From Kiritimatiellia bacterium (GTDB lineage: Bacteria; Verrucomicrobiota; Kiritimatiellia; RFP12; UBA1067): DNA of 64,000 bases. Numbering within the stretch: the first letter of the stretch is position 1; each line of letters opens with the position of its first letter. Shown piece by piece: positions 1 to 64,000 of the stretch. The stretch lies in contig JAFWKK010000018.1 in the NCBI GenBank assembly GCA_017514235.1, positions 62,001 through 126,000 of the forward strand, given 5' to 3'. The notes under the pieces were generated by a model. The model was not told where the DNA came from. It ran no database searches and saw nothing but the letters and a program-made list of their open reading frames with translations. A program made the translations under genes and the position numbers.

Positions 1-505
1 TCATCGTCGCAAGCGGCGTAGCGGTGGTCGCCGCCTCGGGCGTCTTCCACCAGAACGGCTTGAGCCACGTCGTCATCGGTCCGGTGAAAGAGATGAGCAT
101 GAACGCGCGCGCGGCAAGCGCCGGGTTGAAGGGATTCATTCCGAGGCCGCCGAAGACCTGCTTGGCGACGCCGATCGCGAAGACAGAGCCGACGACCGCC
201 ATCCAGAGAGGTATGCCCGCCGGCAAGTTCAGCGCCAGGAGAAGCCCCGTCACTACGGCGGAGAGGTCACCGATAGTGTTGTCGCGCTTCATCGCCATGC
301 GGCAGAGGGCTTCAGTCACGATGCACGTCGATACGCAGACGGCGACCGTCCATACGGCCGGCATCCCGAAGAAGAAGATTCCGGCCGCCGTCGTCGGCAG
401 AAGCGCGATGATCACGTCAAGCATGATCCGCCGCACGGACGAATGCACGTGCGCGTGCGGCGACGAACTCAGTATGTAGTGTTCAGCAGTCTCTTTCGGT
501 TTCAT
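1..505 (-). CDS. rnfD: Rnf complex subunit RnfD, C-terminus beyond the window
   Basis: Membrane subunit of the Rnf ferredoxin:NAD+ oxidoreductase, which couples electron transfer to Na+ or H+ pumping. The reading frame starts at ATG 505 and runs off the left edge after 168 residues (full family length is about 320). Visible features are several hydrophobic segments and the NQR2/RnfD signature GGLGMNPFNPA at residues 119-129. The stretch EAATTATPLA near residues 157-166 is where the family carries its covalently bound FMN threonine. Its ATG overlaps the rnfC stop codon in an ATGA junction, so translation is probably coupled. It is the fourth gene of rnfA-B-C-D; rnfG and rnfE are expected just outside the window. 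Confidence 0.93.
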   Translation of the reverse strand, partial: MKPKETAEHYILSSSPHAHVHSSVRRIMLDVIIALLPTTAAGIFFFGMPAVWTVAVCVSTCIVTEALCRMAMKRDNTIGDLSAVVTGLLLALNLPAGIPLWMAVVGSVFAIGVAKQVFGGLGMNPFNPALAARAFMLISFTGPMTTWLKPFWWKTPEAATTATPLATM

Positions 506-1911
506 TTTGCCTCCTTGGCGGCTGCGGCGGCCTTGGCCTTTTCGGCGGCGATGCGCGCGCGGATGGAGTTCTTGGCGCGGCGGCACATCTGGGTTATCGT
601 GCGGTAGGAGGGGCAGCCGAAGCTGCACGCGCCGCACTCGATGCAGTCCATCACGTGGTATTCCTTCTCGGCGGCCTGGATGTCGTCCGCCTCAACCGCC
701 TTCGAGATTTCCGCCGGGTTCAGGTTCATCGGACACGCCCTGAGGCAGCGCCCGCAGTTTATGCACGGTCCCGAGCCGTACTGGAAGACGCGGCGGCGCG
801 ACAGGAGCAGCAGGCCCGACGTAGTCTTGGTCGTGGCGATCTCCATCGTCGGCACAGCAAAGCCCATCATGGTTCCGCCGGAGATGACCTTCGCGGGCGG
901 CTCCTTCTCGCCGCCGCAGAACGCCACGAGGTCTGCGTACTTCGTGCCGCAGGGCGCCAGGACGTTCTTCGGCTCGGCAACGGCGTCGCCCGAGACCGTG
1001 GTGACGCGGGAGAGAAGCGGCTCGCCCTTCTCAACGGCGTCTGCTATGGCGGCGACGGTGCCGACGTTTTCGACGACACAACCTACGTCGATGGGCAGGG
1101 CGGGAGGCTCCGGCACCACGCGACCGACGGTCGCGAATATCTGGTGTTTCTCGCTGCCCTGCGGATAGAGAACCGGCAGCACGACGATCTCGACGTTGCC
1201 CTCGATGTCCGCAAGAGCCTTCTCAAGCGCGGCGATCGCCTCCGGCTTGTTCGCCTCGACGGCAACGCGCACCGCGCACTGGCCGAGGATCTTGCGCATT
1301 ATCTCGATGCCGACGCGGATGCGGTCGGCGCGCTCGAGCATGACGCGGAAGTCGGCCGTAAGGTACGGCTCGCATTCCGCTCCGTTCAGCACAAGGTATT
1401 CGCAACGCTTGCCTGGCGGCGGGTTAAGCTTGACGGCCGTCGGGAAGCCAGCGCCGCCCATGCCGCAGATGCCAGCCTCCTCGACGCGCTTCAGCAGCTC
1501 TTCGCGCGTCGCGGCCTTCCAGTCGAGAGGAGGGAGAACGGGGCCTTCCCCCGTCGAGGCAACCGGACTTTCCGGAGCTTCCGGCGGTTGGGCGGTCGTG
1601 TCGAGTATCACGGCGTCGGCCTTGCCGCCGGCGGGGCCGGGGCGCTTCTCAACGGCCTTTACCTTGCCTGAAGAGCTAGCGCGCACGCATACGGAGATGA
1701 AGCCGTTCTTCTCGCCGATCAGCTGCCCGCGCGTCACGAAGTCGCCGGGCTTCACGATGCACTTCGCCGGCGCGCCGAGATGCTGGCTCATCGAGATCAC
1801 GAGTTCCGCCGGAAGCGGCAGGAGCTCGATCGCCTTGTCGCGCGCGAGCTCCTTGTTGTAGTCGGGGTGGACCCCGCCCTTGAAGCGAAATGACGATTTT
1901 ACGGTCTTCAT
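502..1911 (-). CDS. rnfC: Rnf complex subunit RnfC
   Basis: Peripheral subunit with NADH/FMN-type (Complex1 51K-like) and ferredoxin domains that passes electrons into the Rnf pump. The protein is 469 aa from the start at 1911 (MKTVKSSFRFKGG), a typical RnfC N-terminus that begins two bases after the rnfB stop. An in-frame ATG 54 bases further upstream lies inside rnfB and is not needed. The glycine-rich GICGMGGAGFPTAVKL motif in the middle is the nucleotide/FMN-site signature. Two 4Fe-4S motifs follow near residues 380 (CINCGRCLRACP) and 420 (CIECGACSFGCP). The Ala/Lys-rich tail is short. The stop overlaps the rnfD start. Confidence 0.95.
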   Translation of the reverse strand: MKTVKSSFRFKGGVHPDYNKELARDKAIELLPLPAELVISMSQHLGAPAKCIVKPGDFVTRGQLIGEKNGFISVCVRASSSGKVKAVEKRPGPAGGKADAVILDTTAQPPEAPESPVASTGEGPVLPPLDWKAATREELLKRVEEAGICGMGGAGFPTAVKLNPPPGKRCEYLVLNGAECEPYLTADFRVMLERADRIRVGIEIMRKILGQCAVRVAVEANKPEAIAALEKALADIEGNVEIVVLPVLYPQGSEKHQIFATVGRVVPEPPALPIDVGCVVENVGTVAAIADAVEKGEPLLSRVTTVSGDAVAEPKNVLAPCGTKYADLVAFCGGEKEPPAKVISGGTMMGFAVPTMEIATTKTTSGLLLLSRRRVFQYGSGPCINCGRCLRACPMNLNPAEISKAVEADDIQAAEKEYHVMDCIECGACSFGCPSYRTITQMCRRAKNSIRARIAAEKAKAAAAAKEAK

Positions 1912-1913
1912 GA

Positions 1914-2723
1914 TCAGTGTCCCGTTTCGAAGTGGGGGTCGACCGACATGCACTTCGCCGGACACTTCGCGGCGACCTGCTCGTCAGTCGGCGGGTTCTC
2001 GTAGTTGACCTTGGCGAGAAAGCCCTGGAAAATGAAGTGACCGGCCTCCTTGCCGCCGGAGTTCTTCTCGCAGAGATGGCAGCCCATGCAGCCAACGCCG
2101 CAGACCTTGCGGACGGCCGGCCCCTTGTCGGGGTTCGCGCAAAGGACGTGGACCGTCGCGGAGGCGGGAACAAGCTCAATGATGTGCTTCGGGCAGGCCT
2201 TGACGCACTTGCCGCAGCCGATGCAGAGGCGCTTGTCCACCTTGGCAAGGCCGTCGGCTATCGTTATCGCGCCCTTCGGGCAGACGTTAGCGCAGGCGCC
2301 GTAGCCGAGGCAGCCGTAGGTGCAGCCCTTGTCGCCGCCGGCCGTGGCCGCCGCGACGTTGCAGTCGCAGATGCCGTTGTAGTCGCCGACGCGGATCGCC
2401 TCGGAGCGCGTGCCGCAGCACTTGACGAGCGCGACCCGGCGCTCCGTAGCAGTGGCCTCCACGCCGAGTATCTTCGCGACAGCCTCCGCGCAGGCCGCCC
2501 CGCCGGCGGCGCAGGCGCCGTTCGGCGCGGTGCCGGCGACGAGGGCGCGCGCGTAGCCGTCGCACCCCGCGAAGCCGCAGCCGCCGCAGTTCGCGCCGGG
2601 GAGCGCCGCCGTAACCATGCCTATGCGAGGATCCTCCCTTACGCTAAGGTACCTGTCGGCCACGGCGAGCGCGGCGGCGGCCACAAGCCCGATTCCGGCG
2701 ATGATGAGTATTGCTGTTGCCAT
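1914..2723 (-). CDS. rnfB: Rnf complex subunit RnfB, iron-sulfur protein
   Basis: Electron-entry subunit that accepts electrons from ferredoxin. It is 269 aa: an N-terminal membrane anchor (residues 3-22), then the RnfB 4Fe-4S domain with C46, C49, C54 and C71 (CGGCGFAGC plus a downstream Cys). A cysteine-rich middle and two ferredoxin motifs follow, CLGYGACANVCP and CIGCGKCVKACP, with a further Cys cluster (VCGVGCMGCHLC). The order rnfA-rnfB-rnfC-rnfD is the standard one. The gap to rnfA is 43 bp, and rnfC begins almost immediately after the stop. Confidence 0.95.
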   Translation of the reverse strand: MATAILIIAGIGLVAAAALAVADRYLSVREDPRIGMVTAALPGANCGGCGFAGCDGYARALVAGTAPNGACAAGGAACAEAVAKILGVEATATERRVALVKCCGTRSEAIRVGDYNGICDCNVAAATAGGDKGCTYGCLGYGACANVCPKGAITIADGLAKVDKRLCIGCGKCVKACPKHIIELVPASATVHVLCANPDKGPAVRKVCGVGCMGCHLCEKNSGGKEAGHFIFQGFLAKVNYENPPTDEQVAAKCPAKCMSVDPHFETGH

Positions 2724-2766
2724 TGCTTTCCTTTCCGGATTCTCCAGGAGCCCTGGAAGTGCTGGA

Positions 2767-3405
2767 CTAGTACGGAAGCTTCACCAGTCCGCTGAAGCCC
2801 ATGAACGCAAGCGAAAGAAGTCCGCCGGTGACGAGCGCGACCGCTATGCCGCGGAAGCAGCGCGGCGGGTCGGCATGCGCGAGCTTCTCTCGGATTCCCG
2901 AGAAGATGACGAGGGCGAGAGCGAAGCCAAGCGCTGCGGCGAACGAGAAGAACACGGCCTCCCCGAAGCTGGCGAGATAGGACTTCGCCGCTGCCCCTGA
3001 TGCGACGAGCTTGCTAAGCTTGTCGAGCTGAGCGTGGTTTATCTCCGCCGCGCCGAGAACCGCGCAATTCGTGGTTATGAGCGGAAGAAAGATGCCGAGC
3101 GCGGCGTGCAGCGGCGGCAGGAAGCGCTTCATCGCAATGTCGATGAACTGCACGAGCGCCGCGATCACGAGAATGAACGCAAGCGTGTGTATGTAGCCGA
3201 GGCCGTACGGAACGAGCAGCCAGAAGTCCAGACACCACGTGACGGCCGCCGCGACAGTCATCACGAAGACAACCGCGCCGGACATGCCGAGCGCCGTTTC
3301 GATCTTCTTGGAAACGCCCAGGAACGGGCAGCAGCCCAGGAAGCGGCTGAGAACGAAGTTGTTCACCAGCACCGCGCCGATGAGTATGACGAGATAATAG
3401 CTCAT
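2767..3405 (-). CDS. rnfA: Rnf complex subunit RnfA
   Basis: Integral membrane subunit of the Rnf ion pump (212 aa, about six transmembrane helices). The sequence follows RnfA closely from end to end: VNNFVLSRFLGCCPFLGVSKK near the N-terminus, LGIFLPLITTNCAVLGAA in the middle, and LSLAFMGFSGLVKL at the end. The paired cysteines in FLGCCPF and TTNCAVLG match positions where RnfA/RnfE hold a membrane-embedded iron-sulfur centre. RnfE is the related alternative, but the first position in the operon and the sequence favour RnfA. There is no Shine-Dalgarno sequence; a -10 box lies ten bases before the ATG. Confidence 0.95.
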   Translation of the reverse strand: MSYYLVILIGAVLVNNFVLSRFLGCCPFLGVSKKIETALGMSGAVVFVMTVAAAVTWCLDFWLLVPYGLGYIHTLAFILVIAALVQFIDIAMKRFLPPLHAALGIFLPLITTNCAVLGAAEINHAQLDKLSKLVASGAAAKSYLASFGEAVFFSFAAALGFALALVIFSGIREKLAHADPPRCFRGIAVALVTGGLLSLAFMGFSGLVKLPY

Positions 3406-3415
3406 GATGTTCCGT

Positions 3416-3445
3416 ATTATATCCTTTTGGACTGTGTTTAGACAA
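3416..3445 (-). promoter_or_regulatory. Promoter of the rnf operon
   Basis: Minus-strand -10 TATAAT (3416-3421) is preceded after an 18-bp spacer by TTGTCT (3440-3445). The -10 ends ten bases before the rnfA ATG, so a normal start site would give a leader of only about 2-4 nucleotides. Confidence 0.6.
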
Positions 3446-3453
3446 GTGGAACT

Positions 3454-4326
3454 TCACTTCGCCGTCAGCAGCGCAAGGGCGCGGAAGAACGCCCGGGGCT
3501 TATGCAGCAGGACGGCGCATGCGAAGCACGGCAGCGTGAAAAAGCGGCCGAAGAAGCCGAAGTTTCTCCAGAACGAATAGAAGATGTTCCGGACATACCG
3601 GGCCCATATCTCGTCGCCGGAGAAGCGCGACGACGTGCGCCCGCCGAGATGATCTATCGGAGGCGTCGGAACGAACCACGTCTCCCAGCCGGCGTTACGC
3701 GCACGGTGGCAGAAGTCCGTCTCCTCGTAGTAGGACTTGAAGTGGTCGTAGAACAGGAAACCCGTGTCGCGGAGCACGCCGCGCCTGAACATCATCATCG
3801 CGCCCTTTGCCGCAAACACCTTGCGCGGCGCCAACACGGCGGTCTCCGTCGGCTCCCCGCGATGAAGGTGGCGCTGTATGCCGAACGGGGTCATTTCTAT
3901 GCCGCAGTCGTCCAGACCGAAGCCAGGCACGTTCATCGTGCCCTGCACGATGCCGACCTTCGGATGCGCGTCAAGGAACTCGATCAGGGGCGAGAACGAG
4001 TCGGCGCGGATCACGGTGTCGTTGTTTAGAAGAAGCACGTACTCGCGCGTCGTATTCGCAAGGCCGATGTTGTTGCCGCCGGCGAAACCGGGATTGCCCG
4101 GCGAGGCTACGTACTCGGCGTTGGGATATGCCGCCACCAGCTGACGCGTGGAGTCTTCGGCGGCGTTGTCCACGACGACTATCTCCGGAGCCGTCCCCAC
4201 AGCCCGCGCCAGAGAGTCAAGGCAGTCGCGCAGAAGGTCGTCTCCCTTCCACGTGACGATGACGACGGAAAGCTCCTTTAGACGGGCGTCGTTCATGTCC
4301 GCGCAGCACGTTTCATTCACGGACAT
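3454..4326 (-). CDS. Glycosyltransferase family 2 (rhamnosyltransferase-like)
   Basis: Cytoplasmic or membrane-associated GT-A glycosyltransferase for surface polysaccharide assembly (290 aa). The core begins LSVVIVTWKGDDLLRDCLDSL and contains EIVVVDNAAEDST, the GFAGGNNIG motif of the RfbN/WcaA rhamnosyltransferase-like group, and LLLNNDT as the metal-binding DxD-equivalent. The C-terminus has a weakly hydrophobic, aromatic-rich segment. The start is uncertain: the ATG at 4326 overlaps a TATAAT box (4325-4330), so a transcript from that box could not include it, and the ATG at 4296 (MNDARLKELS) may be the true start. The gene is not obviously in an operon with fusA, whose start lies far upstream at 6424. 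Confidence 0.85.
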   Translation of the reverse strand: MSVNETCCADMNDARLKELSVVIVTWKGDDLLRDCLDSLARAVGTAPEIVVVDNAAEDSTRQLVAAYPNAEYVASPGNPGFAGGNNIGLANTTREYVLLLNNDTVIRADSFSPLIEFLDAHPKVGIVQGTMNVPGFGLDDCGIEMTPFGIQRHLHRGEPTETAVLAPRKVFAAKGAMMMFRRGVLRDTGFLFYDHFKSYYEETDFCHRARNAGWETWFVPTPPIDHLGGRTSSRFSGDEIWARYVRNIFYSFWRNFGFFGRFFTLPCFACAVLLHKPRAFFRALALLTAK

Positions 4327-4351
4327 TATATCACAATCCGGACGGCGGGGG

Positions 4352-6424
4352 CTATCGGCTCAAGATGTCCTCGCGGACGTTGCGCGGCGCGATCTCGAAC
4401 ATGTCAGGCTCCATCGAGTACGAGGCGCGGCCCTTCGTCAGGGAACGTATCGCCGTCGAGTAGCCGAACATCTGCGCCATCGGCACGCGGGCGTGCACGA
4501 TCTGCATGTCGCCGCGCATGTCCATGTCCAGTACCGTGCCGCGCCTGCCGTTCAGGTCGCCCAGCACCTCGCCCACGGACTCCGGCGGCGTCGTGATCTC
4601 CAGCTTCATGATCGGCTCAAGGAACTCAGGCGCGGCGGCCTCCGCCGCCTCGCGGAAGCCCATCATGGCCGCGGAACGGAACGCGACCTCGTCCGAAACC
4701 TCGGGATCAACGATCTCCGCCCCAAGGCAGGTGACCTCAAGGTCGGTCATCGGGTAACGTGCGAGGACGCCCGTAGATATGCCGTCCTCAAGCCCCTGCC
4801 GGACGCATTCCTGCAGGTGGCGGTCGGTTACGAGCCCTGCGAACTCGCGCGAAAGCTCGACCGCCTTGCCCTTGCCGCGTTCCAGCGGCTTGACGGCGAT
4901 GCGGAGCGATACGGCGTGGCGCTTGCCGCCGAGCTCGCGGTCGAAGGTGAAGCTCGTCTCGGCGGGCTTGGTGACGGTTTCGCAGTAAGACACCATCGGC
5001 TTGCCGGTGTTGGCGGCGCACTTGAACTCGCGCTTGAGACGGTCGACGAGTATCTCGAGGTGAAGTTCGCCCATGCCGGATAGGATGGTCTGGCCGGTCT
5101 CCTCGTCCTCGCGGAACTGGCACGTCGGGTCCTCCGCCGCAAGGGCCTTCATTGACTCCACAAGCTTGTCCTTGTCGGCGCTGGACTTCGGCTCGATCGC
5201 CATGAACATGACGGGCTGCGGGGCCGTGATGCGCTCAAGGTAGCAGGGCTTCATCTCCGTGCAGAGCGTGTCGCCCGTCGTCGCCTCCTTAAGGCCCACT
5301 ATCGCGCCAATGTCTCCGGCGCGGAGCTCTTCCACCTCTATCTGGTCGTCGGCGAACAGCCGCACGATCTTCATGATGCGCTCGCGCTTGCGCGTGCGCG
5401 GGTTGAAGGCGTTCGTGCCCTTCTTCAGCACGCCGCCGTAGACGCGCACGAAGAAGAGCCGCCCGACGTACGGGTCGGTGGCGATCTTGAAGACGAGCGC
5501 GGTCAGCAGCTCCGAGTCCTTCTGCTCGCGGGTGACCGGCTCCCCGCTCTTGAGGTCGTGCGCCGCTACGGGCGGCCTGTCCGCCGGACTCGGCAGGTAG
5601 GCGCAGATCGCGTCGAGGAGCGGCTGCACTCCCTTGTCACGCAGCGACGTGCCGCACAGGACGGGCACGAACCGCCCCGCGACGACCAGGCGCCGTATCG
5701 CAGGCACGAGCTCGTCCTTGGTGAGGTCGCCCTTCTCAAGGTACGACTCCATCACGCCTTCGTCAAGATCGGCCACTTTCTCGACCAGCTCGGCGCGGGC
5801 GAGCTCGGCGTCGTCCTTCAGCTCGGCGGGGATGTCGCCGACCGTGAACGTCTTGCCTTCGGTCGCCTCGTCATAGACGATGGCCTTCATCTCGATGAGG
5901 TCTATGACGCCGACGAAAGACTCCTCGCGGCCAATCGGAATGTCAATCGGGCAGGCGGTCGCCTTGAGCTTGCCTCTCAGCTCCTCCACCACGCGCGCGA
6001 AATCGGCGCCCATGCGGTCCATCTTGTTGACGAACGCGATGCGCGGCACGTTGTAACGGTCAGCCTGCCGCCAGACGGTCTCGGACTGCGGCTGCACGCC
6101 GCCTACGGCGCAGAAGACGCAAACCGCGCCGTCGAGGACGCGCAGCGAACGCTCCACCTCCATCGTGAAGTCCACGTGGCCGGGAGTGTCGATGATGTTG
6201 ATGGCGTGCCCCTTCCACTCACAGGAGATTGCGGCGGACTGGATAGTGATGCCGCGTTCTCGCTCCTGCACCATGAAATCGGTAGTGGTATTGCCGTCAT
6301 GCACGTCGCCGTGCTTGTGAATCTTTCCGGTGTAGAAGAGGATGCGTTCGGTGGTCGTCGTCTTGCCCGCATCGATGTGGGCGACGATTCCGATGTTCCT
6401 TACGTTTGAAAGGTCTGCGCTCAT
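4352..6424 (-). CDS. fusA: Translation elongation factor G
   Basis: GTPase that drives ribosome translocation. The protein is 690 aa, the usual EF-G length. The GTP-binding motifs are all present: AHIDAGKT (residues 15-22), RGITI in switch I, DTPGH (79-83) and NKMD (133-136). Domains II-V follow, including the [13 protein letters not shown]-terminus. The usual rpsL/rpsG/tuf neighbours are absent, so it stands outside an str operon. This is common in genomes with several EF-G copies, and whether it is the main or a second EF-G cannot be decided here. There is no Shine-Dalgarno sequence; a -10 box sits nine bases before the ATG. Confidence 0.95.
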
Positions 6425-6433
6425 GGTTTGCGT

Positions 6434-6442
6434 ATTATACCA
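6434..6442 (-). promoter_or_regulatory. Extended -10 promoter of fusA
   Basis: The minus strand reads TGGTATAAT, an extended -10 (TGN plus TATAAT), and ends nine bases before the fusA ATG. No good -35 is seen. It implies a leaderless or nearly leaderless transcript. Confidence 0.55.
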
Positions 6443-6520
6443 AAATCCCCCATGTCCCGCCCCGAAGCCTTTAGCCGCCCAATGCTTCAGCCAGTCGCGC
6501 GTGTCGGAAAGGGCAACAAT

Positions 6521-6627
6521 CTATTCGGCAAAGGATTTCATCAGAATACCTCCTGGCAGATGATGGATTCAATGGCGTCTCGCTTGGCGAAGTGCACAAG
6601 GTAATCGGCTATCTTGTATAATACCAT
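6521..6627 (-). pseudogene. Degenerate small gene pair in the fusA upstream region
   Basis: In the 320-bp gap 6425-6744 the minus strand has a 28-codon frame (6627-6541, MVLYKIADYLVHFAKRDAIE...) whose TGA overlaps the next ATG. That ATG is preceded by a perfect AGGAGG. The second frame (from 6541) is stopped by TAG after six codons (MKSFAE), but the same frame stays open for at least 25 further codons ([19 protein letters not shown]). This looks like the remains of a coupled two-gene unit. No family is recognised. The rest of the gap shows only the fusA promoter. Confidence 0.3.
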
Positions 6628-6744
6628 GATCCGACTCGCCTCGCAATGGGGCAGCGGCATACTCGCCGCGCTACTTCACCTTCACCCGCAAGAAGAACGA
6701 CGATGGCGATTCGTCAGGCGTGACGGTTGCCTCGCAGTTATACG

Positions 6745-7467
6745 TCAAAACAGGGTATCGTTCTTGTGCACCTCGAGTTTGTTATGGTTGGCGTCAGAGC
6801 CTTCGCCATCGTCTTTTTTCTTCTCTCTGCCCGCAGCATTGGGATTGATTGCCCTCTCGCCTACTTTCCGCCGCACGTTCAGACTGTCAGTTATCATATT
6901 ATGTGCTTCGGCGGCAGCAGCAAGAGTCTTAGTGCTGATGCCAAGAGTCACCTGGATTTCACCGGACGTCTTGCTTCCCTCCGTCGGAATCTTGACGGTC
7001 TTAAGCGTCACGACGCCAGAAAGGATTGCCGCAGAGCGGACGGCAAGTATTTCTTTCATGGACTGCATATTCTCTCTGGTGACAGTCTTCTTCACGACTT
7101 CGCCTGCGCCAGTCTGAGTCAGAACGGCCTTTGCCATCCGACCCTCTTCGCTGATCGCAGATTCTTCGACCTCTATTACTTCGTTGAAGAACTTAGACAG
7201 GGCGGCCTTTGCCTTCAGTTCAGCTACTTTCGTGTTGCTGCGGATGTCCCTTGCATCGCCGAAGTCATACGCGGCCGTGCCACGCGCAAACACCTGAAGC
7301 GAATCGTCGCTTTCGCTCCGAACCAGGCTCACACCATCGGGTTGGGCGAGAACTTCTTCGACTGCTGGATTTGAAGCATTCTCTTTGACGCTGCCCTTCT
7401 CCTGCTCCTGTGCAAATGCGGTGGACACAACAAGTGCGCAAGCCGCGATGGTCATTAGTTTCTTCAT
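6745..7467 (-). CDS. Secreted protein of unknown function, FlgT/LPP20-like region
   Basis: A 240-aa protein with a clear Sec signal peptide (MKKLMTIAACALVVSTAFA, then QE). Residues 60-110 (GTAAYDFGDARDIRSNTKVAELKAKAALSKFFNEVIEV) resemble the small alpha/beta domain seen in LPP20 and FlgT N-terminal proteins, where many short Ala/Lys helices follow a glycine turn. The C-terminus is charged and probably disordered (GREKKKDDGEGSDANHNK). It starts after an AGGGG Shine-Dalgarno sequence. It lies 42 bp downstream of another protein of the same general type, so the two probably form one operon. No enzymatic motif is seen. Confidence 0.6.
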   Translation of the reverse strand: MKKLMTIAACALVVSTAFAQEQEKGSVKENASNPAVEEVLAQPDGVSLVRSESDDSLQVFARGTAAYDFGDARDIRSNTKVAELKAKAALSKFFNEVIEVEESAISEEGRMAKAVLTQTGAGEVVKKTVTRENMQSMKEILAVRSAAILSGVVTLKTVKIPTEGSKTSGEIQVTLGISTKTLAAAAEAHNMITDSLNVRRKVGERAINPNAAGREKKKDDGEGSDANHNKLEVHKNDTLF

Positions 7468-7509
7468 TTCATTTCCCCTTTTGTTGTTGTTTGTTTTGTG
7501 AATGAGGAT

Positions 7510-8976
7510 TCACTCCTCGACCGAGATTGAAGCCGTGGCTATCTTCGCCACATCATCCTTGGGGACATCAACGCTGACCCACTTCACATAGCTCTTCGCG
7601 AACCCGCCGACAAGCGGAGTTATTAGCCAAGCGCCCTTTCCCCCCTCGTAGTTTCTGAAGGTGTCACCAATTTCCACAATCAACGCGACAAAATTCAACA
7701 CGTCAATGTTTCGCACTACACAACTTGCCCCCGCAACTTCATTACCACTTGCATCTTTAAGTACAAATTCATACGCAGTAGTGGTTGCCATTTTATCATA
7801 ATCCACTTCACCTCCATCCGTCCCAAAGACAAAGTTATGCTGCCACCGCACAATTTCGTTTGCATACTTGCATGGCATCATATAAATGCGCCCCGACAAC
7901 GTGAAACTGTGCGCCATAGTTACTATACCAACACCAAAAGTGCAGTCTTCTGGAACCGTTTCTATCAATCTGAATCTATTAATTACTTTGTTGTCGTCAT
8001 CCTCGGTAAAAGCTCTTCTTACAACAGTATAAGCATCATAATTAATACCACTAACAACATTCCCATCACTAAATCCACACAATATGCATTCTTTTCCAAA
8101 CATCCTTGTTGCCAAGAATGTCGATGCCTTATACTCTTCGTTCAATGCCAACCCACACGCTTCAAGAACCCCATCTATACACAGATAACTATCAAAACTG
8201 CGTTTTATATCACATCGCGTCATCACCCCGGATTTTTGCTTGCGGGAGATACCAAATTCATTTGCAATATAGGCTTTATACTCTTTAACGTACTTAGGCT
8301 CGTTTCGCAGATCAAGCCTCTTGGACGGCGCAACCTTTATCTGCTCGAATAGGCGGTTCATGCGCGGCGCAAAATCCCTGTAATACTTGTCTTTGTCGAC
8401 TTCGACATTGATAGGATACCACAGTCGCACAAGGTTTGCGTCTTCCGAAACCGACTCGACAATTGGCGTGGTCGTTCCAAGCGTCACCTTCATCAGCTGC
8501 TTCACCGGCGAGAGTCCGTCAAGTTCGTTCTTGAGAAGAGTCAGCGAGTCCGTGTTCTTCTTCGTTTCCGTGGCGATCTGGGCGTGCAGATTCTTTGCGA
8601 TGCCCGTCATGTCGATAATCTGTGGGTTCATCACCTCCCTGATGCGCTTCGCAAGTGCCGTCTTTCTAACGACTGCCAGTATCTTGACGCCGATTAACCC
8701 GTTCCCGACGTTGTTTTCCGAGACAAGCTCGTACTTCTCAATGTATGCGTTGGACTGTGTGAGAATCTTGTCTTTGACAAGTTCTTCATTCTTGACCATC
8801 TGCTCCGCGTCGACATACAACCCCACGGCCTGCTCTATGGCGTCGCGATATGCATCCTTCAACGCCTCCATCTTGTTTGTGCCGATGCCCTTACCCCTGA
8901 CTTTGATGGTTTCTGCCTCGTCGCAGAACCCAGCCAAGGCAAACAGTGACACCGCCACCAATAATATCCTTTTCAT
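7510..8976 (-). CDS. Secreted FlgT_N/LPP20-like domain protein
   Basis: A 488-aa exported protein. The chosen start at 8976 (MKRILLVAVSLFALAGFCD) gives a signal peptide and sits right after an AAAGGA Shine-Dalgarno sequence; 83 codons upstream stay open but look non-coding. Residues 20-100 (IKVRGKGIGTNKMEALKDAYRDAIEQAVG, then a VKDKILTQSNAYIEKYELV strand-helix) match the flagellar-assembly-T N-terminal fold in layout. That fold also occurs in non-flagellar envelope proteins. The remainder is not recognised. Base composition from about 7800 to 8300 is clearly more AT-rich than the rest of the window, suggesting recent acquisition. Confidence 0.6.
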   Translation of the reverse strand: MKRILLVAVSLFALAGFCDEAETIKVRGKGIGTNKMEALKDAYRDAIEQAVGLYVDAEQMVKNEELVKDKILTQSNAYIEKYELVSENNVGNGLIGVKILAVVRKTALAKRIREVMNPQIIDMTGIAKNLHAQIATETKKNTDSLTLLKNELDGLSPVKQLMKVTLGTTTPIVESVSEDANLVRLWYPINVEVDKDKYYRDFAPRMNRLFEQIKVAPSKRLDLRNEPKYVKEYKAYIANEFGISRKQKSGVMTRCDIKRSFDSYLCIDGVLEACGLALNEEYKASTFLATRMFGKECILCGFSDGNVVSGINYDAYTVVRRAFTEDDDNKVINRFRLIETVPEDCTFGVGIVTMAHSFTLSGRIYMMPCKYANEIVRWQHNFVFGTDGGEVDYDKMATTTAYEFVLKDASGNEVAGASCVVRNIDVLNFVALIVEIGDTFRNYEGGKGAWLITPLVGGFAKSYVKWVSVDVPKDDVAKIATASISVEE

Positions 8977-9448
8977 TTCCTTTCCCGTTCCTTTTATTCC
9001 GCGTCTAATGTTGAATGCTCCACCTGTTTCGCGGTTTGCAAGTAGCGCGTGTTGCCGTTCTACCATATATTTCCCGTTAGACCGAAAATCTGACAGGGAA
9101 ATTTTAGGCTTCTGCCACTCGGCAATCGGAACGAAAAAAGAAACCTCTCTTCGTATCTCTAACGAGGCCTTAGGAAGCCATACAGGAATACAAAGAGAGG
9201 CAAGCGCCGTGCGCTTCCTCTGCAAGGTATCGTCCTGTTTTGAAAGTTCCTAAGTTTCGTTAGACGACTGCTTTGCAGCATGCAAATTGTTGTGGCGGAT
9301 TTCTCGGCTCTCGCTCCCGCTCGGCGTGTTCGCTTCCCCATGGGTCGCGAATCCCCGCAAGGGGCGGTTACCCCCGCCTTATCGTTTACTGTCTATTGGC
9401 CTTGTCCTTTCATTTGCAGTTTACGGTTTGAGATTTGTTTAGGCTGGC
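8977..9448. other. Intergenic region with nested inverted repeats and a dispersed repeat
   Basis: No convincing gene. Inverted arms at 9159-9176 and 9247-9263 (CTAACGAGGCCTTAGGAA against TTCCTAAGTTTCGTTAG) enclose about 70 bp, like a very small MITE. A second pair, 9144-9156 and 9188-9200 (12 of 13 complementary), interleaves with it. A compact hairpin at 9197-9220 (AAGCGC-CGT-GCGCTT flanked by GAGG/CCTC) lies inside. The right part carries repeat copy A (9335-9424). Confidence 0.5.
9335..9424. repeat. 90-bp direct repeat, copy A
   Basis: Begins TCCCCATGGGTCGCGAA and ends CCTTTCATTTGCAGTTTAC. It matches 10161-10250 at roughly 84 percent over 90 bp, in the same orientation. The two copies flank the mntA-hepT pair. 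A weaker match (TTCTCGGC) lies further out at 9301 and 10142. Confidence 0.85.
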
Positions 9449-9817
9449 TTATTGCTGGAAATCCCCCTTCAGATCGGGAGGCGGCAAGTATTTCCGAATG
9501 GCAAGCAATTGTTCTTCAAGCTTCGGGAAATCGACCGTCGCGACATTCCAGACTTCATTGTAATCCACCTGCATGTACTCGTGGGCAACGACATTCCGCA
9601 TGTCGTTGGCGTCGAGCCATGGGATTTGCGGAAAACGTTCTTGCGTTTCTCGCGATACCATGTGCGCCGCTTCACCCACAATCATGATGTAACGCTCCGC
9701 CACAGCCTTCTTGTCATCATTGCCAAGGAATTCCGCCTTCGACATTCCTTCGAGCGAGATCCTCATTTTGGCAATTGCATCGAGCATGTGCGTGACTCTG
9801 TCGGCATCGGATATCAT
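9449..9817 (-). CDS. hepT: HEPN toxin HepT (DUF86)
   Basis: Ribonuclease toxin of a type VII MntA/HepT toxin-antitoxin system (122 aa from the ATG at 9817). The catalytic and modification motif R-X4-H-X-Y is intact as RNVVAHEY (R74, H79, Y81). In characterised pairs R and H form the RNase site and the Tyr is AMPylated by the antitoxin. The upstream in-frame extension is the antitoxin gene in another frame. The start codon overlaps the mntA stop (ATGA), so the pair is a coupled bicistron with antitoxin first. It sits between two 90-bp direct repeats. Confidence 0.9.
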   Translation of the reverse strand: MISDADRVTHMLDAIAKMRISLEGMSKAEFLGNDDKKAVAERYIMIVGEAAHMVSRETQERFPQIPWLDANDMRNVVAHEYMQVDYNEVWNVATVDFPKLEEQLLAIRKYLPPPDLKGDFQQ

Positions 9818-10116
9818 ATAGCAAGCATATCCTTTCTGACATTGCGTGGAAACCAGTATTGCGGCTTTCCCTCGATACAACCGTAGGAAACCACGTCCGT
9901 TTTTCGTCCCAACAGGGATGCCAACTCCCTCCGGATGCGTACCGAGGCGAATCCGCTTGCGTCTTCCGAAAGTTTTACAAGAAAATCCACGTCGCTGTCG
10001 GGACGCTCCTCCCTGCGGGCGCACGAACCAAAGACCCAAAGCTTTTCTGCCTTGTGCTTCCTCGCGATAGCATATATCTCATCCCGCTTCGCCCGTATCT
10101 CGTCCATCATGCACAT
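9814..10116 (-). CDS. mntA: MNT-domain antitoxin MntA (minimal nucleotidyltransferase)
   Basis: A 100-aa nucleotidyltransferase that neutralises HepT by transferring AMP to its tyrosine. The polymerase-beta signature G-S-X10-D-X-D is complete (G30, S31, D42, D44 in VFGSCARREERPDSDVDF), so it should be catalytically active. The start may be 10116, 10110 or 10107 (MCMM); no Shine-Dalgarno sequence separates them. A TGGTATAAT -10 lies at 10131-10139. The gene ends inside the hepT start codon. Confidence 0.9.
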   Translation of the reverse strand: MCMMDEIRAKRDEIYAIARKHKAEKLWVFGSCARREERPDSDVDFLVKLSEDASGFASVRIRRELASLLGRKTDVVSYGCIEGKPQYWFPRNVRKDMLAI

Positions 10117-10160
10117 ATGAAAACATCAATATTATACCACTTTCTCGGCGCAGAGGCATC

Positions 10161-10250
10161 TCCCCATGGGTCGCGAACTCCAGTAGGGACGGTTACCCAC
10201 ACCCTATCGTTCACTGTCTATTTGGCTTTGTCCTTTCATTTGCAGTTTAC
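10161..10250. repeat. 90-bp direct repeat, copy B
   Basis: Second copy of the 9335-9424 repeat. It supplies the last 15 codons and stop of the upstream exonuclease gene (residues KLQMKGQSQIDSER), so the coding end there is repeat-derived rather than ancestral. Confidence 0.85.
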
Positions 10251-11823
10251 ACCTACTGCGCTGCGGCGTCGCTTTCCCCACGGGCACGAAGTCGATGCGT
10301 CGCTGGCGGAAGTCGACGCGCGCGACGTGGACGCGCAGCCGGTCGCCGATGCGCCAACTTCCGCCGCCCGGCGCGGAGAGCGTCTGGTCTGACTCGTTGA
10401 ACCGCACGTAGCGCGACGACAGCAGCGAGACGTGCACAAGGCCGGAGACGTCCAGCTCGGGTATGTCGACGAAACACCCGAACGGCATGCACCTGGCGAT
10501 GACGGCATCGTAGTCCAGAACCTGGCGCGACTGCAGCTGTGACTCCAGGAGGCGGAACTTCTTGATCTCCAGAAGGCCGCGCTCGGCCTCGGCGGCGATC
10601 TCCTCGCGTTCGCTCGCGTGCGTCGCCCAGCGCGTCAGCGTCGCGGACCCGACGCGCGCCGAGGCGGGGCTTGAAAGGTAGGCTGCAAGCTGGCGGTGGA
10701 GCGTCAGGTCGGGATATCTCCTGATCGGCGACGTGAAGTGGGCGTAGTAGCGCTTGGCGAGCCCGAAGTGCCCGATCGACGTCGCGTCATACACCGCCCT
10801 TTTCATCGATCGCAGCACCATCGTGGCTATCGTCGGGTAGAGGGGGTGCGACTTGACCGTCTTCATGAACTGGGCGAACACCTTCGGGTTGGAGAGGTCG
10901 CCGACCTTCACGCCGAGTCCGCGAAGCTCCGCACGGAGCATCAGCATCTTCTCCTGTTCAGGCGGCTCGTGCAGGCGGGCGAGTATCTTCACGCCGTGAG
11001 TCCACAGCTCCTTCGCTACGGCCTCGTTCGCCGCTACCATGCACTCCTCGACCATCTGGTGAGACTCGTCGTAAGGACGCGTGACGATGCCAGACATCTC
11101 GCCCTCGCCGTCTAGAAGCACCTCGGCCTCCGGAACATCCAGGTCGAGCGCGCCGGCGGCGAACCGCCGCGCCCTCAGCTGCTGCGCAAGCGCGCTGATG
11201 GCCCGAATCGTCCGCGCGGCCTCCTTGGCGCAGCTCGCGAACCCTGCGTCCAGCCGCCCGCCGCCGATGACTGTCATCACCTGCTCGTAGGTGAAGCGGG
11301 CCTTCGAACGTATGACGGACTTCGAGAACGACCGAGCCGTCACCTCGCCGTTGCGGTCGAACGTAATGAACACCGAGAACGCCAGGCGGTCCTCCCCTGG
11401 CATTAGCGAGCAGACGCCGTTCGAGAGCGTCTCCGGCAGCATCGGCACGACGCGGTCGCAGAAGTAGACGCTCGTCGAACGCCTGTACGCCTCGCGGTCC
11501 AGCGCACCGCCGGGACGCACGTAGCGGCTAACGTCGGCGATGTGCACGCCGAGCACGCGGTTGCCGCGTCGGTCGGTCGTCAGCGACAGGGCGTCGTCGT
11601 AATCGCGCGCAGTCTCGGGGTCGCACGTGAAGATGAACTTCCTGCGGAGGTCGAGGCGGCCCTCGAAATCCTCCGGGCGTATCCGGCCGACGGACGCGGC
11701 CTCGTCCAGCACCGGCTTGGGGAAGGCCTTTGGCAGCTTGTAGAACTTCATGACCGCCGCGGTGTCTTCGCGTGGCGTCTTTCCCGGCGGGGGGAACTCA
11801 TGCGTCAGCCCGGGACCGTTCAT
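10204..11823 (-). CDS. RNase II/RNase R family 3'-5' exoribonuclease, N-terminally short
   Basis: Processive 3'-5' RNA degradation. The 539-aa protein has the RNB catalytic domain from about residue 50, with the Asp-rich motif CDPETARDYDDAL that binds the catalytic metals. RYYAHFTSPIRRYPDLTLHRQL follows, then an S1 domain (GCFVDIPELDVSGLVHVSLL) near 440-520. The N-terminus has only about 40 residues before RNB, so the helix-turn-helix and cold-shock domains of classical RNase R/RNase II (650-800 aa) are missing. The start overlaps the pfkB stop (ATGA). The last residues derive from repeat copy B. Confidence 0.88.
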   Translation of the reverse strand: MNGPGLTHEFPPPGKTPREDTAAVMKFYKLPKAFPKPVLDEAASVGRIRPEDFEGRLDLRRKFIFTCDPETARDYDDALSLTTDRRGNRVLGVHIADVSRYVRPGGALDREAYRRSTSVYFCDRVVPMLPETLSNGVCSLMPGEDRLAFSVFITFDRNGEVTARSFSKSVIRSKARFTYEQVMTVIGGGRLDAGFASCAKEAARTIRAISALAQQLRARRFAAGALDLDVPEAEVLLDGEGEMSGIVTRPYDESHQMVEECMVAANEAVAKELWTHGVKILARLHEPPEQEKMLMLRAELRGLGVKVGDLSNPKVFAQFMKTVKSHPLYPTIATMVLRSMKRAVYDATSIGHFGLAKRYYAHFTSPIRRYPDLTLHRQLAAYLSSPASARVGSATLTRWATHASEREEIAAEAERGLLEIKKFRLLESQLQSRQVLDYDAVIARCMPFGCFVDIPELDVSGLVHVSLLSSRYVRFNESDQTLSAPGGGSWRIGDRLRVHVARVDFRQRRIDFVPVGKATPQRSRCKLQMKGQSQIDSER

Positions 11824-12797
11824 CTCCGCTCCATCTCCGAGTCGAGGGCGATGGTCTCGGCATAGGTCTTAGCGCCGCCGATCGAGTCGGTCACGGACAG
11901 GTTCGTCGCCGCCGCGCAGGAGCCGAGGCGCAGCGCCTGCTCGGCGTCCATGCCCTTCATGATGGCGTAAAGTGTTCCGGCGCAGAACGCGTCGCCCGCG
12001 CCTACGGAGCCCTTTATCCACCCCTGCGGCAGCTTGAGCGACCCGACGCGCGCGAAGTCGCCGCGCCGGTCGAGCGAGGCGCCGGCGTCCGGACAGTGCA
12101 CCACGGCCTGCTCGCGCACGCCTGCCGCAAGCAGCCCTTCGCAGATCGCGCGAAGGTCGTCCGCCGGCGCACCGGTCGCCATCGACCCCTCGATCTCGTT
12201 CACGATGCAGTAGTCGCAGTAGCGGAGCGCGGGACGCACTATGCGCGCGAAGCGGTCGGACTGCTCGCTCACGATGTCGATGGACGTCTTGACGCCAGCC
12301 GCCTGGACCGACGCGAGCAGGCGAGCGGCCTTCGTGCCGTATTCCGGGTCGGGCGCGTCCATGCCGTCGAGCAGCAGAAGGTAGCCGAAGTGGAATATGT
12401 CGCAGCCGAGCCGGGAGACGTCGATGTCCTCGGGAACAAGCGATGAGTCCGCGCCGTGCATGTTGAAGAAAGTGCGCTCCCCGGTCGACTCCACCGTCAT
12501 GACGTCGGTGAACGACGTCGGAACGCCCTTGACACGCCTTATCTGAGAGCAGTCGAGGCCGTGCGAAGCCAGGCAGTTAACGACGAAGTCGCCGTTGTCG
12601 TCGGCTCCGACCGCCCCTACCGCCCGCACGTCGACCGCAGGGTCGAGCGTCTTGAGGTCGATGCCCGAGTTGCAGACCGCTCCGCCGACCTGGCGGCGCA
12701 TGCCGGTGATGGGCACGAGCATTCCCTTGTCAGGCCACGTCGGCACCGTCTTGATGACGTCGGCGATGATGCTGCCGCAGAAGACTATGCTGTTCAT
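11820..12797 (-). CDS. PfkB/ribokinase family carbohydrate kinase
   Basis: ATP-dependent kinase of a sugar or nucleoside (325 aa). PfkB signature 1 appears as the GG-containing MRRQVGGAVCNSGIDLKTL region. Signature 2 is GSVGAGDAFCAGTLYAIMKG, with the catalytic Asp in GAGDAF. It begins MNSIVFCGSIIADVI after a strong GAGGAGGG Shine-Dalgarno sequence. The substrate cannot be read from sequence. It is coupled to the downstream exonuclease gene by a four-base overlap, an unusual pairing. Confidence 0.88.
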   Translation of the reverse strand: MNSIVFCGSIIADVIKTVPTWPDKGMLVPITGMRRQVGGAVCNSGIDLKTLDPAVDVRAVGAVGADDNGDFVVNCLASHGLDCSQIRRVKGVPTSFTDVMTVESTGERTFFNMHGADSSLVPEDIDVSRLGCDIFHFGYLLLLDGMDAPDPEYGTKAARLLASVQAAGVKTSIDIVSEQSDRFARIVRPALRYCDYCIVNEIEGSMATGAPADDLRAICEGLLAAGVREQAVVHCPDAGASLDRRGDFARVGSLKLPQGWIKGSVGAGDAFCAGTLYAIMKGMDAEQALRLGSCAAATNLSVTDSIGGAKTYAETIALDSEMERR

Positions 12798-12828
12798 TTG
12801 GTTTCCCTCCTCACTCTCACTTTATCCT

Positions 12829-14142
12829 TTATCCGACAACAAGCTCCTCCTGCGGATAGCGTATGCGGCGCTTCGACTCGCGGTCGCCGATCATCATGAC
12901 GACCGCGAGCGCGCCGAGGCGTCCGCAGAACATGGCGGTCATCAGCACGATGCGACCGGCCATCGACAGGCTCCGCGTGGTGTCGCCGACCGTGAGGCCG
13001 GTCGTGGTGACCGCCGACACCGCCTCGAAGAATAGCGCGTCCTGCCCGATGCCGCCGCCGCGTTCGGTCACGAGCAGCACGCCCATGACCAAGGTTATCA
13101 TGGCGGCCAGCGTCATGACTATCACGATCGACTCACGGACGATTTCCGACGAGACGGTCCGCTGGGAGATCACCGTCTCGGTCTCGCCGCGGCACATGGC
13201 CGTAAGGGTGCACATCAGCACAGCGAGCGTCGTCACCTTTATGCCGCCCGCAGCCGAGCCCGGCGCGCCGCCGAGGAACATCATCACCTCGTACACGAGG
13301 CGCGTCACCGGCTGCAGGTCCGCCGTCGGCACAAGGCAGAAGCCGCACGTTCGCGGCGTGACCGACTGGTAGAAGCCGACCCATAGCCGCTTCGCCAGCG
13401 GCATCCCCGCGAGCGAATGCCCCCATTCGGCGCACAGGAAAGCAACGAGCGTGATGCAGAAGAGAATCGCCGAGACGCGCAGCACCGTGCGCGTGTGCAG
13501 AGTGAGCCGTCCGCGCGAAGTCGCGCGCAATGGGGCGAAGCGGAACGTGAAGAGGTTGAACAGCACCAGGAAGCCGCTTCCGCCGAGAATCGTAAGCAAG
13601 CCCATCGTGACGACGGCGAACGGATCGTCGATCCACGTAGCCAGCGAGCCGGGATCGACCGAGAAGCCGGCGTTGCAGAAGCTCATCGCGGAATAGAACA
13701 CGGCCCTCGCCGCGCTGAAGCCGTGCGCGCGGAGGACGACTGCGCCTATCGCCTGGAACGCGAGCATCGACCCTACGACCCAGACGATCAGCCCGCGCAG
13801 TCCCTTGACCGCAGGCGCGCCGTATGCGTTCATGAGCAGGAACTCGCGCTGCAGCGAAAGCCTCCGCCCGATGGCTACAAGCAGGAACGTTCCGCAGGTA
13901 ATCAGGCCGATGCAGCCGATCTCGACAAGCGCCGTCAGCACTATGATTCCGTTGTGAGAATATTCGGTGCCGACGTCCACGACCGACAGGCCCGTGACGC
14001 AGACCGCCGAGCATGCGGTGAAGAGAGCGTCGCCAAAGGCGCCCCATGCGCCGTCCGCGCGGGCCCACGGCGAGACGAGAACAAGCGCACCGATAAGTAT
14101 CAGCGCAATGAAGCCGAGCGCAACCGAGGAGCGCCGTTTCAC
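12829..14142 (-). CDS. TrkH/KtrB family K+ (Na+) transporter
   Basis: Pore-forming subunit of a potassium uptake system, inner membrane, 437 aa, multiple TM helices. Four pore-loop filters typical of the superfamily can be seen: SAVCVTGLSV, SFCNAGFSV, TPRTCGF and AVTTTGLTVG. This length and the first loop resemble KtrB/NtpJ more than the longer TrkH. No TrkA/KtrA RCK partner is in the window. The start overlaps the tatC stop (ATGA), so it is translated as the last gene of the pal-tat operon, a surprising context for a K+ channel. Confidence 0.9.
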   Translation of the reverse strand: MKRRSSVALGFIALILIGALVLVSPWARADGAWGAFGDALFTACSAVCVTGLSVVDVGTEYSHNGIIVLTALVEIGCIGLITCGTFLLVAIGRRLSLQREFLLMNAYGAPAVKGLRGLIVWVVGSMLAFQAIGAVVLRAHGFSAARAVFYSAMSFCNAGFSVDPGSLATWIDDPFAVVTMGLLTILGGSGFLVLFNLFTFRFAPLRATSRGRLTLHTRTVLRVSAILFCITLVAFLCAEWGHSLAGMPLAKRLWVGFYQSVTPRTCGFCLVPTADLQPVTRLVYEVMMFLGGAPGSAAGGIKVTTLAVLMCTLTAMCRGETETVISQRTVSSEIVRESIVIVMTLAAMITLVMGVLLVTERGGGIGQDALFFEAVSAVTTTGLTVGDTTRSLSMAGRIVLMTAMFCGRLGALAVVMMIGDRESKRRIRYPQEELVVG

Positions 14143-14912
14143 GCCGGCTTGCTCCGCTTGCTGAACGTGCCCTTCTCCTTGAGCCAGATCATCCAGATCG
14201 AAAGCTCGTACAGGAGGCAGAGCGGCAAGGCCATGAAGAACTGGCTCATCGGGTCGGGCGGCGTAAGGAACATGGCGAGGAAGAACGACAGCACGATCGC
14301 GACCCGGCGCTTCTCGCGCAGGCCTTTCGAAGTGATGACTCCGAACCAGCCCAGCACGAACAGTATGAGAGGCAGCTGGAACACGAGACCGAAGGCTATG
14401 ATCGTCTTCAGCACGATGGAGATGTAGCCCTCAATGCGAATGACCGTGTTCGGCAGCCCTACCCATGCGTTGATCTTCTGGAACGCGGCTACGACCATCG
14501 GCAGCGTCTTCGCGTAAGCGAGGGCGACGCCTACGAGAAAGAACGCCGACCCGGCGATGAGAATCGAGAGAATCACCAGCTTCTCGCGGTTGGTGAGCGC
14601 GGGAAACACGAACCTGAGGATCGCATAGACAATAAACGGGAACGCAAGCGCGGTGCCGCCCCAGAGCGCGATCGACAGGATCGTCGAGAATCCGCTCGTC
14701 AGGTCAAGGCCCTGCAGCATGTCCTCGCTGGCCGCCGCCGGGCTCTTGAGCCAGGCGAGGATCGTAGGCGAGAAGATGCCGGCGGCCGCGGCGCAGATCA
14801 CCCACGACACCGCCGCGAAGACTATCATGTCGCGGAGCGCCAGCAGATGCTCCAGGAGCGGACGCGGCGGGTCGTTCCGGGCGTCAGGGTTCTTGAGAAG
14901 TTCTATCGCCAT
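14139..14912 (-). CDS. tatC: Sec-independent translocase TatC
   Basis: Core receptor of the twin-arginine protein export system, 257 aa with six TM helices. The start at 14912 (MAIELLKNPDARNDPPRPLLEHLLALRD) gives the conserved N-terminal EHL-x-LR motif. Later hallmarks are FPFIVYAILRFVFPALTNREK and AMFLTPPDPMSQF. The frame stays open upstream only because it shadows the tatA/B gene. The start lies 29 bp inside the 3' end of tatA/B, and the stop overlaps the trkH-like start, so all three genes interlock. Confidence 0.93.
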   Translation of the reverse strand: MAIELLKNPDARNDPPRPLLEHLLALRDMIVFAAVSWVICAAAAGIFSPTILAWLKSPAAASEDMLQGLDLTSGFSTILSIALWGGTALAFPFIVYAILRFVFPALTNREKLVILSILIAGSAFFLVGVALAYAKTLPMVVAAFQKINAWVGLPNTVIRIEGYISIVLKTIIAFGLVFQLPLILFVLGWFGVITSKGLREKRRVAIVLSFFLAMFLTPPDPMSQFFMALPLCLLYELSIWMIWLKEKGTFSKRSKPA

Positions 14913-15327
14913 CTGTCTCTTCAGCCTCGGCAGGAACCTCCGGAGCCTCCTGGGATTCCGGGAATTCCGGGTGTTCCGGATTTTCCGGGGTCTCCGACGG
15001 TTCCGGATCTTCATGGAATTCCGGATCCTCCGGATACTCCGGGTTTTCCGACGCTTCCGGATTCTCCGGAGCATCATCCAGGCCGGGAATTCTCGCTGCC
15101 TCCTCCGCCTCGCGTGCGGCCGCATCGACCGCCCGCTCGAACTCGGTGTCCATCTCCATTATCTGCCGCTTGAAGCTTTCTGCGGCGCGGCGGAACTTCG
15201 CATAATGGTTCCCGAACGCACGGATCGTGGACGGCAGGCGCCGCGGCCCTATCACGACAAGAAGCACGGCGAGCAGCACCAACCACTCGCCGGCCCCTAC
15301 GCTCTCGAAAACGATCGCGAATGCCAT
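14884..15327 (-). CDS. TatA/TatB family translocase subunit with proline-glutamate repeat tail
   Basis: Single-span membrane subunit of the Tat exporter (147 aa). The N-terminus has the TM helix (VGAGEWLVLLAVLLVVIG) followed by the hinge GPRRLP, which is closer to TatB than TatA, then an amphipathic helix. Residues about 80-130 are an acidic tail of xPE tripeptides (NPE, YPE, DPE, FPE, HPE; 11 PE pairs), much more regular than ordinary TatB tails. The gene starts 11 bp after pal. tatC begins inside its 3' end. Confidence 0.87.
   Translation of the reverse strand: MAFAIVFESVGAGEWLVLLAVLLVVIGPRRLPSTIRAFGNHYAKFRRAAESFKRQIMEMDTEFERAVDAAAREAEEAARIPGLDDAPENPEASENPEYPEDPEFHEDPEPSETPENPEHPEFPESQEAPEVPAEAEETDGDRTSQEP
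14935..15085. repeat. Imperfect 9-bp tandem repeat inside tatA/B
   Basis: Degenerate TTCCGGANN-type units repeat with 9-bp periodicity and encode the xPE tripeptides of the Tat subunit on the minus strand. Such arrays can change copy number by slippage in steps of three codons without breaking the frame. Confidence 0.7.
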
Positions 15328-15338
15328 CTAGACTGCCG

Positions 15339-15905
15339 TCACTTCCTTTGCGTAGTGTCGTAAATGCCGAACTCGCCGCGGCGGTTCATCGACCAGGCGC
15401 TCTCGTCGTGGCCCTCGGCAGCAGGCTTCTCCTCGCCGTAGCTGCGCGTCTGTATGCGGTTCGCCCCGATGCCGCTCTGCACGAGGTAGTTGCGAATGAT
15501 CACCGCACGGTTCTCGCCGAGAGACATGTTGTACTCGTTCGAACCGCGCTCGTCGCAGTTGCCCTCGACTACGACGACTCGCTCGGAATGCGAGTTCAGG
15601 TGCTGCGTCACGGCGTCGATCTTGCCAAGTTCGCCCTGCGGAACGACCGTGGAGTCGAAGCCGAAGTACACCGGCGCAAAGTCAACGTCGGTGCAACGCT
15701 GGTAAAGGTCCTCGAACTTCGCTTCGGACGCATCGCCCAGAGATCCCGACTGAGCGCCATTAAACCCCTCGGTGCTGATATCGCTCCCGGAGCCGATGCC
15801 ATCGCCCCCTGCGCCGCCGGCACCTCCCTTGCCGGCCTTGCCGTACTTGCAGCCCGCCACGCAGAGCGCTACCGCGAGAACCGTCATCATCGTCGAGAAC
15901 TTCAT
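15339..15905 (-). CDS. pal: Peptidoglycan-associated lipoprotein (OmpA domain)
   Basis: Outer-membrane lipoprotein that binds peptidoglycan (188 aa). The start at 15905 follows an AAGGAG Shine-Dalgarno sequence; it gives a signal sequence with lipobox VAGC. A Gly/Ser-rich linker (residues 22-50) leads to the OmpA domain, with VYFGFDSTVV, VVVVEGNCDERGSNEYNMSLGENRA and NRIQTRSYGEEKP. The G-CDERG-EYN-LGE-RA sequence is diagnostic of Pal. It is first in the operon pal-tatA/B-tatC-trkH. No tolB is present here. Confidence 0.93.
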   Translation of the reverse strand: MKFSTMMTVLAVALCVAGCKYGKAGKGGAGGAGGDGIGSGSDISTEGFNGAQSGSLGDASEAKFEDLYQRCTDVDFAPVYFGFDSTVVPQGELGKIDAVTQHLNSHSERVVVVEGNCDERGSNEYNMSLGENRAVIIRNYLVQSGIGANRIQTRSYGEEKPAAEGHDESAWSMNRRGEFGIYDTTQRK

Positions 15906-15979
15906 TTTTCCTGTCTCCTTTTTTGGTTTTAAATCTTGTTGCCTGTGTTGTTTGGAAATCCACTGGAAATCCACACGGT

Positions 15980-16008
15980 ATGATACCAAAAAACCGTCGC
16001 CGCGGCAA
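15980..16008 (-). promoter_or_regulatory. Promoter of the pal-tat operon
   Basis: Minus strand: -35 TTGCCG (16003-16008), exact 17-bp spacer, extended -10 TGGTATCAT (TATCAT at 15980-15985). The predicted leader of about 65-70 nt ends with a normal Shine-Dalgarno sequence. Confidence 0.65.
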
Positions 16009-16049
16009 TAGGGGTGCCACGCAATTCAAAGGAAGGCCGATCCCGTTCC

Positions 16050-17720
16050 TTACCACAGCTTCCAGACGTGGACGCTGTCGATGAAAACGGTCTCGCCGTC
16101 ATTCATCTCAGGACAGAACCCAAGCGAAAACCCCTTGGCTTCCTCCGGCACTTCCGCGAACGCCTCGCCCGTCTGCCAGCCTGAATCGTCAGGCGACGAG
16201 AACTCCAGCCATTTCGTCCCCAGGTCCCAACGCCATTTGCCGTCGCCGTCCTTCCAGCCAACGTAGGCTTTCGGCGTGCCGCCCTTCATCCGGCACGAGA
16301 CCTCATACAGCTCATGCTCCTGCCGTCCGCCAAAGTTGACTAGTATCGCCCCGTCCTTCAGACCGCTGACCGCGATGCACGACTTGTCGCCGTCGCCAGA
16401 TCCCTCAGCAAGCCTAAACACCGGATTGCCCTTGCCCGCATAGACCGAGTAAGGGCGCGGCAGTTTTCCCTTCGCCGACTGATCGTCCGGACGGCATTCG
16501 GGATTTGAGATCATGTCCGTCAGCAATCCCTTTGCCGCCAGTTCCGCCCTGCGGCTGCGAAAGGAATAAGAGTCGTCATCACGCGCTCGCATCGCCTGGT
16601 ACAGTCCGGGCAAAACCTCTGCCCATGTCTCCTTGCCCTTGACCGAAGGCGGCAGGGTCACGTTCTCCCAATGGACTGTCGGGTGCTTCTCCCCCCACAG
16701 CCACACGTACTCGTCCGCCAATCTGAAAGCATCGGCACAGTCCAGACGAAAATGCTCCAGCCGCGAACCGTGAACCGGCCCTTTGTACCACGCAGGACCG
16801 GGATTGATGTACATGTCAAGATAGAGGCCAAAACTGACCTGCACCTGTGCGGCATGCTTGGCACGGTTCTCCTGCGAAAGAAGCAAAGGCGCCATAATCC
16901 GCTGATTGCAGGCCGACACATGGTAGTCGTGCCTGTCGTACGCATAGCCGTAGGCGTGCTCGTCGCCGTCGATAATCCTTGCGGTCGGCGGCAGGACGTC
17001 CATGATGCCGTCCGCAAATGCGGGCCACAAGTCCCCTTTCCGACGCGCCGGAGCCAATGGATCGGGAGAGCCGAAATACTCCTTCCTGAATGTCAGGAAC
17101 CAGTAGAACAGCACCCGCGCCTCGGGCTGCTCCCTGAAGAGCGCGCCAAACACTTCGCGTCCGCGCCGCCGCACGGTCTTCACCAGCTCGTCGTAAGGCG
17201 GGTCGCCCTTGATGCGCTCGTACTGCTTCTGCTTGTGATAGTCCTCGGTGTCGGAGTTTATTCCCCTAAGCCCCGTCTCGCGCGAAAGCCGCCCAACGAC
17301 GCCCATGTTGTGCGCGATGCGCGCCCACGCCGCATCATCTGTCCATGAAACACGCTTCGTCGGCGCACTGAAACATTTCAGGAACGACTCACTCAGATGT
17401 TCCGTATTGGCAATCTTGCGGAGAGCGGGTATCTGAGTGGCGAATGCCTCGATGTCCCATTCCGGATTTGTCATGAAGCCGTAGGTGCCAATGGCCTTCC
17501 CAACACGGTTCGTCGCCCGAAGATAGATGCCGACGCCGTCAACGACCGTGTCCTTGAACTTGTCGGCATTGGCAAGAATCTGTTCAGGCGTCAGCCGTCC
17601 GTACTCCCACCCGAAGGAAATGCACTTCTTGCGCGGGCCATCGGCAAATGCCGTGGTTACGGCAAGCACCAACGATGCCAAAAGGATCGGTGGCGAAAAC
17701 TTGTTTTTGCACAGTCTCAT
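16050..17720 (-). CDS. Secreted protein of an unrecognised, possibly glycoside-hydrolase-like family (paralogue 1)
   Basis: A 556-aa protein with a signal peptide (cleavage near AFA-DG). It is clearly paralogous to the 22472-24127 protein: both share the N-terminal FGWEYGRLTPEQILANADKF-type region, RVSWTDDAAWARI, and an acidic motif DTEDY near residue 160 followed by GDPPYDEL. Both also share VSFGLYLDMYIN, WLWGEKH, and a C-terminal beta-sandwich that looks like a carbohydrate-binding module. The alternation of strand-ending motifs suggests a TIM-barrel hydrolase, but no known GH signature is seen and the function is not assigned. It is the second gene of an operon, 14 bp after the LamG-like protein. 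Confidence 0.6.
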   Translation of the reverse strand: MRLCKNKFSPPILLASLVLAVTTAFADGPRKKCISFGWEYGRLTPEQILANADKFKDTVVDGVGIYLRATNRVGKAIGTYGFMTNPEWDIEAFATQIPALRKIANTEHLSESFLKCFSAPTKRVSWTDDAAWARIAHNMGVVGRLSRETGLRGINSDTEDYHKQKQYERIKGDPPYDELVKTVRRRGREVFGALFREQPEARVLFYWFLTFRKEYFGSPDPLAPARRKGDLWPAFADGIMDVLPPTARIIDGDEHAYGYAYDRHDYHVSACNQRIMAPLLLSQENRAKHAAQVQVSFGLYLDMYINPGPAWYKGPVHGSRLEHFRLDCADAFRLADEYVWLWGEKHPTVHWENVTLPPSVKGKETWAEVLPGLYQAMRARDDDSYSFRSRRAELAAKGLLTDMISNPECRPDDQSAKGKLPRPYSVYAGKGNPVFRLAEGSGDGDKSCIAVSGLKDGAILVNFGGRQEHELYEVSCRMKGGTPKAYVGWKDGDGKWRWDLGTKWLEFSSPDDSGWQTGEAFAEVPEEAKGFSLGFCPEMNDGETVFIDSVHVWKLW

Positions 17721-17734
17721 TATGGGCAGGAACC

Positions 17735-19876
17735 TTACTTGATAGAAATGACCAATCCCAGTGGCTCGTTCTCGATCGTCATCGCTTCGGAAGCCTCGCT
17801 CTCCATTGTCGCGTCACCGACTGCATATACGGCCACGGCCTGATAGGTATCGGTCGGCGCATTCCTTGGCCTGCGCCACCGAACCGTCAACGTGCCGCCC
17901 TCGCCGCCATCAATCGGTTCGCCGTTGCACAGCCAACGGTAGGACGTCGCTCCAATCGCAGACGCCGTAAGCGTCGCCGTTTGTGCGGATGAAATCTTCC
18001 CGGTGCTCTGCGTCACCGCCACATCAAACACGCCTCCGTAAGTTAGCGGCGAAGCAGATCCGGACGCCTTGAAATCGCCATTGGGCAGAATGTCCTGCAA
18101 TCCAGCCACGCCATTCACTACAGCCGGAACGTAATCACGTTTCAGAACGTACTCGCCGCCCTCCTTCTCCCAAATCCGGCAGCCAAAAATGCGTATGGTT
18201 GCGTAGTGGGCGGACGGGTCGTAGGGTGACGACAACTTCAGCGTGAAGTTGTCAAACGCTCCAGAAGCAGTCGTTTCGCATATCGCGTTAGTTACCCCCT
18301 CGGTGATGATGACGCCACGACCGGCGGGGTTGTCAAGAATGACCGCCCGGCGAACGTTCACGGCACTCGCTCCGACATCCGGCCCGACACCCGTCTTCCA
18401 ACCGCCAGCAGTATTGATAAATCCAAAACCTCCATTATTTATGAACGCCGAAAAATTAGCACTGCCACCGGCGGCGAACAAATACCAGGTATCGCCCGTC
18501 ACACGGCTTTCTGCAGGAGAGTAGTCGATCTCAACCTTTGTTGCAGTGGTGACGGTATAACCCGTATCGACGTACCGCTTGTCCGACCGTTTCGTCTCTA
18601 CATACGGCGGACAGGGCGCGAGCTTGCCGCTGTAGGAAAGATATTTCTCGGCTGTTGTGCCCGGATAGACCGCAAATGCACCTGTAATGCTGTCTTTAAG
18701 CGCGGCGACTGCGCTACCGTCCTGCGCAGGCCCAACCACAGACGGCACAAAGTTCCGCACCAGTTTGCCTTCCTCGAAAATCTTGCATCCATAGACCTTC
18801 AACGGGGTGATGGCCGGCGTACCGCTGTGTTGAGAGGCGATCTTGATCGTCGATCCCGATTTGTTGTGCTCCGTGCAGGCCGCAACGCCTTTTGTGCCGT
18901 TCGTTTCTCCAGCCGTGATGACACTGGCAGAAACGTGGGCGGCATCCAGTACATACGTATGCCGCACGTCTTTTACACTCACGTAATCAATGCCAAGAAC
19001 GCCCGTTTGCCAACCGCTGGTTTGCGTACCATATCCGCTTGTCGGATGGATGAAGCCTGAAAAGAATTCCGATCCGGCGCCAGCAAACAGATACCAGGAC
19101 GAACTGCCGGAGAAACTGTCCACCAGTGCGCAATCGAGCATGAAGCAAGTGTTGGAGGTTGCCTGATATCCCGTGTCGATATAGACGCCGTTGTTGCCGG
19201 AAGGTGTCGCCACATACGGGCTTTCGAATGAATCGAAATCGCCACCGATGGTGATGCCGTAGAACTTCTTGCCGTTGGTGACAAATTCATCCGTCTTGAC
19301 GTCAATCAAACCGGCAACGCCATCCTTCAAAAACGGCTTGAATTCATGCGCCAAAACATCCGCCTCGTAGATGCGAAGACCAAATATCCGCATCTTGGCA
19401 TAGTTGCCGCTTCCCTGGGCATTCGATGCGAGCATGAGCGTCCGATTGTCAACATAGTCTGCAGTCTTTGCCAACGAGGCGGTGGCGTTTGTGACGCCAT
19501 CGCTGATTACGTAGCACGAATTGTTGGGGATATCCAGCACCACCGAGAGCCGCAGTTCTGGTGTATTTGCAATGCCAGAAGCATTGCCTGTGTTCCAATG
19601 TGAATTGTTATTGGCACCGCAAACGCCAAATCCCACGCCGCTGTCATTGAGGAACGAGCAGAAAGTCGGATTGCCCGCAAAGAGATACCATGTCTCGCCG
19701 CTTGGCCGCGCTTCCGGTAGGGCATAGTCGATTTCACAGCGTGTGCTGTTCTTGACGTTGTAGCGGGTGTCTATGCCGAACGTGCCATCCACTTCGATGT
19801 ACGCATCCGCCGCATATGCAGCGCTGCCGGATGCAAGTGCAACAATCAACGCACAGATTGTCGACAGGCTCTTCAT
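17735..19876 (-). CDS. Secreted protein with three LamG/ConA-like repeats and an Ig-like end
   Basis: A 713-aa surface or extracellular protein with a signal peptide (SAAYA-AD). Three tandem repeats of about 200 aa (about 24-215, 216-420, 421-640) share YxDTxY, a WYLFAG block, a sandwich core and a C-terminal FGxxIxE...RxFxPxxxxGxxxLxD block. They resemble LamG/concanavalin-like jelly rolls. An Ig-like segment (QTATLTASAIGATSYRWLCNG) follows, and there is no anchor motif. A carbohydrate-binding or adhesion role is inferred. It is first in the operon with the 16050 gene, under the palindrome-bearing promoter at 19935-19980, with two Shine-Dalgarno sequences (AGGAGG and AGGAG). Confidence 0.65.
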   Translation of the reverse strand: MKSLSTICALIVALASGSAAYAADAYIEVDGTFGIDTRYNVKNSTRCEIDYALPEARPSGETWYLFAGNPTFCSFLNDSGVGFGVCGANNNSHWNTGNASGIANTPELRLSVVLDIPNNSCYVISDGVTNATASLAKTADYVDNRTLMLASNAQGSGNYAKMRIFGLRIYEADVLAHEFKPFLKDGVAGLIDVKTDEFVTNGKKFYGITIGGDFDSFESPYVATPSGNNGVYIDTGYQATSNTCFMLDCALVDSFSGSSSWYLFAGAGSEFFSGFIHPTSGYGTQTSGWQTGVLGIDYVSVKDVRHTYVLDAAHVSASVITAGETNGTKGVAACTEHNKSGSTIKIASQHSGTPAITPLKVYGCKIFEEGKLVRNFVPSVVGPAQDGSAVAALKDSITGAFAVYPGTTAEKYLSYSGKLAPCPPYVETKRSDKRYVDTGYTVTTATKVEIDYSPAESRVTGDTWYLFAAGGSANFSAFINNGGFGFINTAGGWKTGVGPDVGASAVNVRRAVILDNPAGRGVIITEGVTNAICETTASGAFDNFTLKLSSPYDPSAHYATIRIFGCRIWEKEGGEYVLKRDYVPAVVNGVAGLQDILPNGDFKASGSASPLTYGGVFDVAVTQSTGKISSAQTATLTASAIGATSYRWLCNGEPIDGGEGGTLTVRWRRPRNAPTDTYQAVAVYAVGDATMESEASEAMTIENEPLGLVISIK

Positions 19877-19934
19877 GCTCCTATTCCTCCTATTCTTTTT
19901 GGGTTAAAGACTTTCTTGTTCCTTGATGCCGTGT

Positions 19935-19980
19935 ATGATATCAAATTGCGGTTTAGCCGACGACTAACCAAACGGTTAGT
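19935..19980 (-). promoter_or_regulatory. Activator-type promoter with 18-bp palindromic operator (site 1)
   Basis: Palindrome ACTAACCAAACGGTTAGT at 19963-19980, a 22-bp gap, then -10 TATCAT at 19935-19940 (minus strand). There is no -35. The operator centre falls near -44. A 60-bp stretch here (19921-19980) is closely similar to 24241-24300. It drives the 19876 to 16050 operon. Confidence 0.7.
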
Positions 19981-20002
19981 CGGCACGCACCTGCTACGAT
20001 CT

Positions 20003-22438
20003 TCATCTCGCCTCCAGTTCATGTTCGCCGGCGGAGAACACCCGCGTCGGCAAGCCTCGAAATCTGACGGTCGCCGAGGCACCCTCAGGTATGCGAAATC
20101 GCCACACACATCTGTCGCCACGCCATCTCCACTCGCTCTCGATGCGCCCGCACGGCGCGTCATATGCGGCCTTCACGAAGCCGATGCGCCCGTCTGGTAT
20201 CGGTTCGAGGATGAAATGCCTCATTCCTGGCGAAGCCGGGTCTTCGCGTATCCCAGCCATAGTCGACATCATCCACGAATAGACCGCGCCATACGCGTAG
20301 TGGTTGAAGCTGTTCATTCCCGGGTCCTGGAAGCCCCTCTTCGGATCATAGCAATCCCAGCGTTCCCATACGGTCGTGGCGCCGTTGTCGACTGCGAAGA
20401 GCCAGCTAGGGCATTTCTCCTGCAGAAGCAGCGTATAGGCAACGTCTGACGCCCCGATCTCCGTCAGCGTCTCCATCAGAATCATCGTGCCGAGGAACCC
20501 CGTCTGCAAACAGTCGCCGTGCCGACGGATGTCGGCGAGCAGATGCGCCTTGGTCCGCTCGGCCGCCTCGCCCGACACGAGTCCGAGCTTTAGCAGGAAG
20601 AGATCCGTAGTCTGCCCGCGATAGCGCTCGTGCATCAGCCCGTCGCCTCCGATGTACTTCGCCGCGAACTCCGCGCGCGCCTCGCCCTCAAGCTTGGCGT
20701 ACCGGCGCGCCTCGTCGGCCTTTCCAATGTCGCGTGCCATCTCCTTCATCGCAAGCGCGTCCCAGACGAAGAAGAAGCCCCGGAAACATTCGCGGTAGAA
20801 CTCCGGCGATCTGAGCGCCGGACCGTCACCGGCGAGCGAGTGCTCGAACGCCTGCCAATCGCCGTAGTGCTGCTTGTCGGGGCCGCGATGGGCCTCGATG
20901 AAGTCCATGTAGCGGGTCATCGCCTGCCAGTGCGCGTCAAGAAGCGCACGGTCGCCATAGCGCTTCCAGAGACGGTGCGGCACGAGGATGCCCGCGTCGC
21001 TCCATCCGGTGACCGCGCCCCTGCCGGAGAAACTCCACACGAGCGGCGCGAGACTCGGGAAAGCGCCGTCCGCGTCCTGGCTGTCGCGAAGGTCGCCAAG
21101 CCACTTGCCCAGCAGTCCCCGCACGTCCGCCGAATACTCCGCCGCCGAGACGAACGCAAGCGTGTCGGCTGTCCAGCCCAGTCGCTCGTCGCGCTGCGGA
21201 CAATCGGTCGGAATCTCGAGATAGTTGGAGCGGAAGCCCCAACGCACGTTCTCGGCAAGGCGATTGACCTTCGCGTTGTCCGTAACTATGACCGGCGACT
21301 CGTCCGCCGCCGATATGCTGGTTACGGGGACGCTTTCAACCGAAAGGATCCGCACGGGCGCAGTAACGGTTATGCTCGCATAGCGGTAGCCGAAGAACGT
21401 GAACGTCGGCCTATACGACTGGCGCCCTTCGCGGAACACATACATGATCGATGCCGCCGCGCTGCGCAGGTTGGCGAGAAGGACGCTTCCGGCCGGCCCG
21501 TCGCACCGGCGCGTCTTCTCGCCATTCGCGTCATTGAGCGCCTCGCCCATGCGCACGGACATTTCCGCACCGGCAGGTCCCTCCAGCTCGAAGCGCGGCA
21601 CTGCGGCGGCGTTCTGCGCAAAGTCGATGACAAGGGTTTCTCCCGGTTCGAGCAGAACCGGCGACCACGGCTCGAAGCGCCGCCGCACCATCACCTTGCC
21701 ATACGCTTCGTCCGTCGCATCCGACACGCCAGACCAAACGTATGCGGCGATGGGCTTCAGCACGAGGTCTTCGCGCAGGCAGACCGGCGGCCCCTGCCGC
21801 GAACGCACCTCGCCCTTGAAATCGTCGCAGCGAACGGACGCCGCGAAGCCTGCCGCCGTCCGACGCGCGTCGACTCGCTCACCCTCGAATATCCCGGCGT
21901 CGACTATCGGCCCAGTGTACGCGGAGAGCCAGCTCGGATCGCTGTAAAACTCGTCGGCGCCGCCATCCTCGTATGTCAGGCGCAACGTTGCACGAAGAGC
22001 GGCATTCTTTGGCAATGGGGCGCCGACCTTTGGATATGCGCGGCGTGTCATCCTGCAACGCCACCAGCTTGGCGCGACCGTCGCCTCGAACACGTTATCG
22101 CCGCGCTTCACCTCCGACGTGACATCGTAGGAGACTTCAAAGCGCGTCTTCTCCGGCTGTGAGAAGCCGGGATCAAGGAAGCGCGACACGACCGTGCCGT
22201 TGACACGCGCCTCGAATACGCCCAGCGCCGCAACGCGCCACTCGGCACGCGCCACTTCCCTATCCACGTGCACAACGCGGCGGAACACGGCCACGTTGGC
22301 GTTAGTCGTCGCCTGCGCCGCCGGACGAATCCACTGCGGCGCGTCGTTCGGTGCTAAGGCCAATGTCTCCGCAAACGTCGCAACTGCCGCGAATGTCGCG
22401 ATAGCAGACAACAGTATCTTGTATGTTTTCATGTTCAT
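20003..22438 (-). CDS. Alpha-L-rhamnosidase, GH78
   Basis: Exo-enzyme that releases alpha-L-rhamnose from glycans or glycosides. The 811-aa protein has a Sec signal peptide (ATFA-ET), two N-terminal beta domains, and an (alpha/alpha)6 barrel. The signature DCPQRDERLGWTADT starts at residue 412 and carries the acidic catalytic cluster. Downstream are TGWSDAGILVPHRLWKRYGD, TTVWERWDCYD and SFNHYAYGAVYSWM, all typical of the GH78 barrel, then a C-terminal beta-sandwich. Starts at 22438 or 22432 are equally possible (MNMK). It is 33 bp downstream of the 22472 gene in the same operon and is expected in the periplasm or at the surface. Confidence 0.93.
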   Translation of the reverse strand: MNMKTYKILLSAIATFAAVATFAETLALAPNDAPQWIRPAAQATTNANVAVFRRVVHVDREVARAEWRVAALGVFEARVNGTVVSRFLDPGFSQPEKTRFEVSYDVTSEVKRGDNVFEATVAPSWWRCRMTRRAYPKVGAPLPKNAALRATLRLTYEDGGADEFYSDPSWLSAYTGPIVDAGIFEGERVDARRTAAGFAASVRCDDFKGEVRSRQGPPVCLREDLVLKPIAAYVWSGVSDATDEAYGKVMVRRRFEPWSPVLLEPGETLVIDFAQNAAAVPRFELEGPAGAEMSVRMGEALNDANGEKTRRCDGPAGSVLLANLRSAAASIMYVFREGRQSYRPTFTFFGYRYASITVTAPVRILSVESVPVTSISAADESPVIVTDNAKVNRLAENVRWGFRSNYLEIPTDCPQRDERLGWTADTLAFVSAAEYSADVRGLLGKWLGDLRDSQDADGAFPSLAPLVWSFSGRGAVTGWSDAGILVPHRLWKRYGDRALLDAHWQAMTRYMDFIEAHRGPDKQHYGDWQAFEHSLAGDGPALRSPEFYRECFRGFFFVWDALAMKEMARDIGKADEARRYAKLEGEARAEFAAKYIGGDGLMHERYRGQTTDLFLLKLGLVSGEAAERTKAHLLADIRRHGDCLQTGFLGTMILMETLTEIGASDVAYTLLLQEKCPSWLFAVDNGATTVWERWDCYDPKRGFQDPGMNSFNHYAYGAVYSWMMSTMAGIREDPASPGMRHFILEPIPDGRIGFVKAAYDAPCGRIESEWRWRGDRCVWRFRIPEGASATVRFRGLPTRVFSAGEHELEAR

Positions 22439-22471
22439 CCGTTCGTTGCGGGCGGGTTCACGGGCGCGTTA

Positions 22472-24127
22472 TCATCTAAGCGGGAAGACGCCAATGGAAT
22501 CGTACCAGGCCTTTTCGCCCGGCGCAAGACCCACGCCGAGAGTAAACTGCAGCTCGACGGCGTCCGTAGGCACACGCACCACCAGTTCGCCCTGCCGCCA
22601 ACGGCCTTCCTCCTTGCCGAACGGCATGTAGAGCGGGACCATCTTCAGGTATTGGCCGGAAGCGTTCTTCCAGACGGCCGAGGCGGACGTCACACCGCCG
22701 CTTGCCGAACATTTCAGCAGGTACAGCTCGCCCGGCTTGACGCCTTTCTGCCGATAGACGAAGCATCCGCTCGGCACGCCTTCCGAGCAGAGCGATGTGC
22801 TGTCGCCTTCGCCGAACGTCGTGTCGCATCCGAAGCTGCCGCGATGGTTTTCCTTCTTGCCGGGCTGCCAGCTTTCAAACGGCTTGGGCACCGCGCCGGC
22901 CTTGCAGTCGGCGCAGTCGCCGTTCGCCACGAGGTTCGTCCAGACGCCCGAGGCCTCCATCTCGCTGCGGCGGTGCCGCGCGAACGCCGCCGGATCCGTG
23001 GCGGAGAAGATGACGTCGTAAAGACCGGGCAGCCTGTCCTCCCATCTTTCGGGAAGGGTTCCCTCAGCGATCCTGAAGTCCGGCTTCCATTTCACGAACT
23101 GCAGCTTCTCGCCATAGATCCACACAAATTCGTCGGCGGCGTCCAGCGCCTGTTCCAGGTTGCGTCTGAACGTCTCGGTGCGCGAACCGTCCTTCGGCGG
23201 GAAATACCAGCGGCTGTCCTCTTCGTTCACGTACATGTCGAGATAGAGGCCAAAACCCGCCTGAACCTGCCGCGCGTACTTCTCGCGGTTCTCCGGCGCC
23301 ACAAGGCGCACGAGCGAATTGCGCACTTGGCACACCGAACGGTAGAAATCGTTGCGGTCGGCATCGTAACGGTACGCATACTCGTTGCCGTCCACAAGGC
23401 GCGCTCCCGGCGAAACGACGTCCAGCATGCCGTTCAAGAACGCGGGCCAAAGGGAATGTCTGCCGCGCACTGAGCTTTCCACGCTGCTGGCCGGGCACTT
23501 GTCGTTGCCCATGGTCAGCAGCCAGAACGACAGCACGACTGCATCTGGATATTCGGCAAACACCCCACGGAAGACTTCCGCGCCGCGCTTGCGCGCCATC
23601 TGGCACAGTTCGTCGTACGGCGGGTCGTTGGGTTCGCGGACGAACTGCCGAGCCTGCGAATAGTCCTCGGTATCCATCTGGAGCCCCCGGCATCCGCCGT
23701 CGCGTGCGATGCAGGCGGCGACGCGCATGTTTTCACCCAGGCGCGCCCACGCCTCGTCGTCCGTCCAGGCAATGCGCTTTCGCGGCGATCGGAGCGTGAC
23801 GAGGAAGTTGTAGCGGAACGCCCGGTGCTCCATCATTTTCCTGAGTTTCGGTACCATCGGCGCAAACATCTCGTAGGACCAGTCTTCCGTGTAGATGTTG
23901 CGCATACCCACGGCATTGCCCCTGCCGTCGCGTCCGCGCAGCCAGACGAACACGCCGTCAAGCCCAACGTCGTCGAACGCGTCCGCGTTCGCCAGAAAGT
24001 CGTCCACCGTCGCCGAGTTGAAGCCCCAGCCGCCTCCAATCACCTTCTTCTGATCCGCAGCATCTGCACACAGCGCAATCGCACACGCCACACCGGCGAC
24101 TATCAGCCTTTTAGTTGTCATCTTCAT
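22472..24127 (-). CDS. Secreted protein of an unrecognised, possibly glycoside-hydrolase-like family (paralogue 2)
   Basis: A 551-aa secreted protein (signal peptide ending CADA-AD) in the same family as the 16050-17720 product. Shared landmarks are GLDGVFVWLRG, KRIAWTDDEAWARL, DTEDY near residue 153 followed by NDPPYDELCQMARKRGAEVF, GFGLYLDMYVNEED and FVWIYGEK. The C-terminal 130 residues look like a carbohydrate-binding beta sandwich. The conserved DTEDY and the Asp/Glu-rich core are candidate catalytic positions, but this is inference. It is first in the operon with the GH78 rhamnosidase, so a linked role in rhamnose-containing glycan breakdown is likely. Confidence 0.6.
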   Translation of the reverse strand: MKMTTKRLIVAGVACAIALCADAADQKKVIGGGWGFNSATVDDFLANADAFDDVGLDGVFVWLRGRDGRGNAVGMRNIYTEDWSYEMFAPMVPKLRKMMEHRAFRYNFLVTLRSPRKRIAWTDDEAWARLGENMRVAACIARDGGCRGLQMDTEDYSQARQFVREPNDPPYDELCQMARKRGAEVFRGVFAEYPDAVVLSFWLLTMGNDKCPASSVESSVRGRHSLWPAFLNGMLDVVSPGARLVDGNEYAYRYDADRNDFYRSVCQVRNSLVRLVAPENREKYARQVQAGFGLYLDMYVNEEDSRWYFPPKDGSRTETFRRNLEQALDAADEFVWIYGEKLQFVKWKPDFRIAEGTLPERWEDRLPGLYDVIFSATDPAAFARHRRSEMEASGVWTNLVANGDCADCKAGAVPKPFESWQPGKKENHRGSFGCDTTFGEGDSTSLCSEGVPSGCFVYRQKGVKPGELYLLKCSASGGVTSASAVWKNASGQYLKMVPLYMPFGKEEGRWRQGELVVRVPTDAVELQFTLGVGLAPGEKAWYDSIGVFPLR

Positions 24128-24139
24128 TTTCGACGCGCT

Positions 24140-24220
24140 TCACCGAAAGATCAACGTGAAGCCTTCCGTCCGTGCATATACCGATTTGCCCCCTATGGAT
24201 CTTTTAGCTACCTTATGCAT
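24140..24220 (-). CDS. 26-residue leader ORF with a prepilin-like motif
   Basis: Lies inside the approximately 120-nt leader of the 22472 gene: ATG 24220 after GAAAGGAACG, stop at 24140, 13 bp before the next start. The peptide is MHKVAKRSIGGKSVYARTEG followed by FTLIFR. EGFTLI is the type IV prepilin/pseudopilin processing motif, normally continued by ELLVV. Here the frame ends at once, so it is either a truncated remnant of a pseudopilin gene or a small leader peptide. Expression is unproven. Confidence 0.35.
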   Translation of the reverse strand: MHKVAKRSIGGKSVYARTEGFTLIFR

Positions 24221-24254
24221 TTTTCGTTCCTTTCAATGACCCTTGATGCCGCGC

Positions 24255-24300
24255 ATGATACCAAATTGCCGTCTCGCCGCCTACTAACCACATGGTTAGT
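24255..24300 (-). promoter_or_regulatory. Activator-type promoter with 18-bp palindromic operator (site 2)
   Basis: Palindrome ACTAACCACATGGTTAGT at 24283-24300, a 22-bp gap, then extended -10 TGGTATCAT (TATCAT at 24255-24260) on the minus strand. No -35. Same geometry as site 1. It drives the 24127 to 20003 operon. Confidence 0.7.
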
Positions 24301-24316
24301 CTCTCTGCTGGCGCAG
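24283..24316. repeat. 34-bp direct repeat bounding the ATPase gene, left copy
   Basis: The operator plus CTCTCTGCTGGCGCAG matches 25827-25860 at 30 of 34 positions in the same orientation. The DUF4143 ATPase gene lies exactly between the two copies. Confidence 0.75.
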
Positions 24317-24319
24317 GCG

Positions 24320-25648
24320 CTAAACGAACATCACCATGTAATGCGGAAGCGTTACCTTCTTGCCGAACCGGCCGACATTGCCGTTGATGAATTTGTACCC
24401 GACTTCTATCTCGGGGCTTTCGACAAGGCGGTTGAATGATTCCGAACAGCAGGATCCCGCTTTCACTTCGATGGGAACGATGGATGATCCGCGGGCGACC
24501 ACGAAATCGATCTCACCCTGCCCTGGCTTCTTCTGGTAGTAGTACGGCTCGTATCCTCGTCTCACCAGAGCACCCATGATGGCGTTCTCGTATATGCCGC
24601 CCTTGGCTGGGCCTTTCAGCGTGTTCTCAATTATCGGACTGACAATCTCAAATCCAGACATCGCGGCGAGGATTCCCGTATCTGCGACATAAAGTTTGAA
24701 CATGTCGTTCTTTTTGTATGCGCGCAGAGGAATGTCCACGGACTCAAGATTGTGGCATTGCAGCGCAAGGGCGGATTCCCTCAGCCAGTCTATGGACGAA
24801 CCGAACTTCCGTGACGAGCCGTTCTTTTCCACACTTGAGTACTTGAACTTTCTGTTCTCCCTAGCAAGCTGCGAAGGAATAGAAACGTAGCAGGCTCGGA
24901 CTTTGGGCTTTTCGGTCGTGAGGGCATAACGCGATATGTCATCCAGATTGGACGCGAGAATGTCCCTCTGCACTTCGAACACCGCACCAAAGTTCTTGGA
25001 CTTTACATACGTCGCCACCACATCCGGCATTCCGCCAATGACGATATATTCGCGGAAGAGTCGAAGCATGTGCTCGTTGGTGGAATTCGGCAGCGTTGTC
25101 AGGCTGTCGAACGACTCTCTGTACACGGAAAGCGAGTCATCGGTGTATCCGACAGCCCAAAGGAACTCCTCGAAGTCGAGGGAGTGCATAACGACCTGTT
25201 GCTCATATCCTACCGGAATAGAGGTCTCTCGCCGTTCCTGATTGAGCCTTGCACCATCATCAAGGAAGGTGATGCCAAGGAGCGAGCCTGAGCCTACGAC
25301 ATGCGCTCGCCCGTCAATTGCCAGGGGCTTGAATGCCGAACGAGCCTTTGGGCAGACCTGGATCTCATCAAGAAAAATAAAAGTTTCTCCAGGAACTACA
25401 CGGAACGATGGCAGACGTGCACTGATACGCTTGAAGATGTCGTCGGCTTCCAGATTGCCGTCAAAGAATTCCCGGTACTCTGGGTTGATCAGGAAGTTCA
25501 GGTAGAGATAGGATGTGTAGTTTGTTTTTCCAAAATGGTCAATGATGAAGGTTTTTCCTATCTGACGGGCACCTTTTACCAGAAGGCACTTTCTAGGAGT
25601 CGATGCCTTCCAGTTTGCGAGAACATCATAGAACTTGCGCTTGAGCAT
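24320..25648 (-). CDS. AAA+ ATPase with DUF4143
   Basis: A 442-aa protein of the widespread AAA_14/DUF4143 family, whose biological role is unsettled; some members behave as mobile or defence-associated genes. Walker A is GARQIGKT (residues 26-33) and Walker B is FIFLDEIQ. A sensor-like VGSGSLLGI follows. The C-terminal DUF4143 half includes GGIYENAIMGALVRRGYEPYYY and a restriction-endonuclease-like core EIDFVVARGSSIVPIEVKAG, with D and ExK in place. It ends 20 bp from operator site 2. It probably interrupts an ancestral control region rather than belonging to the glycan regulon. Confidence 0.85.
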   Translation of the reverse strand: MLKRKFYDVLANWKASTPRKCLLVKGARQIGKTFIIDHFGKTNYTSYLYLNFLINPEYREFFDGNLEADDIFKRISARLPSFRVVPGETFIFLDEIQVCPKARSAFKPLAIDGRAHVVGSGSLLGITFLDDGARLNQERRETSIPVGYEQQVVMHSLDFEEFLWAVGYTDDSLSVYRESFDSLTTLPNSTNEHMLRLFREYIVIGGMPDVVATYVKSKNFGAVFEVQRDILASNLDDISRYALTTEKPKVRACYVSIPSQLARENRKFKYSSVEKNGSSRKFGSSIDWLRESALALQCHNLESVDIPLRAYKKNDMFKLYVADTGILAAMSGFEIVSPIIENTLKGPAKGGIYENAIMGALVRRGYEPYYYQKKPGQGEIDFVVARGSSIVPIEVKAGSCCSESFNRLVESPEIEVGYKFINGNVGRFGKKVTLPHYMVMFV

Positions 25649-25710
25649 TCATTTTCCCTATTTAAGACATATGAATGAATTATATCAAATACTGGCAGGG
25701 CTTGCAATAT

Positions 25711-25790
25711 GCAGCTTTTTGACGGGTATGGCATAGTGATGATTGCAACTTTTTGACGGGCATGACACTGCTTGAATTGCAACTTTTTAG
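25711..25790. repeat. Tandem repeat with exact 34-bp period
   Basis: GCARCTTTTTGACGGGYATGRCA occurs at 25711 and 25745, and a truncated third copy (GCAACTTTTTAG) at 25779, each 34 bp apart. It lies upstream of the ATPase gene, between its -10 box (TGATATAAT, 25680-25688) and operator site 3. Confidence 0.7.
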
Positions 25791-25826
25791 CTTTCCTTAC
25801 GGCGACGGACAAGAAAATGTCCTGAA

Positions 25827-25873
25827 ACTAACCAAACGGTTAGTCTCCCTGCGGGCGCAGAATATGATAAAAT
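25827..25873 (+). promoter_or_regulatory. Operator site 3 and promoter of the histidine kinase gene
   Basis: Palindrome ACTAACCAAACGGTTAGT (25827-25844), a 23-bp gap, then -10 TAAAAT (25868-25873) on the plus strand, with no -35. The operator centre is near -44, as at sites 1 and 2. The -10 ends nine bases before the TTG start. The operator plus CTCCCTGCGGGCGCAG (to 25860) is the right copy of the 34-bp direct repeat. Confidence 0.7.
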
Positions 25874-25882
25874 ACTTTCGCC

Positions 25883-27982
25883 TTGAAACCGCTCCTGACA
25901 CTTCTCGCCTGTATGCTTCTGCCTGCCGCCAAAGCCCACGCGCCATTGCGCACGGCGGCAGAGATCAATGCGCTTTCGGATGACGAGTTTGCGTCTGGCA
26001 TTCCCTTTGACATTGAAGGCACCGTTTCCTTTGTCGCCTCTTCGGCCTCCCCCGGATTCAACCCCAATGTCACCATACAAGACGGGACAGGTGCCGTCTC
26101 CCTGTTTTCGGCACGTGGTCTTCCCGTTCCGTCAACGGGCGACGTCATCCGCGCGACCGGGACGACATCGTTCGACACGTTCTCCCAGCCTCATGCCGAC
26201 TACACCAATCTCGTCCGCATCGGTCACGCCGCCACACCCAAGCCTGAGGTTCTATCGCTGGGCGAACTCCTTCGCGGCGACTACAACTGTCGTCTCGTGA
26301 GAACGGAGGGGACGATTGCCGATGCGTTTCGGGACGAGATCGACCCCCGCTACAACTATCTGCTGATCAAACGCGGCGCAGAAATCCTGCCGGCCGCATT
26401 CCCCGATCCCAACTTAACCGAATCGACGCTTCAAGCTCTTGTCGGCGCCGAAGTCAACGTCAGCGGCCTCTGTCTTTTCGTATCCGGTTCGCGTGATTTC
26501 CTCGGTCCACGGCTGGAACTTACGGGGCTTGACGCCATTCGCGTGACGAAACCCGCACCCAGCGATCCGTTTGACGCCCCGACGCTCGCGGACATCCACC
26601 GCATCAATCCGGCGACCGTGGCGAACATGGGGCGCCGCACCGTCGCTGGTCGCGTCATCGCCGTGTGGAACGGCGACCGGTTCATCATCAAGACTGCCGA
26701 CGGACGCTTCCTCCGCATCACTCTGGCGCGGCGGCATTCCCCGCCCGCATACGGCGAGACTGTTCGTGTCGTCGGCTTTCCGGAAACAGACCTCTTCCGC
26801 ATCAACATCAGCGAGGCGATCTGGCGGCGGGAACAGTCCGTCCTGCCGCCCGAAGAGCCTCCGCAGCCTTGCACGGCATCGGCTCTGCTAATGGATGCCA
26901 GCGGACGGCAAAAGTTCCGTCCCCGCTACTTCGGCCATACTCTGAAACTCAAGGGCCAGCTCAGGGACACCCCGGAACCGAATCGCCTCAAGGCGCATGC
27001 CCTTCTCGACTGCGGCAACGTCATCATTCCCATAAACACCGACATGTGCCCCAACGTCTTCAAGGACGCCGCCGCAGGCTGCATCGTCGAACTGTCTGGC
27101 ATATGCCTCATGGAGACCGAGAGCTGGCGCTCGGACGCCCCCTTCCCACGCGTGACCGGCGTGACACTCATCCTGCGCACCGTTGCCGACCTGAAGATCC
27201 TGTCGCGTCCGCCGTGGTGGACGCCGCTGCGCCTTTCCATCGTCATAGGCGCGCTGCTTGTGGTCATAAGCGGCATATTCATCTGGAACCGCATGCTGAA
27301 CCGGCTCGTCGAACAGCGTAGCCGCGCCCTGCTGAAGGAACAGACCGCGCACGACGTTGCCGACCTGAAAGTGGAGGAGCGTACGCGCCTCGCCGTGGAG
27401 CTGCATGACACCCTTGCACAGAACCTGACAGGCATCGCGCTCCAGATCGACGCCGCGCAGATGGCGGCGGAAGAGGACCCCAACTCAGCGATGCCCTATC
27501 TGGAGATGGCCAGCCGCAAGATGCAGAGTTGCCGCGACAACCTGCGAAACTGCCTCTGGGATCTCAGAAGCCGCGCCTTCGAGGAAAAAGAACTGGCCGA
27601 CGCCATCCGCAAGACCATCGCCCCGCACATCGGCGAGACCGACGTGCAGATCGAGATGCACATCCCCTGCCGAAAGCTCTCCGACAACACGATCCACGCC
27701 GTCCTGTGCATCATCCGCGAACTGACCATCAACGCCGTCCGGCACGGCAAGGCCGCGCACATCGCCGTTTGCGGAACGCTGGACAGTTCTGGCCTCTCCT
27801 TCACGGTCGCCGACGACGGCATCGGCTTCGATCCGTCACGACGCCCGGGACTTTCGGAAGGTCACTTCGGGCTCCAAGGCGTCACCGAACGCGTCCTACG
27901 TCTCGGCGGTGCGTTTGAGATCACCAGTACTCCCGGTCACGGCGCAACTGCCACGCTCACCCGCCTCACCCCCGACACCTAA
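25883..27982 (+). CDS. NarX-type sensor histidine kinase with large extracytoplasmic region
   Basis: Membrane sensor of a two-component system (699 aa). TTG 25883 is chosen because it opens a signal sequence (MKPLLTLLACMLLPAAKAHA) and no in-frame ATG precedes it. Residues 30-430 are predicted outside the membrane and contain OB-like beta stretches (IEGTVSFVASS, VTIQDGTGAVSLF, VAGRVIAVWNGDRFIIKT, LKLKGQLRD). A TM helix (about 448-469) and a short coiled coil lead to the HisKA_3 box RLAVELHDTLAQNLTGI (phospho-acceptor H508). The HATPase domain has ELTINAVRHG and DDGIGFD. It precedes its response regulator by 41 bp. Its promoter carries the operator of the rhamnosidase operons. Confidence 0.9.
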   Translation: MKPLLTLLACMLLPAAKAHAPLRTAAEINALSDDEFASGIPFDIEGTVSFVASSASPGFNPNVTIQDGTGAVSLFSARGLPVPSTGDVIRATGTTSFDTFSQPHADYTNLVRIGHAATPKPEVLSLGELLRGDYNCRLVRTEGTIADAFRDEIDPRYNYLLIKRGAEILPAAFPDPNLTESTLQALVGAEVNVSGLCLFVSGSRDFLGPRLELTGLDAIRVTKPAPSDPFDAPTLADIHRINPATVANMGRRTVAGRVIAVWNGDRFIIKTADGRFLRITLARRHSPPAYGETVRVVGFPETDLFRINISEAIWRREQSVLPPEEPPQPCTASALLMDASGRQKFRPRYFGHTLKLKGQLRDTPEPNRLKAHALLDCGNVIIPINTDMCPNVFKDAAAGCIVELSGICLMETESWRSDAPFPRVTGVTLILRTVADLKILSRPPWWTPLRLSIVIGALLVVISGIFIWNRMLNRLVEQRSRALLKEQTAHDVADLKVEERTRLAVELHDTLAQNLTGIALQIDAAQMAAEEDPNSAMPYLEMASRKMQSCRDNLRNCLWDLRSRAFEEKELADAIRKTIAPHIGETDVQIEMHIPCRKLSDNTIHAVLCIIRELTINAVRHGKAAHIAVCGTLDSSGLSFTVADDGIGFDPSRRPGLSEGHFGLQGVTERVLRLGGAFEITSTPGHGATATLTRLTPDT

Positions 27983-28023
27983 CCCCAGCTAACCACTAGC
28001 CACCAATCACTAGCCACTAACCC

Positions 28024-28647
28024 ATGCCCTCCAAGCTAAAGATCCTGATCGTTGACGACCACGCCATCGTGCGCGACGGACTTGCCGCCATCCTCAAGTT
28101 TCAGAAGGACATGACCGTAGTCGGAGAAGCGGACGACGGTCAAGCCGCCATCAAGAAGGCGCAGGAGCTTCAGCCCGACATCATCCTGATGGACCTGATG
28201 ATGCCAAACATGAACGGTACGGATGCGACTTCCGCCATAAAGCGCATCCTGCCTAACGTTCAAATTCTCATCTTGACCTCTTACGGCACGTCTGCCGACC
28301 TGTCCCGCGCTTTCAGGAACGGCGCGACAGGCGCCATCACGAAATCGCTCCCGAAGGAAGAATTGCTTTCCGCAATACGGAACGTCGCGTCCGGGACACG
28401 TGTCGTCTCGCCTGAAATCGAACAGACGCTCAAGGAAGAGGCGTCCACCCCATCGCTCACGCCGCAGCAGTTCAAGATACTCCATTCCCTCACGCGCGGT
28501 CTCTCCAACAACGACATCGCCCGCGAATTCGGGCTCTCAAAGGCCGGCGTAAAGTTCCATCTGCTCACCATCTTCCGCAAGCTCAACGTCGCCAACCGCA
28601 CGGAAGCCGTCGGCCTCGCCTCGCGAAAGCACATGTTCCAGGAATGA
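28024..28647 (+). CDS. NarL/FixJ-family response regulator
   Basis: DNA-binding partner of the upstream kinase (207 aa). The receiver domain has the acidic pair D11/D12, phospho-acceptor D57 (PDIILMDLMMPN), and the Thr and Lys of LILTSYG and ITKSLPKEEL. The LuxR-type helix-turn-helix spans about 143-200 (LTPQQFKILHSLTRGLSNNDIAREFGLSKAGVKFHLLTIFRKL). NarL-type regulators bind inverted 7-bp half-sites, which fits the ACTAACC/GGTTAGT palindromes nearby; this assignment is inference. There is no Shine-Dalgarno sequence before the ATG, so translation may be coupled to the kinase gene. Confidence 0.93.
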   Translation: MPSKLKILIVDDHAIVRDGLAAILKFQKDMTVVGEADDGQAAIKKAQELQPDIILMDLMMPNMNGTDATSAIKRILPNVQILILTSYGTSADLSRAFRNGATGAITKSLPKEELLSAIRNVASGTRVVSPEIEQTLKEEASTPSLTPQQFKILHSLTRGLSNNDIAREFGLSKAGVKFHLLTIFRKLNVANRTEAVGLASRKHMFQE

Positions 28648-28676
28648 GATAAGCCAGAGCCTCTGGCAACATGTGA

Positions 28677-29612
28677 CTAAAGCACTGCCATCGCCAGGGC
28701 GATCACGACGGGCATTGTCACGATGCTTGCGAGCGTAGTGCCGCTCACTATCGCGACGCCGACGTCAATGTCGCGCCGGAACTTCGCCGAGAAAATCGAC
28801 ACAAGCGCCGCCACCGGAGCCGACGAGGCGATGACCATCGCAAGCATCATGTCCGCATCGAGCCATCGCCGGAACGGAAGCATCGCCGCGACAAGCAACA
28901 GCGGACTCGCGAAGAGCCGCAGCGCAGCCGCCGCGTATACCCCGCCCGACCGCGCCACCCTACCGAACTTCACGCCGACCAGGCTGTAGCCGACAACCAC
29001 CATGGCGACGGGCGTGTTCAGGTTCGCGAGATGGCGGACCGGCTCCGCAACGACCGCCGGCAGGCGCGCAGACGTCAGGAAGAGCGGCAGCCCGAGCGCG
29101 ATGCCGACGGTGCCGGGGTTGAATACCGACTTCAGCAACCCTTCTCTCCCGCCTCCGCACTCCTCCCGCATCGTCTTCACGCCCCAGCTCCAGATGAAGA
29201 GATTGAACACCACGATGTAGACAGCTCCGAAAAAGACACCGCGCGGCCCGAGGATCGCCTGCTCGAGCGGCAGGCCCATGAAGCCGGCGTTCGAGAAGAC
29301 CGCGGCAAGGCGAAGCGTCCGCCGCGTGTCGCCGCCGCCGCGCAAGCAGAGTGCGGAGAGCGCGATGAGCGCGATGTGACCGAATGACGCAAATGCAAAC
29401 GCCAGGCCAAGTCCGCCGAGCATGGCCTGGTCGAACGGACGCTGGAAGCAGTCGACTATCACGCACGGCGTGACGACGAACATGAGCAGGTTCACCATGC
29501 CGCCGATGGCGCCGTCGCCCAGCAGCTTCAGGCGGCGAAGCGCCGCGCCGACGCCCATCAGCACGAAAAGCACCGCGACTTGCGAGGCAACTGAAACCAG
29601 GTTTTCCATCAC
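28677..29612 (-). CDS. AEC-family transporter (auxin efflux carrier superfamily)
   Basis: Inner-membrane permease, 311 aa with about ten TM segments. Family landmarks are the N-terminal VLFVLMGVGAALRRLKLL, the broken-helix FSNAGFMGLPLEQAILGPRG, and NPGTVGIALGLPLF, with GYSLVGVKFG in the second half. AEC proteins move small organic anions such as malate; the substrate here is unknown. Its ATG overlaps the stop of the fused phosphatase gene, so it is the last gene of the AI-2E permease-thiD-phosphatase-AEC operon. Confidence 0.85.
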   Translation of the reverse strand: MMENLVSVASQVAVLFVLMGVGAALRRLKLLGDGAIGGMVNLLMFVVTPCVIVDCFQRPFDQAMLGGLGLAFAFASFGHIALIALSALCLRGGGDTRRTLRLAAVFSNAGFMGLPLEQAILGPRGVFFGAVYIVVFNLFIWSWGVKTMREECGGGREGLLKSVFNPGTVGIALGLPLFLTSARLPAVVAEPVRHLANLNTPVAMVVVGYSLVGVKFGRVARSGGVYAAAALRLFASPLLLVAAMLPFRRWLDADMMLAMVIASSAPVAALVSIFSAKFRRDIDVGVAIVSGTTLASIVTMPVVIALAMAVL

Positions 29613-30886
29613 ATGCCGGCAAGCGCGGCGAAATCGCGCGCGGCCTGCTCCGCGGACGAGAACCGTATGGCGCTCCAGCCGGCGCGGCGCGCCCCAGTGC
29701 AGTTAGCCTCCGTGTCGTCGATGAAGCAGAGCTCGCCGGCGGGAAGCCCGAGGCGCGACCGGAGAAGCTCGTATATGCGGCGCTGCGGCTTGAACATCCG
29801 CTCCTCCCCGGAAATCACCATTGCGTCCGCAAGCGCGATGTAGTCGGCGAACACCTCGCGGAACCGCGCCGCCATGTTCGTTGACATGTTGGAGAGGATT
29901 CCGATCTTGAGTCCGTGCGCCTTCAGGCCGCGCATCCACTCTAGCGTCGCGAGGTTGCGGCTCCCCTCAAGAAAGCTGGCCATGTCTTCCGCGACGATCT
30001 TTGCCCGGACGTCCGCCGACAGCTCAAGCCCGGCATCAGCCCATATGAGGTCGTACATCTCGTCCATCGACATGAAGTCCGAGTCCATGAGCCGCCTGTA
30101 CCGCGCAAAGCCGTCCTCAAGAACCTTCCAGTCTATTCCGAGCTGATCCGTCCGCGCACGCACGCGCTCGGGCATCGTCGATGTCGTCATCACGCCGCCG
30201 AAGTCAAAGACGACGGCAGAGAGCCTGCGCACGCCGCAGATGCCGTCGGAGAGGCCCGTCCGCACGAACTCGTATCGGCGCGTGCCGTCGGGATAGACGA
30301 GTATTGCGCCGGCGTCGAGGAACCGCACCCAGTTCTCGCGCGTGAACGGAACCGCCGCCGCGCCCCTGGCCGTGAGGAACGCCGCGATGTAAAGGTCGTG
30401 CGTGACTGCGACGAAGAGCTTCTTGGCGAAGCGCTCGTCGAGCCACGCCTCGAACGCGTCGGTAGCCTCGCCGAGCGGAGCGAACCCGCGCTGCCGCCCG
30501 GTCGCAAAATACTCGATGCAGGCGTTGAAGAAGTTCTCCGGCTTGAAGACCTCCAGCACCTCGTCGGTGTCGGTATAGTAGAACGAGTCGTTGCCGAGCC
30601 GGCCTTCCGCCAGAATCTCAGGAGCGGCGACACCCATGCCCGCAGCGATGCGCTCGGCAGTCATGCGCGTGCGCATCAGCGGACTTGCCGCGAACTGCAC
30701 GTCGCCGTGGAAATCGGCGAGGCAGCGCCCGAGCTCGGTCGCCGTCCGCGCCCCACGCTCCGTCAGCGCCAGCGCGTCGCCGAACGTCGGGTCGTCGGGG
30801 TCTATCTGCGGACGCTCCGCGTGCCGCACCATCAGTATGGCCCGCGCCCCCTTCTCCATCTCGGCCTTCAATTCGTCAATGGTCAT
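29609..30886 (-). CDS. Two-domain phosphatase: histidine phosphatase fused to a HAD hydrolase
   Basis: A 425-aa fusion. The N-terminal half (1-215) is a histidine-phosphatase domain: ILMVRHAERP holds the phosphorylated His (H22), VTHDL the second His (H163), and ASPLMRTRMTAERI the usual arginine region. The C-terminal half (222-425) is a class-IA HAD hydrolase: VVFDFGGV (nucleophile D228; the DxG form seen in YihX/epoxide-hydrolase-type HADs), LSNMS as motif II, KPQRRIYE as motif III and FIDDTEANCTGA as motif IV. The start at 30886 overlaps the thiD stop (ATGA). Substrates are unknown; sugar or cofactor phosphates are likely. Confidence 0.82.
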   Translation of the reverse strand: MTIDELKAEMEKGARAILMVRHAERPQIDPDDPTFGDALALTERGARTATELGRCLADFHGDVQFAASPLMRTRMTAERIAAGMGVAAPEILAEGRLGNDSFYYTDTDEVLEVFKPENFFNACIEYFATGRQRGFAPLGEATDAFEAWLDERFAKKLFVAVTHDLYIAAFLTARGAAAVPFTRENWVRFLDAGAILVYPDGTRRYEFVRTGLSDGICGVRRLSAVVFDFGGVMTTSTMPERVRARTDQLGIDWKVLEDGFARYRRLMDSDFMSMDEMYDLIWADAGLELSADVRAKIVAEDMASFLEGSRNLATLEWMRGLKAHGLKIGILSNMSTNMAARFREVFADYIALADAMVISGEERMFKPQRRIYELLRSRLGLPAGELCFIDDTEANCTGARRAGWSAIRFSSAEQAARDFAALAGM

Positions 30887-31683
30887 GGCCTTGGCCCCCC
30901 TTCTCGCACGAACCCCAGCACGCCGCAAGCATCGCCGACAAGGTACGAGCCGGCAATCGCCGCGCGGACATGCCGTTTCGCGCCGTCTATCGCCTGCACG
31001 ATGCCATGCCCAAGCGCAAGCTCCGCGGCAAGCGCGGCAGCAAGCGTGCAGCCGGTTCCGTGAGTCGACGCCGGATTCGGGACGCGCGGCAGCGAGAACG
31101 AGCGCAACTCATGCCCGTCGAAAAATACGTCCGTCGCCGCGTCGCCGTCGGCGTGTCCGCCCTTTACGAGCACAGCGCAGCCGAAGCGGTCGTAGACTCC
31201 CCTTGCAAGCGTCTCGGCGTCGCCGCCGTCAGTTCCGCAGAGCGCGGCAGCCTCCGGCAGGTTCGGCGTGACGAGCGTCGCCAGCGGCAGGAGCCTGCGC
31301 TCCAGCGCACCGACCGCATCGTCGGAAATAAGCCTGGCTCCGCTCGTCGCGACCATAACGGGATCGATGACGCGCAGTATCTCAGGGCGGGCGGCGATGC
31401 GGTCTGCGACAGCCTCGATCACGGACGCCTCGGCCAGCATGCCCGTCTTCATGGCGCGGATATCGTACACGCCCAGAACCGCATCAAGCTGCGCAGCCAC
31501 GAAGTCCGGAGGCACCGCGTGAACGGCTGAGACGCCGTGCGGGTTCTGCGCCGTCAGCGCGGCAAAGACGGTGCAGCCGTGAAGTCCGTACGAGTGAAAC
31601 GTCCGCAAGTCCGCCTGAACGCCGGCGTTGCCGCCGGAATCGGAGCCGGCGACTGTCAGGCAGCAAGGGTGCGTCTCCGCCAT
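30883..31683 (-). CDS. thiD: Hydroxymethylpyrimidine/phosphomethylpyrimidine kinase
   Basis: Phosphorylates HMP and HMP-P in thiamine (vitamin B1) synthesis. The protein is 266 aa. TVAGSDSGGNAGVQADLRTF is the ThiD N-terminal signature; AMKTGML, VIDPVMVATSG and TPNLPEA are substrate-loop motifs; STHGTGCTLAAALAAELALG is the anion-hole and catalytic region. Other thi genes are absent nearby. It begins 3 bp after the AI-2E-type permease stop and overlaps the next gene. Confidence 0.92.
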   Translation of the reverse strand: MAETHPCCLTVAGSDSGGNAGVQADLRTFHSYGLHGCTVFAALTAQNPHGVSAVHAVPPDFVAAQLDAVLGVYDIRAMKTGMLAEASVIEAVADRIAARPEILRVIDPVMVATSGARLISDDAVGALERRLLPLATLVTPNLPEAAALCGTDGGDAETLARGVYDRFGCAVLVKGGHADGDAATDVFFDGHELRSFSLPRVPNPASTHGTGCTLAAALAAELALGHGIVQAIDGAKRHVRAAIAGSYLVGDACGVLGFVREGGPRP

Positions 31684-31686
31684 GCC

Positions 31687-32781
31687 TCAGACCACAGGCC
31701 GAATGTAGCGGGCCTTGACCGCGCGCCAAAGCACCACGCAGAACGCCGAAAGAGGAATCGCCAGCAACATGCCGAGCACAGGCCCGAGGACGATGGACCA
31801 GAAGAAGAAGCTGAAGATTACGCCGGCGTAGCCGAGGCCGGTCTTGTCGCCCTGTATCCTGGGGGTGATGAGGTAGCCGTCGAGCGCTTGCCCGGCAAGC
31901 CATACGCCAAGCACCAGCAGAAGGCGCGTCAGGGAACCGTCGCGCGTGAAATACGCGAGAGGCAGCGCGATGGGCAGGCAAACGACCGAGCCGAAAAGCG
32001 GAATCAGGTTCAAGACTCCAAGCGCGAAGCCTATCAGGAACCCGTATGGAAGGCCCACGAGCCAGAAGCCAGTTCCGTACATCAGCCCCTCGATGAGGCA
32101 TATCACCGTCTGACGCTGGAAGAAGGAGACCAGTATGTCAACGAAAGCATCGAGCTGCTCGGCCAGGAAGCACCGCGTGCCCTCCTTCAGGAACGGCATT
32201 TGGGACGTAATCTCGCCGCCGCGGCGCTCCTTCGTCATCAGGAAGAAGACGAAGAAGATCAGCGTCACGAGTCCGGAGACGACGCCAAGCAGGCACTTCA
32301 CCGCACCAGTGCCGGCCTTGACCGCAGTCGGGCCGTACTTGGTGTACATGTAGCCGACGTCCTCATACGGTATGCCCATCTGAAGAAGCAGAGAATGGAG
32401 TCGCGGGAACGTGCCGCGGAACCAGTGAAGCACCTGATCGAGCAACTCCGGACCTTGTCCAATCAGGTGGATCATTTGATCGACCAGCATCGCGCCTGCG
32501 TACCACAGAAAGAACCCAAGCGGCAGGAAAACGGTCATAAGCATCGCTATGAGCGCAAGCGTCGGGTTGCGCACGGTTCGCCGCCACCACCGGTAATAAG
32601 GCCTGAAGAACAACGCAAGGAAGAAGCCGAGGAGGACTGGCACTATCGCCGGCATGGCAAACGCCAGAGCCTTGAACACCCCCCAGGCGACAAGCGCGAC
32701 GAACGCGAAAACAACAGAGACGGACAGGACTGTCAGCCCGTTCGCAACCGTTCGCTTCTGACTGTCGGTAAAGTCGATCAT
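31687..32781 (-). CDS. AI-2E family transporter (PerM/YdiK-like)
   Basis: Polytopic membrane protein, 364 aa. The family pattern is clear: LGFFLALFFRPYY near the N-terminus, a central soluble segment with a long helix, and a C-terminal bundle with GLPYGFLIGFALGVLNLIPLFGSVV and LGVWLAGQALDGYLITPRIQGD. The family includes autoinducer-2 exporters and Na+/H+ antiporters, so the substrate is open. It is first in a four-gene operon with thiD, the double phosphatase and the AEC carrier. TATAAT lies exactly six bases before its ATG. Confidence 0.88.
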   Translation of the reverse strand: MIDFTDSQKRTVANGLTVLSVSVVFAFVALVAWGVFKALAFAMPAIVPVLLGFFLALFFRPYYRWWRRTVRNPTLALIAMLMTVFLPLGFFLWYAGAMLVDQMIHLIGQGPELLDQVLHWFRGTFPRLHSLLLQMGIPYEDVGYMYTKYGPTAVKAGTGAVKCLLGVVSGLVTLIFFVFFLMTKERRGGEITSQMPFLKEGTRCFLAEQLDAFVDILVSFFQRQTVICLIEGLMYGTGFWLVGLPYGFLIGFALGVLNLIPLFGSVVCLPIALPLAYFTRDGSLTRLLLVLGVWLAGQALDGYLITPRIQGDKTGLGYAGVIFSFFFWSIVLGPVLGMLLAIPLSAFCVVLWRAVKARYIRPVV

Positions 32782-32787
32782 GCGGGC

Positions 32788-32796
32788 ATTATATCA
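32788..32796 (-). promoter_or_regulatory. Extended -10 six bases before the AI-2E permease start
   Basis: TGATATAAT on the minus strand, then GCCCGC, then ATG. The expected start site is at or next to the A of the ATG. No -35 seen. Confidence 0.55.
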
Positions 32797-32815
32797 TATT
32801 TCGGCGTGCGGCGGC

Positions 32816-34621
32816 TCAGAACCCGGGCAACGGCGGTATCAGCATGTTTTCCGCAAACTCGTCGCGAGGCAGGAACGGCGCCATGTCCTCAAGCGGCGCG
32901 GAGACCATCGCGCCGTCAGGCAGCTTCTTCGACGCCGCCTTGGGGCCCAGCGCCTCGAACGGGTCGAGCATCACCTCCGCCAGCACCGGGCCGCCCTCCG
33001 CGAACACCTCCGGCAGCTTCTCGTCCAGCTCCTGGTTGTTCGACAGCCTGAAGTACGGGAAGCCGTACGCCGCCGCCAACTTCTCGAAGCTCGGCAGCAC
33101 AACGCCAGAGCCGGGCTCCGACCCCATGAACCTGCCGCCGAAGAACGCCTTCTGCGTAGTCTTTATCGAAAGGTAGCCGTCGTTGTTGTAGACGAACAGC
33201 TTTATCGGCAGCCTGTAGTTCAGCACGGTCTGCAGCTCCTGCATGTTCATCTGGATCGATCCGTCGCCCTCGAAGCACACGACCGTCCGGCCGCCGCCGC
33301 CGGCGAATGCCGCGCCAATCGCCGCGGGAAGGCCGTAGCCCATGGAGGCGCACGCCTCGTTCGAGAACATGCGCATTCCCCTGCGCACTGGAATCGCCTG
33401 AAACGTGGAGGTGTATGCGACGCCGTTCGCCGTCACGACGGTGAGCGGGTCGGGCGCATGGCGCATCAGCGCCTCGGGCAGCACATAACTCGACACGTAG
33501 TCCGTGCGGCTGCGGTGTTCAGGCGTCGTCACCGGATACTTCGCCTTCACCCTGTGGCAGTACGAGAGCCATTCCTCGCGCGGCGGCAGCGACGGCAGCG
33601 CTGCGTGCAGCGCCCGCAGGAACTCGCCCGCATCGGCACGGACCTTCACGTCGGGACGGAAAGTCGGCTTCTCAAGCTCGTTCGGGTCGACGTCGATCAT
33701 CACCTTGGTCGCCGCCCGCGCAACCGTCTCGTAGGCGTACCCGCAGATGCGGATACCCATCCTCGTGCCCAGCACGATGAAGAGGTCGCTGTTCTGCATG
33801 ATGAAGTTCGCCGGCCTTTCCCCGAGTATCCCGGGACGACCGAAGAAAAGACGGTGGTCCGACGGTATGAGGTCGATGCCGGAAATCGAGGTCAGCACCG
33901 GAACGTTCAACGACTCCGCGACTTCGAGGAAAAGCGACTCGGCATGGGCGTTGCGCACGCCGGAACCGACGACAACCGCCGGTCTCTTCGCATTGCGCAA
34001 AAGCGCGGCCACTTCGTCCACCTGGCTATGCGAGGGAACGGCAACAGGCTCGGCATAGGACGGCTCGACCGCCTTCGCGGCCAGCGTCTCAGGCATCTCC
34101 GCCGCCTGAATGTCTAGCGGAACGTCTATCCATACCGGTCCGGGGCGTCCGCTCTGGCACAGCTCCCACGCCTCAGCCATTGCGGCAGGCACCTCCTCGA
34201 CGCTCATGACGGTCTTCGCCATCTTCGTCATCGGACGCGCCGCGTCCACGATGTTGTACTCCTGGTCACCGAGCTGGCGCAGCTTCAGCTGCGGGCACGC
34301 CGTGATCATCGTCGCGCGCTTGATCTGCCCTGACACGACGATCATCGGCACGGAATCGAGCCACGCTCCCATCACGCCGGTAAGCGCGTTGGTGCCGCCA
34401 GGGCCGGTCGTGACGCTGACCACGCCCGGCGTGCCGGACATCCTTGCGAACCCCTCGGCCGCCATCGCGCACGCCTGCTCGTGAAGGTTGCAGACGTACT
34501 TGATGCGCGTCTCGCGGCCAAGCGCGTCGTTGAGGTGCATCGCGCCGCCGCCAGTCACGAGGAAGACATGGCTCACGCCCCTGTCAGCAAGGAACTTCCA
34601 TATGTAATCGGCGACCCTCAT
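32816..34621 (-). CDS. TPP-dependent acetolactate-synthase-like enzyme, candidate YerE-type sugar acyltransferase
   Basis: A 601-aa enzyme of the thiamine-diphosphate superfamily (Pyr, central and PP domains). The start 34621 (MRVADYIWKFLADRG) follows a strong GGGAGGTGAG Shine-Dalgarno sequence. The catalytic Glu region NLHEQACAMAAEGFAR is in the N-terminal domain. The TPP/Mg motif GDGSIQMNMQELQTVLNYRL ends with the expected YNN. An ilvB role is possible, but no ilvN or other ilv gene is near, and it is the last gene of a sugar operon directly after ddhC/rfbH. That is the context of YerE, which adds a two-carbon unit from pyruvate to CDP-3,6-dideoxy-4-keto-glucose. The YerE assignment is inference. 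Confidence 0.75.
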   Translation of the reverse strand: MRVADYIWKFLADRGVSHVFLVTGGGAMHLNDALGRETRIKYVCNLHEQACAMAAEGFARMSGTPGVVSVTTGPGGTNALTGVMGAWLDSVPMIVVSGQIKRATMITACPQLKLRQLGDQEYNIVDAARPMTKMAKTVMSVEEVPAAMAEAWELCQSGRPGPVWIDVPLDIQAAEMPETLAAKAVEPSYAEPVAVPSHSQVDEVAALLRNAKRPAVVVGSGVRNAHAESLFLEVAESLNVPVLTSISGIDLIPSDHRLFFGRPGILGERPANFIMQNSDLFIVLGTRMGIRICGYAYETVARAATKVMIDVDPNELEKPTFRPDVKVRADAGEFLRALHAALPSLPPREEWLSYCHRVKAKYPVTTPEHRSRTDYVSSYVLPEALMRHAPDPLTVVTANGVAYTSTFQAIPVRRGMRMFSNEACASMGYGLPAAIGAAFAGGGGRTVVCFEGDGSIQMNMQELQTVLNYRLPIKLFVYNNDGYLSIKTTQKAFFGGRFMGSEPGSGVVLPSFEKLAAAYGFPYFRLSNNQELDEKLPEVFAEGGPVLAEVMLDPFEALGPKAASKKLPDGAMVSAPLEDMAPFLPRDEFAENMLIPPLPGF

Positions 34622-34625
34622 CCGC

Positions 34626-35951
34626 TCACCTCCCGCAGAAATTGCGAATCGTTGCAATCATATGATCCAGTTTCGCGTCGCCCATGCCCGGATACAGCCC
34701 GATCCAGAGCGACGAGTTCATTATCGTGTCGGTGTTGTCAAGCGTGCCGGCGACGCGGTAGTCCACGCCCTCAGCCAGATGCTCGAAGCACGGGTGCCGC
34801 AGTATGTTGCCTGCGAAAAGGTTGCGCGTCTGGATGTTCGCCCCCTCCAGTCGCTTCGCGAGGTCGTTGCGCGAGAATCCGGCGTCCGGCAGGACCGTCA
34901 TCAGGAACCCGAACCACGACGGATCCGCCTCGGGGAGCTTCGCGAAGAGCCGCAGCTGGGGCAGGTCGTGCAACCCTGCGTAAAGCCGGTCGAAGTTGGC
35001 CTTGCGCTTCTCGACGAACGAAGGGAACTTCTCGAGCTGGGCGCAGCCGACCGCCGCCTGCATGTCCGTCGCCTTGAGGTTGTAGCCGAAGTGGGAGTAG
35101 ACGTACTTGTGGTCGTAGCCGAGCGGAAGGCTGCCGAACTGCTTCGTGAAACGGCAGCCGCAGGTGTTGTCGACCCCCGACTCGCACCAGCAGTCGCGGC
35201 CCCAGTCACGCATCGAGAGCGCGATCTTCTTCAGAACCGGGTCGCTGGTGTAGACCGCGCCGCCCTCGCCCATCGTCATGTGATGGGGCGGATAGAAGCT
35301 GGAGGTGCCGAGATCGCCCCAGGTTCCGGTGAAGCGTCCGGCGAACTTGCTGCCAAGCGCGTCGCAGTTGTCCTCCACCAGCCACAGCCCGTGCCGGTCG
35401 CAAAACGCCTTCACGGCACGCGCGTCGAACGGGTTGCCGAGCGTATGCGCGAGCATCACCGCCTTCGTGCGCGGCGAAACAGCGGCCTCCAGCTTCGCGA
35501 CGTCGATGTTCGCGGTTCCGAGGTCGACGTCCACGAACACCGGCACCGCACCGTACTGGACGATCGGCGCGATCGTGGTGGGGAACCCGGCCGCTACGGT
35601 GATCACCTCGTCGCCGCGCCGCACCCGCCGTTCGCCTAAAAGAGGCGATGTCAGCGTCATGAACGCCAGCAGGTTCGCGGACGAGCCGGAGTTGACGAGC
35701 AGCGCGAAACGCACGCCGAGATAGTCGGCGAGCCCCTTCTCGAACTTCTTCGACCAGCGCCCGTAGGTGAGCCAGAACTCCAGCGACGAGTCGACGAGGT
35801 TCTGCATCTCCCGCTCGTCGAAGACGCGCCCGGCGTAGTTCACGCGCGACTTGCCGGGCTCGAACTCCGCGTCCTGCCTGGCCTTGTGCACGAGCCTGTA
35901 GTATTCGGCCGTCTTCTCAAGTATCTCCTGCCTCAGTTCCTCTGCAGTCAT
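34626..35951 (-). CDS. ddhC: CDP-4-keto-6-deoxyglucose-3-dehydrase (E1), RfbH/DdhC family
   Basis: PMP- and iron-sulfur-dependent enzyme removing the C3 hydroxyl of CDP-4-keto-6-deoxyglucose, the entry to 3,6-dideoxyhexoses (441 aa). It has the DegT/AHBA fold, but the PLP lysine is replaced by His in SSFYPPHHMTMGEGG, the hallmark of E1. The iron-sulfur cysteines follow in CWCESGVDNTCGCRF. VAAGFPTTIAPIVQYGAVPVFVDVD is conserved too. The start at 35951 is preferred because AAAGGAG is correctly spaced for it. The neighbours rfbF and the YerE-like gene fit; the E3 reductase (ddhD) and CDP-glucose 4,6-dehydratase (ddhB) are not in the window. Confidence 0.9.
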   Translation of the reverse strand: MTAEELRQEILEKTAEYYRLVHKARQDAEFEPGKSRVNYAGRVFDEREMQNLVDSSLEFWLTYGRWSKKFEKGLADYLGVRFALLVNSGSSANLLAFMTLTSPLLGERRVRRGDEVITVAAGFPTTIAPIVQYGAVPVFVDVDLGTANIDVAKLEAAVSPRTKAVMLAHTLGNPFDARAVKAFCDRHGLWLVEDNCDALGSKFAGRFTGTWGDLGTSSFYPPHHMTMGEGGAVYTSDPVLKKIALSMRDWGRDCWCESGVDNTCGCRFTKQFGSLPLGYDHKYVYSHFGYNLKATDMQAAVGCAQLEKFPSFVEKRKANFDRLYAGLHDLPQLRLFAKLPEADPSWFGFLMTVLPDAGFSRNDLAKRLEGANIQTRNLFAGNILRHPCFEHLAEGVDYRVAGTLDNTDTIMNSSLWIGLYPGMGDAKLDHMIATIRNFCGR

Positions 35952-35966
35952 TTCCATTCTCCTTTG

Positions 35967-36788
35967 TCACGTGAATTTCGCCTTGCGCTTGCTCTGGCGG
36001 TATGCGCGCCGCTTGTCGTGGTCGAAGATGAAAAGCGCCTTTGCCTTTACCGCCGTGCGCTGAAGCCACTCCCGAAACAGCGCGCGCCGCTTGCCGCGCA
36101 GGCGGATCGCGCCGAACAGCCTGCAGTTGAACGGTATGTCGCCAAACGCAGGGTTCAAGCCCGCAGGGTGGATCGGTGCGTCCATGAGCACCACCCCGTC
36201 GGAGAGTTCGCGGACATCCATGCCAGCCCCGTCCCGGTGGCGCATCACCAGCAGGTCCACCCGGCTTTCCGGGAATTTGGCGCGGAAGATCCCGGCGGCC
36301 GCGAGTATGTCGTCCGGCGTCGGGTGGGTGCGCCATGTCCAGTACACCATGAGGACACGCTTCGACGAGCGAATGGTGCGGTAGAACCGCGCGATGCGCC
36401 GGTCGTATTTGCGCCTGACCTCCGGATACGCCTCCGCTATCGGACGGTCGATCGGGAAGTCGTGCGGAATCACGATGTGCAGTGCGTCGTCGCCGCACCA
36501 GGCGTGGCGTGTGTCGTCAAGGACCCCGTCCGGCGTCTGCACAGGCTTCGGCGGCGGGATGGAGCGGATGTTCTCCAGCTTCAGGAAGCCGGCGAACTCG
36601 TCCCGCACGATCTCCGCGACCCTCGTCAAGCTCAGCGGCCACGTTCCCAGCCAGTCGAGCGGATACGACGCCCGGCGCAACCGACTCTTGATGAGATGCC
36701 CGGCGCATCCGCAGTCGGGCCCGATGCTGCACACGAAGTCGTACTTCGTGCGAAGAAGCCTCTTCAACTCGCCAATGCCGCAGGTCAT
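35967..36788 (-). CDS. DUF1796 putative papain-like cysteine peptidase (copy 1)
   Basis: A 273-aa protein with no signal peptide. The DUF1796 N-terminus is YDFVCSIGPDCGCAGHLIKSRLRRASYPLDW, where the Cys is the predicted nucleophile. A His-containing motif (IVIPHDFPID) follows near residue 120, then an alpha/beta core. Function is unproven; in other genomes the family clusters with polysaccharide and glycosyltransferase genes. The start at 36788 overlaps the rfbF stop (ATGA). It is more divergent than the copies at 39485 and 42842. Confidence 0.7.
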   Translation of the reverse strand: MTCGIGELKRLLRTKYDFVCSIGPDCGCAGHLIKSRLRRASYPLDWLGTWPLSLTRVAEIVRDEFAGFLKLENIRSIPPPKPVQTPDGVLDDTRHAWCGDDALHIVIPHDFPIDRPIAEAYPEVRRKYDRRIARFYRTIRSSKRVLMVYWTWRTHPTPDDILAAAGIFRAKFPESRVDLLVMRHRDGAGMDVRELSDGVVLMDAPIHPAGLNPAFGDIPFNCRLFGAIRLRGKRRALFREWLQRTAVKAKALFIFDHDKRRAYRQSKRKAKFT

Positions 36789-37585
36789 TTCCAGTCTTTG
36801 GTCCATGGCGCGCTGCCCTCGCTCCACAGGCGGTTCAGGAGTTCGTACTCGCGGGCGGTGTCCATGCACTGCCAGAAGCCCTCGTGCCGGTAGACCGTCA
36901 TGTCGCCGTTCAGCGCACTCTGCTGCATCGGGGCCTGCTCGAAGAAGAGATCCTTGTCGGCGGTGAGATACTTCGAGACGAACCGGCGGTCGATGACCAT
37001 GTAGCCGCCGTTTATGTACTTGACCGACTTGACCGGCTTCTCGTCGAACCTGACGATCCGGTCGCCTTCCATCACCATCTCGCCGAAGCGGGCGGACGGG
37101 TGCACGGCCGAGACGGTTATGAGCCGCTTCGCCTTCCGGTGGAGGCGCAGCGTCGCCGCGATGTCGACGTCAGCCACGCCGTCACCATAGGTGAGGAAGA
37201 ACTCGCGGTCGCCCGGCTTCAGGTACCTGGCGGCCCGCGCGACGCGTCCGCCGGTCATCGTCTCCAGGCCCGTGCCGACGAGCGTAACCTCCCAGTCTGA
37301 CTCCGGCACGTCCTCGTGGAAACGCACCTTCGGGTTGTGGCCGAGCGTAATCGTAGCGTCGCTCGTGCGGAAGTGATAGTTCATGAAGTAGTCAACGAAC
37401 GCCTCGCGCTTGTAGCCGAGGCAAAGTATGAAGCGGCGGCAGCCGAACGCCGCGTACGTCTTCATTATGTGCCATACGATCGGTTGCTCCCCTATCGGCA
37501 CCATTGGCTTCGGCAGAAGCTCGGTCACCTCCCTTAGCCGCGTCCCCTTGCCCCCGCAGAGTATCATCACAGGCGGCATCTTCAT
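36785..37585 (-). CDS. rfbF: Glucose-1-phosphate cytidylyltransferase
   Basis: Makes CDP-glucose from glucose-1-phosphate and CTP (266 aa). MILCGGKGTRLREVTELLPKP is the nucleotidyltransferase signature, with the RfbF-type continuation MVPIGEQPIVWHIMKTYAAFG. Typical RfbF features are YFMNYHFRTSDATI, FFLTYGDGVADVDI, FDEKPVKSVKYINGGYMV and HEGFWQCMDTAREYELLN. It is the first committed enzyme for CDP-dideoxy sugars, in one operon with ddhC. The ATG overlaps the upstream GT2 stop. Confidence 0.95.
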   Translation of the reverse strand: MKMPPVMILCGGKGTRLREVTELLPKPMVPIGEQPIVWHIMKTYAAFGCRRFILCLGYKREAFVDYFMNYHFRTSDATITLGHNPKVRFHEDVPESDWEVTLVGTGLETMTGGRVARAARYLKPGDREFFLTYGDGVADVDIAATLRLHRKAKRLITVSAVHPSARFGEMVMEGDRIVRFDEKPVKSVKYINGGYMVIDRRFVSKYLTADKDLFFEQAPMQQSALNGDMTVYRHEGFWQCMDTAREYELLNRLWSEGSAPWTKDWK

Positions 37586-38634
37586 CTTGCACCTCCCCTT
37601 ATGTTGTCTGGTATCTCATATGCGTCCTTGCGCCGCAGGCGCCTGGCAACGCCCAGCCTCACGGCGAGACGCGTGAGCCGCCCGACACCGGCCATGCCGC
37701 GCAGGGCGTCCGCACCGTCCCTCACGAGATCGCGCCGAAGCTCGCTCTCGCGGAACTCCGGCCGCACGCCGTACCACGCGCACATCGCGTCGCTCTCCAG
37801 GCGCCACCTGTACCAGACGGTCATCTGGTTGAACAGCGGACCGCCCGCGAGCCTTGCGGCGAGCCGCAGGCGGACTGGCGCCGCAAGCCGCGTCTCGCGC
37901 TCCAGGAACTTCGCGTATGCGGCGAACTCGCTCACGAGAAACGACGGCGTGAAGTAGTATTTCTCCGGATCACGGTACGAGACAGATGCCGCCACTCCGT
38001 CGTATGGCGGCAGGTTCATGCGCACGAACGGCAAGTCAATCGCGGCGTAGCCGCCGTACCCGAGGGACAGGCTGACCAGGTAGTCGGTCGAGTACGGACG
38101 TATCACCGGGTCCAGCGCACGCAAACGGGCCAGGAGTCCGAAGTCGCGCAGCATCGCCGCCGAGAAGAAATGTCCGCTCGGGTGCGTGAAGGCCAGGCCG
38201 TGGCGCCGGAAGGCGTCGAACCCGCGACTGACGCGTACAGGCTTCGCCGACGCGCCTGTGCTGTTTATTACGAACTCGCCGCAAACAGCGTCAGTCCGCG
38301 CAAGGGCCGCCAGCGCCGCCGCGATTCCGCCGGGAACGAGCTCGTCCTTGTCCGTCTGCTGCATCACGTAGCGTCCGTGCGCGGCCTCGAAGGCCCGCAG
38401 CTGGTTCTCGAACGCGCCGACGTTGATATCGTTGCGAACAAGCACTAAACGGGGGTCGCCGATGGCGGCGACTGCGTCTGCGGTATCGTCCGACGACGCA
38501 TTGTCGGACACTACCACCTCAATGTTACCGGGAGCCTCCGCCAGCCATTCCCGGATGCGGTCAGCAAGCCACCTGCCCCGGTTGTACGCCGGTATGCATA
38601 CGGAAAGAAGCGGAGCCTGCGCCGGTTCGCTCAC
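37582..38634 (-). CDS. Glycosyltransferase family 2
   Basis: A 350-aa GT-A glycosyltransferase. The N-terminus is LLSVCIPAYNRGRWLADRIREWL, followed by EVVVSDNASSDDTADAV; the DxD-like site is in QQTDKDEL. The C-terminal 120 residues are Arg-rich and amphipathic. It lies between another GT2 gene and rfbF with four-base overlaps on both sides, so it probably transfers a sugar of the CDP-dideoxy pathway or an adjacent residue in the same polysaccharide. The acceptor and donor cannot be read from sequence. Confidence 0.85.
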   Translation of the reverse strand: MSEPAQAPLLSVCIPAYNRGRWLADRIREWLAEAPGNIEVVVSDNASSDDTADAVAAIGDPRLVLVRNDINVGAFENQLRAFEAAHGRYVMQQTDKDELVPGGIAAALAALARTDAVCGEFVINSTGASAKPVRVSRGFDAFRRHGLAFTHPSGHFFSAAMLRDFGLLARLRALDPVIRPYSTDYLVSLSLGYGGYAAIDLPFVRMNLPPYDGVAASVSYRDPEKYYFTPSFLVSEFAAYAKFLERETRLAAPVRLRLAARLAGGPLFNQMTVWYRWRLESDAMCAWYGVRPEFRESELRRDLVRDGADALRGMAGVGRLTRLAVRLGVARRLRRKDAYEIPDNIRGGAR

Positions 38635-39470
38635 CGAAACCTCCGCTGGACGTTGATGAAGGGAATCGCGCCGAACAAGCGAATGTCAGTCTCGCGTTCC
38701 ACAGACGTGATCTTCAGTATCGTCACCCCGAAAAGCCGGACACGCCGAACGACCCTGCGCCGGAACTCGTATTCCGTGTAAAGTTCGGGGTAGTGGACCT
38801 TCGCCCATGCGCGCACCCGCAAATCTGAGGCGACCAGCTGACGCTTGCGCACGACAGATGTGTTGCCGTCGTGCCAGCGGTAGTCTATCATTACCTCCTG
38901 GAGGTTGTGGAATGCCGTGTGCGGAAGGAGCCGCATCCACAGCATATAGTCCTCGACAGGCGAATACTCCGCCTCATAGCGTATGCCGTGCTCCGCCAGC
39001 ACCGACGCACGGATCATCGATGCCGGGTGCCACAAGGTCGGGGACGACATGAGGCCGTATTTGATGTCGCGGTCTTCCTCAGGATAAGTGTTCGTCGAGC
39101 CGTTCGCCGTCAAGCGCGTCCACCCTCCCACCACGCCGCACTCCGGGTGCGCATCAAGGTAGGCGACCTGCTTCGCAAGCCTGTCGGGACGGCAGATGTC
39201 GTCGTGGTCGAAGATGGCAAGGTACTCGCCCTTCGCAAGGTCAAGGAGCTTGTTGCGAGACGCGGCGATGCCGAGGTTGCGGTCGTTGCGCAGGTAGGTG
39301 ACGCGCGGATCGTCGTATCTGCGCACGACCTTCTCGCGGTCATCGTCGGGACAATCGTCCAGAAGCAGAAGCTCGAAGTCGCCGAAGGTCTGCGCAAGGA
39401 CGCTCTCGATCGCCTCCCTGAGAAAGCGTTCGTCAGTCCGGTAGATCGGCGTCAGCACGGATACCTTCAT
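38631..39470 (-). CDS. Glycosyltransferase family 2
   Basis: A 279-aa GT2 enzyme. The start at 39470 (MKVSVLTPIYRTDERFLREAI) is set by an AAAGGG Shine-Dalgarno sequence and the classical GT2 N-terminus; the longer open frame upstream lies inside the next gene. Motifs are FELLLLDDCPDDD, FDHDDICRP (metal DxD) and SPVEDYMLWMRL (the ED motif of the GT2 acceptor side). It overlaps the following GT2 gene by four bases and lies 14 bp after a DUF1796 gene. Confidence 0.88.
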   Translation of the reverse strand: MKVSVLTPIYRTDERFLREAIESVLAQTFGDFELLLLDDCPDDDREKVVRRYDDPRVTYLRNDRNLGIAASRNKLLDLAKGEYLAIFDHDDICRPDRLAKQVAYLDAHPECGVVGGWTRLTANGSTNTYPEEDRDIKYGLMSSPTLWHPASMIRASVLAEHGIRYEAEYSPVEDYMLWMRLLPHTAFHNLQEVMIDYRWHDGNTSVVRKRQLVASDLRVRAWAKVHYPELYTEYEFRRRVVRRVRLFGVTILKITSVERETDIRLFGAIPFINVQRRFR

Positions 39471-39484
39471 GCGGTCATTCCCTT

Positions 39485-40318
39485 TCAGAACCAGAACGGC
39501 CGGTCCGGCGGCAGCAGGCCCTTGGCGCGGAGGTTGTGCTCGAGCCGGCGGTGCAGCCTGCTCTGCAGGCGCGTCCACCAGCGGCTCAGCGCTCCGCCCC
39601 TGCCGTAGCGTTCCGCAGCCTTCGCCTCCACAACTTCGCGGAAGCGGCGGCGTTCCTCTTCCGTGCGCCTGTCGGGCACGGCGGCGTGCGTAACGAGGTA
39701 GCGCACTATCGGCTCGCGGTCGAACGTGTGCGACACGAGGCCGAACTCGAGGCGGCGTATGCGCGCCCCGAGCGTAACTACGCCCGGCTCGACGACCTTC
39801 TCCGCCGGTTCGGCGCAACCGTCGTCGTGGAAGACGTAGAGGAGCGTAAAATCGACGCCTGGGAAAGCGCCCGCCATAATGCGGCGGGCGCGAACAACCT
39901 CTCCGTCGGGAACGCGCTGGCGAACCGGGTGCTCCACATATGCCGCCAGAACGCGGCGCGAAGCCTTGACCGACGCTGTCAGCCGCTCTATCCGGCGCGC
40001 GTACTTCTCTGCCACCTCATCGAACGCCACGTCCACGTCGGCGTCATGATGGAAGTCATGCCCGAAGATGAAACCCGTCCGCCGGTTGACATAAGCCCGG
40101 TTTATGGTGCCGTTGCCGCGTCTCACGTCTATGAGCTCCAGCGACTCGCGGTCCAGCCAGCCGGCGAAGCCTGAAGCGACCATCTCGGCGCTCGCCACTA
40201 CGCCCGGCGAACCGATCCAGTCCATCGGAAACGAGGTGCGCTGCAGACCGGCCGCGCGCAATGCGCGCGAACACCCGCATCCGAATCCCATGCTGAAGGC
40301 CAGGTCGTAGTTCTCCAT
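39485..40318 (-). CDS. DUF1796 putative papain-like cysteine peptidase (copy 2)
   Basis: A 277-aa cytoplasmic protein and first gene of the seven-gene CDP-sugar operon. It begins MENYDLAFSMGFGCGCSRALRAAGLQRTSFPMDW. The paralogue at 42842 starts MKKFDLAFSLGFSCGCSRALRS, so the start at 40318 is supported by alignment and a further-upstream ATG can be discarded. The conserved Cys (GCGCSRAL), FGHDFHHD and the C-terminal LPPDRPFWF are shared with the third copy. Function is unknown; a peptidase, transferase or scaffold role in glycan assembly is possible. Confidence 0.72.
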   Translation of the reverse strand: MENYDLAFSMGFGCGCSRALRAAGLQRTSFPMDWIGSPGVVASAEMVASGFAGWLDRESLELIDVRRGNGTINRAYVNRRTGFIFGHDFHHDADVDVAFDEVAEKYARRIERLTASVKASRRVLAAYVEHPVRQRVPDGEVVRARRIMAGAFPGVDFTLLYVFHDDGCAEPAEKVVEPGVVTLGARIRRLEFGLVSHTFDREPIVRYLVTHAAVPDRRTEEERRRFREVVEAKAAERYGRGGALSRWWTRLQSRLHRRLEHNLRAKGLLPPDRPFWF

Positions 40319-40324
40319 GCCGTA

Positions 40325-40354
40325 ATTATACCTAAAATCCGCCTTTGAAATCAA
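40325..40354 (-). promoter_or_regulatory. Promoter of the CDP-sugar operon
   Basis: Minus strand: -35 TTGATT (40349-40354), 18-bp spacer, -10 TATAAT (40325-40330), then six bases and the ATG of the DUF1796 gene. Predicted leaderless transcript. Confidence 0.6.
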
Positions 40355-40384
40355 CTATGCGCCTTGCGCTACGGGCGGGATGGG

Positions 40385-42430
40385 TCACCATTGTCTAGTG
40401 CCGCAGGCTAAACCCCTCTGGTTCGCAGACAAAGGCATGGCCACGCGAATGAGTTCGTGCGGCGACAGCGACAGCCGCATGGTTCCGCCTGTGCCGAACA
40501 CGCGGCATTCGATATCCTGCCGTTTGTCCGTCAGGTTGGCCGCAAGAAGAACGATTTCGCCGTCTGCCGTCCGCCACCAGTTCCCGATCACGTCCGTCAT
40601 CGTCGCGAGTTTGCCCGGCGGCAACTTGAACTTCTTGTCGAAAAGGCGGAAGTGCGGCCTCCGCCCCAGCCACTCGTATGTCGATGTTCCGACAGGGCCG
40701 GCAAAACGCAGTTCGTCAAGCAGGTTCCCGTATGCCAGGGCGTCCAGGTTGCCCTGCCTGAATGCGCACAGTTCGCGCAGGATCCCGCACTTGTCGGGGC
40801 GGTTGAGGACGTCCTGCAGGAACCAGCCGAGCGAATTTCCCCAGAGCAGCTCGCGCGTCTGGAGCGCGCGGAATGCGGCGGGCGCGTCGTCGATGTTCTC
40901 CGGACTGCAGAAATACGTGGTGTAGCCGGAGTACACGGCGTTGTGGAACGGCACGTCTTCGGGCGCCCTGCGCACGACCTGGAGGAAACCGTCCACCATG
41001 CCGACGTACGCTTCGCCCGAGCCTTCGGTGGTGACGAACGCGCCCTTTTCGTTGTATGCGCGGCGAATCGGCTCCAGTGCCTTTTCGTAGCCGTCGTACC
41101 ACCACGCGCCGCCGCCGGCCGGATGGCCGTGGGACGGGTCGTAGCATGCGCAACCAGCCGCCGCGCCTATCTGGTCGATGAAGATCGACTTCGCGCCAAG
41201 GCCGTCCAGTACGCGCCCGGTGAAACTTCGCATGACACGGCGCCATTGTGGACACGACGGGCACATGACCGCCATCTCCGGCGTCCACGGCGCATACTTC
41301 TCGATGTTGCTCGCACCATTGGCGCGCCTGACGGAATACGGTTCGGCCATGAGGAAGCCGCTCGTCGTCGCCGTCCAGAGCCGCCCGTTCGTGTACGGCA
41401 TCGGTTCCTGTCCGATGGATTCGCAAAACGCGATGCAATCCTTCACGCCCGGCTGTTCCGGGAAATATTCGGGATAGTTCACGTCGTGGCCGGAATGCTG
41501 CCACAGATGCCAGTGCAGCCCCGTCGCCCATTCCGGGAAAAGGGCCTTCGCCCTGGCCAGCACGTTCGACGCGTCGCCCGGACCGCCATGGATGTTGATC
41601 CAAAGCGGGATTTCGCAGATGCGGCGCGGGTAGGACGGAATGTCCTTTATGGGTCCCTTTGCCGCCCATTTCTGCCTGAGCGCAAAATCGCGGTAGCGTC
41701 GCGCCGCCGCCCACCAGTCGCCCTTCAGCGGCGCAAGCACGACGGGGTGGCGCGGCCCGTCGGCGCCCAGTTCAGCAGGCGTCGCGAAGCGGATGTTCTG
41801 CTCGCCTTCTATGACAAAACTCTTGATCCTCGCCTCCGGGTCTTCGGCGGCGATATAGAGTCCGTCTTCGCCGATGAAAAACGCACTGACCATCGGTGCG
41901 TATCCGAGGTAGTCGCGGCGGACCGGCTTAGGCTTGGCTGTGCGCTTTCTGAAAAGCCGTGCGCCATGGTCGCAATCCGGCAACATCGCGTCGCCCTCGC
42001 CATTGCGCGTCACGCGGTTGAGACGCGGGAAATCGGTCGAGAAAAGCTTCCGGTCCCGCGAACGGTTGTCGAAGGAAAGACGCCACGCCTGCGAGCCGTC
42101 GGCGCGTTTTTCAATCGCGACCTTCGCATCCAGAACGCCGCGTTCCCCGCCGAGCGGAATGTCGCGCCAGACGAGAATCTCCTCGCCGGCACCGGAACTC
42201 GAACGGCCGAAAAACGCGGCTTCATGCGCGGACACTTTTATGAGATTCGTCAAATTTCCGTCCCGGGCGAACTCCGCCGTCCACAAATCGCCGCCGCCGG
42301 TGGCGAATTCCGCCGCGCCGACGCGAATCGAGCGCAGCGTGTTTTTGCCGTCGAACGACACGTCCATCGCGGCACTCTCCAAGACCGCAAAAACCGCGGC
42401 CGCGCACACGAGAATTTTCCTCACTTGCAT
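40385..42430 (-). CDS. Secreted DUF6259-like putative glycoside hydrolase
   Basis: A 681-aa exported protein (signal peptide ending ESAAM-DV). An N-terminal beta-sandwich (about 20-260) is followed by a TIM-barrel-like part: IPLWINIHGGPGDASN, GLHWHLWQHSGHDVNYPEYFP, KSIFIDQIGAAAG near 415 and FVTTEGSGEAYVG near 467. The Asp and Glu of the last two are candidate catalytic acids. A C-terminal beta domain ends the protein. This layout matches the DUF6259 group, distantly related to alpha-galactosidase/GH101-type barrels; the substrate is unknown. An AGGGG Shine-Dalgarno sequence precedes ATG 42430. It is monocistronic with its own sigma-70 promoter. Confidence 0.65.
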   Translation of the reverse strand: MQVRKILVCAAAVFAVLESAAMDVSFDGKNTLRSIRVGAAEFATGGGDLWTAEFARDGNLTNLIKVSAHEAAFFGRSSSGAGEEILVWRDIPLGGERGVLDAKVAIEKRADGSQAWRLSFDNRSRDRKLFSTDFPRLNRVTRNGEGDAMLPDCDHGARLFRKRTAKPKPVRRDYLGYAPMVSAFFIGEDGLYIAAEDPEARIKSFVIEGEQNIRFATPAELGADGPRHPVVLAPLKGDWWAAARRYRDFALRQKWAAKGPIKDIPSYPRRICEIPLWINIHGGPGDASNVLARAKALFPEWATGLHWHLWQHSGHDVNYPEYFPEQPGVKDCIAFCESIGQEPMPYTNGRLWTATTSGFLMAEPYSVRRANGASNIEKYAPWTPEMAVMCPSCPQWRRVMRSFTGRVLDGLGAKSIFIDQIGAAAGCACYDPSHGHPAGGGAWWYDGYEKALEPIRRAYNEKGAFVTTEGSGEAYVGMVDGFLQVVRRAPEDVPFHNAVYSGYTTYFCSPENIDDAPAAFRALQTRELLWGNSLGWFLQDVLNRPDKCGILRELCAFRQGNLDALAYGNLLDELRFAGPVGTSTYEWLGRRPHFRLFDKKFKLPPGKLATMTDVIGNWWRTADGEIVLLAANLTDKRQDIECRVFGTGGTMRLSLSPHELIRVAMPLSANQRGLACGTRQW

Positions 42431-42841
42431 CTCAAACCCCTCAGACGCTCGCTTCTACACGCTCCAGACGGTTAAAAAACCTCTCGAACATCTCATATTG
42501 CAAAAGTGCATTTTGCGCCTTTCGTTTACCGCGGTTCGACGCCGTGGTTCAGCCTCTAAACCCCATCATTTGGTGCGAATTATAACACAAAGTCACTCTA
42601 TCTGACAAGCGACGGGCGTGGTGATGAGGGCTTGAACCACGAAGTCCCCGGGAGTCATCCTACATTCCTTCTGTCGGTCTGGTTTTTTTAGCCGTGTAGA
42701 TCGTGTAGGGCCATGTTCTGCACGTTCTACACGGTCAAAATTACTCCCCCCCCCCCCACGTCGCGGCCGCTTTCGTGCATTTCGTGTATTTCGTGGTTAA
42801 TAAAGCAAACGAACTGCGGGGGGGGGACTGTCCCCAATGTG
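42431..42841. other. Intergenic region with homopolymer tracts, hairpins and a promoter
   Basis: No gene. From right to left: a GGGGAC-x-GTCCCC hairpin at 42823-42835; a G9 tract (42818-42826); TTTCGTGTATTTCGTGGTT-type spacer; a C12 tract (42746-42757) able to pair with the G tract; and inverted arms CCGTGTAGA/TCTACACGG (42692-42700, 42726-42734). Next come the promoter at 42579-42608 and an inverted repeat TTGCAAAA-N5-TTTTGCGC (42498-42518) in the 5' leader of the DUF6259-like gene. Confidence 0.55.
42579..42608 (-). promoter_or_regulatory. Promoter of the DUF6259-like gene
   Basis: Minus strand: -35 TTGTCA (42603-42608), 18-bp spacer, -10 TATAAT (42579-42584). The predicted leader is about 140 nt and contains the inverted repeat at 42498-42518, a possible regulator or RNA-structure site. 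Confidence 0.6.
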
Positions 42842-43669
42842 TCAGAACCAAAGCGCCTTTTCGCGCGGAAGGACGCCTTTCTTCTGCAACGCCTCGTCAA
42901 GATGGCGGTAAAGCCGATACTCAAGCTCGTTAAGCTTGCGCCAGAGAACGTTCCCGCCGGCGGCAAAGCGCTTGTTCTTGGTCCGGCGGCGCTCCTCCTC
43001 GTAAGCCGCCTTCTCGGCATCGGTACGGGGATCGGCCACCGCCACGTGTCCGCGCAGCCAGTCCGCAATGCCGTCGTAGTCGATCTCGTGCCAGACCTCC
43101 CCGCCCACCATCCGCCGGTACGCGCAGTCAACCGCCACGACGCCCGGCGCAACATTGCGCTCGGAAAGCCCGCCGTCGGAATGGAAGAAATACGCCAGCC
43201 CGAACGAAACGCCCGGAAACTTCTCCTCGAGGATGCGCTTCGCCTCCGCAAGGTCGGCGTCGGACGCTCGGGGATTTATCGGACGCTCGATGTAGGCGAC
43301 AAAGACGCTCTTCGCGGCACGCACGTGCTCCATCAGCCGTGCAATGCGGCGGCGGTGCTTATCGACAGTCGGTCCGTAGGCCTCGTCAAAGGTAAGGAAA
43401 CTGGAGAACTCGTGGGGAAAGCCGAATCGCGTCTTGCGGCTGCGGTAGATGTGGTTGCCGAATCGCCCTGCGCGCACGTCGACCAGCTCGAGATCGTCAC
43501 GTTCCAGCCAGCCGGCGAAGTCGCTCGCAATCATACGTGCGCTAGCGACGATTCCCGGCGATCCCGTCCAGTCGAGGGGATACGACGCAAACTGCAGGCC
43601 CGCGCTGCGCAACGCCCGCGAGCATCCGCACGAAAATCCCAAGCTGAAGGCCAGGTCGAACTTCTTCAT
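42842..43669 (-). CDS. DUF1796 putative papain-like cysteine peptidase (copy 3)
   Basis: A 275-aa protein closely similar to copy 2: MKKFDLAFSLGFSCGCSRALRSAGLQFASYPLDW, then TGSPGIVASARMI, FGFPHEFSSF, KHRRRIARLMEHVRAAKSVFVAYIERPI and a C-terminal REKALWF. The predicted nucleophile Cys and the His are retained. It is last in the fdtA-fdtB-GT10 operon but also has its own TGATATAAT box, whose TGA is the stop codon of the GT10 gene. Function unknown. Confidence 0.72.
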   Translation of the reverse strand: MKKFDLAFSLGFSCGCSRALRSAGLQFASYPLDWTGSPGIVASARMIASDFAGWLERDDLELVDVRAGRFGNHIYRSRKTRFGFPHEFSSFLTFDEAYGPTVDKHRRRIARLMEHVRAAKSVFVAYIERPINPRASDADLAEAKRILEEKFPGVSFGLAYFFHSDGGLSERNVAPGVVAVDCAYRRMVGGEVWHEIDYDGIADWLRGHVAVADPRTDAEKAAYEEERRRTKNKRFAAGGNVLWRKLNELEYRLYRHLDEALQKKGVLPREKALWF

Positions 43670-43675
43670 GGCGCA

Positions 43676-43684
43676 ATTATATCA
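43676..43684 (-). promoter_or_regulatory. Internal extended -10 before DUF1796 copy 3
   Basis: TGATATAAT, six bases, then ATG. The TGA of the motif is the stop codon of the upstream GT10 gene, giving an internal, apparently leaderless promoter. Confidence 0.5.
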
Positions 43685-44677
43685 AATTATCCCCAGCATG
43701 AGCTTCACGTGAAGCCAGGCGTCCTCTACGGCCGCAATCGGCGAAATGCGACGCAGCCGCTTGCGCGCGTAAATCACCGGCGGATTCCCAGCATCTGTCG
43801 GTGTCTCGCGCTGCCCCGCCGCCGACTCGATCAGCTCGATCACCTGGTCCCAGAAGTTGTAGCGCGTCAGAATGAGGCGTTTCGCCTCCAGCACCGCGTC
43901 GCGCCGCCGGGAGTATTCGTCGGACGCTATCGCCGCGCGGACTATCCGCACCGCCTCCGCCGGATCGTCCACCGGAATCGGTATCAGGCTTTCTGACGGA
44001 AACACCTCGCCTATCGCAGGGTCGCCTGCATAGAACGGCAGGCACTCGCAGAGAAACGCGTCGGCCAGCTTCTCGGTCCAGTGATGCGCTCCGATGTGGT
44101 TCTCCACTACGACATGATAACGGTACGGATCCATCGCCTCGTACTTGTTCAGGAGCGGGCGCACGCCCTTGCCGAACCAGTCGAATCCCGGCACTGCGGC
44201 TGCCAGCTCGGACACCAGCCTGAAGCGCGCACGGTGCTTCGTGCGCCGCATCCGCTTCGACGAGCATACGGCCGAAATCACCCGGTCCTTCGCCGGGCTC
44301 TCGGCCAGTTCCGCGAGCGTATGCCCGCAAAACCAGCGGTAGTATCCGCGCCCGAGGAACGGATGAGGGTGGCGCTCCGCCTCAAACGGACGGTTGGTCA
44401 AGAGATGCCCGAACTGGCGCGTGTAGGCGCTGGAGTAGCGCTTCACGGAAACGGGCTCCCACGTCGCCAGGATTGTCCGTTCCCTCGGGCAACGCAACGG
44501 CTCCGCACCGTCCCTGAACGTGCCGAGGTCCTCGCCGGGCAGCTCGTCGTAGACTACGAGCCAGTCGTAGTCGGCGCATGACGGGTCTTCGGTGAACACG
44601 TAGCCGGGGCGCCGCTCGTATTCGGCCGCCCCGACGCGCGAACGGCTGCCAAGCACCTTGATCTTCAGCCCGGCCAT
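43682..44677 (-). CDS. Glycosyltransferase family 10 (fucosyltransferase-like)
   Basis: A 331-aa protein. The diagnostic GT10 donor-site region is present near residues 187-225: [22 protein letters not shown] followed by PFYAGDP. GT10 enzymes add fucose (or Fuc-type sugars) from a nucleotide donor. [19 protein letters not shown] upstream is the usual SNC/R-like region. Its start overlaps the 3' end of fdtB by 13 bases. In the context of fdtA/fdtB it may transfer Fuc3N or a related 6-deoxy-amino sugar rather than GDP-fucose; this is inference. Confidence 0.8.
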
Positions 44678-45768
44678 GAGTTTACGGCCTCAATCACAGC
44701 CCCGACCTGGTCGTCCGTCAGGACCGGCGACATGGGAAGCGACAGGACCGTGTCGTGGATGGCCTCGGTCACCGGCAGCGAAAGGCCGCTCCACTCGACG
44801 TAAGCCGGCTGGCGGTGCGGCGGGATCGGGTAGTGTATGACCGTCTGGATTCCGCAGGCGTCAAGATGCCGCCGCAGGTCGTCGCGCCGCGCCGTCCGCA
44901 CCGGATACACGTGCCACACGTTCGACGGAGGCCGCGCTCCGGAGTCCGCAGGCAACGGCAGGGAGACGGCCGGGTGGACGATTTCGCGGCCGTATCGCGC
45001 GGCGATTTCGGCGCGACGCGCATTGTCGGCGTCCAGATGCGGCAGCTTCACGCGCAGCCAGGCTGCCTGTATCTCGTCCAGCCGCGAATTCGTGCCGCGG
45101 TACGGGAAGTGGTACTTTACGTCGCTGCCGTAGTTGCGCAGCGCCCGTATCTTTTCCGCCAGGGCGTCGTCGTCGGTCGTCACCGCGCCGCCGTCGCCGA
45201 GGCAACCGAGGTTCTTGCCCGGATAGAAGGAAAAGCCGGCAGCATCGCCAAGCGAGCCGACGCGCCGCCCGCCGAGCCCGGCACCGTGCGCCTGCGCGGC
45301 ATCCTCTATGACCAGAAGGCCGTGCCGCGACGCAATGTCGCAAATCGCGTCCATGTCAGCTACGCGCCCGTAGAGGTGAACGGCCATGACCGCCTTCGTG
45401 CGCGGCGTCACATGCCTCTCTACCTGCGCAGGGTCGATGAGGCACGTCGCAGGATCAGGCTCGACAAGCACGGGCGTCGCGCCGTTAGCGCTGATTGCGA
45501 TAAGCGAGGCGATGTAGGTGTTGGCCGGCGCGATTACCTCGTCTCCCGGACCGATCCCGTACGCCTGGATTATCAGCTTGAGCGCGTCCAGCCCGTTCGC
45601 GCAGCCGATCGCGTGCCGCGTGCCGCAGAACGCGGCGAACTCGCGCTCGAACGCCGCGCACTCCTCGCCGAGAAGATACCAGCCGCTGTCCAGCACGCGC
45701 TTGACAGCCGCATCCATCTCCGCACGGAATCGCCCGTTGACCCGATGCAGGTCGAGGAACGGAATCAC
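44665..45768 (-). CDS. fdtB: dTDP-3-amino-3,6-dideoxyhexose transaminase (FdtB-like)
   Basis: PLP-dependent DegT-family sugar aminotransferase that makes dTDP-3-amino-3,6-dideoxy sugars such as Fuc3N (367 aa). GTG 45768 is chosen: it gives the family start (V/M)[13 protein letters not shown], follows GGGAGGG, and overlaps the fdtA stop in a GTGA junction. The Schiff-base Lys is in [21 protein letters not shown]. Other landmarks are [25 protein letters not shown] and [13 protein letters not shown]. Pairing with the ketoisomerase FdtA specifies the 3-amino product. Confidence 0.88.
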
Positions 45769-46187
45769 GGCACCCTCCCGACCTGACGCAGGAACTCGTC
45801 GTGGTCGCGGATGTAGTCGGCCTCGTTGTAGTGGTCGCTGGCGAGCACGAGCATCACGCTGTCCTTCGAGAAGTCGCGTATCTCGCGCCAGACCATGCCT
45901 TCGATCAGCAAGGCCTTGTTGGGCCAGTCCATTCGGTGCTCGGTACGCGTGCCGTCCGGCATCTCGCACACGAACGTAAAGGCTCCGCTCACGCATACGA
46001 CGAGCTGGCGCAGGTCGCGATGGGCGTGGTTGCCGCGCACGCACCCAGGCTGGGTGTCGAATGAATAGTAGACGCGGCGAACCTCGAACGGCACGATCTC
46101 GCTGAGCGATTCGAGCGCGATGAGCGTGCCGCGGTCGTCGCCATGCTCCGGCAACGCTATTTCCCGCACGACTGGCGTTATGTCCAT
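45765..46187 (-). CDS. fdtA: dTDP-4-keto-6-deoxyglucose 3,4-ketoisomerase (FdtA/cupin)
   Basis: A 140-aa single-domain cupin that isomerises dTDP-4-keto-6-deoxyglucose to the 3-keto sugar. Hallmarks are [11 protein letters not shown] near the N-terminus, the cupin motif [20 protein letters not shown] with catalytic His residues, and [20 protein letters not shown] at the C-terminus, all typical of FdtA/WxcM-like enzymes. The substrate would come from RmlB (partly present at 63211-64000). First gene of the fdtA-fdtB-GT10-DUF1796 operon. No Shine-Dalgarno sequence; TATAAT lies six bases upstream. Confidence 0.92.
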
Positions 46188-46193
46188 GCGGAT

Positions 46194-46202
46194 ATTATAT
46201 CA
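46194..46202 (-). promoter_or_regulatory. Extended -10 six bases before fdtA
   Basis: TGATATAAT, then ATCCGC, then ATG on the minus strand. No -35. Predicted leaderless start. Confidence 0.55.
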
Positions 46203-46230
46203 TAAATTGATTTCAGGCCTGGCAGACGCG

Positions 46231-46524
46231 CTATTCCTCCGCCAGGGACTCCAGCAGGCGCCGGGCGGCTGCGGTCACGTCGTTCGTGCCGTCGAGCCAG
46301 CGTCCGTCCGCGCGCTGCGACGAGACCAGGCGCAAGGCGAGGGCCGTGCGCGAAAGGCCGTTCGTGCCAGGATCCCACGCAACAGTCACGGGCGGCGCGT
46401 TCGTCGGCGCGACGGCAAGCGCGTGCTCGACTTCGTTCATGACGCTCGGCTCGAGGACGTCCTCGTTCACAAGCGGCTGCGCGACGATGGCGACGGCAAC
46501 GAAAGGAAAGGCCGGCAGTTTCAC
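46231..46524 (-). CDS. Small exported protein of unknown function
   Basis: A 97-aa product whose N-terminus MKLPAFPFVAVAIVA resembles a short signal peptide. The rest (VTVAWDPGTNGLSRTALALRLVSSQRADGRWL) matches no family I recognise. Its ATG overlaps the stop of the CNNM-like gene (ATGA), the same coupling used throughout this operon, which supports it as a real gene. It is last in the operon that begins with the TPR/DUF2723-like gene. Confidence 0.5.
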   Translation of the reverse strand: MKLPAFPFVAVAIVAQPLVNEDVLEPSVMNEVEHALAVAPTNAPPVTVAWDPGTNGLSRTALALRLVSSQRADGRWLDGTNDVTAAARRLLESLAEE

Positions 46525-47177
46525 GAATCCTCCTCCGGCTCGCCGTCCAGCACGGAAAGCAGCGATTCAGGGGTCACGGCGGAACCGCGCGCGCGCAACA
46601 CCATTATGCGCCCGACGAGCGCACTCTCGAAATCGGAAAGCTTCACGCCGTCCTTGCGGTCTTCAAGTATCCGAAGCACGGTCTGCGGCGTCATGCGCAC
46701 CTTCGGCTCGCGGCGCGGCAGGAAGCGGCTTATTGCGGACTGCAAGACGCTCCCAAGCGGCACGAGAACGTGGGACATCGTACGCCAGAGCGGCGCAAGC
46801 GCAAGGGTGCGGCTCAGCGGACGGGCGGAGAGGAAGAGCTTCGGCAGGAACTCGCCAAGGCAGATCATCGCAAGGGCGGCTGCCGCGCCCCACGCCGCCT
46901 GAACGGCCGGTGCGCCAGCGAAGACGACTGCAGAGAGCTCCGCGGAGGCCGAAGAATACGAAACGGCGGCCAGGTTGTTTCCGACAAGCAACGCGGTCAT
47001 CGTGCGCGGCAGGTCGGAGAGCGTCCGCTGGACGATTTTCGCGCGTGCGCCGCCCTGCCGCGCCATGTGCAGTATGCGCCCGCGGCTCACGGAGAGGAAT
47101 CCCGTCTCCGCTCCGGCGCAGAATGCGGCGGCGGCCAGCGAGACAAGCATCGCAAGAGCCAGCAGGACCATGCTCAT
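46521..47177 (-). CDS. CNNM (DUF21) membrane protein lacking CBS domains
   Basis: A 218-aa membrane protein with the DUF21/CNNM fold of Mg2+/Co2+ transport proteins: LVSLAAAAFCAGAETGFLSVSRGR (the S/AETG-L-S-R motif), LLVGNNLAAVSYSSAS and LGEFLPKLFLSARPLSRTLA. It ends soon after where the CBS pair and CorC_HlyC domain would begin, so it is a CNNM-only protein. It may pair with the full-length paralogue immediately upstream, whose stop it overlaps by four bases. A role in divalent cation export or resistance is inferred from the family. Confidence 0.78.
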   Translation of the reverse strand: MSMVLLALAMLVSLAAAAFCAGAETGFLSVSRGRILHMARQGGARAKIVQRTLSDLPRTMTALLVGNNLAAVSYSSASAELSAVVFAGAPAVQAAWGAAAALAMICLGEFLPKLFLSARPLSRTLALAPLWRTMSHVLVPLGSVLQSAISRFLPRREPKVRMTPQTVLRILEDRKDGVKLSDFESALVGRIMVLRARGSAVTPESLLSVLDGEPEEDS

Positions 47178-48448
47178 TCGTCGTCCTCCTCGGTCTTCTC
47201 GACCTCCTCGTCGGTCTCCTCGATGATGTGCTCGTCGGATGCGGCCGGCGGGAAGTCCATCACCTCCAGCCTGACGAGCGTCACGCGGCGGTGGCGGCGG
47301 CGCAGGATCGTCGCGCGACAGCCGTCGGCCTCGATCTCCTGTCCTACGTGCGGCAGCCGCTCGGCGTGGAACGCGACCCAGCCGGAGAGACGGTCGGCGT
47401 CGTCCGCCTCCAGCTCCACGCCCAGCTCGCGGTTGATCTCGTCAAGGTTGGCGCGCGCGTCTATCTCCCAGGTGCGCGGCCCGGTCTGAACTATCGCCGG
47501 CTCTTCCGCCGCGCCCTCGCCGAACACCTGCGGCCCGAAGATGATCTCAAGCACGTCCGACGGCGAAATGAGCCCCGCAGTGCCGCCGTACTCGTCAAGC
47601 ACTATGGCGAGCGGCTTGCCGCTCCGGCGGAAGGTGACGAGCAGGTCGTCCAGCGTTACGGTCTCGGGCACGAAGAGCGCGGCCTCGATGCGCCCGGTCT
47701 GCCGGTCGTATACGCCTTCCACGGCGTCCGGGGTGCGGCGGATAACCGGCAGGTGCCGGCGGGTCGTGCCGGCGAGGACGGCGGCTCGGGCCGCCTCGGA
47801 AAGATCAAGGTCGTAGGTCTCCATGTCCACACGCGGTATCATCTCGTCGTTTGCGCTTAGCTCGGAGAGGCGCAGCACGCCTTCCACCATCTCGGCGTCC
47901 GCGGCGGAGAACTCGCCGCGCTCGGACGCTTCCTCCAGCACGGAGACCAGCTCGCCGTCGGACAGGGCGCGGCGCTCGCGGCTGAGCGACTTGGAGAACG
48001 CGCTGGAAACCACATGCAGGACGGCGTTGAACGGAGCGAACACCGTGCCCCAGAAAAGCAGGAGGCGCGCACAGGCCGGAGCCAGCGCCTCGACACGGCG
48101 GAGAGCGATCTGCTTCGGCGTTATCTCGCAGAAGAGAAGAAGCGCGACGGTCATCGCCGGCACGGCCAGCAACCCGCCGGCGACAGGTATCATGCGCACG
48201 AACAGCCTGTAGCCAAGCGACGCGATGGCGAAGTTTACGAGCGTATTGCCTACGAGCAGCGTGGAGAGCAGGCGCGCCGAGTCCGAGAGGCATAGCCCGA
48301 TGCGCTTGTCGGCCGCCGCGTCGCGTTCGCGTATGCGCTGGCGCTGCGCCGGAGTGATCGAGAAAAGTATGGTCTCCGAGCCGGAAAAGAACGCCGAAAG
48401 GGCGAACAGCACAAGCATCGTCAGGAGCTGGAGGATGAGCCCGGCCAT
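47174..48448 (-). CDS. CNNM-CBS-CorC family divalent cation transporter
   Basis: A 424-aa protein with complete architecture: DUF21 membrane domain (FALSAFFSGSETILFSITPAQ, STLLVGNTLVNFAIAS, LLFCEITPKQIALRRVE), a CBS pair (MIPRVDMETYDLDLS to LAIVLDEYGGTAGLISPSDVLEIIFG) and the CorC_HlyC domain (ANLDEINRELGVELEADDADRLSGWVAFHAERLPHVGQEI). The C-terminus is a long acidic tail. Members (CorB/CorC, MpfA, YhdP) mediate Mg2+ transport. It starts one base after the MATE gene and overlaps the short paralogue. Confidence 0.9.
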   Translation of the reverse strand: MAGLILQLLTMLVLFALSAFFSGSETILFSITPAQRQRIRERDAAADKRIGLCLSDSARLLSTLLVGNTLVNFAIASLGYRLFVRMIPVAGGLLAVPAMTVALLLFCEITPKQIALRRVEALAPACARLLLFWGTVFAPFNAVLHVVSSAFSKSLSRERRALSDGELVSVLEEASERGEFSAADAEMVEGVLRLSELSANDEMIPRVDMETYDLDLSEAARAAVLAGTTRRHLPVIRRTPDAVEGVYDRQTGRIEAALFVPETVTLDDLLVTFRRSGKPLAIVLDEYGGTAGLISPSDVLEIIFGPQVFGEGAAEEPAIVQTGPRTWEIDARANLDEINRELGVELEADDADRLSGWVAFHAERLPHVGQEIEADGCRATILRRRHRRVTLVRLEVMDFPPAASDEHIIEETDEEVEKTEEDDE

Positions 48449-48449
48449 G

Positions 48450-49784
48450 TCAGACGATCCTTATCCCCTTCCATGCGCCGCGCTTCCAGCGTGCGAACGT
48501 TCCGGCGCAGAGTATCACCACGTACGCGATCATCGTCGCCCACAAGGCAGGCATCGTGTTGCGGATGCGGCTGACGACGAACACGCCCGGCAGCCACAGG
48601 ACGAAAGCCCCGAACAGCATCCAGAGCATGACGAACCTGGTGTCCCCCGCGCCCTTCAGCGCGCCGGAGACGATAACGTCCGCCGCATCGAACACCTGCC
48701 AGGCGGCCATCATAGCAAAGAGCGTGAAGCCGAGGGAATGGAACCTGCCGAGGGCGGACGCATCAGACGCCAGCTCCGAGGAGACGAACAGCGAAAGCAC
48801 CGGATGCGCGAACAGCAGCGCCGTAAGCGACAGGATCGCCACGAAGCCCACGCCCAGCACGACGGTGCGCCGCGCGTCGCGGACCGCGGCCTTCACGTCA
48901 CTGCGCCCGATCGCTTGCGCGACAAGGGTGGACGCGCCGATTGAAAAGCCCTCCATGGGCGCGAAGAGCAGGTAGTTCACTGTGAAGCAGGCGTTGGAGA
49001 CCGCAAGCTCAAGCTCGCCCACGCCGCCCGTCACGAAGACGAATATCGTGAACGACAGGCAGTTGAGGACGTTGTAGCAGCCGGCAGGCACGCCGAAACG
49101 GAGCATGCGGAGCACGAGCCCTCCCGTCGGCGCATGCCCCACAGGGGCTGCCTCCTCCCTCCGGGCCATCAGGGAAAGGACAGCCCACTGCACGGCCATT
49201 GAGAAGACGGTGGCGTACGCCGCCCCAGCTATGCCGAGCCGCGGACACCCGCACCAGCCGAAGATCAGCAACGGGTCAAGGGCGATGTTGAGCGCGTTGC
49301 CGAACAGGTTCACCCAAAACACGATGCTTGTCTTGCCGCGTCCGGTGAAGTACGACGAGGCCGCAGCTTGCCCGTAAACGAAAAACGCCCCGAGCATGAC
49401 TGTCTCGAAATACGCCTTCTCGCGCCAGAGAACCGATGGCGACGGCGCTGAAAGCGACAGCACCCAGTTCCCGAAAGGCACCAGCGGAACGCTCAGGAGG
49501 CCCGACACCAGGGCAATGCCGAGCGCGGCGCGGTAGGCGGCGCGGACACCGCCGTCATCCCTGGCGCCGTGGCACTGCGCGACAAACACCGACGAATAGC
49601 CCACAATCGACTGAAAGAAGCCGGCGAAGATCCACATCAGCATCCCTGCAGGCAGCACGGCCTCAAGCGACTCTATGGAATCGTGCGCAAGGTAGGCCCG
49701 GTCCACGAACTGCATGACCGCATTGTTGACCATGCCCAGCGCGAGCGGCCAGACAAGCCTTATGATGTCCAGATATGGCTTCAC
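48450..49784 (-). CDS. MATE family efflux transporter
   Basis: Inner-membrane Na+- or H+-coupled antiporter of drugs or metabolites (444 aa, 12 TM helices in two repeats). Typical features are the N-terminal IIRLVWPLALGMVNNAVMQFVDRAYLA, GNALNIALDPLLIFG, LGIAGAAYATVFS, and the second-half RFGVPAGCYNVLNCLSF and GALKGAGDTRFVM. Substrate unknown; the Wzx/flippase superfamily is related, but the motifs favour NorM/DinF-type MATE. It is 10 bp after the TPR protein gene in the same operon. Confidence 0.9.
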   Translation of the reverse strand: MKPYLDIIRLVWPLALGMVNNAVMQFVDRAYLAHDSIESLEAVLPAGMLMWIFAGFFQSIVGYSSVFVAQCHGARDDGGVRAAYRAALGIALVSGLLSVPLVPFGNWVLSLSAPSPSVLWREKAYFETVMLGAFFVYGQAAASSYFTGRGKTSIVFWVNLFGNALNIALDPLLIFGWCGCPRLGIAGAAYATVFSMAVQWAVLSLMARREEAAPVGHAPTGGLVLRMLRFGVPAGCYNVLNCLSFTIFVFVTGGVGELELAVSNACFTVNYLLFAPMEGFSIGASTLVAQAIGRSDVKAAVRDARRTVVLGVGFVAILSLTALLFAHPVLSLFVSSELASDASALGRFHSLGFTLFAMMAAWQVFDAADVIVSGALKGAGDTRFVMLWMLFGAFVLWLPGVFVVSRIRNTMPALWATMIAYVVILCAGTFARWKRGAWKGIRIV

Positions 49785-49794
49785 AGCGCCCGTA

Positions 49795-52053
49795 TCAGGG
49801 AGCCTTCTTCAGCGCGTCGGAGAGAGTCTGCTTGACTTCCGGCGAATCAGGCAGTAACTTTATCGCCTTCCGCGCGTAGTCCTCCGCCTCTTTCCAACGC
49901 TGCTGCTTGCGGCAGATGATGGAGAGATTGTTCAGCACTGCAGGCTCGTCCGGACGGCGTTTCAGCACGCGCAGCAGGTAGCGCTCGGCCTCCTTCATCT
50001 GCTTCGCCATCAGCATGCTCATGCCCATGCCGAAGTTCGCCTCGGGGTCGTCCTCGTCATAACGGAGCACCGCCGCCGAATAGCGCCGCGCCTCGGTGAA
50101 GTCCGCGCGCCTGAGCGCAAGGTTCAGGCCTTCGCGCGGCGTCATCTGCATGAACGTCCTCAGGCGCTCGTACTCGATGATGGAGAGCATCTTCGTGAGG
50201 GCGGTGTTGGAAAGGTCAAGCTGATCGGCGAGCTCAGTCTCGTTGCGCATGCGCGCAAACCGCGAAAGCCGCCAGTTCACCGACCACAAGGCATTGGCGA
50301 GCGCAGGCGAAGGATCCGCCTTCTCCAGCTTCGGCGCGATGGCAAGGATACGCTCGGCGAGAGCGTTCGCCGCCCTGGTGCCGCGTTCCACCTCCGCATC
50401 GTCAAGGCCTTTCGTCCTGGCCACGAGGCCGGACATCGTGGGCAACGGCTTCTTCTCGCGCTTCCAGAACTCGAACCCGAGCTGGATCGCCGCTTCGTCC
50501 ATGCCGCCCGGCTTCTCGCCAGCCCAGACGCGCAGCAGCACGGGAACGCCCGTCTCGGCCAGCTTGTAGTCCTCGCTGTCCTTGTCGAAGAGGTTCCGGC
50601 GCATGTTCAGCTCCCACTCGGTCGGGCCGGACATCATGTTCAGCGTCTTCAGCGGCTTGCCGCGCTTCGCGGCCACCAGCTCTATCGCAGTGTCGAGATG
50701 GCCGTCGGTGAACAGGTACTTCGCGTCACCGCACTCGCGAACCGTCTCTTCGATGGCCTCGTCGACGATGCGCTGCATCTCGGTCTCGGTCGGCTTGGTG
50801 ACATGCATGAGCGCAAGCGCAACGACTCCGCACGAAAGCAAGGGGACGACGCCACGAAGCATCACGCCAGGAGGCGCGTCTTCTTCGCCGAGGTAGGTGC
50901 GCTGGCACTCGAACGAGAACGACGACCCGAACAGCGCAATCGCAATGACCGCGCAGAACACGAAAAACGCCAGCAGGAAGCCGCTCTGCACCATCGCCGT
51001 CTCCTTCGCGAACGTCCAGAACCGCGCCGCCGGAAACGCACCGCTCTGCATGACGGCCATCGCGCCCACAAAGAACATCGCCATGCCAAGGTTGAACGGC
51101 ATCGGCCGGTCGTCACGCGCAAGCATGGGGAACAGCCTGATGGACACGACAAGCGGGAACACGCCGAATCCGAGGCCGAGCACCCAACCAAGCAGCGTGC
51201 CGGCGTCGGCGAATACGTGCCAGTAACCGCCGGCATAGCGGAAGTAGATGTCGCTTGAACTCCAGCCGTTCGCCTCAAGGCCGCCAAGCGAGATGAAATA
51301 CGCGGCATTCGCCCAAACCCCGAACGCCAGGCCACCGAGGAAGATGAAGAACATCCGCCACTTTGGCAGGTCTTCCGGATCAGGGAGCTGGTCCGGCTGC
51401 TCGAAGAGACCGTCCATTATGCGATTCCAGACGCTCCTGTAGGCGAAGAAGAACAGAAGAGGCACGAGAAATGCGAAAGGCGTCTCGGCCGCCATAAGGC
51501 CCATCAGCGCCATAACCGTGAATATGCGCCAGTTACCGCCTATGACGAACCAGCGGAAAGTCAGGTGCACGCCGAGCAGGAGCATCAGCAGGCGAAGCTC
51601 GTCCGGAGACAGCACGCGCACCACATTGCAGAACGGGTCGCTTACTCCGAAAAGCAATGCGGACACAAATGCGAAAAACGGAGCGATACACTTGTACCAG
51701 ACAGGATAGGTCTTCTCGACACGTATGAGAAGCGCCAGCATCTGCCGTGCGATCAGATAGACCAGCATCACGCAGACGCCGCCCAACGCCGCACCGACGA
51801 CGGATAGCATTCCGACTGCGGAATCTACCCCGAACGCAAGGAAGAGTCCGCGGGAGAGAATGCGCCAATAGCCTGGAAAGATAGTCCTGGGCGGACGTAT
51901 CCCCGCGGCAACTGCAGTCTCATTCCAAAGTGACGGGTCAAGGCCCGGCACTCCCCAAACTAGGATCGCAGCGCAAGCAATCGCACCAACCAATACCGCA
52001 AGCAGGACATTCCTGAAACCGAGGCTCCCGTCGCCCTTAACCGTATCACGCAT
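49795..52053 (-). CDS. Polytopic membrane protein, DUF2723-like with C-terminal TPRs
   Basis: A 752-aa protein. The N-terminal 420 residues hold about 11 TM helices. Early residues LDPSLWNETAVAAGIRPPRTIFPGYWRIL follow the DUF2723/GT-C pattern (acidic residue, then proline-rich loop), a family related to protein O-mannosyltransferases. A soluble region follows, and the last 120 residues contain TPR units (NFGMGMSMLMAKQMKEAERYLLRVLKRRPDEPAVLNNLS). A glycosyltransferase or surface-assembly role is inferred. It starts just after the terminator of the secreted-protein operon with its own GGGAG Shine-Dalgarno sequence. Confidence 0.6.
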   Translation of the reverse strand: MRDTVKGDGSLGFRNVLLAVLVGAIACAAILVWGVPGLDPSLWNETAVAAGIRPPRTIFPGYWRILSRGLFLAFGVDSAVGMLSVVGAALGGVCVMLVYLIARQMLALLIRVEKTYPVWYKCIAPFFAFVSALLFGVSDPFCNVVRVLSPDELRLLMLLLGVHLTFRWFVIGGNWRIFTVMALMGLMAAETPFAFLVPLLFFFAYRSVWNRIMDGLFEQPDQLPDPEDLPKWRMFFIFLGGLAFGVWANAAYFISLGGLEANGWSSSDIYFRYAGGYWHVFADAGTLLGWVLGLGFGVFPLVVSIRLFPMLARDDRPMPFNLGMAMFFVGAMAVMQSGAFPAARFWTFAKETAMVQSGFLLAFFVFCAVIAIALFGSSFSFECQRTYLGEEDAPPGVMLRGVVPLLSCGVVALALMHVTKPTETEMQRIVDEAIEETVRECGDAKYLFTDGHLDTAIELVAAKRGKPLKTLNMMSGPTEWELNMRRNLFDKDSEDYKLAETGVPVLLRVWAGEKPGGMDEAAIQLGFEFWKREKKPLPTMSGLVARTKGLDDAEVERGTRAANALAERILAIAPKLEKADPSPALANALWSVNWRLSRFARMRNETELADQLDLSNTALTKMLSIIEYERLRTFMQMTPREGLNLALRRADFTEARRYSAAVLRYDEDDPEANFGMGMSMLMAKQMKEAERYLLRVLKRRPDEPAVLNNLSIICRKQQRWKEAEDYARKAIKLLPDSPEVKQTLSDALKKAP

Positions 52054-52074
52054 GTTAAAACTCCCTCATCAAAC

Positions 52075-52109
52075 GAAAAGCCCCATCCGCATTCACGCGG
52101 AGGGGCCTT
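52075..52109 (-). terminator. Intrinsic terminator of the secreted-protein operon
   Basis: The minus strand forms GCCCCTCCGC - GTGAAT - GCGGATGGGGC (52106-52080) followed by TTTT. It lies 25 bp after the PEP-CTERM gene and 22 bp before the TPR membrane protein start, so partial readthrough could link the two. Confidence 0.8.
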
Positions 52110-52130
52110 CCTGTCGCTTTATCCGCACTT

Positions 52131-52625
52131 TCAGGCTTTCTTCAGCTTGCGACGGCGAAGCCCAAGCATCGCACAGCCTACAAGCATCAACAGCCCAGAA
52201 GTCGGCTCAGGCGTGGCGAACGATCCGCCCGCCATAGGGGCTGACGATCCCGCCGAACCGCCCATTCCGTTATTTATATATGCCGACGAATACGCCTGCG
52301 GAGCCGACTGATCAATCTTCTTGTCATTTTCATAGAGTTCGATTATCCATGTCGAATTCTGCCTGTCGACATTGGCCAAGGAGGCATAGAACCCTTCGTT
52401 AGCTTCACTCGCTGCGTCAACCTGCGCCTTGGTAACCGAATCACCGTAACTGGTATCGAGCCAGTCATCGTATAAGGTGAGATAGTTTCCGCTTGAAGTG
52501 TCCTTGACCTTTGCAGTCGTATAATTGGACGGGGCATCCTTACCAACCATCCAATAAAGGTACGAGTCTTCTGCTGAAGCGACCATTGCGCCCAGAAGAG
52601 CTGCAACCAAGAATGACTTTTTCAT
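52131..52625 (-). CDS. PEP-CTERM surface protein
   Basis: A 164-aa exported protein with a signal peptide (MVASA-ED). The C-terminal sorting signal is ATPEPTSGLLMLVGCAMLGL followed by RRRKLKKA: PEP motif, hydrophobic helix, basic tail. Such proteins are processed by exosortase (EpsH/XrtA type) and linked to extracellular polysaccharide; no exosortase gene is in the window. A Gly/Ser-rich stretch precedes the signal. The middle domain is unrecognised. It is last in a four-gene operon of secreted proteins and is followed by a clear terminator. Confidence 0.85.
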   Translation of the reverse strand: MKKSFLVAALLGAMVASAEDSYLYWMVGKDAPSNYTTAKVKDTSSGNYLTLYDDWLDTSYGDSVTKAQVDAASEANEGFYASLANVDRQNSTWIIELYENDKKIDQSAPQAYSSAYINNGMGGSAGSSAPMAGGSFATPEPTSGLLMLVGCAMLGLRRRKLKKA

Positions 52626-52643
52626 CGTTTGTCCCTGGATTTA

Positions 52644-53420
52644 TTAGTTGTTAACAGGCCAAGAAATCACGCGGGTTCCCTCTGTAGAACCGGCAACATA
52701 CGAGAAGCCCTTACCAGCACCTATTGCCGGAAGAGAACGCACATAAGACCCATTGATCTTGGTTGTCCACTTCAAGACATTATTGTCGGTCTTGTCTTTC
52801 ATATACTTGTACTTCGTCATCCGGATAGCCACATTAGCGGAATCTGGAATCTGAATCAGATCACCCTCCTGAGCACCGGTAATGGTCGGAACCAAAGCAC
52901 TCTGCGTCGGATTGCCGATCAATGCGGCATCGCCTGCCGCCAGACTGGTCGATACGGCCGAGGTCACAGGCTTGCCATAGATGTAGAATGTGAACGGTGC
53001 CGCACCATCCCAACCTTTGCGAATGAGCCAAAGACCCAAGCCGGGGGTCAGAGTTGCAATGCTCGCATCAGTGCTTTGACCTGCCGAAAGATTGCCGTAC
53101 CCGTCAAGGACATAATTGGCCGTCTTGTCCCAATACAGGACATTCCCGCTGCCCGCCGTCAGAGTGTAGGTCTCATACGTGGCCCCGTCCTTGAAGACAT
53201 GGAGCAAGTCACCGACTGTCAGGTTTGCGGTCTTCACAATGTTGGAAATCGTGATGTTACTGTCGCCTGCTCCAAGCTCCTTGTACGAGACTGCAACAAT
53301 CGTATTCGTGAGATCGCTCTGGATGGCCGTAACGCCAACACTGCCAACTTTGATCACCGTCGGATCGGCGAAAGCAGCAACCGCCGAGGCGCAGACTGCA
53401 ATTGAGAGAAGTTTTTTCAT
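52644..53420 (-). CDS. Secreted protein of unknown function
   Basis: A 258-aa protein with a signal peptide (MKKLLSIAVCASAVAAFA-DP). The mature part is beta-rich (KVGSVGVTAIQSDLTNTIVAVSYKELG; GLGLWLIRKGWDGAAPFTFYIYGKP; KGFSYVAGSTEGTRVISWPVNN). The pattern of a value-like core ending near ISWP recurs in secreted proteins of Lentisphaerota and Kiritimatiellota, where it also has no assigned function. It lies between two other secreted genes with 18-bp gaps, so it should be co-expressed and co-exported. Confidence 0.65.
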   Translation of the reverse strand: MKKLLSIAVCASAVAAFADPTVIKVGSVGVTAIQSDLTNTIVAVSYKELGAGDSNITISNIVKTANLTVGDLLHVFKDGATYETYTLTAGSGNVLYWDKTANYVLDGYGNLSAGQSTDASIATLTPGLGLWLIRKGWDGAAPFTFYIYGKPVTSAVSTSLAAGDAALIGNPTQSALVPTITGAQEGDLIQIPDSANVAIRMTKYKYMKDKTDNNVLKWTTKINGSYVRSLPAIGAGKGFSYVAGSTEGTRVISWPVNN

Positions 53421-53438
53421 TTTAGTTACCTTCGTTTC

Positions 53439-54197
53439 TTACTTGCGGTTGACCTTGAAGAACTGGGCGCCGGGCTTCTTCGGCGTGATGATGATCATGT
53501 CGCCGTCGTCGTTGCCGTACTGCGTCTTGCCGTCCGCCGCATCGGACAGGTTATCCGGCTTGTCGCCAGACTGCAACCCGTACTGCAGGCAAGAGAGCGA
53601 TCCGCTCACGTAGAGGTAGACGTTGTCGCCAATGAACTTGATGTCGTTGATCTTGAGATCGGCTGCCTTTTCAGGCGCGACGCTCGTCGTTACGGTGCTG
53701 ACCGAAGCATCGGCCGAAGCAGAAGCCATCTTGCCATCGGAAAGCGTCTGCACCGCGCCAAACCCGTTGACGATCTTTCCGCCGACAGACTCGACTTCCG
53801 CCTTGCCGTTCTCGTCCTTGATGATCACGCCGTCATCGTCGGTCTTGAACTTGCGCGTGTCGAGCAGGTAGACGCCCCAGGTTCCCCCGGGGAAGTTCGC
53901 CGCCGCATAGCTTTCGTCGATCTGGAAGGTGACGGACGGGCACTTGCCGTCCTTCGCGACAGGCGCCGCAATCGCAACCTTGCTGTCGCCAGCCGCAGTG
54001 CCGTCTGCATTGATCCCCGCGAATGCGGAGCCTGTCGGCGTCCACACAAGCGCGTAGCACTCGCCGTCCACGACCGTCGTGCCGTCGGCGTACTTGTCGG
54101 GTCCGACCGTCGAGAAGGACACGAGCACGTTGTTCATGCCGGCGAACGCCGCCGCGGACATGAGCCCCGCGAAAACTGCAACCAGTGATTTTTTCAT
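53439..54197 (-). CDS. Secreted protein of unknown function
   Basis: A 252-aa product with a signal peptide (MKKSLVAVFAGLMSAAAFA-GM). The N-terminal half (VLVSFSTVGPDKYADGTTVVDGECYALVW) looks like a small beta domain. The middle is Asp/Lys-rich (TDDDGVIIKDENGKAEV). The last 60 residues hold IIITPKKPGAQFFKVNRK, where FFKV resembles the end of some extracellular repeat domains in this phylum. No known family is recognised. Second gene of the four-gene secreted operon. Confidence 0.65.
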   Translation of the reverse strand: MKKSLVAVFAGLMSAAAFAGMNNVLVSFSTVGPDKYADGTTVVDGECYALVWTPTGSAFAGINADGTAAGDSKVAIAAPVAKDGKCPSVTFQIDESYAAANFPGGTWGVYLLDTRKFKTDDDGVIIKDENGKAEVESVGGKIVNGFGAVQTLSDGKMASASADASVSTVTTSVAPEKAADLKINDIKFIGDNVYLYVSGSLSCLQYGLQSGDKPDNLSDAADGKTQYGNDDGDMIIITPKKPGAQFFKVNRK

Positions 54198-54226
54198 CGT
54201 TTCTGCTCCTTGAAGTTGTTTTATGC

Positions 54227-55711
54227 TTACTGCGCCGGCGTCAGCTCAATCGAGATTTCGGAAGTTCCAGTCGCCAAGGGAACCTTGATTGCCCCCGGAT
54301 CGCTCTGTGCAGCACCATCCGCGACCTTGTAGCTCACGTTATAGTCACCGGAATAGTTGCTTGCGGAAATCGCCGGAATGGCAAGCGTAATCTCGCCCGT
54401 ATCAGTATCGCCAGCAGGCGCAGGCACAACCGCGGCGCTAACGTTCGGCGCAATGCCGAGCACATAACTCTCCCACTTCGGGAGCCCATTGCTTCCGTCG
54501 GCTTGAAGCGCAGTCGTGATGGACGCGGTCGTAACGTCTGCCGCGGCATCCACCGCAGCGAGGGCTTCGTCTGCCGCAATGAACTCACGCAGCTTCGCGA
54601 CACTCGCGCTAAGCGCCTTGTCGCCACCCGGATTGGCCGCAGCCAAGATGCTTGCCTTCGTCTGAACCTTAACTTCAAGGGTATTGCCGACCTTAGTTGT
54701 AGAAGCGACTTCCTTGTTCTGATCGGCATAGCCGTCAAGCGCCGCAGTAAACGTGCCGGAACCGCTCGTTCTCAGCTGAAGCGCATACGTGCCGCTCACG
54801 CCGCCGTTGATTTCGGAATCCTTGACGGCAACAGTAACATCACCATCCGCAGTGAGAGTGCCGGTCGCAAGACCGTTCGCATCCTTGAGCGTGATGCCGC
54901 TTGGAAGCGTGACGCTCTCGCTCGTCGCCCGCAGAACGTCGATCGTACTGCCGCTCGTCGCAGCACCAGCCGCATCAGCCAGAGAGCCGTACTTGATGCT
55001 GCCCACCGAAGCAACGCCAAGCTCAACGTCGCCGTTTGCAACGGCAAGGCTGCCGCTGCCGTAGCAGCTTATGCCGGCAACCTGTCTGAGCGCCGCGCCC
55101 TTAGTGGAAGTCATGATGAAACGCGACGTCGGCTCATTAGTGCCATCGTCAAGCAGATACTCCGTTCCGTTCACATCAATTGAGAACTTCACATAATTAT
55201 TGGCACTGCCATCGCGATGGCTATAGTCAAACTCAACGATGAGCGTCGTCGTTCCAGCAGGATCTGGAGTCACCCCTGCGTTGGACAGCGGCATCCAACG
55301 CGCGCCACCGACCCATGCATAGTAGCTGTTTCCGTTGCCCGTATCGCAAATGACAAACCCGACCTGCGCCTCACGCGTGTTCATCGTCTCCTGATCCGGA
55401 AGATCAGCTTCCTTGACTGCGGTAAACACGCCGGACACCGTGACCTTGGTGACCGTGTCTGCATCAGGCGCTGCGCTAGCATCCACATTGTATGCGACTG
55501 CGTAGCCATCGTCAAGGTCAAAATCTAGCACATTGTTGCTGACCTCAAAGTCGCCATGGGTAGTATCAAGAGTCCATGTGCCGCTTGAAGCACTCAAGTT
55601 GTTGGCGGTAGTTGCGCCAACGCCGATTCCCGTGAACCACGAACCAAAATCCGCGTTAGCTGCGAACGCGAACGCGCACACAACTGACGCTACGATAAGA
55701 GGTTTATTCAT
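54227..55711 (-). CDS. Large secreted protein, first gene of the secreted-protein operon
   Basis: A 494-aa protein. Start 55711 (MNKPLIVASVVCAFAFAANA-DF) follows AAAGGAG and gives a signal peptide. Residues about 25-180 look like a LamG/ConA-like beta-sandwich (WTLDTTHGDFEVSNNVLDFDLDDG; ARWMPLSNAGVTPDPAGTTTLIVEFDYSHRDG). A central repeat-like region (SGTYALQLRTSGSGTFTAAL) and an acidic C-terminal part follow. No enzymatic motif is seen. The following genes come after 29, 18 and 18 bp, and a strong promoter lies just upstream. Confidence 0.65.
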   Translation of the reverse strand: MNKPLIVASVVCAFAFAANADFGSWFTGIGVGATTANNLSASSGTWTLDTTHGDFEVSNNVLDFDLDDGYAVAYNVDASAAPDADTVTKVTVSGVFTAVKEADLPDQETMNTREAQVGFVICDTGNGNSYYAWVGGARWMPLSNAGVTPDPAGTTTLIVEFDYSHRDGSANNYVKFSIDVNGTEYLLDDGTNEPTSRFIMTSTKGAALRQVAGISCYGSGSLAVANGDVELGVASVGSIKYGSLADAAGAATSGSTIDVLRATSESVTLPSGITLKDANGLATGTLTADGDVTVAVKDSEINGGVSGTYALQLRTSGSGTFTAALDGYADQNKEVASTTKVGNTLEVKVQTKASILAAANPGGDKALSASVAKLREFIAADEALAAVDAAADVTTASITTALQADGSNGLPKWESYVLGIAPNVSAAVVPAPAGDTDTGEITLAIPAISASNYSGDYNVSYKVADGAAQSDPGAIKVPLATGTSEISIELTPAQ

Positions 55712-55734
55712 CCTATTTTCTCCTTTGTGCTTGT

Positions 55735-55764
55735 ATGATACCAAAATGGGTGACAACCAGTCAA
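55735..55764 (-). promoter_or_regulatory. Sigma-70 promoter of the secreted-protein operon
   Basis: Minus strand: -35 TTGACT (55759-55764), 18-bp spacer, extended -10 TGGTATCAT (TATCAT at 55735-55740). The leader is about 20 nt with a good Shine-Dalgarno sequence. The remainder of 55765-55840 shows nothing clear. Confidence 0.7.
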
Positions 55765-55840
55765 GGGGGGAAATTAAAGAAATTTCCGCGCTCGGCTGAC
55801 CTTCGGGAACATCTCATCTTGCGCCCTTTGCAGCAGGCTA

Positions 55841-58453
55841 TCACCTCAAGATGAGCACCGCCCCAGGCGGATCGTAGTCGGGGAACTCGCCGACAAGCGT
55901 AAGTCCGTTGAACGCGCCGCCCTTGAGCGAATCTGCCACGGACGAGGTGTCGGCGTCTCCTGCCGCGAACGTGCCGGCGATTTCGCCGCTAGCGTCGGAC
56001 GTCACCTCGAAGCGCGTCAGTACCTTTGCGTCGCGCATGTTCCACGTTTCGTCCGCCGTCTTCGTCACGCCGCCGACGGTGAAATTCGCGTTGCCGTCCA
56101 CGGCATTTCCGGAGTCATCGGTACCCTTTGAACTGTAGAGATAGAGCGTATAGGGTTCTTCAGCCTTGAGCCCGGAGAGCGTGAACGTGTAGGTGTCGCT
56201 CGGGGACGTCGACTTCGCCCAGACGCGCAGAAGCGTGGCGCCGGTGTATCCGGACGGCGACCAGCCTTTTGCGATATCCGCTCCGGAGTCGCGCTTCAGC
56301 GTAAACGCAACGTTGCGTTTCGTTGTGCCGTCCGCCTCGCGGCAGTTCGCCTTGGTTCGCTCGCTGGCGGCTGGCAGCTTTGAGCTGAAGCGTATCGCAT
56401 TCCACTTGTTCCAGTCGCTCCATCCTTCGCGCCCGACGCCTGCATGATTCTCGTCCGAACCGGTGATGTCGATGTTAATGACCCGCGCCGTCGCATCGCC
56501 CACCTTTTCGTAGCAAGCCGAAAGCGCCGTCGCGTCAGAGGTCGGGTCGGTCATCGGATCAACGGTGAAGTACAGCGCTTCGCCCTGTTTCATCCACAGG
56601 CGGTCGGCGGCGAGCGCCGCCTCATAGCGTGAGGTGTTGTTGGCGCGCGACACGACGACAGACGAGGGGGCGCAGCCGCCAGCCGAAACGATTGCGCGTA
56701 CGCCATTGCCGTTTGAGTTGTTGTTGAGGGCGCGGATGTAGTTGCGGACGCGGTAGATGCCGTCAGACGGGACTTCCGCCCGCAACGACGTGCTGGAAGT
56801 TGCCGCAGGTTGCACGACAAGTTCGCATGGCGTCGTGGCCAGCAACAGCGAAGTGGTGATATACAGGCTGTCGACATTGGCCGTGCCGTTTGCAGCCATT
56901 GCGAAGCGCGGCGCCGCGCCGTTGTTGGCGGTGCCGGTGGCATGCGTCCACCACGAAAGCGTATTGCCGGCGGGAGTCAGGTACGTACCCAAGGCTGAAT
57001 GCGCTTCCGCCCATGAATCGCCCTTCGCCGCCAACAGCCACTTGGCGCCGCCGCCAAGCGAATCGGAGAAGTAATTCGAGCACCTGTTTGACGCATGCTC
57101 CTCGTAATAGGACTTCCCGGCATCGTAAACGGCACCCTCTTCGCGGCGGAAGATGGCGGAAATCGCCGTTGCGTCGGAACTTGCCTGTCCATGAGAGGAA
57201 ATGACGATGTCCACCGGCTCTCCGGCCGCCAACAGGCGCACATCGAACGTGAGCCGCGCCGTAGCGGAAAAAGTCTCGGCTGAAATATAGGCGTTCGTCA
57301 CGACGCGCTCCGAGACGAGCAGATAGACATCAACGCCATTCGCGTTGGAATCCCCCTTGTTTAGATCCCGCGCAACGACCGAGCCGGAGAAGTATCCGCT
57401 CACGGGAGGGCGGAAGCGGATGGTTGTCCAGGTCTTGGCATCAGTTCCAGCCGGATGTGCCTGCAGTTCGCACGGCGCCGTATTGTCGCTGGATACCGAC
57501 GCGGCAGAGTTTACGACGACATACGGCGATTGCCCTGAAGCGTTGTTCCCGAATCCTTTGAGCCCGCCGCTTCGCGTGCCCTGTGTAGAGATGCGGGAAT
57601 CTGTACTATGATCTAAGTTTTCCGGAGCCCATGTCGCAAAGTCAACGCTGCTGCTTGGAACGGTCGTCTTCAGAAAATACCACGTGCCATCCTTGATCGT
57701 TCCGTAGGGGTTGCTGTAGGTGGCGGTGTTGGCCACGCAGTTCGTCATCGCAATGCCGGAGTCGTAGAACGAGCCTTCGTCCTCCCTCGTGACTGTGAAG
57801 CGCAGACCGGTGGCGTCGCTCGAATGGGCGCTGCCGGGGCCAACGACAACCTCGATGAACTCGCCGGCATTCAAATGACGCACGGGCATCTGAAAATCGA
57901 AACGGTGCGTCGGATTGTTGGCGGCGTAGTCTTCGAGCGACACCCGCTGCTTGCTTATGAGAATGTTTCCGGCGGCACGGACTGAGACTTCAACGCCAGA
58001 ACCGGCTGAACCTGTACTCTCCTTGTTAACATCATGCGCAAAGACGTTGGCGGAATACCAGCCCTCCTCTGGCACAATGAATCGAATGACGTTGTAGGGA
58101 TTCGACGTCGAAGGATTTGCCGGATGGAGATACAGCTCGCCGGGAAGGATTTCCTCGCCATAAGAAACCTGAGAATCGCTACCCGCATTCACACGGATCC
58201 ACGGAGAAGCATTGCCGCCGATGCCGACCAGCGTTCCGGTTCCTCCCGTCGTCGCATCAAAAGCCGCAGTAGCCGCAAGATTGTCGCCCGAAGCGTGCAG
58301 GAAGGACCATGCGCCAAACGAATTCGTGTTGTGCCCGGCTTCGTTGAACGCCTTGCCCGCGTCATAGACCGTGCGGGCGGAGGCGCTGCCAGCGGCCAAG
58401 ACGGCAATCATGCCAATTGCGGCATGCCGGAAGCATGATGTAATCCTGTTCAT
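55841..58453 (-). CDS. Large secreted protein with three related beta-rich repeats
   Basis: An 870-aa exported protein (signal peptide SASA-RT). Three repeats of about 210 aa begin TVYDAGKAFNE (27), SFYDSGIAM (about 228) and AVYDAGKSYYEE (about 446). Each contains a WYS/YFSxxVxARDLN block and ends with SDATxLxxxxxRE. The last 200 residues form a different beta domain (INIDITGSDENHAGVGREGWSDWN). It lacks an anchor. Coupled by a four-base overlap to the GH5 gene upstream, it is probably a glycan-binding partner of that enzyme; this is inference. Confidence 0.65.
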   Translation of the reverse strand: MNRITSCFRHAAIGMIAVLAAGSASARTVYDAGKAFNEAGHNTNSFGAWSFLHASGDNLAATAAFDATTGGTGTLVGIGGNASPWIRVNAGSDSQVSYGEEILPGELYLHPANPSTSNPYNVIRFIVPEEGWYSANVFAHDVNKESTGSAGSGVEVSVRAAGNILISKQRVSLEDYAANNPTHRFDFQMPVRHLNAGEFIEVVVGPGSAHSSDATGLRFTVTREDEGSFYDSGIAMTNCVANTATYSNPYGTIKDGTWYFLKTTVPSSSVDFATWAPENLDHSTDSRISTQGTRSGGLKGFGNNASGQSPYVVVNSAASVSSDNTAPCELQAHPAGTDAKTWTTIRFRPPVSGYFSGSVVARDLNKGDSNANGVDVYLLVSERVVTNAYISAETFSATARLTFDVRLLAAGEPVDIVISSHGQASSDATAISAIFRREEGAVYDAGKSYYEEHASNRCSNYFSDSLGGGAKWLLAAKGDSWAEAHSALGTYLTPAGNTLSWWTHATGTANNGAAPRFAMAANGTANVDSLYITTSLLLATTPCELVVQPAATSSTSLRAEVPSDGIYRVRNYIRALNNNSNGNGVRAIVSAGGCAPSSVVVSRANNTSRYEAALAADRLWMKQGEALYFTVDPMTDPTSDATALSACYEKVGDATARVINIDITGSDENHAGVGREGWSDWNKWNAIRFSSKLPAASERTKANCREADGTTKRNVAFTLKRDSGADIAKGWSPSGYTGATLLRVWAKSTSPSDTYTFTLSGLKAEEPYTLYLYSSKGTDDSGNAVDGNANFTVGGVTKTADETWNMRDAKVLTRFEVTSDASGEIAGTFAAGDADTSSVADSLKGGAFNGLTLVGEFPDYDPPGAVLILR

Positions 58454-59730
58454 TTCTCTGTTCCTTTCTTGTTAGATGGCACTGAAAGATTGAGCGCCTT
58501 GAGGTACTCGGCGTCGGGAGTGCAGTTCTCTCGTCTGCAGTTTTCGACGAACTTGCGCATGAGATCGAGCGCCTTCGCGCGTTCCGGACGGTTCTGCAGC
58601 TGCTTGTACGACTGCCGGTCGCTCTTCGCGAAGGCCGCGACCGTCTCGTTCCATCCTTCGGGCGTCTTGAACCGGAGCCAGCATCCGCCGTCGGGCTTCT
58701 TGAGCGGCCAGAACGTCCACCCCATGCCCTTCTGCTCCATCGACTCCGTGATTGCCTTGCACCAGCCGTAAGTGTTGTGCCCCGTCTCGCCCATGTACAT
58801 CGGAACGCCCGCCTTCTTCCCGACTGCGGCGAACTTCGCGACGGCACTGTCGTCGTATTTGGGGTTTCCGAACGAATAGTAGTGGCAGGAGAGCATTTCA
58901 TTCTCGCCGAAACAGAAGCCCTCGAACGGCGCGAAGCTGGAGTTCGCCTGGGTGCCGGCGAAGATGATCACGTGGTTGCGGTCAACTTCGCGTATGGCGT
59001 CCGCCGCCATGCGCTGCACCTTCACCATCAGGGCGTTCAGCTCGTCCTTGTCGAAGTGGTACCACGGGATTGGCTCGTTCATGAGGTCGTAGCCCAGCAC
59101 GACCGGCTCTCCGGAGTATCGCGCTGCGATCCTGCGCCAGATGCCGCAGTACTCGCGCTGCAACGCCTCGCTCCTGAACAGCCAGGGGTAGCCGTAGCTG
59201 TCGTCGTGGTTCGTGCCGGTCTGCCCGCCGGGACACGAGTGCATGTCGAGAATCACCTTCAGCCCGTGCTTCCGGCACCATCCGATGACGTCGTCGAAAC
59301 GGCGGAAGCCCTCTTCGGGATCGTTTGACCCGAGATAGTCTTCGACTGTGAAAAGCTTATAGTGGAACGGCAGCCGCACCGTGTTAGCGCCAGTCGCCGC
59401 GACAAAGGCGATGTCGGCCTCGGTGACGTAGCTGTCCTTGAACGCGGCCCAGAACTTCGCCGTCTCCTCGGGACCGACGAGCTGGCGGAACATCTCATCG
59501 ATGAAATGCGGAGATTCGCACTTGCCGAACCCGAACATGTAACCCTCCGGATTCAGCCAGTTGCCGAGATTCGTCCCGCGGACAAGGAACTTTTCGCCCT
59601 TTTCGTCAACAAGCTCCGTGCCTGAGACGCGGACGAAAGATACTGGGCGGCACCCGACAAGTGCCAGCAATGCCAGAAGGAACACCAGCCTGCTCCCTCT
59701 GGAAATCATCATTTTCAGCAACTTATGCAT
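58450..59730 (-). CDS. GH5 endoglucanase-type lipoprotein
   Basis: Secreted glycoside hydrolase of clan A (426 aa). The signal sequence ends in lipobox LVGC (C27), so it is lipid-anchored. GH5 landmarks are RGTNLGNWLNPEGYMF, NTVRLPFHYKLF, ILDMHSCPGGQTG, the acid/base Glu in LMNEP (E219) and the nucleophile in MGETGH (E315). The RGTNLGNW and HxxPGGQ pattern resembles exo-beta-1,3-glucanase/GH5 subfamilies; the exact substrate is uncertain. Starts at 59730, 59712 or 59709 are all possible. Divergent from the AraC/XylR-like regulator, with a shared 126-bp control region. Confidence 0.88.
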   Translation of the reverse strand: MHKLLKMMISRGSRLVFLLALLALVGCRPVSFVRVSGTELVDEKGEKFLVRGTNLGNWLNPEGYMFGFGKCESPHFIDEMFRQLVGPEETAKFWAAFKDSYVTEADIAFVAATGANTVRLPFHYKLFTVEDYLGSNDPEEGFRRFDDVIGWCRKHGLKVILDMHSCPGGQTGTNHDDSYGYPWLFRSEALQREYCGIWRRIAARYSGEPVVLGYDLMNEPIPWYHFDKDELNALMVKVQRMAADAIREVDRNHVIIFAGTQANSSFAPFEGFCFGENEMLSCHYYSFGNPKYDDSAVAKFAAVGKKAGVPMYMGETGHNTYGWCKAITESMEQKGMGWTFWPLKKPDGGCWLRFKTPEGWNETVAAFAKSDRQSYKQLQNRPERAKALDLMRKFVENCRRENCTPDAEYLKALNLSVPSNKKGTEK

Positions 59731-59801
59731 TCATCCGCTCACGCCTGCTTCCACTATGCTGCAAGTATAGCATTTAGCACGGCTTGATGGCAATCTAACA
59801 C

Positions 59802-59834
59802 TTGCGCAAAAGTTTATGGTATATTTGCGCAGAA
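59802..59834. promoter_or_regulatory. Paired TTGCGCA sites in the GH5/regulator divergent region
   Basis: TTGCGCAAAA (59802-59811) and TTGCGCAGAA (59825-59834) are spaced 23 bp apart, about two helical turns. They lie upstream of the AraC/XylR-like gene and between it and GH5. Direct-repeat sites of this kind suit a dimeric AraC-family regulator. Confidence 0.45.
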
Positions 59835-59839
59835 TAATA

Positions 59840-59848
59840 TGATATACT
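59840..59848 (+). promoter_or_regulatory. Extended -10 before the AraC/XylR-like gene
   Basis: TGATATACT (-10 TATACT at 59843-59848), then eight bases, then ATG 59857. The same close spacing is seen at other genes in the window. Confidence 0.5.
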
Positions 59849-59856
59849 CCGCAATC

Positions 59857-61026
59857 ATGCGCTCTCTTGCGAAAAAAATGCCCCGCGTCGCCGTGCTGCT
59901 GGGAAGTCCCTATGCAGACCACCTCAAGATGCTGCGCGGCATCCTGCGATTCACTCAGCTCATCACCCCGTGGTCGATGGATGTCCGCATGGGCCGCAAG
60001 GGCGAGCCGACCTCGTTCGACTCGGCGCGGTGGAACTTCGACGGGCTGATAACGAACCGCATGCCGCCGGCCCTCGTCTCTCTCGTGCGACGCTACCGCA
60101 CCCCCGTGATCACGGTTAACGACATCTGGCCGCAGGGCCGCCCACTCGCACGCATCGTATGCGACAACGCGCCGATCGCCCGCATGGCCGCCGCGCACCT
60201 GATTGAGCGCGGCTTCACCGAGTTCGCGTTCGTAGGCGAGCTGAGCGGGCAGGGATGGTCGGAGGAACGCGCGGCGCTGTTCGCGAAGGAAGTCTCGGCC
60301 CGCGGCTTCGCCTGCCGCGAATACCCCGGCGGCGGGGAAGGCGACGACCCGACGCGCCTCCGCGAATGGCTTCTGTCCCTGCCGCAGCGCACCGCAGTGT
60401 TCGCCGCGTACGACATACGTGCGCGGCAGGTCCTTGACGCCTGCACCGAGGCCGGGCTCGACGTGCCCGACGACATCGCCATACTGAGCGTGGACAACGA
60501 CGAGCTGCTGTGCGAGACGGCCACTCCGACGCTGTCGTCCATATCCATGTCCACCGAGGAAGCGGGCTTCAGGGCTGCGGAGATGCTGAACCGAGTCATG
60601 ACGTCCGGCCGCCGTCCGCGTGGACGCACCGCCGACATCTTCTACACCGGGGTAGACCTCGTCGCCCGACGCTCCACCGCACGCGACCGTAAGCAGGACT
60701 ACCTCGTCAGGCGGTGCCGGGAACTGATGGAGGCTAACCTCGGGCGAAAACTGAACGTGGCCGACCTGATTCCGCATCTGGGCGTCTCGCGGAGGACGCT
60801 TGAGACGCACTTCCGCGCTGCGACGGGGCGCACCCTGAACGCCGAGATCACCGACATGCGGCTGCGGCACGCGCGGGCCCTGCTTTCCCGCACGAGAATG
60901 ACCCAGGCTCAGATTGCCGCCGAATGCGGGTTCACGGACGCAAGCCACATGAACGTCGTATTCAAGCGGCGGCTCGGCGAGTCGCCCTCCGCGTTTCGCC
61001 CGGCGTCCAGCCCGCGCGCAACCTAA
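59857..61026 (+). CDS. XylR-type AraC-family transcriptional regulator
   Basis: A 389-aa regulator with an N-terminal LacI/periplasmic-binding-type sugar sensor (about 8-270) and a C-terminal AraC double helix-turn-helix (about 280-380). Start 59857 (MRSLAKKMPRVAVLLGSP) is preferred over an ATG 18 bases upstream that overlaps the -10 box. Sensor landmarks are VCDNAPIARMAAAHLIERGFTEFAFVG and DIAILSVDNDELLCETATPTLSSI, as in XylR proteins. The DNA-binding part has LNVADLIPHLGVSRRTLETHFRAATGRT and AAECGFTDASHMNVVFKRRLGESPSAFR. It likely responds to a sugar released by the neighbouring GH5 or GH97 enzymes. Confidence 0.92.
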   Translation: MRSLAKKMPRVAVLLGSPYADHLKMLRGILRFTQLITPWSMDVRMGRKGEPTSFDSARWNFDGLITNRMPPALVSLVRRYRTPVITVNDIWPQGRPLARIVCDNAPIARMAAAHLIERGFTEFAFVGELSGQGWSEERAALFAKEVSARGFACREYPGGGEGDDPTRLREWLLSLPQRTAVFAAYDIRARQVLDACTEAGLDVPDDIAILSVDNDELLCETATPTLSSISMSTEEAGFRAAEMLNRVMTSGRRPRGRTADIFYTGVDLVARRSTARDRKQDYLVRRCRELMEANLGRKLNVADLIPHLGVSRRTLETHFRAATGRTLNAEITDMRLRHARALLSRTRMTQAQIAAECGFTDASHMNVVFKRRLGESPSAFRPASSPRAT

Positions 61027-61052
61027 CCTCGACGCGCTGCCGGATTTCCAGG

Positions 61053-63068
61053 CTACTTCGAGAACCGCACGATGAAGCCGCCGCCGGGAGCCATGCGGAA
61101 CGCAAGCTCTTCGCCGCGCTTCACGCTCCTGGTCTCGTGCACGTACTTCGTCGGCTCTGCGTCTGAACCTTCCGCGTCGCGGAAGATTTCGGCCTTCCAC
61201 TCGCCGGCGTCAAGGAAGTCCGCCCTGAACGCGAAATCGCGCGCCTCCCTGTTGGAGATTCCCGCAGCATACCACGAGCCGTCCTTCGCTCTTCTGGCCG
61301 CCGCCGCGAACGTCTCGGGCGAGCCGCCGAGTCCCACGGTAGCGTCCCAGACGACCGGTGTCTTCGCCATGAACGAGAAGCACTCCATGTTCCGCTCGTA
61401 CTTCGTCGGCGAGTCGCAGAGCATCTGCAGCGGAGCCTCGTAGAGCGCCATCATCGCCATCTGCCGGCACCGCGTTCCCATCGAGCCGGGATTCACGTTG
61501 TTGCCGCGGTATCCGCAGATCCTGTAGTTGTCCATCGCGCCGGGCGTATAGTCCATGGGGCCGGCCGTCATCCGCAGGAAGAACGCGGCCACGTCGTTGC
61601 CCATCATGTCCTCGTTCCTGTAGAACTTCATGCATTCGAGGCCATGTATGCCCTCGTAGTTGAGAACGTTGGGATACTTGCGGTGCAGGCCGACGGGACG
61701 GTACGCGCCGTGGTAGTCCACGACCATGCGGTGCTTCGCGCACGAGGCGGCGAATCTCTCGAGGAACGCCGCGACCTTCGCATCGGCGCGGTCCATGAAA
61801 TCGACCTTGAAGCCCTTGGCGCCGAGCTTCGAGAAATGCTCGGCGACCTTCTCCTCCTCGCCGCAGACCTGCGCCCACGCCATCCAGAGGATGATGCCGA
61901 CGCCCTTCGAGTTCGCATAGTCGACGAGATGTGGAACGTCAACGACAGGGCTGTACTTCCATATGTCGAGCTTCGCGCTCCAGCCTTCGTCGAAGATGAC
62001 GTATTCGACGCCAGTCCTGGCGGCGAAGTCGATGAACCTCTCGTACGTCTGCGTGGTGCAGCCCTGCGGATCGCCCTTGTTGTCAAAGGCGTTCCACCAG
62101 TCCCACGCTACCTTCCCTGGCTTCACCCACGAGAAGTCGGCGCCCTCCTCCGGCGGCGTGGCGAGCGCATACGACATGTCGGCTTCGCAAAGCTTCGCGG
62201 GGGAGTCGGCTAGCACGAACACGCGCCAGGGAAGCGCCCTCGGGGCCGGGGCCTTCGCAATGAAGTCCTCGGTCTCGTCTACGCACACCCATCGGCCGCC
62301 CCTGTCCACGGCCTTCCGGTCTCGCCAGCCGTTGGCGTTCGTGACGTGATGCTCCTTTCTGGGGTATTTCGCAAACAGCGAGGAGAGTCGCATCCCGGCT
62401 CCGGTCGCGGCGACGTCGCCGAAGTTCCAGGCCGGATAGTCGTGCAGCCCGGTTTCGGTTACGGCGACGGTCTTGCCCTCGGCCGAATACGCGAATGGCA
62501 GGTAGAACGCCTTCGTGCCGTCCGTCTCAAGCGCGGCGGCGTCGGCGAACTCGGGAACTGTCTCCTCGCAGCCGAGCGAAGTGCGCGGTGTGCGGTTGAA
62601 CCAGCAACGCGCCCCCTTCGGAACGGTCAGGTCGGCCTTTTCGCACGTGACGGCGCCGGCGCGCTTCAGCTCGAAGCGATACGCGACTCCGTCCTCCCTG
62701 GCGACCATGCGCACGGCGAAGTCGCCGAAATCGGCGACTTTCTCCTGGCGGCTCAGGCTGATCTCGCCCTTCTTGTATATCGGAGTAACGACAGTTCCGC
62801 CGCCAGCCGCCGGCGCAGAGACTCCGCAAAGGGCCGCGTTCCCGGCGAGGCTCTTCCCGTCGAGACATACGTCGATTTCCGTCGCAGGCACGAGAACCTT
62901 GCCGTCCTTCAGCACCTCGTATGAAAGGGGATTGACGAAAAACCTAATGGCATTTCCCCGGAATGCGGCCTCGGCCGCCTGCTCGGCCCCGGACGAACCG
63001 GCCGCCAGCGCTGCCGCGAACGCGGTTGCGATCCCGATGAAACCCTTGCGGTTGATGGCATTCTTCAT
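61053..63068 (-). CDS. GH97 glycoside hydrolase (alpha-glucosidase/alpha-galactosidase type)
   Basis: A 671-aa secreted enzyme. Start 63068 (MKNAINRKGFIGIATAFAAALAA) follows AAGGAG and gives a signal peptide; the open frame upstream is not coding. The N-terminal beta-super-sandwich (PLSYEVLKDGKVLVPATEI) leads to the (beta/alpha)8 barrel with VAWDWWNAFDNKGDPQGC, YVIFDEGWS, GIILWMAW and GFKVDFMDRADA. The Asp of VDFMD matches the nucleophile position of retaining GH97 members, which suggests alpha-galactosidase-like chemistry; this subgroup call is inference. It converges with the AraC/XylR-like gene, 26 bp apart. Confidence 0.9.
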   Translation of the reverse strand: MKNAINRKGFIGIATAFAAALAAGSSGAEQAAEAAFRGNAIRFFVNPLSYEVLKDGKVLVPATEIDVCLDGKSLAGNAALCGVSAPAAGGGTVVTPIYKKGEISLSRQEKVADFGDFAVRMVAREDGVAYRFELKRAGAVTCEKADLTVPKGARCWFNRTPRTSLGCEETVPEFADAAALETDGTKAFYLPFAYSAEGKTVAVTETGLHDYPAWNFGDVAATGAGMRLSSLFAKYPRKEHHVTNANGWRDRKAVDRGGRWVCVDETEDFIAKAPAPRALPWRVFVLADSPAKLCEADMSYALATPPEEGADFSWVKPGKVAWDWWNAFDNKGDPQGCTTQTYERFIDFAARTGVEYVIFDEGWSAKLDIWKYSPVVDVPHLVDYANSKGVGIILWMAWAQVCGEEEKVAEHFSKLGAKGFKVDFMDRADAKVAAFLERFAASCAKHRMVVDYHGAYRPVGLHRKYPNVLNYEGIHGLECMKFYRNEDMMGNDVAAFFLRMTAGPMDYTPGAMDNYRICGYRGNNVNPGSMGTRCRQMAMMALYEAPLQMLCDSPTKYERNMECFSFMAKTPVVWDATVGLGGSPETFAAAARRAKDGSWYAAGISNREARDFAFRADFLDAGEWKAEIFRDAEGSDAEPTKYVHETRSVKRGEELAFRMAPGGGFIVRFSK

Positions 63069-63162
63069 TTTTGCAACAGCTCCTTTTCCTTGAAATGCCC
63101 GTATCAAACGGCTTGGCCGTCTTCGCGACGGAACCGCCAGCCCCTGAGGAAGCCCGCGGCGG

Positions 63163-63186
63163 AGGCAAATCCGCGCGAACGCGGCG
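63163..63186 (-). terminator. Possible weak hairpin downstream of rmlB
   Basis: The minus strand reads CCGCG-TTCG-CGCGG (63184-63171), a UUCG-loop stem, followed by ATTTGCC. There is no real U-run, so termination is doubtful. Confidence 0.25.
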
Positions 63187-63210
63187 CTTTCATCGCGAGG
63201 GACGGAACCG

Positions 63211-64000
63211 TCATGCCTTGGCGCCGAGACGACCGCCCGCATAGCGTTGCTCGCGGATCGGACGCCACCACCAGTCGTTGTCGAGATACCACTGAACCGT
63301 CTTGCGTATGCCGGTGTCGAAGCTCTCCGCCGGACGCCACCCCAGGGTGTCCATCAGCTTGGACGGATCGATCGCGTAGCGCAAGTCGTGTCCGGGACGG
63401 TCGGCGACGTAGGTGATGAGGTCGGAGTAAGGCCCCGCGGCGCGCGGCCGCAACTCGTCCAGCGTCGCGCAGATCGCCTGGACGACCTCAAGGTTGGTGC
63501 GCTCGTTGTGCCCGCCTACGTTATACGTCTCGCCGTCGGCGCCCTTCTCGTTGACGAGGCAAAGCGCCGAGACGTGGTCTTCCACGTAGAGCCAGTCGCG
63601 CACGTTCGCGCCCTTTCCGTAGACCGGCAGCGGCTTGCCGTCGAGACAGTTGAGAATCACCAGCGGAATCAGCTTCTCGGGGAAGTGATACGGCCCGTAG
63701 TTGTTGGAGCAGTTCGTGATGCGGACCGGCAGCCCGTAGGTGTCGTGCCAGGCGCGCACCAGGTGGTCCGAGGCGGCCTTTGACGCGGAATACGGCGAAT
63801 GCGGCGAATACGGGGTGGACTCCGTGAAGAAGCCCTCCGCCCCGAGCGAGCCGTAGACCTCGTCGGTGGATATGTGCTGGAAGACGAACGCAGGGTTCTT
63901 GCGCCACCAGGCGAGCGCGGACTGCAGGAGCGTCGCGGTGCCGACGACGTTGGTGCGGACGAATTCGCCAGGGCCGTCTATCGAGCGGTCCACATGCGAC
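63211..64000 (-). CDS. rmlB: dTDP-glucose 4,6-dehydratase, N-terminus beyond the window
   Basis: NAD+-dependent SDR enzyme converting dTDP-glucose to dTDP-4-keto-6-deoxyglucose, the precursor of rhamnose and Fuc3N. The 263 visible residues start near [19 protein letters not shown]; about 85 N-terminal residues lie beyond 64000. Hallmarks are [10 protein letters not shown], the catalytic [36 protein letters not shown] and [11 protein letters not shown]. It provides the substrate expected by FdtA, encoded about 17 kb away. The gap to the GH97 gene is 142 bp. Confidence 0.95.

Follow-up and report, generated by a model that had tools for sequence, protein, structure and literature searches.

Among the closest described systems are NarX-NarL and NarQ-NarP of E. 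coli, which likewise combine a HisKA_3 kinase with a REC-GerE regulator acting on inverted 7-base half-sites. In the accessible portions of the sources, the NarL binding site is given as 7-2-7 inverted heptamers (PMC4549865), and NarL is described as an activator of the ogt promoter from position -44.5 and, where single sites elsewhere are concerned, from positions -67.5 and -77.5 (PMC7419079). Bacteroides hybrid two-component systems, as presented in the available part of PMC11253607, comprise many sensor-regulators per genome controlling glycan-use loci, a multiplicity seen in our group as well; those hybrids, however, fuse kinase and regulator and carry an AraC-type DNA-binding domain, whereas here two genes and a GerE domain are found. 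Within the same phylum, Pontiella agarivorans (Kiritimatiellota) has a similar gene neighbourhood, in which genes for glycoside hydrolases and sulfatases lie close to those for a HisKA_3 kinase and a regulator, although the available sections of that report (PMC10880615) contain no operators, regulon or family analysis. A literature survey by titles and abstract openings, covering few subscription papers, returned no recognised operators of such systems in Kiritimatiellota and no recognised arm/helix code for the NarL family.

Avoidance of cross-action between paralogous two-component systems has been studied mostly at the kinase-regulator step. In the family described here, dozens of sister pairs share one promoter layout with different operators, making the DNA step directly readable and testable. 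The group is uncultured and lives largely in herbivore guts, and its glycan genes become approachable through their regulation: the operator beside a kinase indicates which promoters belong to that kinase's regulon. In the window, the whole 64,000-nucleotide stretch of DNA that we analysed, three palindromes beside a kinase-regulator pair are, with a probability of roughly 0.84, the binding sites of the adjacent regulator, forming a local regulon that is predicted to regulate itself, to work by activation and to use a private operator. This locus differs from the E. coli nitrate systems in its operator letters and in its predicted regulon, local rather than global, and, measured against the 7-2-7 site in the portion of the NarL literature cited above, in half-sites 4 bp apart with module-specific arms.

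The sensor-regulator pair and its neighbouring genes

The sensor kinase gene (25883..27982, + strand, TTG start) encodes HisKA_3 (E 9.7e-15) and HATPase_c (E 2.4e-10) domains above the Pfam cut-off, together with a signal peptide and one membrane span (judged by eye) and a long N-terminal part to which no Pfam model matched. The adjacent gene (28024..28647, + strand) encodes a NarL/FixJ-type response regulator with Response_reg (E 4e-30) and GerE (E 1.4e-15) Pfam domains. The label NarX/NarL-type, given in the first-pass annotation, holds for these domains (HisKA_3, REC, GerE) but not for the protein models, as the NCBIfam equivalog scores fall far below their cut-offs (NarL 146.8 vs 250; NarQ 104.8 vs 553; NarX 69.9 vs 578). 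VraR/LiaR-type regulators belong to autoregulated envelope systems for which we know of no family of private operators, and their gene context and signal differ from those considered here. Proteins of this type (PDB 7ve6, 4gvp) are the best solved relatives of the regulator, matching it over its whole length (E 3.8e-37); NarL, whose -44.5 position at ogt resembles the geometry described below, is a solved relative as well.

From the sequence, the pair very probably turns on itself and the neighbouring secreted enzymes via three matching switches. The outer domain of the kinase would sense a product of its target glycan, and the HisKA_3 kinase would phosphorylate the adjacent regulator, whose dimer would bind the palindromes at about -44, beside an extended -10, and activate three promoters. 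Site 3 would drive the kinase-regulator operon itself. Site 1 would drive a predicted operon beginning with a secreted 713-aa protein (17735..19876, - strand), termed LamG-like earlier and without a Pfam match in our search, followed by a secreted 556-aa protein (16050..17720, - strand) of the same family as the product of the gene heading the predicted site-2 operon (36% identity across query residues 8-549). That gene encodes a secreted 551-aa protein (22472..24127, - strand) whose family has no Pfam or NCBIfam match, and would be transcribed from site 2 together with a GH78-type alpha-L-rhamnosidase (20003..22438, - strand), on which four rhamnosidase models scored above cut-off (Bac_rhamnosid6H, E 3.4e-96). 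This single GH78 gene is what suggests a rhamnoglycan as signal or substrate. A scan of 10 proteins encoded between 15339 and 30928 gave no SusD or TonB-receptor Pfam match of the sort expected in a SusCD-type PUL.

Three palindromes and their promoters

The three copies of the palindrome ACTAACCANNNGGTTAGT reported initially are real, as a search allowing at most 3 mismatches gave 6 strand-wise matches, compared with a mean of 0.30 and a maximum of 3 in 100 shuffles. Site 1 (19963..19980, - strand; ACTAACC-AAAC-GGTTAGT in + strand letters) reads toward the LamG-like gene, site 2 (24283..24300, - strand) has the + strand letters ACTAACC-ACAT-GGTTAGT, and site 3 (25827..25844, + strand; ACTAACC-AAAC-GGTTAGT) lies in the kinase promoter. 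The first description needs a small correction, in that conservation applies to a 7-4-7 unit whose spacer letters differ between sites (AAAC, ACAT). In the 3.96 Mb of its own genome the symmetric form ACTAACCNNNNGGTTAGT occurs three times, and CTAACCNNNNGGTTAG with one mismatch allowed returns just the same three sites, all within 5.9 kb of the kinase-regulator pair; a search of relatives placed the operator in 1 of 97 genomes, namely its own. Scatter of the palindrome across the genome without promoters, the outcome named at the outset as speaking against a regulon, did not emerge, each of the three copies having a -10. Chance origin of the palindromes is ruled out by the shuffles together with this genome-wide uniqueness.

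The -10 hexamers are TATCAT for site 1 (TTTGATATCAT; 19935..19940, - strand), TATCAT for site 2 (TTTGGTATCAT; 24255..24260, - strand) and TAAAAT for site 3 (TATGATAAAAT; 25868..25873, + strand), and TGN directly precedes each of them, making them extended. They lie 22, 22 and 23 bp from their palindromes, in line with the 22-23 bp first proposed, and the palindrome centres fall at about -43.5, -43.5 and -44.5 when the hexamer start is counted as -12, close to the -44 originally suggested. The TTG start of the kinase follows the predicted transcription start by ~3 nt. A block common to sites 1 and 2 was also recovered, with 53 of 68 bases identical over the palindrome plus 50 bp downstream, against only 5 of 20 upstream.

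Sister modules and their common layout

The three-site regulon predicted in the window is, by sequence comparison, one instance of a larger family of paralogous modules. Of 162 genomes from the order, 61 contain the kinase/regulator family at E 1e-60, these being mostly gut Kiritimatiellae, and a regulator match lies just downstream of the kinase in 110 of 114 kinase ORFs of a redundant set. Many sister pairs have their own 7-4-7 palindrome, with differing arms and a constant layout. In a non-redundant set of 70 kinase loci, of which 68 had a usable -10, kinase-side distances from palindrome to hexamer were 21-25 bp (14 loci), 32-34 bp (13) and 43-44 bp (4), phases one helical turn apart, and only 31 and 41 bp, once each, fell outside these phases below 60 bp. 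A plain TANNNT scan for the -10 had given no clear peak, and the peaks emerged with the extended -10. Because the -10 weights had been defined with this first set already in view, the phases were tested on further ORFs (38 kinase ORFs in 35 regions), where all 14 palindromes located no more than 60 bp from a -10, L244 being counted twice, lay in the phases set beforehand. This further set is not fully independent, because the only filter applied to it was a limit of 45% shared 6-mers, and the same-operator relatives L241, L270, L194 and L244 are among its members.

A second -10, mostly at 22-24 bp, points to a divergent secreted-protein gene. The full two-sided layout with all 6/6 inner arm pairs was present at 34 of 108 kinase ORFs, representing 33 distinct operators, and in none of 8 phase-shifted controls; with at least 5/6 pairs it was present at 41 (40 distinct operators), against at most 1 in the 8 controls, leaving 67 of the 108 without it. 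Relaxation to 4/6 pairs was dropped (52/108, against 1-11 in controls). Two of the four other full-length paralogues in the same genome (C75 = L017 and C9 = L019) had no strict phased palindrome. Inverted repeats of any kind upstream of kinases (perfect 7-bp arms, spacer 2-6) were rejected as evidence, since 38 of the 70 loci had one, but so did 12% of simple shuffles; such loose presence says little, whereas the fixed geometry separates real loci from shuffles. The architecture proposed for these modules would comprise a two-sided, helically phased 7-4-7 operator and a kinase mRNA starting almost at the start codon.

This geometry also bears on the direction of control. Sites ending 22-23 bp from the hexamer touch the -35 region and partial -35 matches occur at divergent promoters, as could be expected if the adjacent regulator bound the sites but repressed, in a local repressor-controlled regulon; we regard this as improbable, given that the kinase-side sites at about -44, -55 and -65 advance in one-helical-turn steps, as for activators contacting RNA polymerase, and that extended -10s combined with weak -35s characterise the promoters of the kinases. 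In 41 two-sided family promoters the best -35 match averaged 2.66/6 on the kinase side and 2.28 at random places, while the average of 3.24 on the divergent side indicates a partial -35 there, which weakens a picture in which the activator purely takes the place of a -35.

Private operators and the recognition helix

Exact copies of a module's own operator numbered 10 in 458 kb of own regions, compared with 21 in the 29.8 Mb of regions belonging to other modules, an enrichment of ~31-fold that is conservative, since the swapped control includes related modules sharing operators and its background is therefore too high. A further exact copy in the own region was found for 7 of the 31 modules of the first set and for none of the other 24, many of these regions being short contigs. 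The operators ACTACAC-N4-GTGTAGT and CCTATCC-N4-GGATAGG each have 4 sites in 62 genomes, 3 of the 4 lying inside one module. The stray CCTATCC site (in G056) has a -10 at 22 bp and precedes a start matching residues 1-77 of the L087 kinase; its ACTACAC counterpart, in G057, lies 21 bp from a -10, with no family kinase in the 19 kb inspected there. The CCCCCAC and CCCCCTA operators of two paralogues from the window's own genome occur once each.

When every 8-residue window of the regulator was compared, the one covering the recognition helix (171-178) tracked operator distance best (r 0.365; best receiver window, r 0.309), and residue 178 was the best single column (0.393). Given the rest of the protein, this helix window, which is the top window and was chosen after the scan, had a partial r of 0.339 that 0 of 2000 permutations reached (n=41). 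The CCC-arm state changed independently only 3 times on the tree, each time concordantly (sign test p 0.25), so that the co-variation is confounded with descent. An acidic residue 178 accompanies CCC at arm positions 2-4, with 4 exceptions in 49 when relaxed operators are counted (L057, L089, L266, L259); Q accompanies CTAT/CTGT/CTAG, A mostly ACCC, K TATAC but also ACTACAC and GGTAGTC, and F ACTAAC/ACTACC. The regulator in the window has the helix LSKAGVKFH, in which residue 178 is F.

Sister modules would keep the geometry while changing operator letters together with the recognition helix, and sister systems in one cell may in this way have no need to act on each other's promoters. We lean slightly towards viewing gut Kiritimatiellae as a natural library of paralogous modules, with one promoter architecture and private operator letters read by a few recognition-helix residues, 178 being a main selector. 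If true, this would let the DNA preference of NarL-family regulators be read as a recognition code and would explain, at the level of DNA, how sister systems are insulated. Many regulators bind palindromes, and the promoter of the pair is one of three sites, as would fit another (e.g. global) regulator for which the pair is merely one target; this appears very improbable, because arms differ between modules, a given arm sequence occurs mainly in its own module, and within the adjacent regulator it is the recognition helix that co-varies most closely with the arms.

In another genus, L133/L241 (apparently one record), whose kinase is 83% identical, retains ACTAACC-AAAC-GGTTAGT base for base; its single palindrome serves two -10s, one for the kinase at 23 bp and one divergent at 22 bp, and no ATPase gene splits it. 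The idea that the palindromes act as hairpins in RNA, either attenuators or terminators, or mark the ends of mobile elements, prompted by inverted repeats near gene borders, by an AAA_14/DUF4143 gene between two copies and by a similar-looking ORF (by eye) between copies in L087, is scarcely credible against this conserved unsplit operator and against sites lying upstream of the predicted transcription start, in fixed helical phases and often with a promoter on each side. Uniqueness, cross-genus operator conservation, the recurrent layout and arm/helix co-variation instead support the initial proposal of one autoregulated NarL-type system acting through three sites. By comparison with L133/L241, the ATPase gene of the window (24320..25648, - strand), located between sites 2 and 3, seems to have been inserted into what had been one two-sided operator.

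Three putative palindromic operators in their gene neighbourhood

Pattern search bore out the three palindromes that the first-pass annotation had placed at 19963-19980, 24283-24300 and 25827-25844 (sites 1, 2 and 3), and the genome-wide search it had proposed returned three copies of the symmetric ACTAACCNNNNGGTTAGT in the 3.96-Mb genome. With one mismatch allowed, CTAACCNNNNGGTTAG still matched only the same three sites in the whole genome, and of 97 genomes searched this one alone contained the pattern. The claimed promoter spacing was likewise recovered, with a -10 hexamer following sites 1, 2 and 3 after 22, 22 and 23 bp, a TGN upstream of each, and palindrome centres near -44 when the hexamer start is set as -12. 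Between sites 1 and 2, 53 of 68 bases agree across the palindrome and the 50 bp downstream of it, against 5 of the 20 bases upstream.

Site 3 precedes the sensor kinase (25883-27982, forward strand; 699 aa, HisKA_3 and HATPase), behind which the response regulator (28024-28647, forward strand; 207 aa, REC-GerE) lies, probably in the same operon. The domain scan gave no Pfam match for the N-terminal part of the kinase, where residues of about 20-440 form a large conserved region with repeated GTV-like stretches. Site 2 lies upstream of a secreted protein of 551 aa that could be placed in no known family (22472-24127, reverse strand) and a GH78-type rhamnosidase (20003-22438, reverse strand); behind site 1 are a LamG-like secreted protein (17735-19876, reverse strand) and a protein of the same family as the 551-aa one (16050-17720, reverse strand). 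This family has five matches in the genome and none in Pfam or NCBIfam. By eye, it also includes the divergent gene at 3434-5110 of locus L270, which has a different operator. The earlier interpretation of one autoregulated system for rhamnoglycan breakdown stands as a prediction in its regulatory part, but the sequence itself does not establish the substrate. Among 10 nearby ORFs scanned farther out, seven match ordinary cell functions (RNB exonuclease, two sugar-/pyrimidine-kinase types, TrkH, TatC, aminotransferase and AI-2E transporter), one is HepT-like and two are without match; the module therefore looks like a compact island.

Locus L133 of another genus, apparently the same record as L241, has a kinase with 83% identity to that of the window and the identical operator; there one palindrome has a -10 on either side. 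In the window, at 24283-25860, site 2 retains the divergent promoter and site 3 the kinase promoter. On either side of an AAA_14/DUF4143 gene (24320-25648, reverse strand), the two sites have similar right flanks (CTCYCTGCKGGCGCAG). The two sites thus appear to have been a single one that was split, and comparison with L133 suggests that the AAA_14/DUF4143 gene was inserted with a duplication of about 34 bp. An ATPase-like ORF, identified by eye, also lies between two copies of the module operator in locus L087 (7309-8753), as if inserted with duplication.

A module family with recurrent promoter geometry

What is new here is a family of kinase/regulator modules, many with a palindromic operator of their own, in which the architecture is constant and the operator letters change, tied to the regulator helix; the system falls within known NarL-type two-component regulation and is not a new kind. 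The genome itself holds four further full-length kinase relatives (38-43% identical) and three shorter matches. Two of these relatives have other 18-bp palindromes upstream, CCCCCAC-TTTA-GTGGGGG and CCCCCTA-ACAT-TAGGGGG, each present once in the genome. Kinase matches at E 0.001, many of which were partial, turned up in 54 of the 62 genus genomes; with a kinase profile at E 1e-60, 61 of 162 genomes and 10 of 33 genera of the order matched. The named relatives come from Kiritimatiellae, Verrucomicrobia and similar MAGs, many of herbivore-gut origin according to record titles.

Our first set comprised 80 genus regions with 114 kinase ORFs, including those of the window's genome, which reduced to 70 non-redundant loci; distances were measured from the best-scoring extended -10 upstream of each kinase, which 68 of the 70 had. 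On the kinase side, strict palindromes (6/6 inner arm pairs) fell into three classes of distance to the hexamer, 21-25 bp (14), 32-34 bp (13) and 43-44 bp (4), with single cases at 31 and 41 bp being the only others below 60 bp; cluster means are about 10 bp apart, or one helix turn. These phases were recorded before a second set of 38 kinase ORFs (35 regions) was tried, in which all 14 palindromes within 60 bp obeyed them (L244 counted twice) and the other ORFs had no strict palindrome within that distance.

Facing away from the kinase, another -10 follows the operator at 22-24 bp in 31 modules out of 44; in six the best one lies elsewhere, and in seven none exceeds the threshold. This two-sided layout occurred at 34 of 108 kinase ORFs versus none in eight phase-shifted controls, and at 41 versus at most one when one arm mismatch was allowed (33 and 40 distinct operators, respectively). 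For the 41 cases, 40 divergent ORFs were found (L244 twice), of which 37 start signal-peptide-like by a crude rule that also guided start-codon choice. Pfam hits in 33 divergent ORFs include beta-helix, pectate-lyase-like, GH106, GH88, GH35, GH31, esterase and LamG. In loci L060 and L064, some 1.3-1.5 kb ahead of the kinase, two TATAC-type operators stand in tandem, 22 bp apart; they share one -10, at distances of 22 and 44 bp, and the copy closer to it is degenerate (2-3 arm mismatches).

Putative private operators and the regulator recognition helix

The 31 modules of the first set that have a strict operator hold 10 more exact copies of it in 458 kb of their own regions, against 21 in 29.8 Mb of the regions of other modules. 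The 10 copies belong to seven modules; the best -10 of each copy lies at 22-24, 33 or 44 bp and is weak in one case. ACTACAC-N4-GTGTAGT and CCTATCC-N4-GGATAGG each have four sites in the 62 genus genomes, three of them in a single module (genomes G008 and G030, respectively). The stray CCTATCC site, in G056, has a -10 at 22 bp and precedes the beginning of a gene related to the L087 kinase, the match being confined to the first 77 residues; the stray ACTACAC site, in G057 (L284, 9248-9265), has an extended -10 at 21 bp and no family kinase within the 19 kb read.

Across 41 modules with operator and regulator, operator distance was correlated with distance in each 8-residue regulator window. 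The top window, residues 171-178 (r 0.365; next 177-184, r 0.357), is the start of the recognition helix, and the best receiver window reached r 0.309. Given the rest of the protein, this window, picked after the scan, retained r 0.339, unmatched in 2000 permutations. Residue 178 was the best single column (0.393), followed by residue 47 in the receiver (0.334). Through the end offset of the regulator's NarL match, residue 178 aligns with position 188 of the 1a04 chain, which would be NarL V189, a DNA-contacting residue. Among pairs at 45-55% receiver identity, those sharing 5-8 helix residues (n=46) have 5.6 differing positions out of 14 in the arms, versus 8.1 for those sharing 0-2 (n=335). 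Of the strict operators, 20 have CCC at arm positions 2-4; residue 178 is acidic for 19 of these and for none of the 21 others. Relaxed operators gave four exceptions in 49, and the only three independent changes available on the tree were all concordant (p 0.25). Although they come from different families of the order, L096 and L244 have in common the operator ACTACAC-AACC-GTGTAGT and the helix ENTVRKATST, yet the sister of L244 in the kinase-receiver tree is L092, which would fit a joint transfer of helix and operator.

Predicted activation and kinase transcript start

The NarL output domain is described as binding inverted heptamers as a dimer (PMC4549865), and passages of PMC7419079 report that NarL activates E. 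coli ogt from -44.5 and also from -67.5 or -77.5 when a single site is placed elsewhere. The module operators lie at about -44, -55 and -65, and the -35s of the kinase promoters are weak; set beside NarL at ogt, these features would fit an activator. In 48 of 49 distinct modules (36 by a stricter first-start rule), an in-frame kinase start codon falls within -2 to +7 of where transcription is predicted to begin. An extended -10 lies 10-19 nt from a start codon in 64 of 91 kinase ORFs, compared with 46 of the 443 other long ORFs of these regions. These figures make an almost leaderless kinase mRNA probable. In the window, the predicted -10 through the start codon occupies 25868-25885 on the forward strand.
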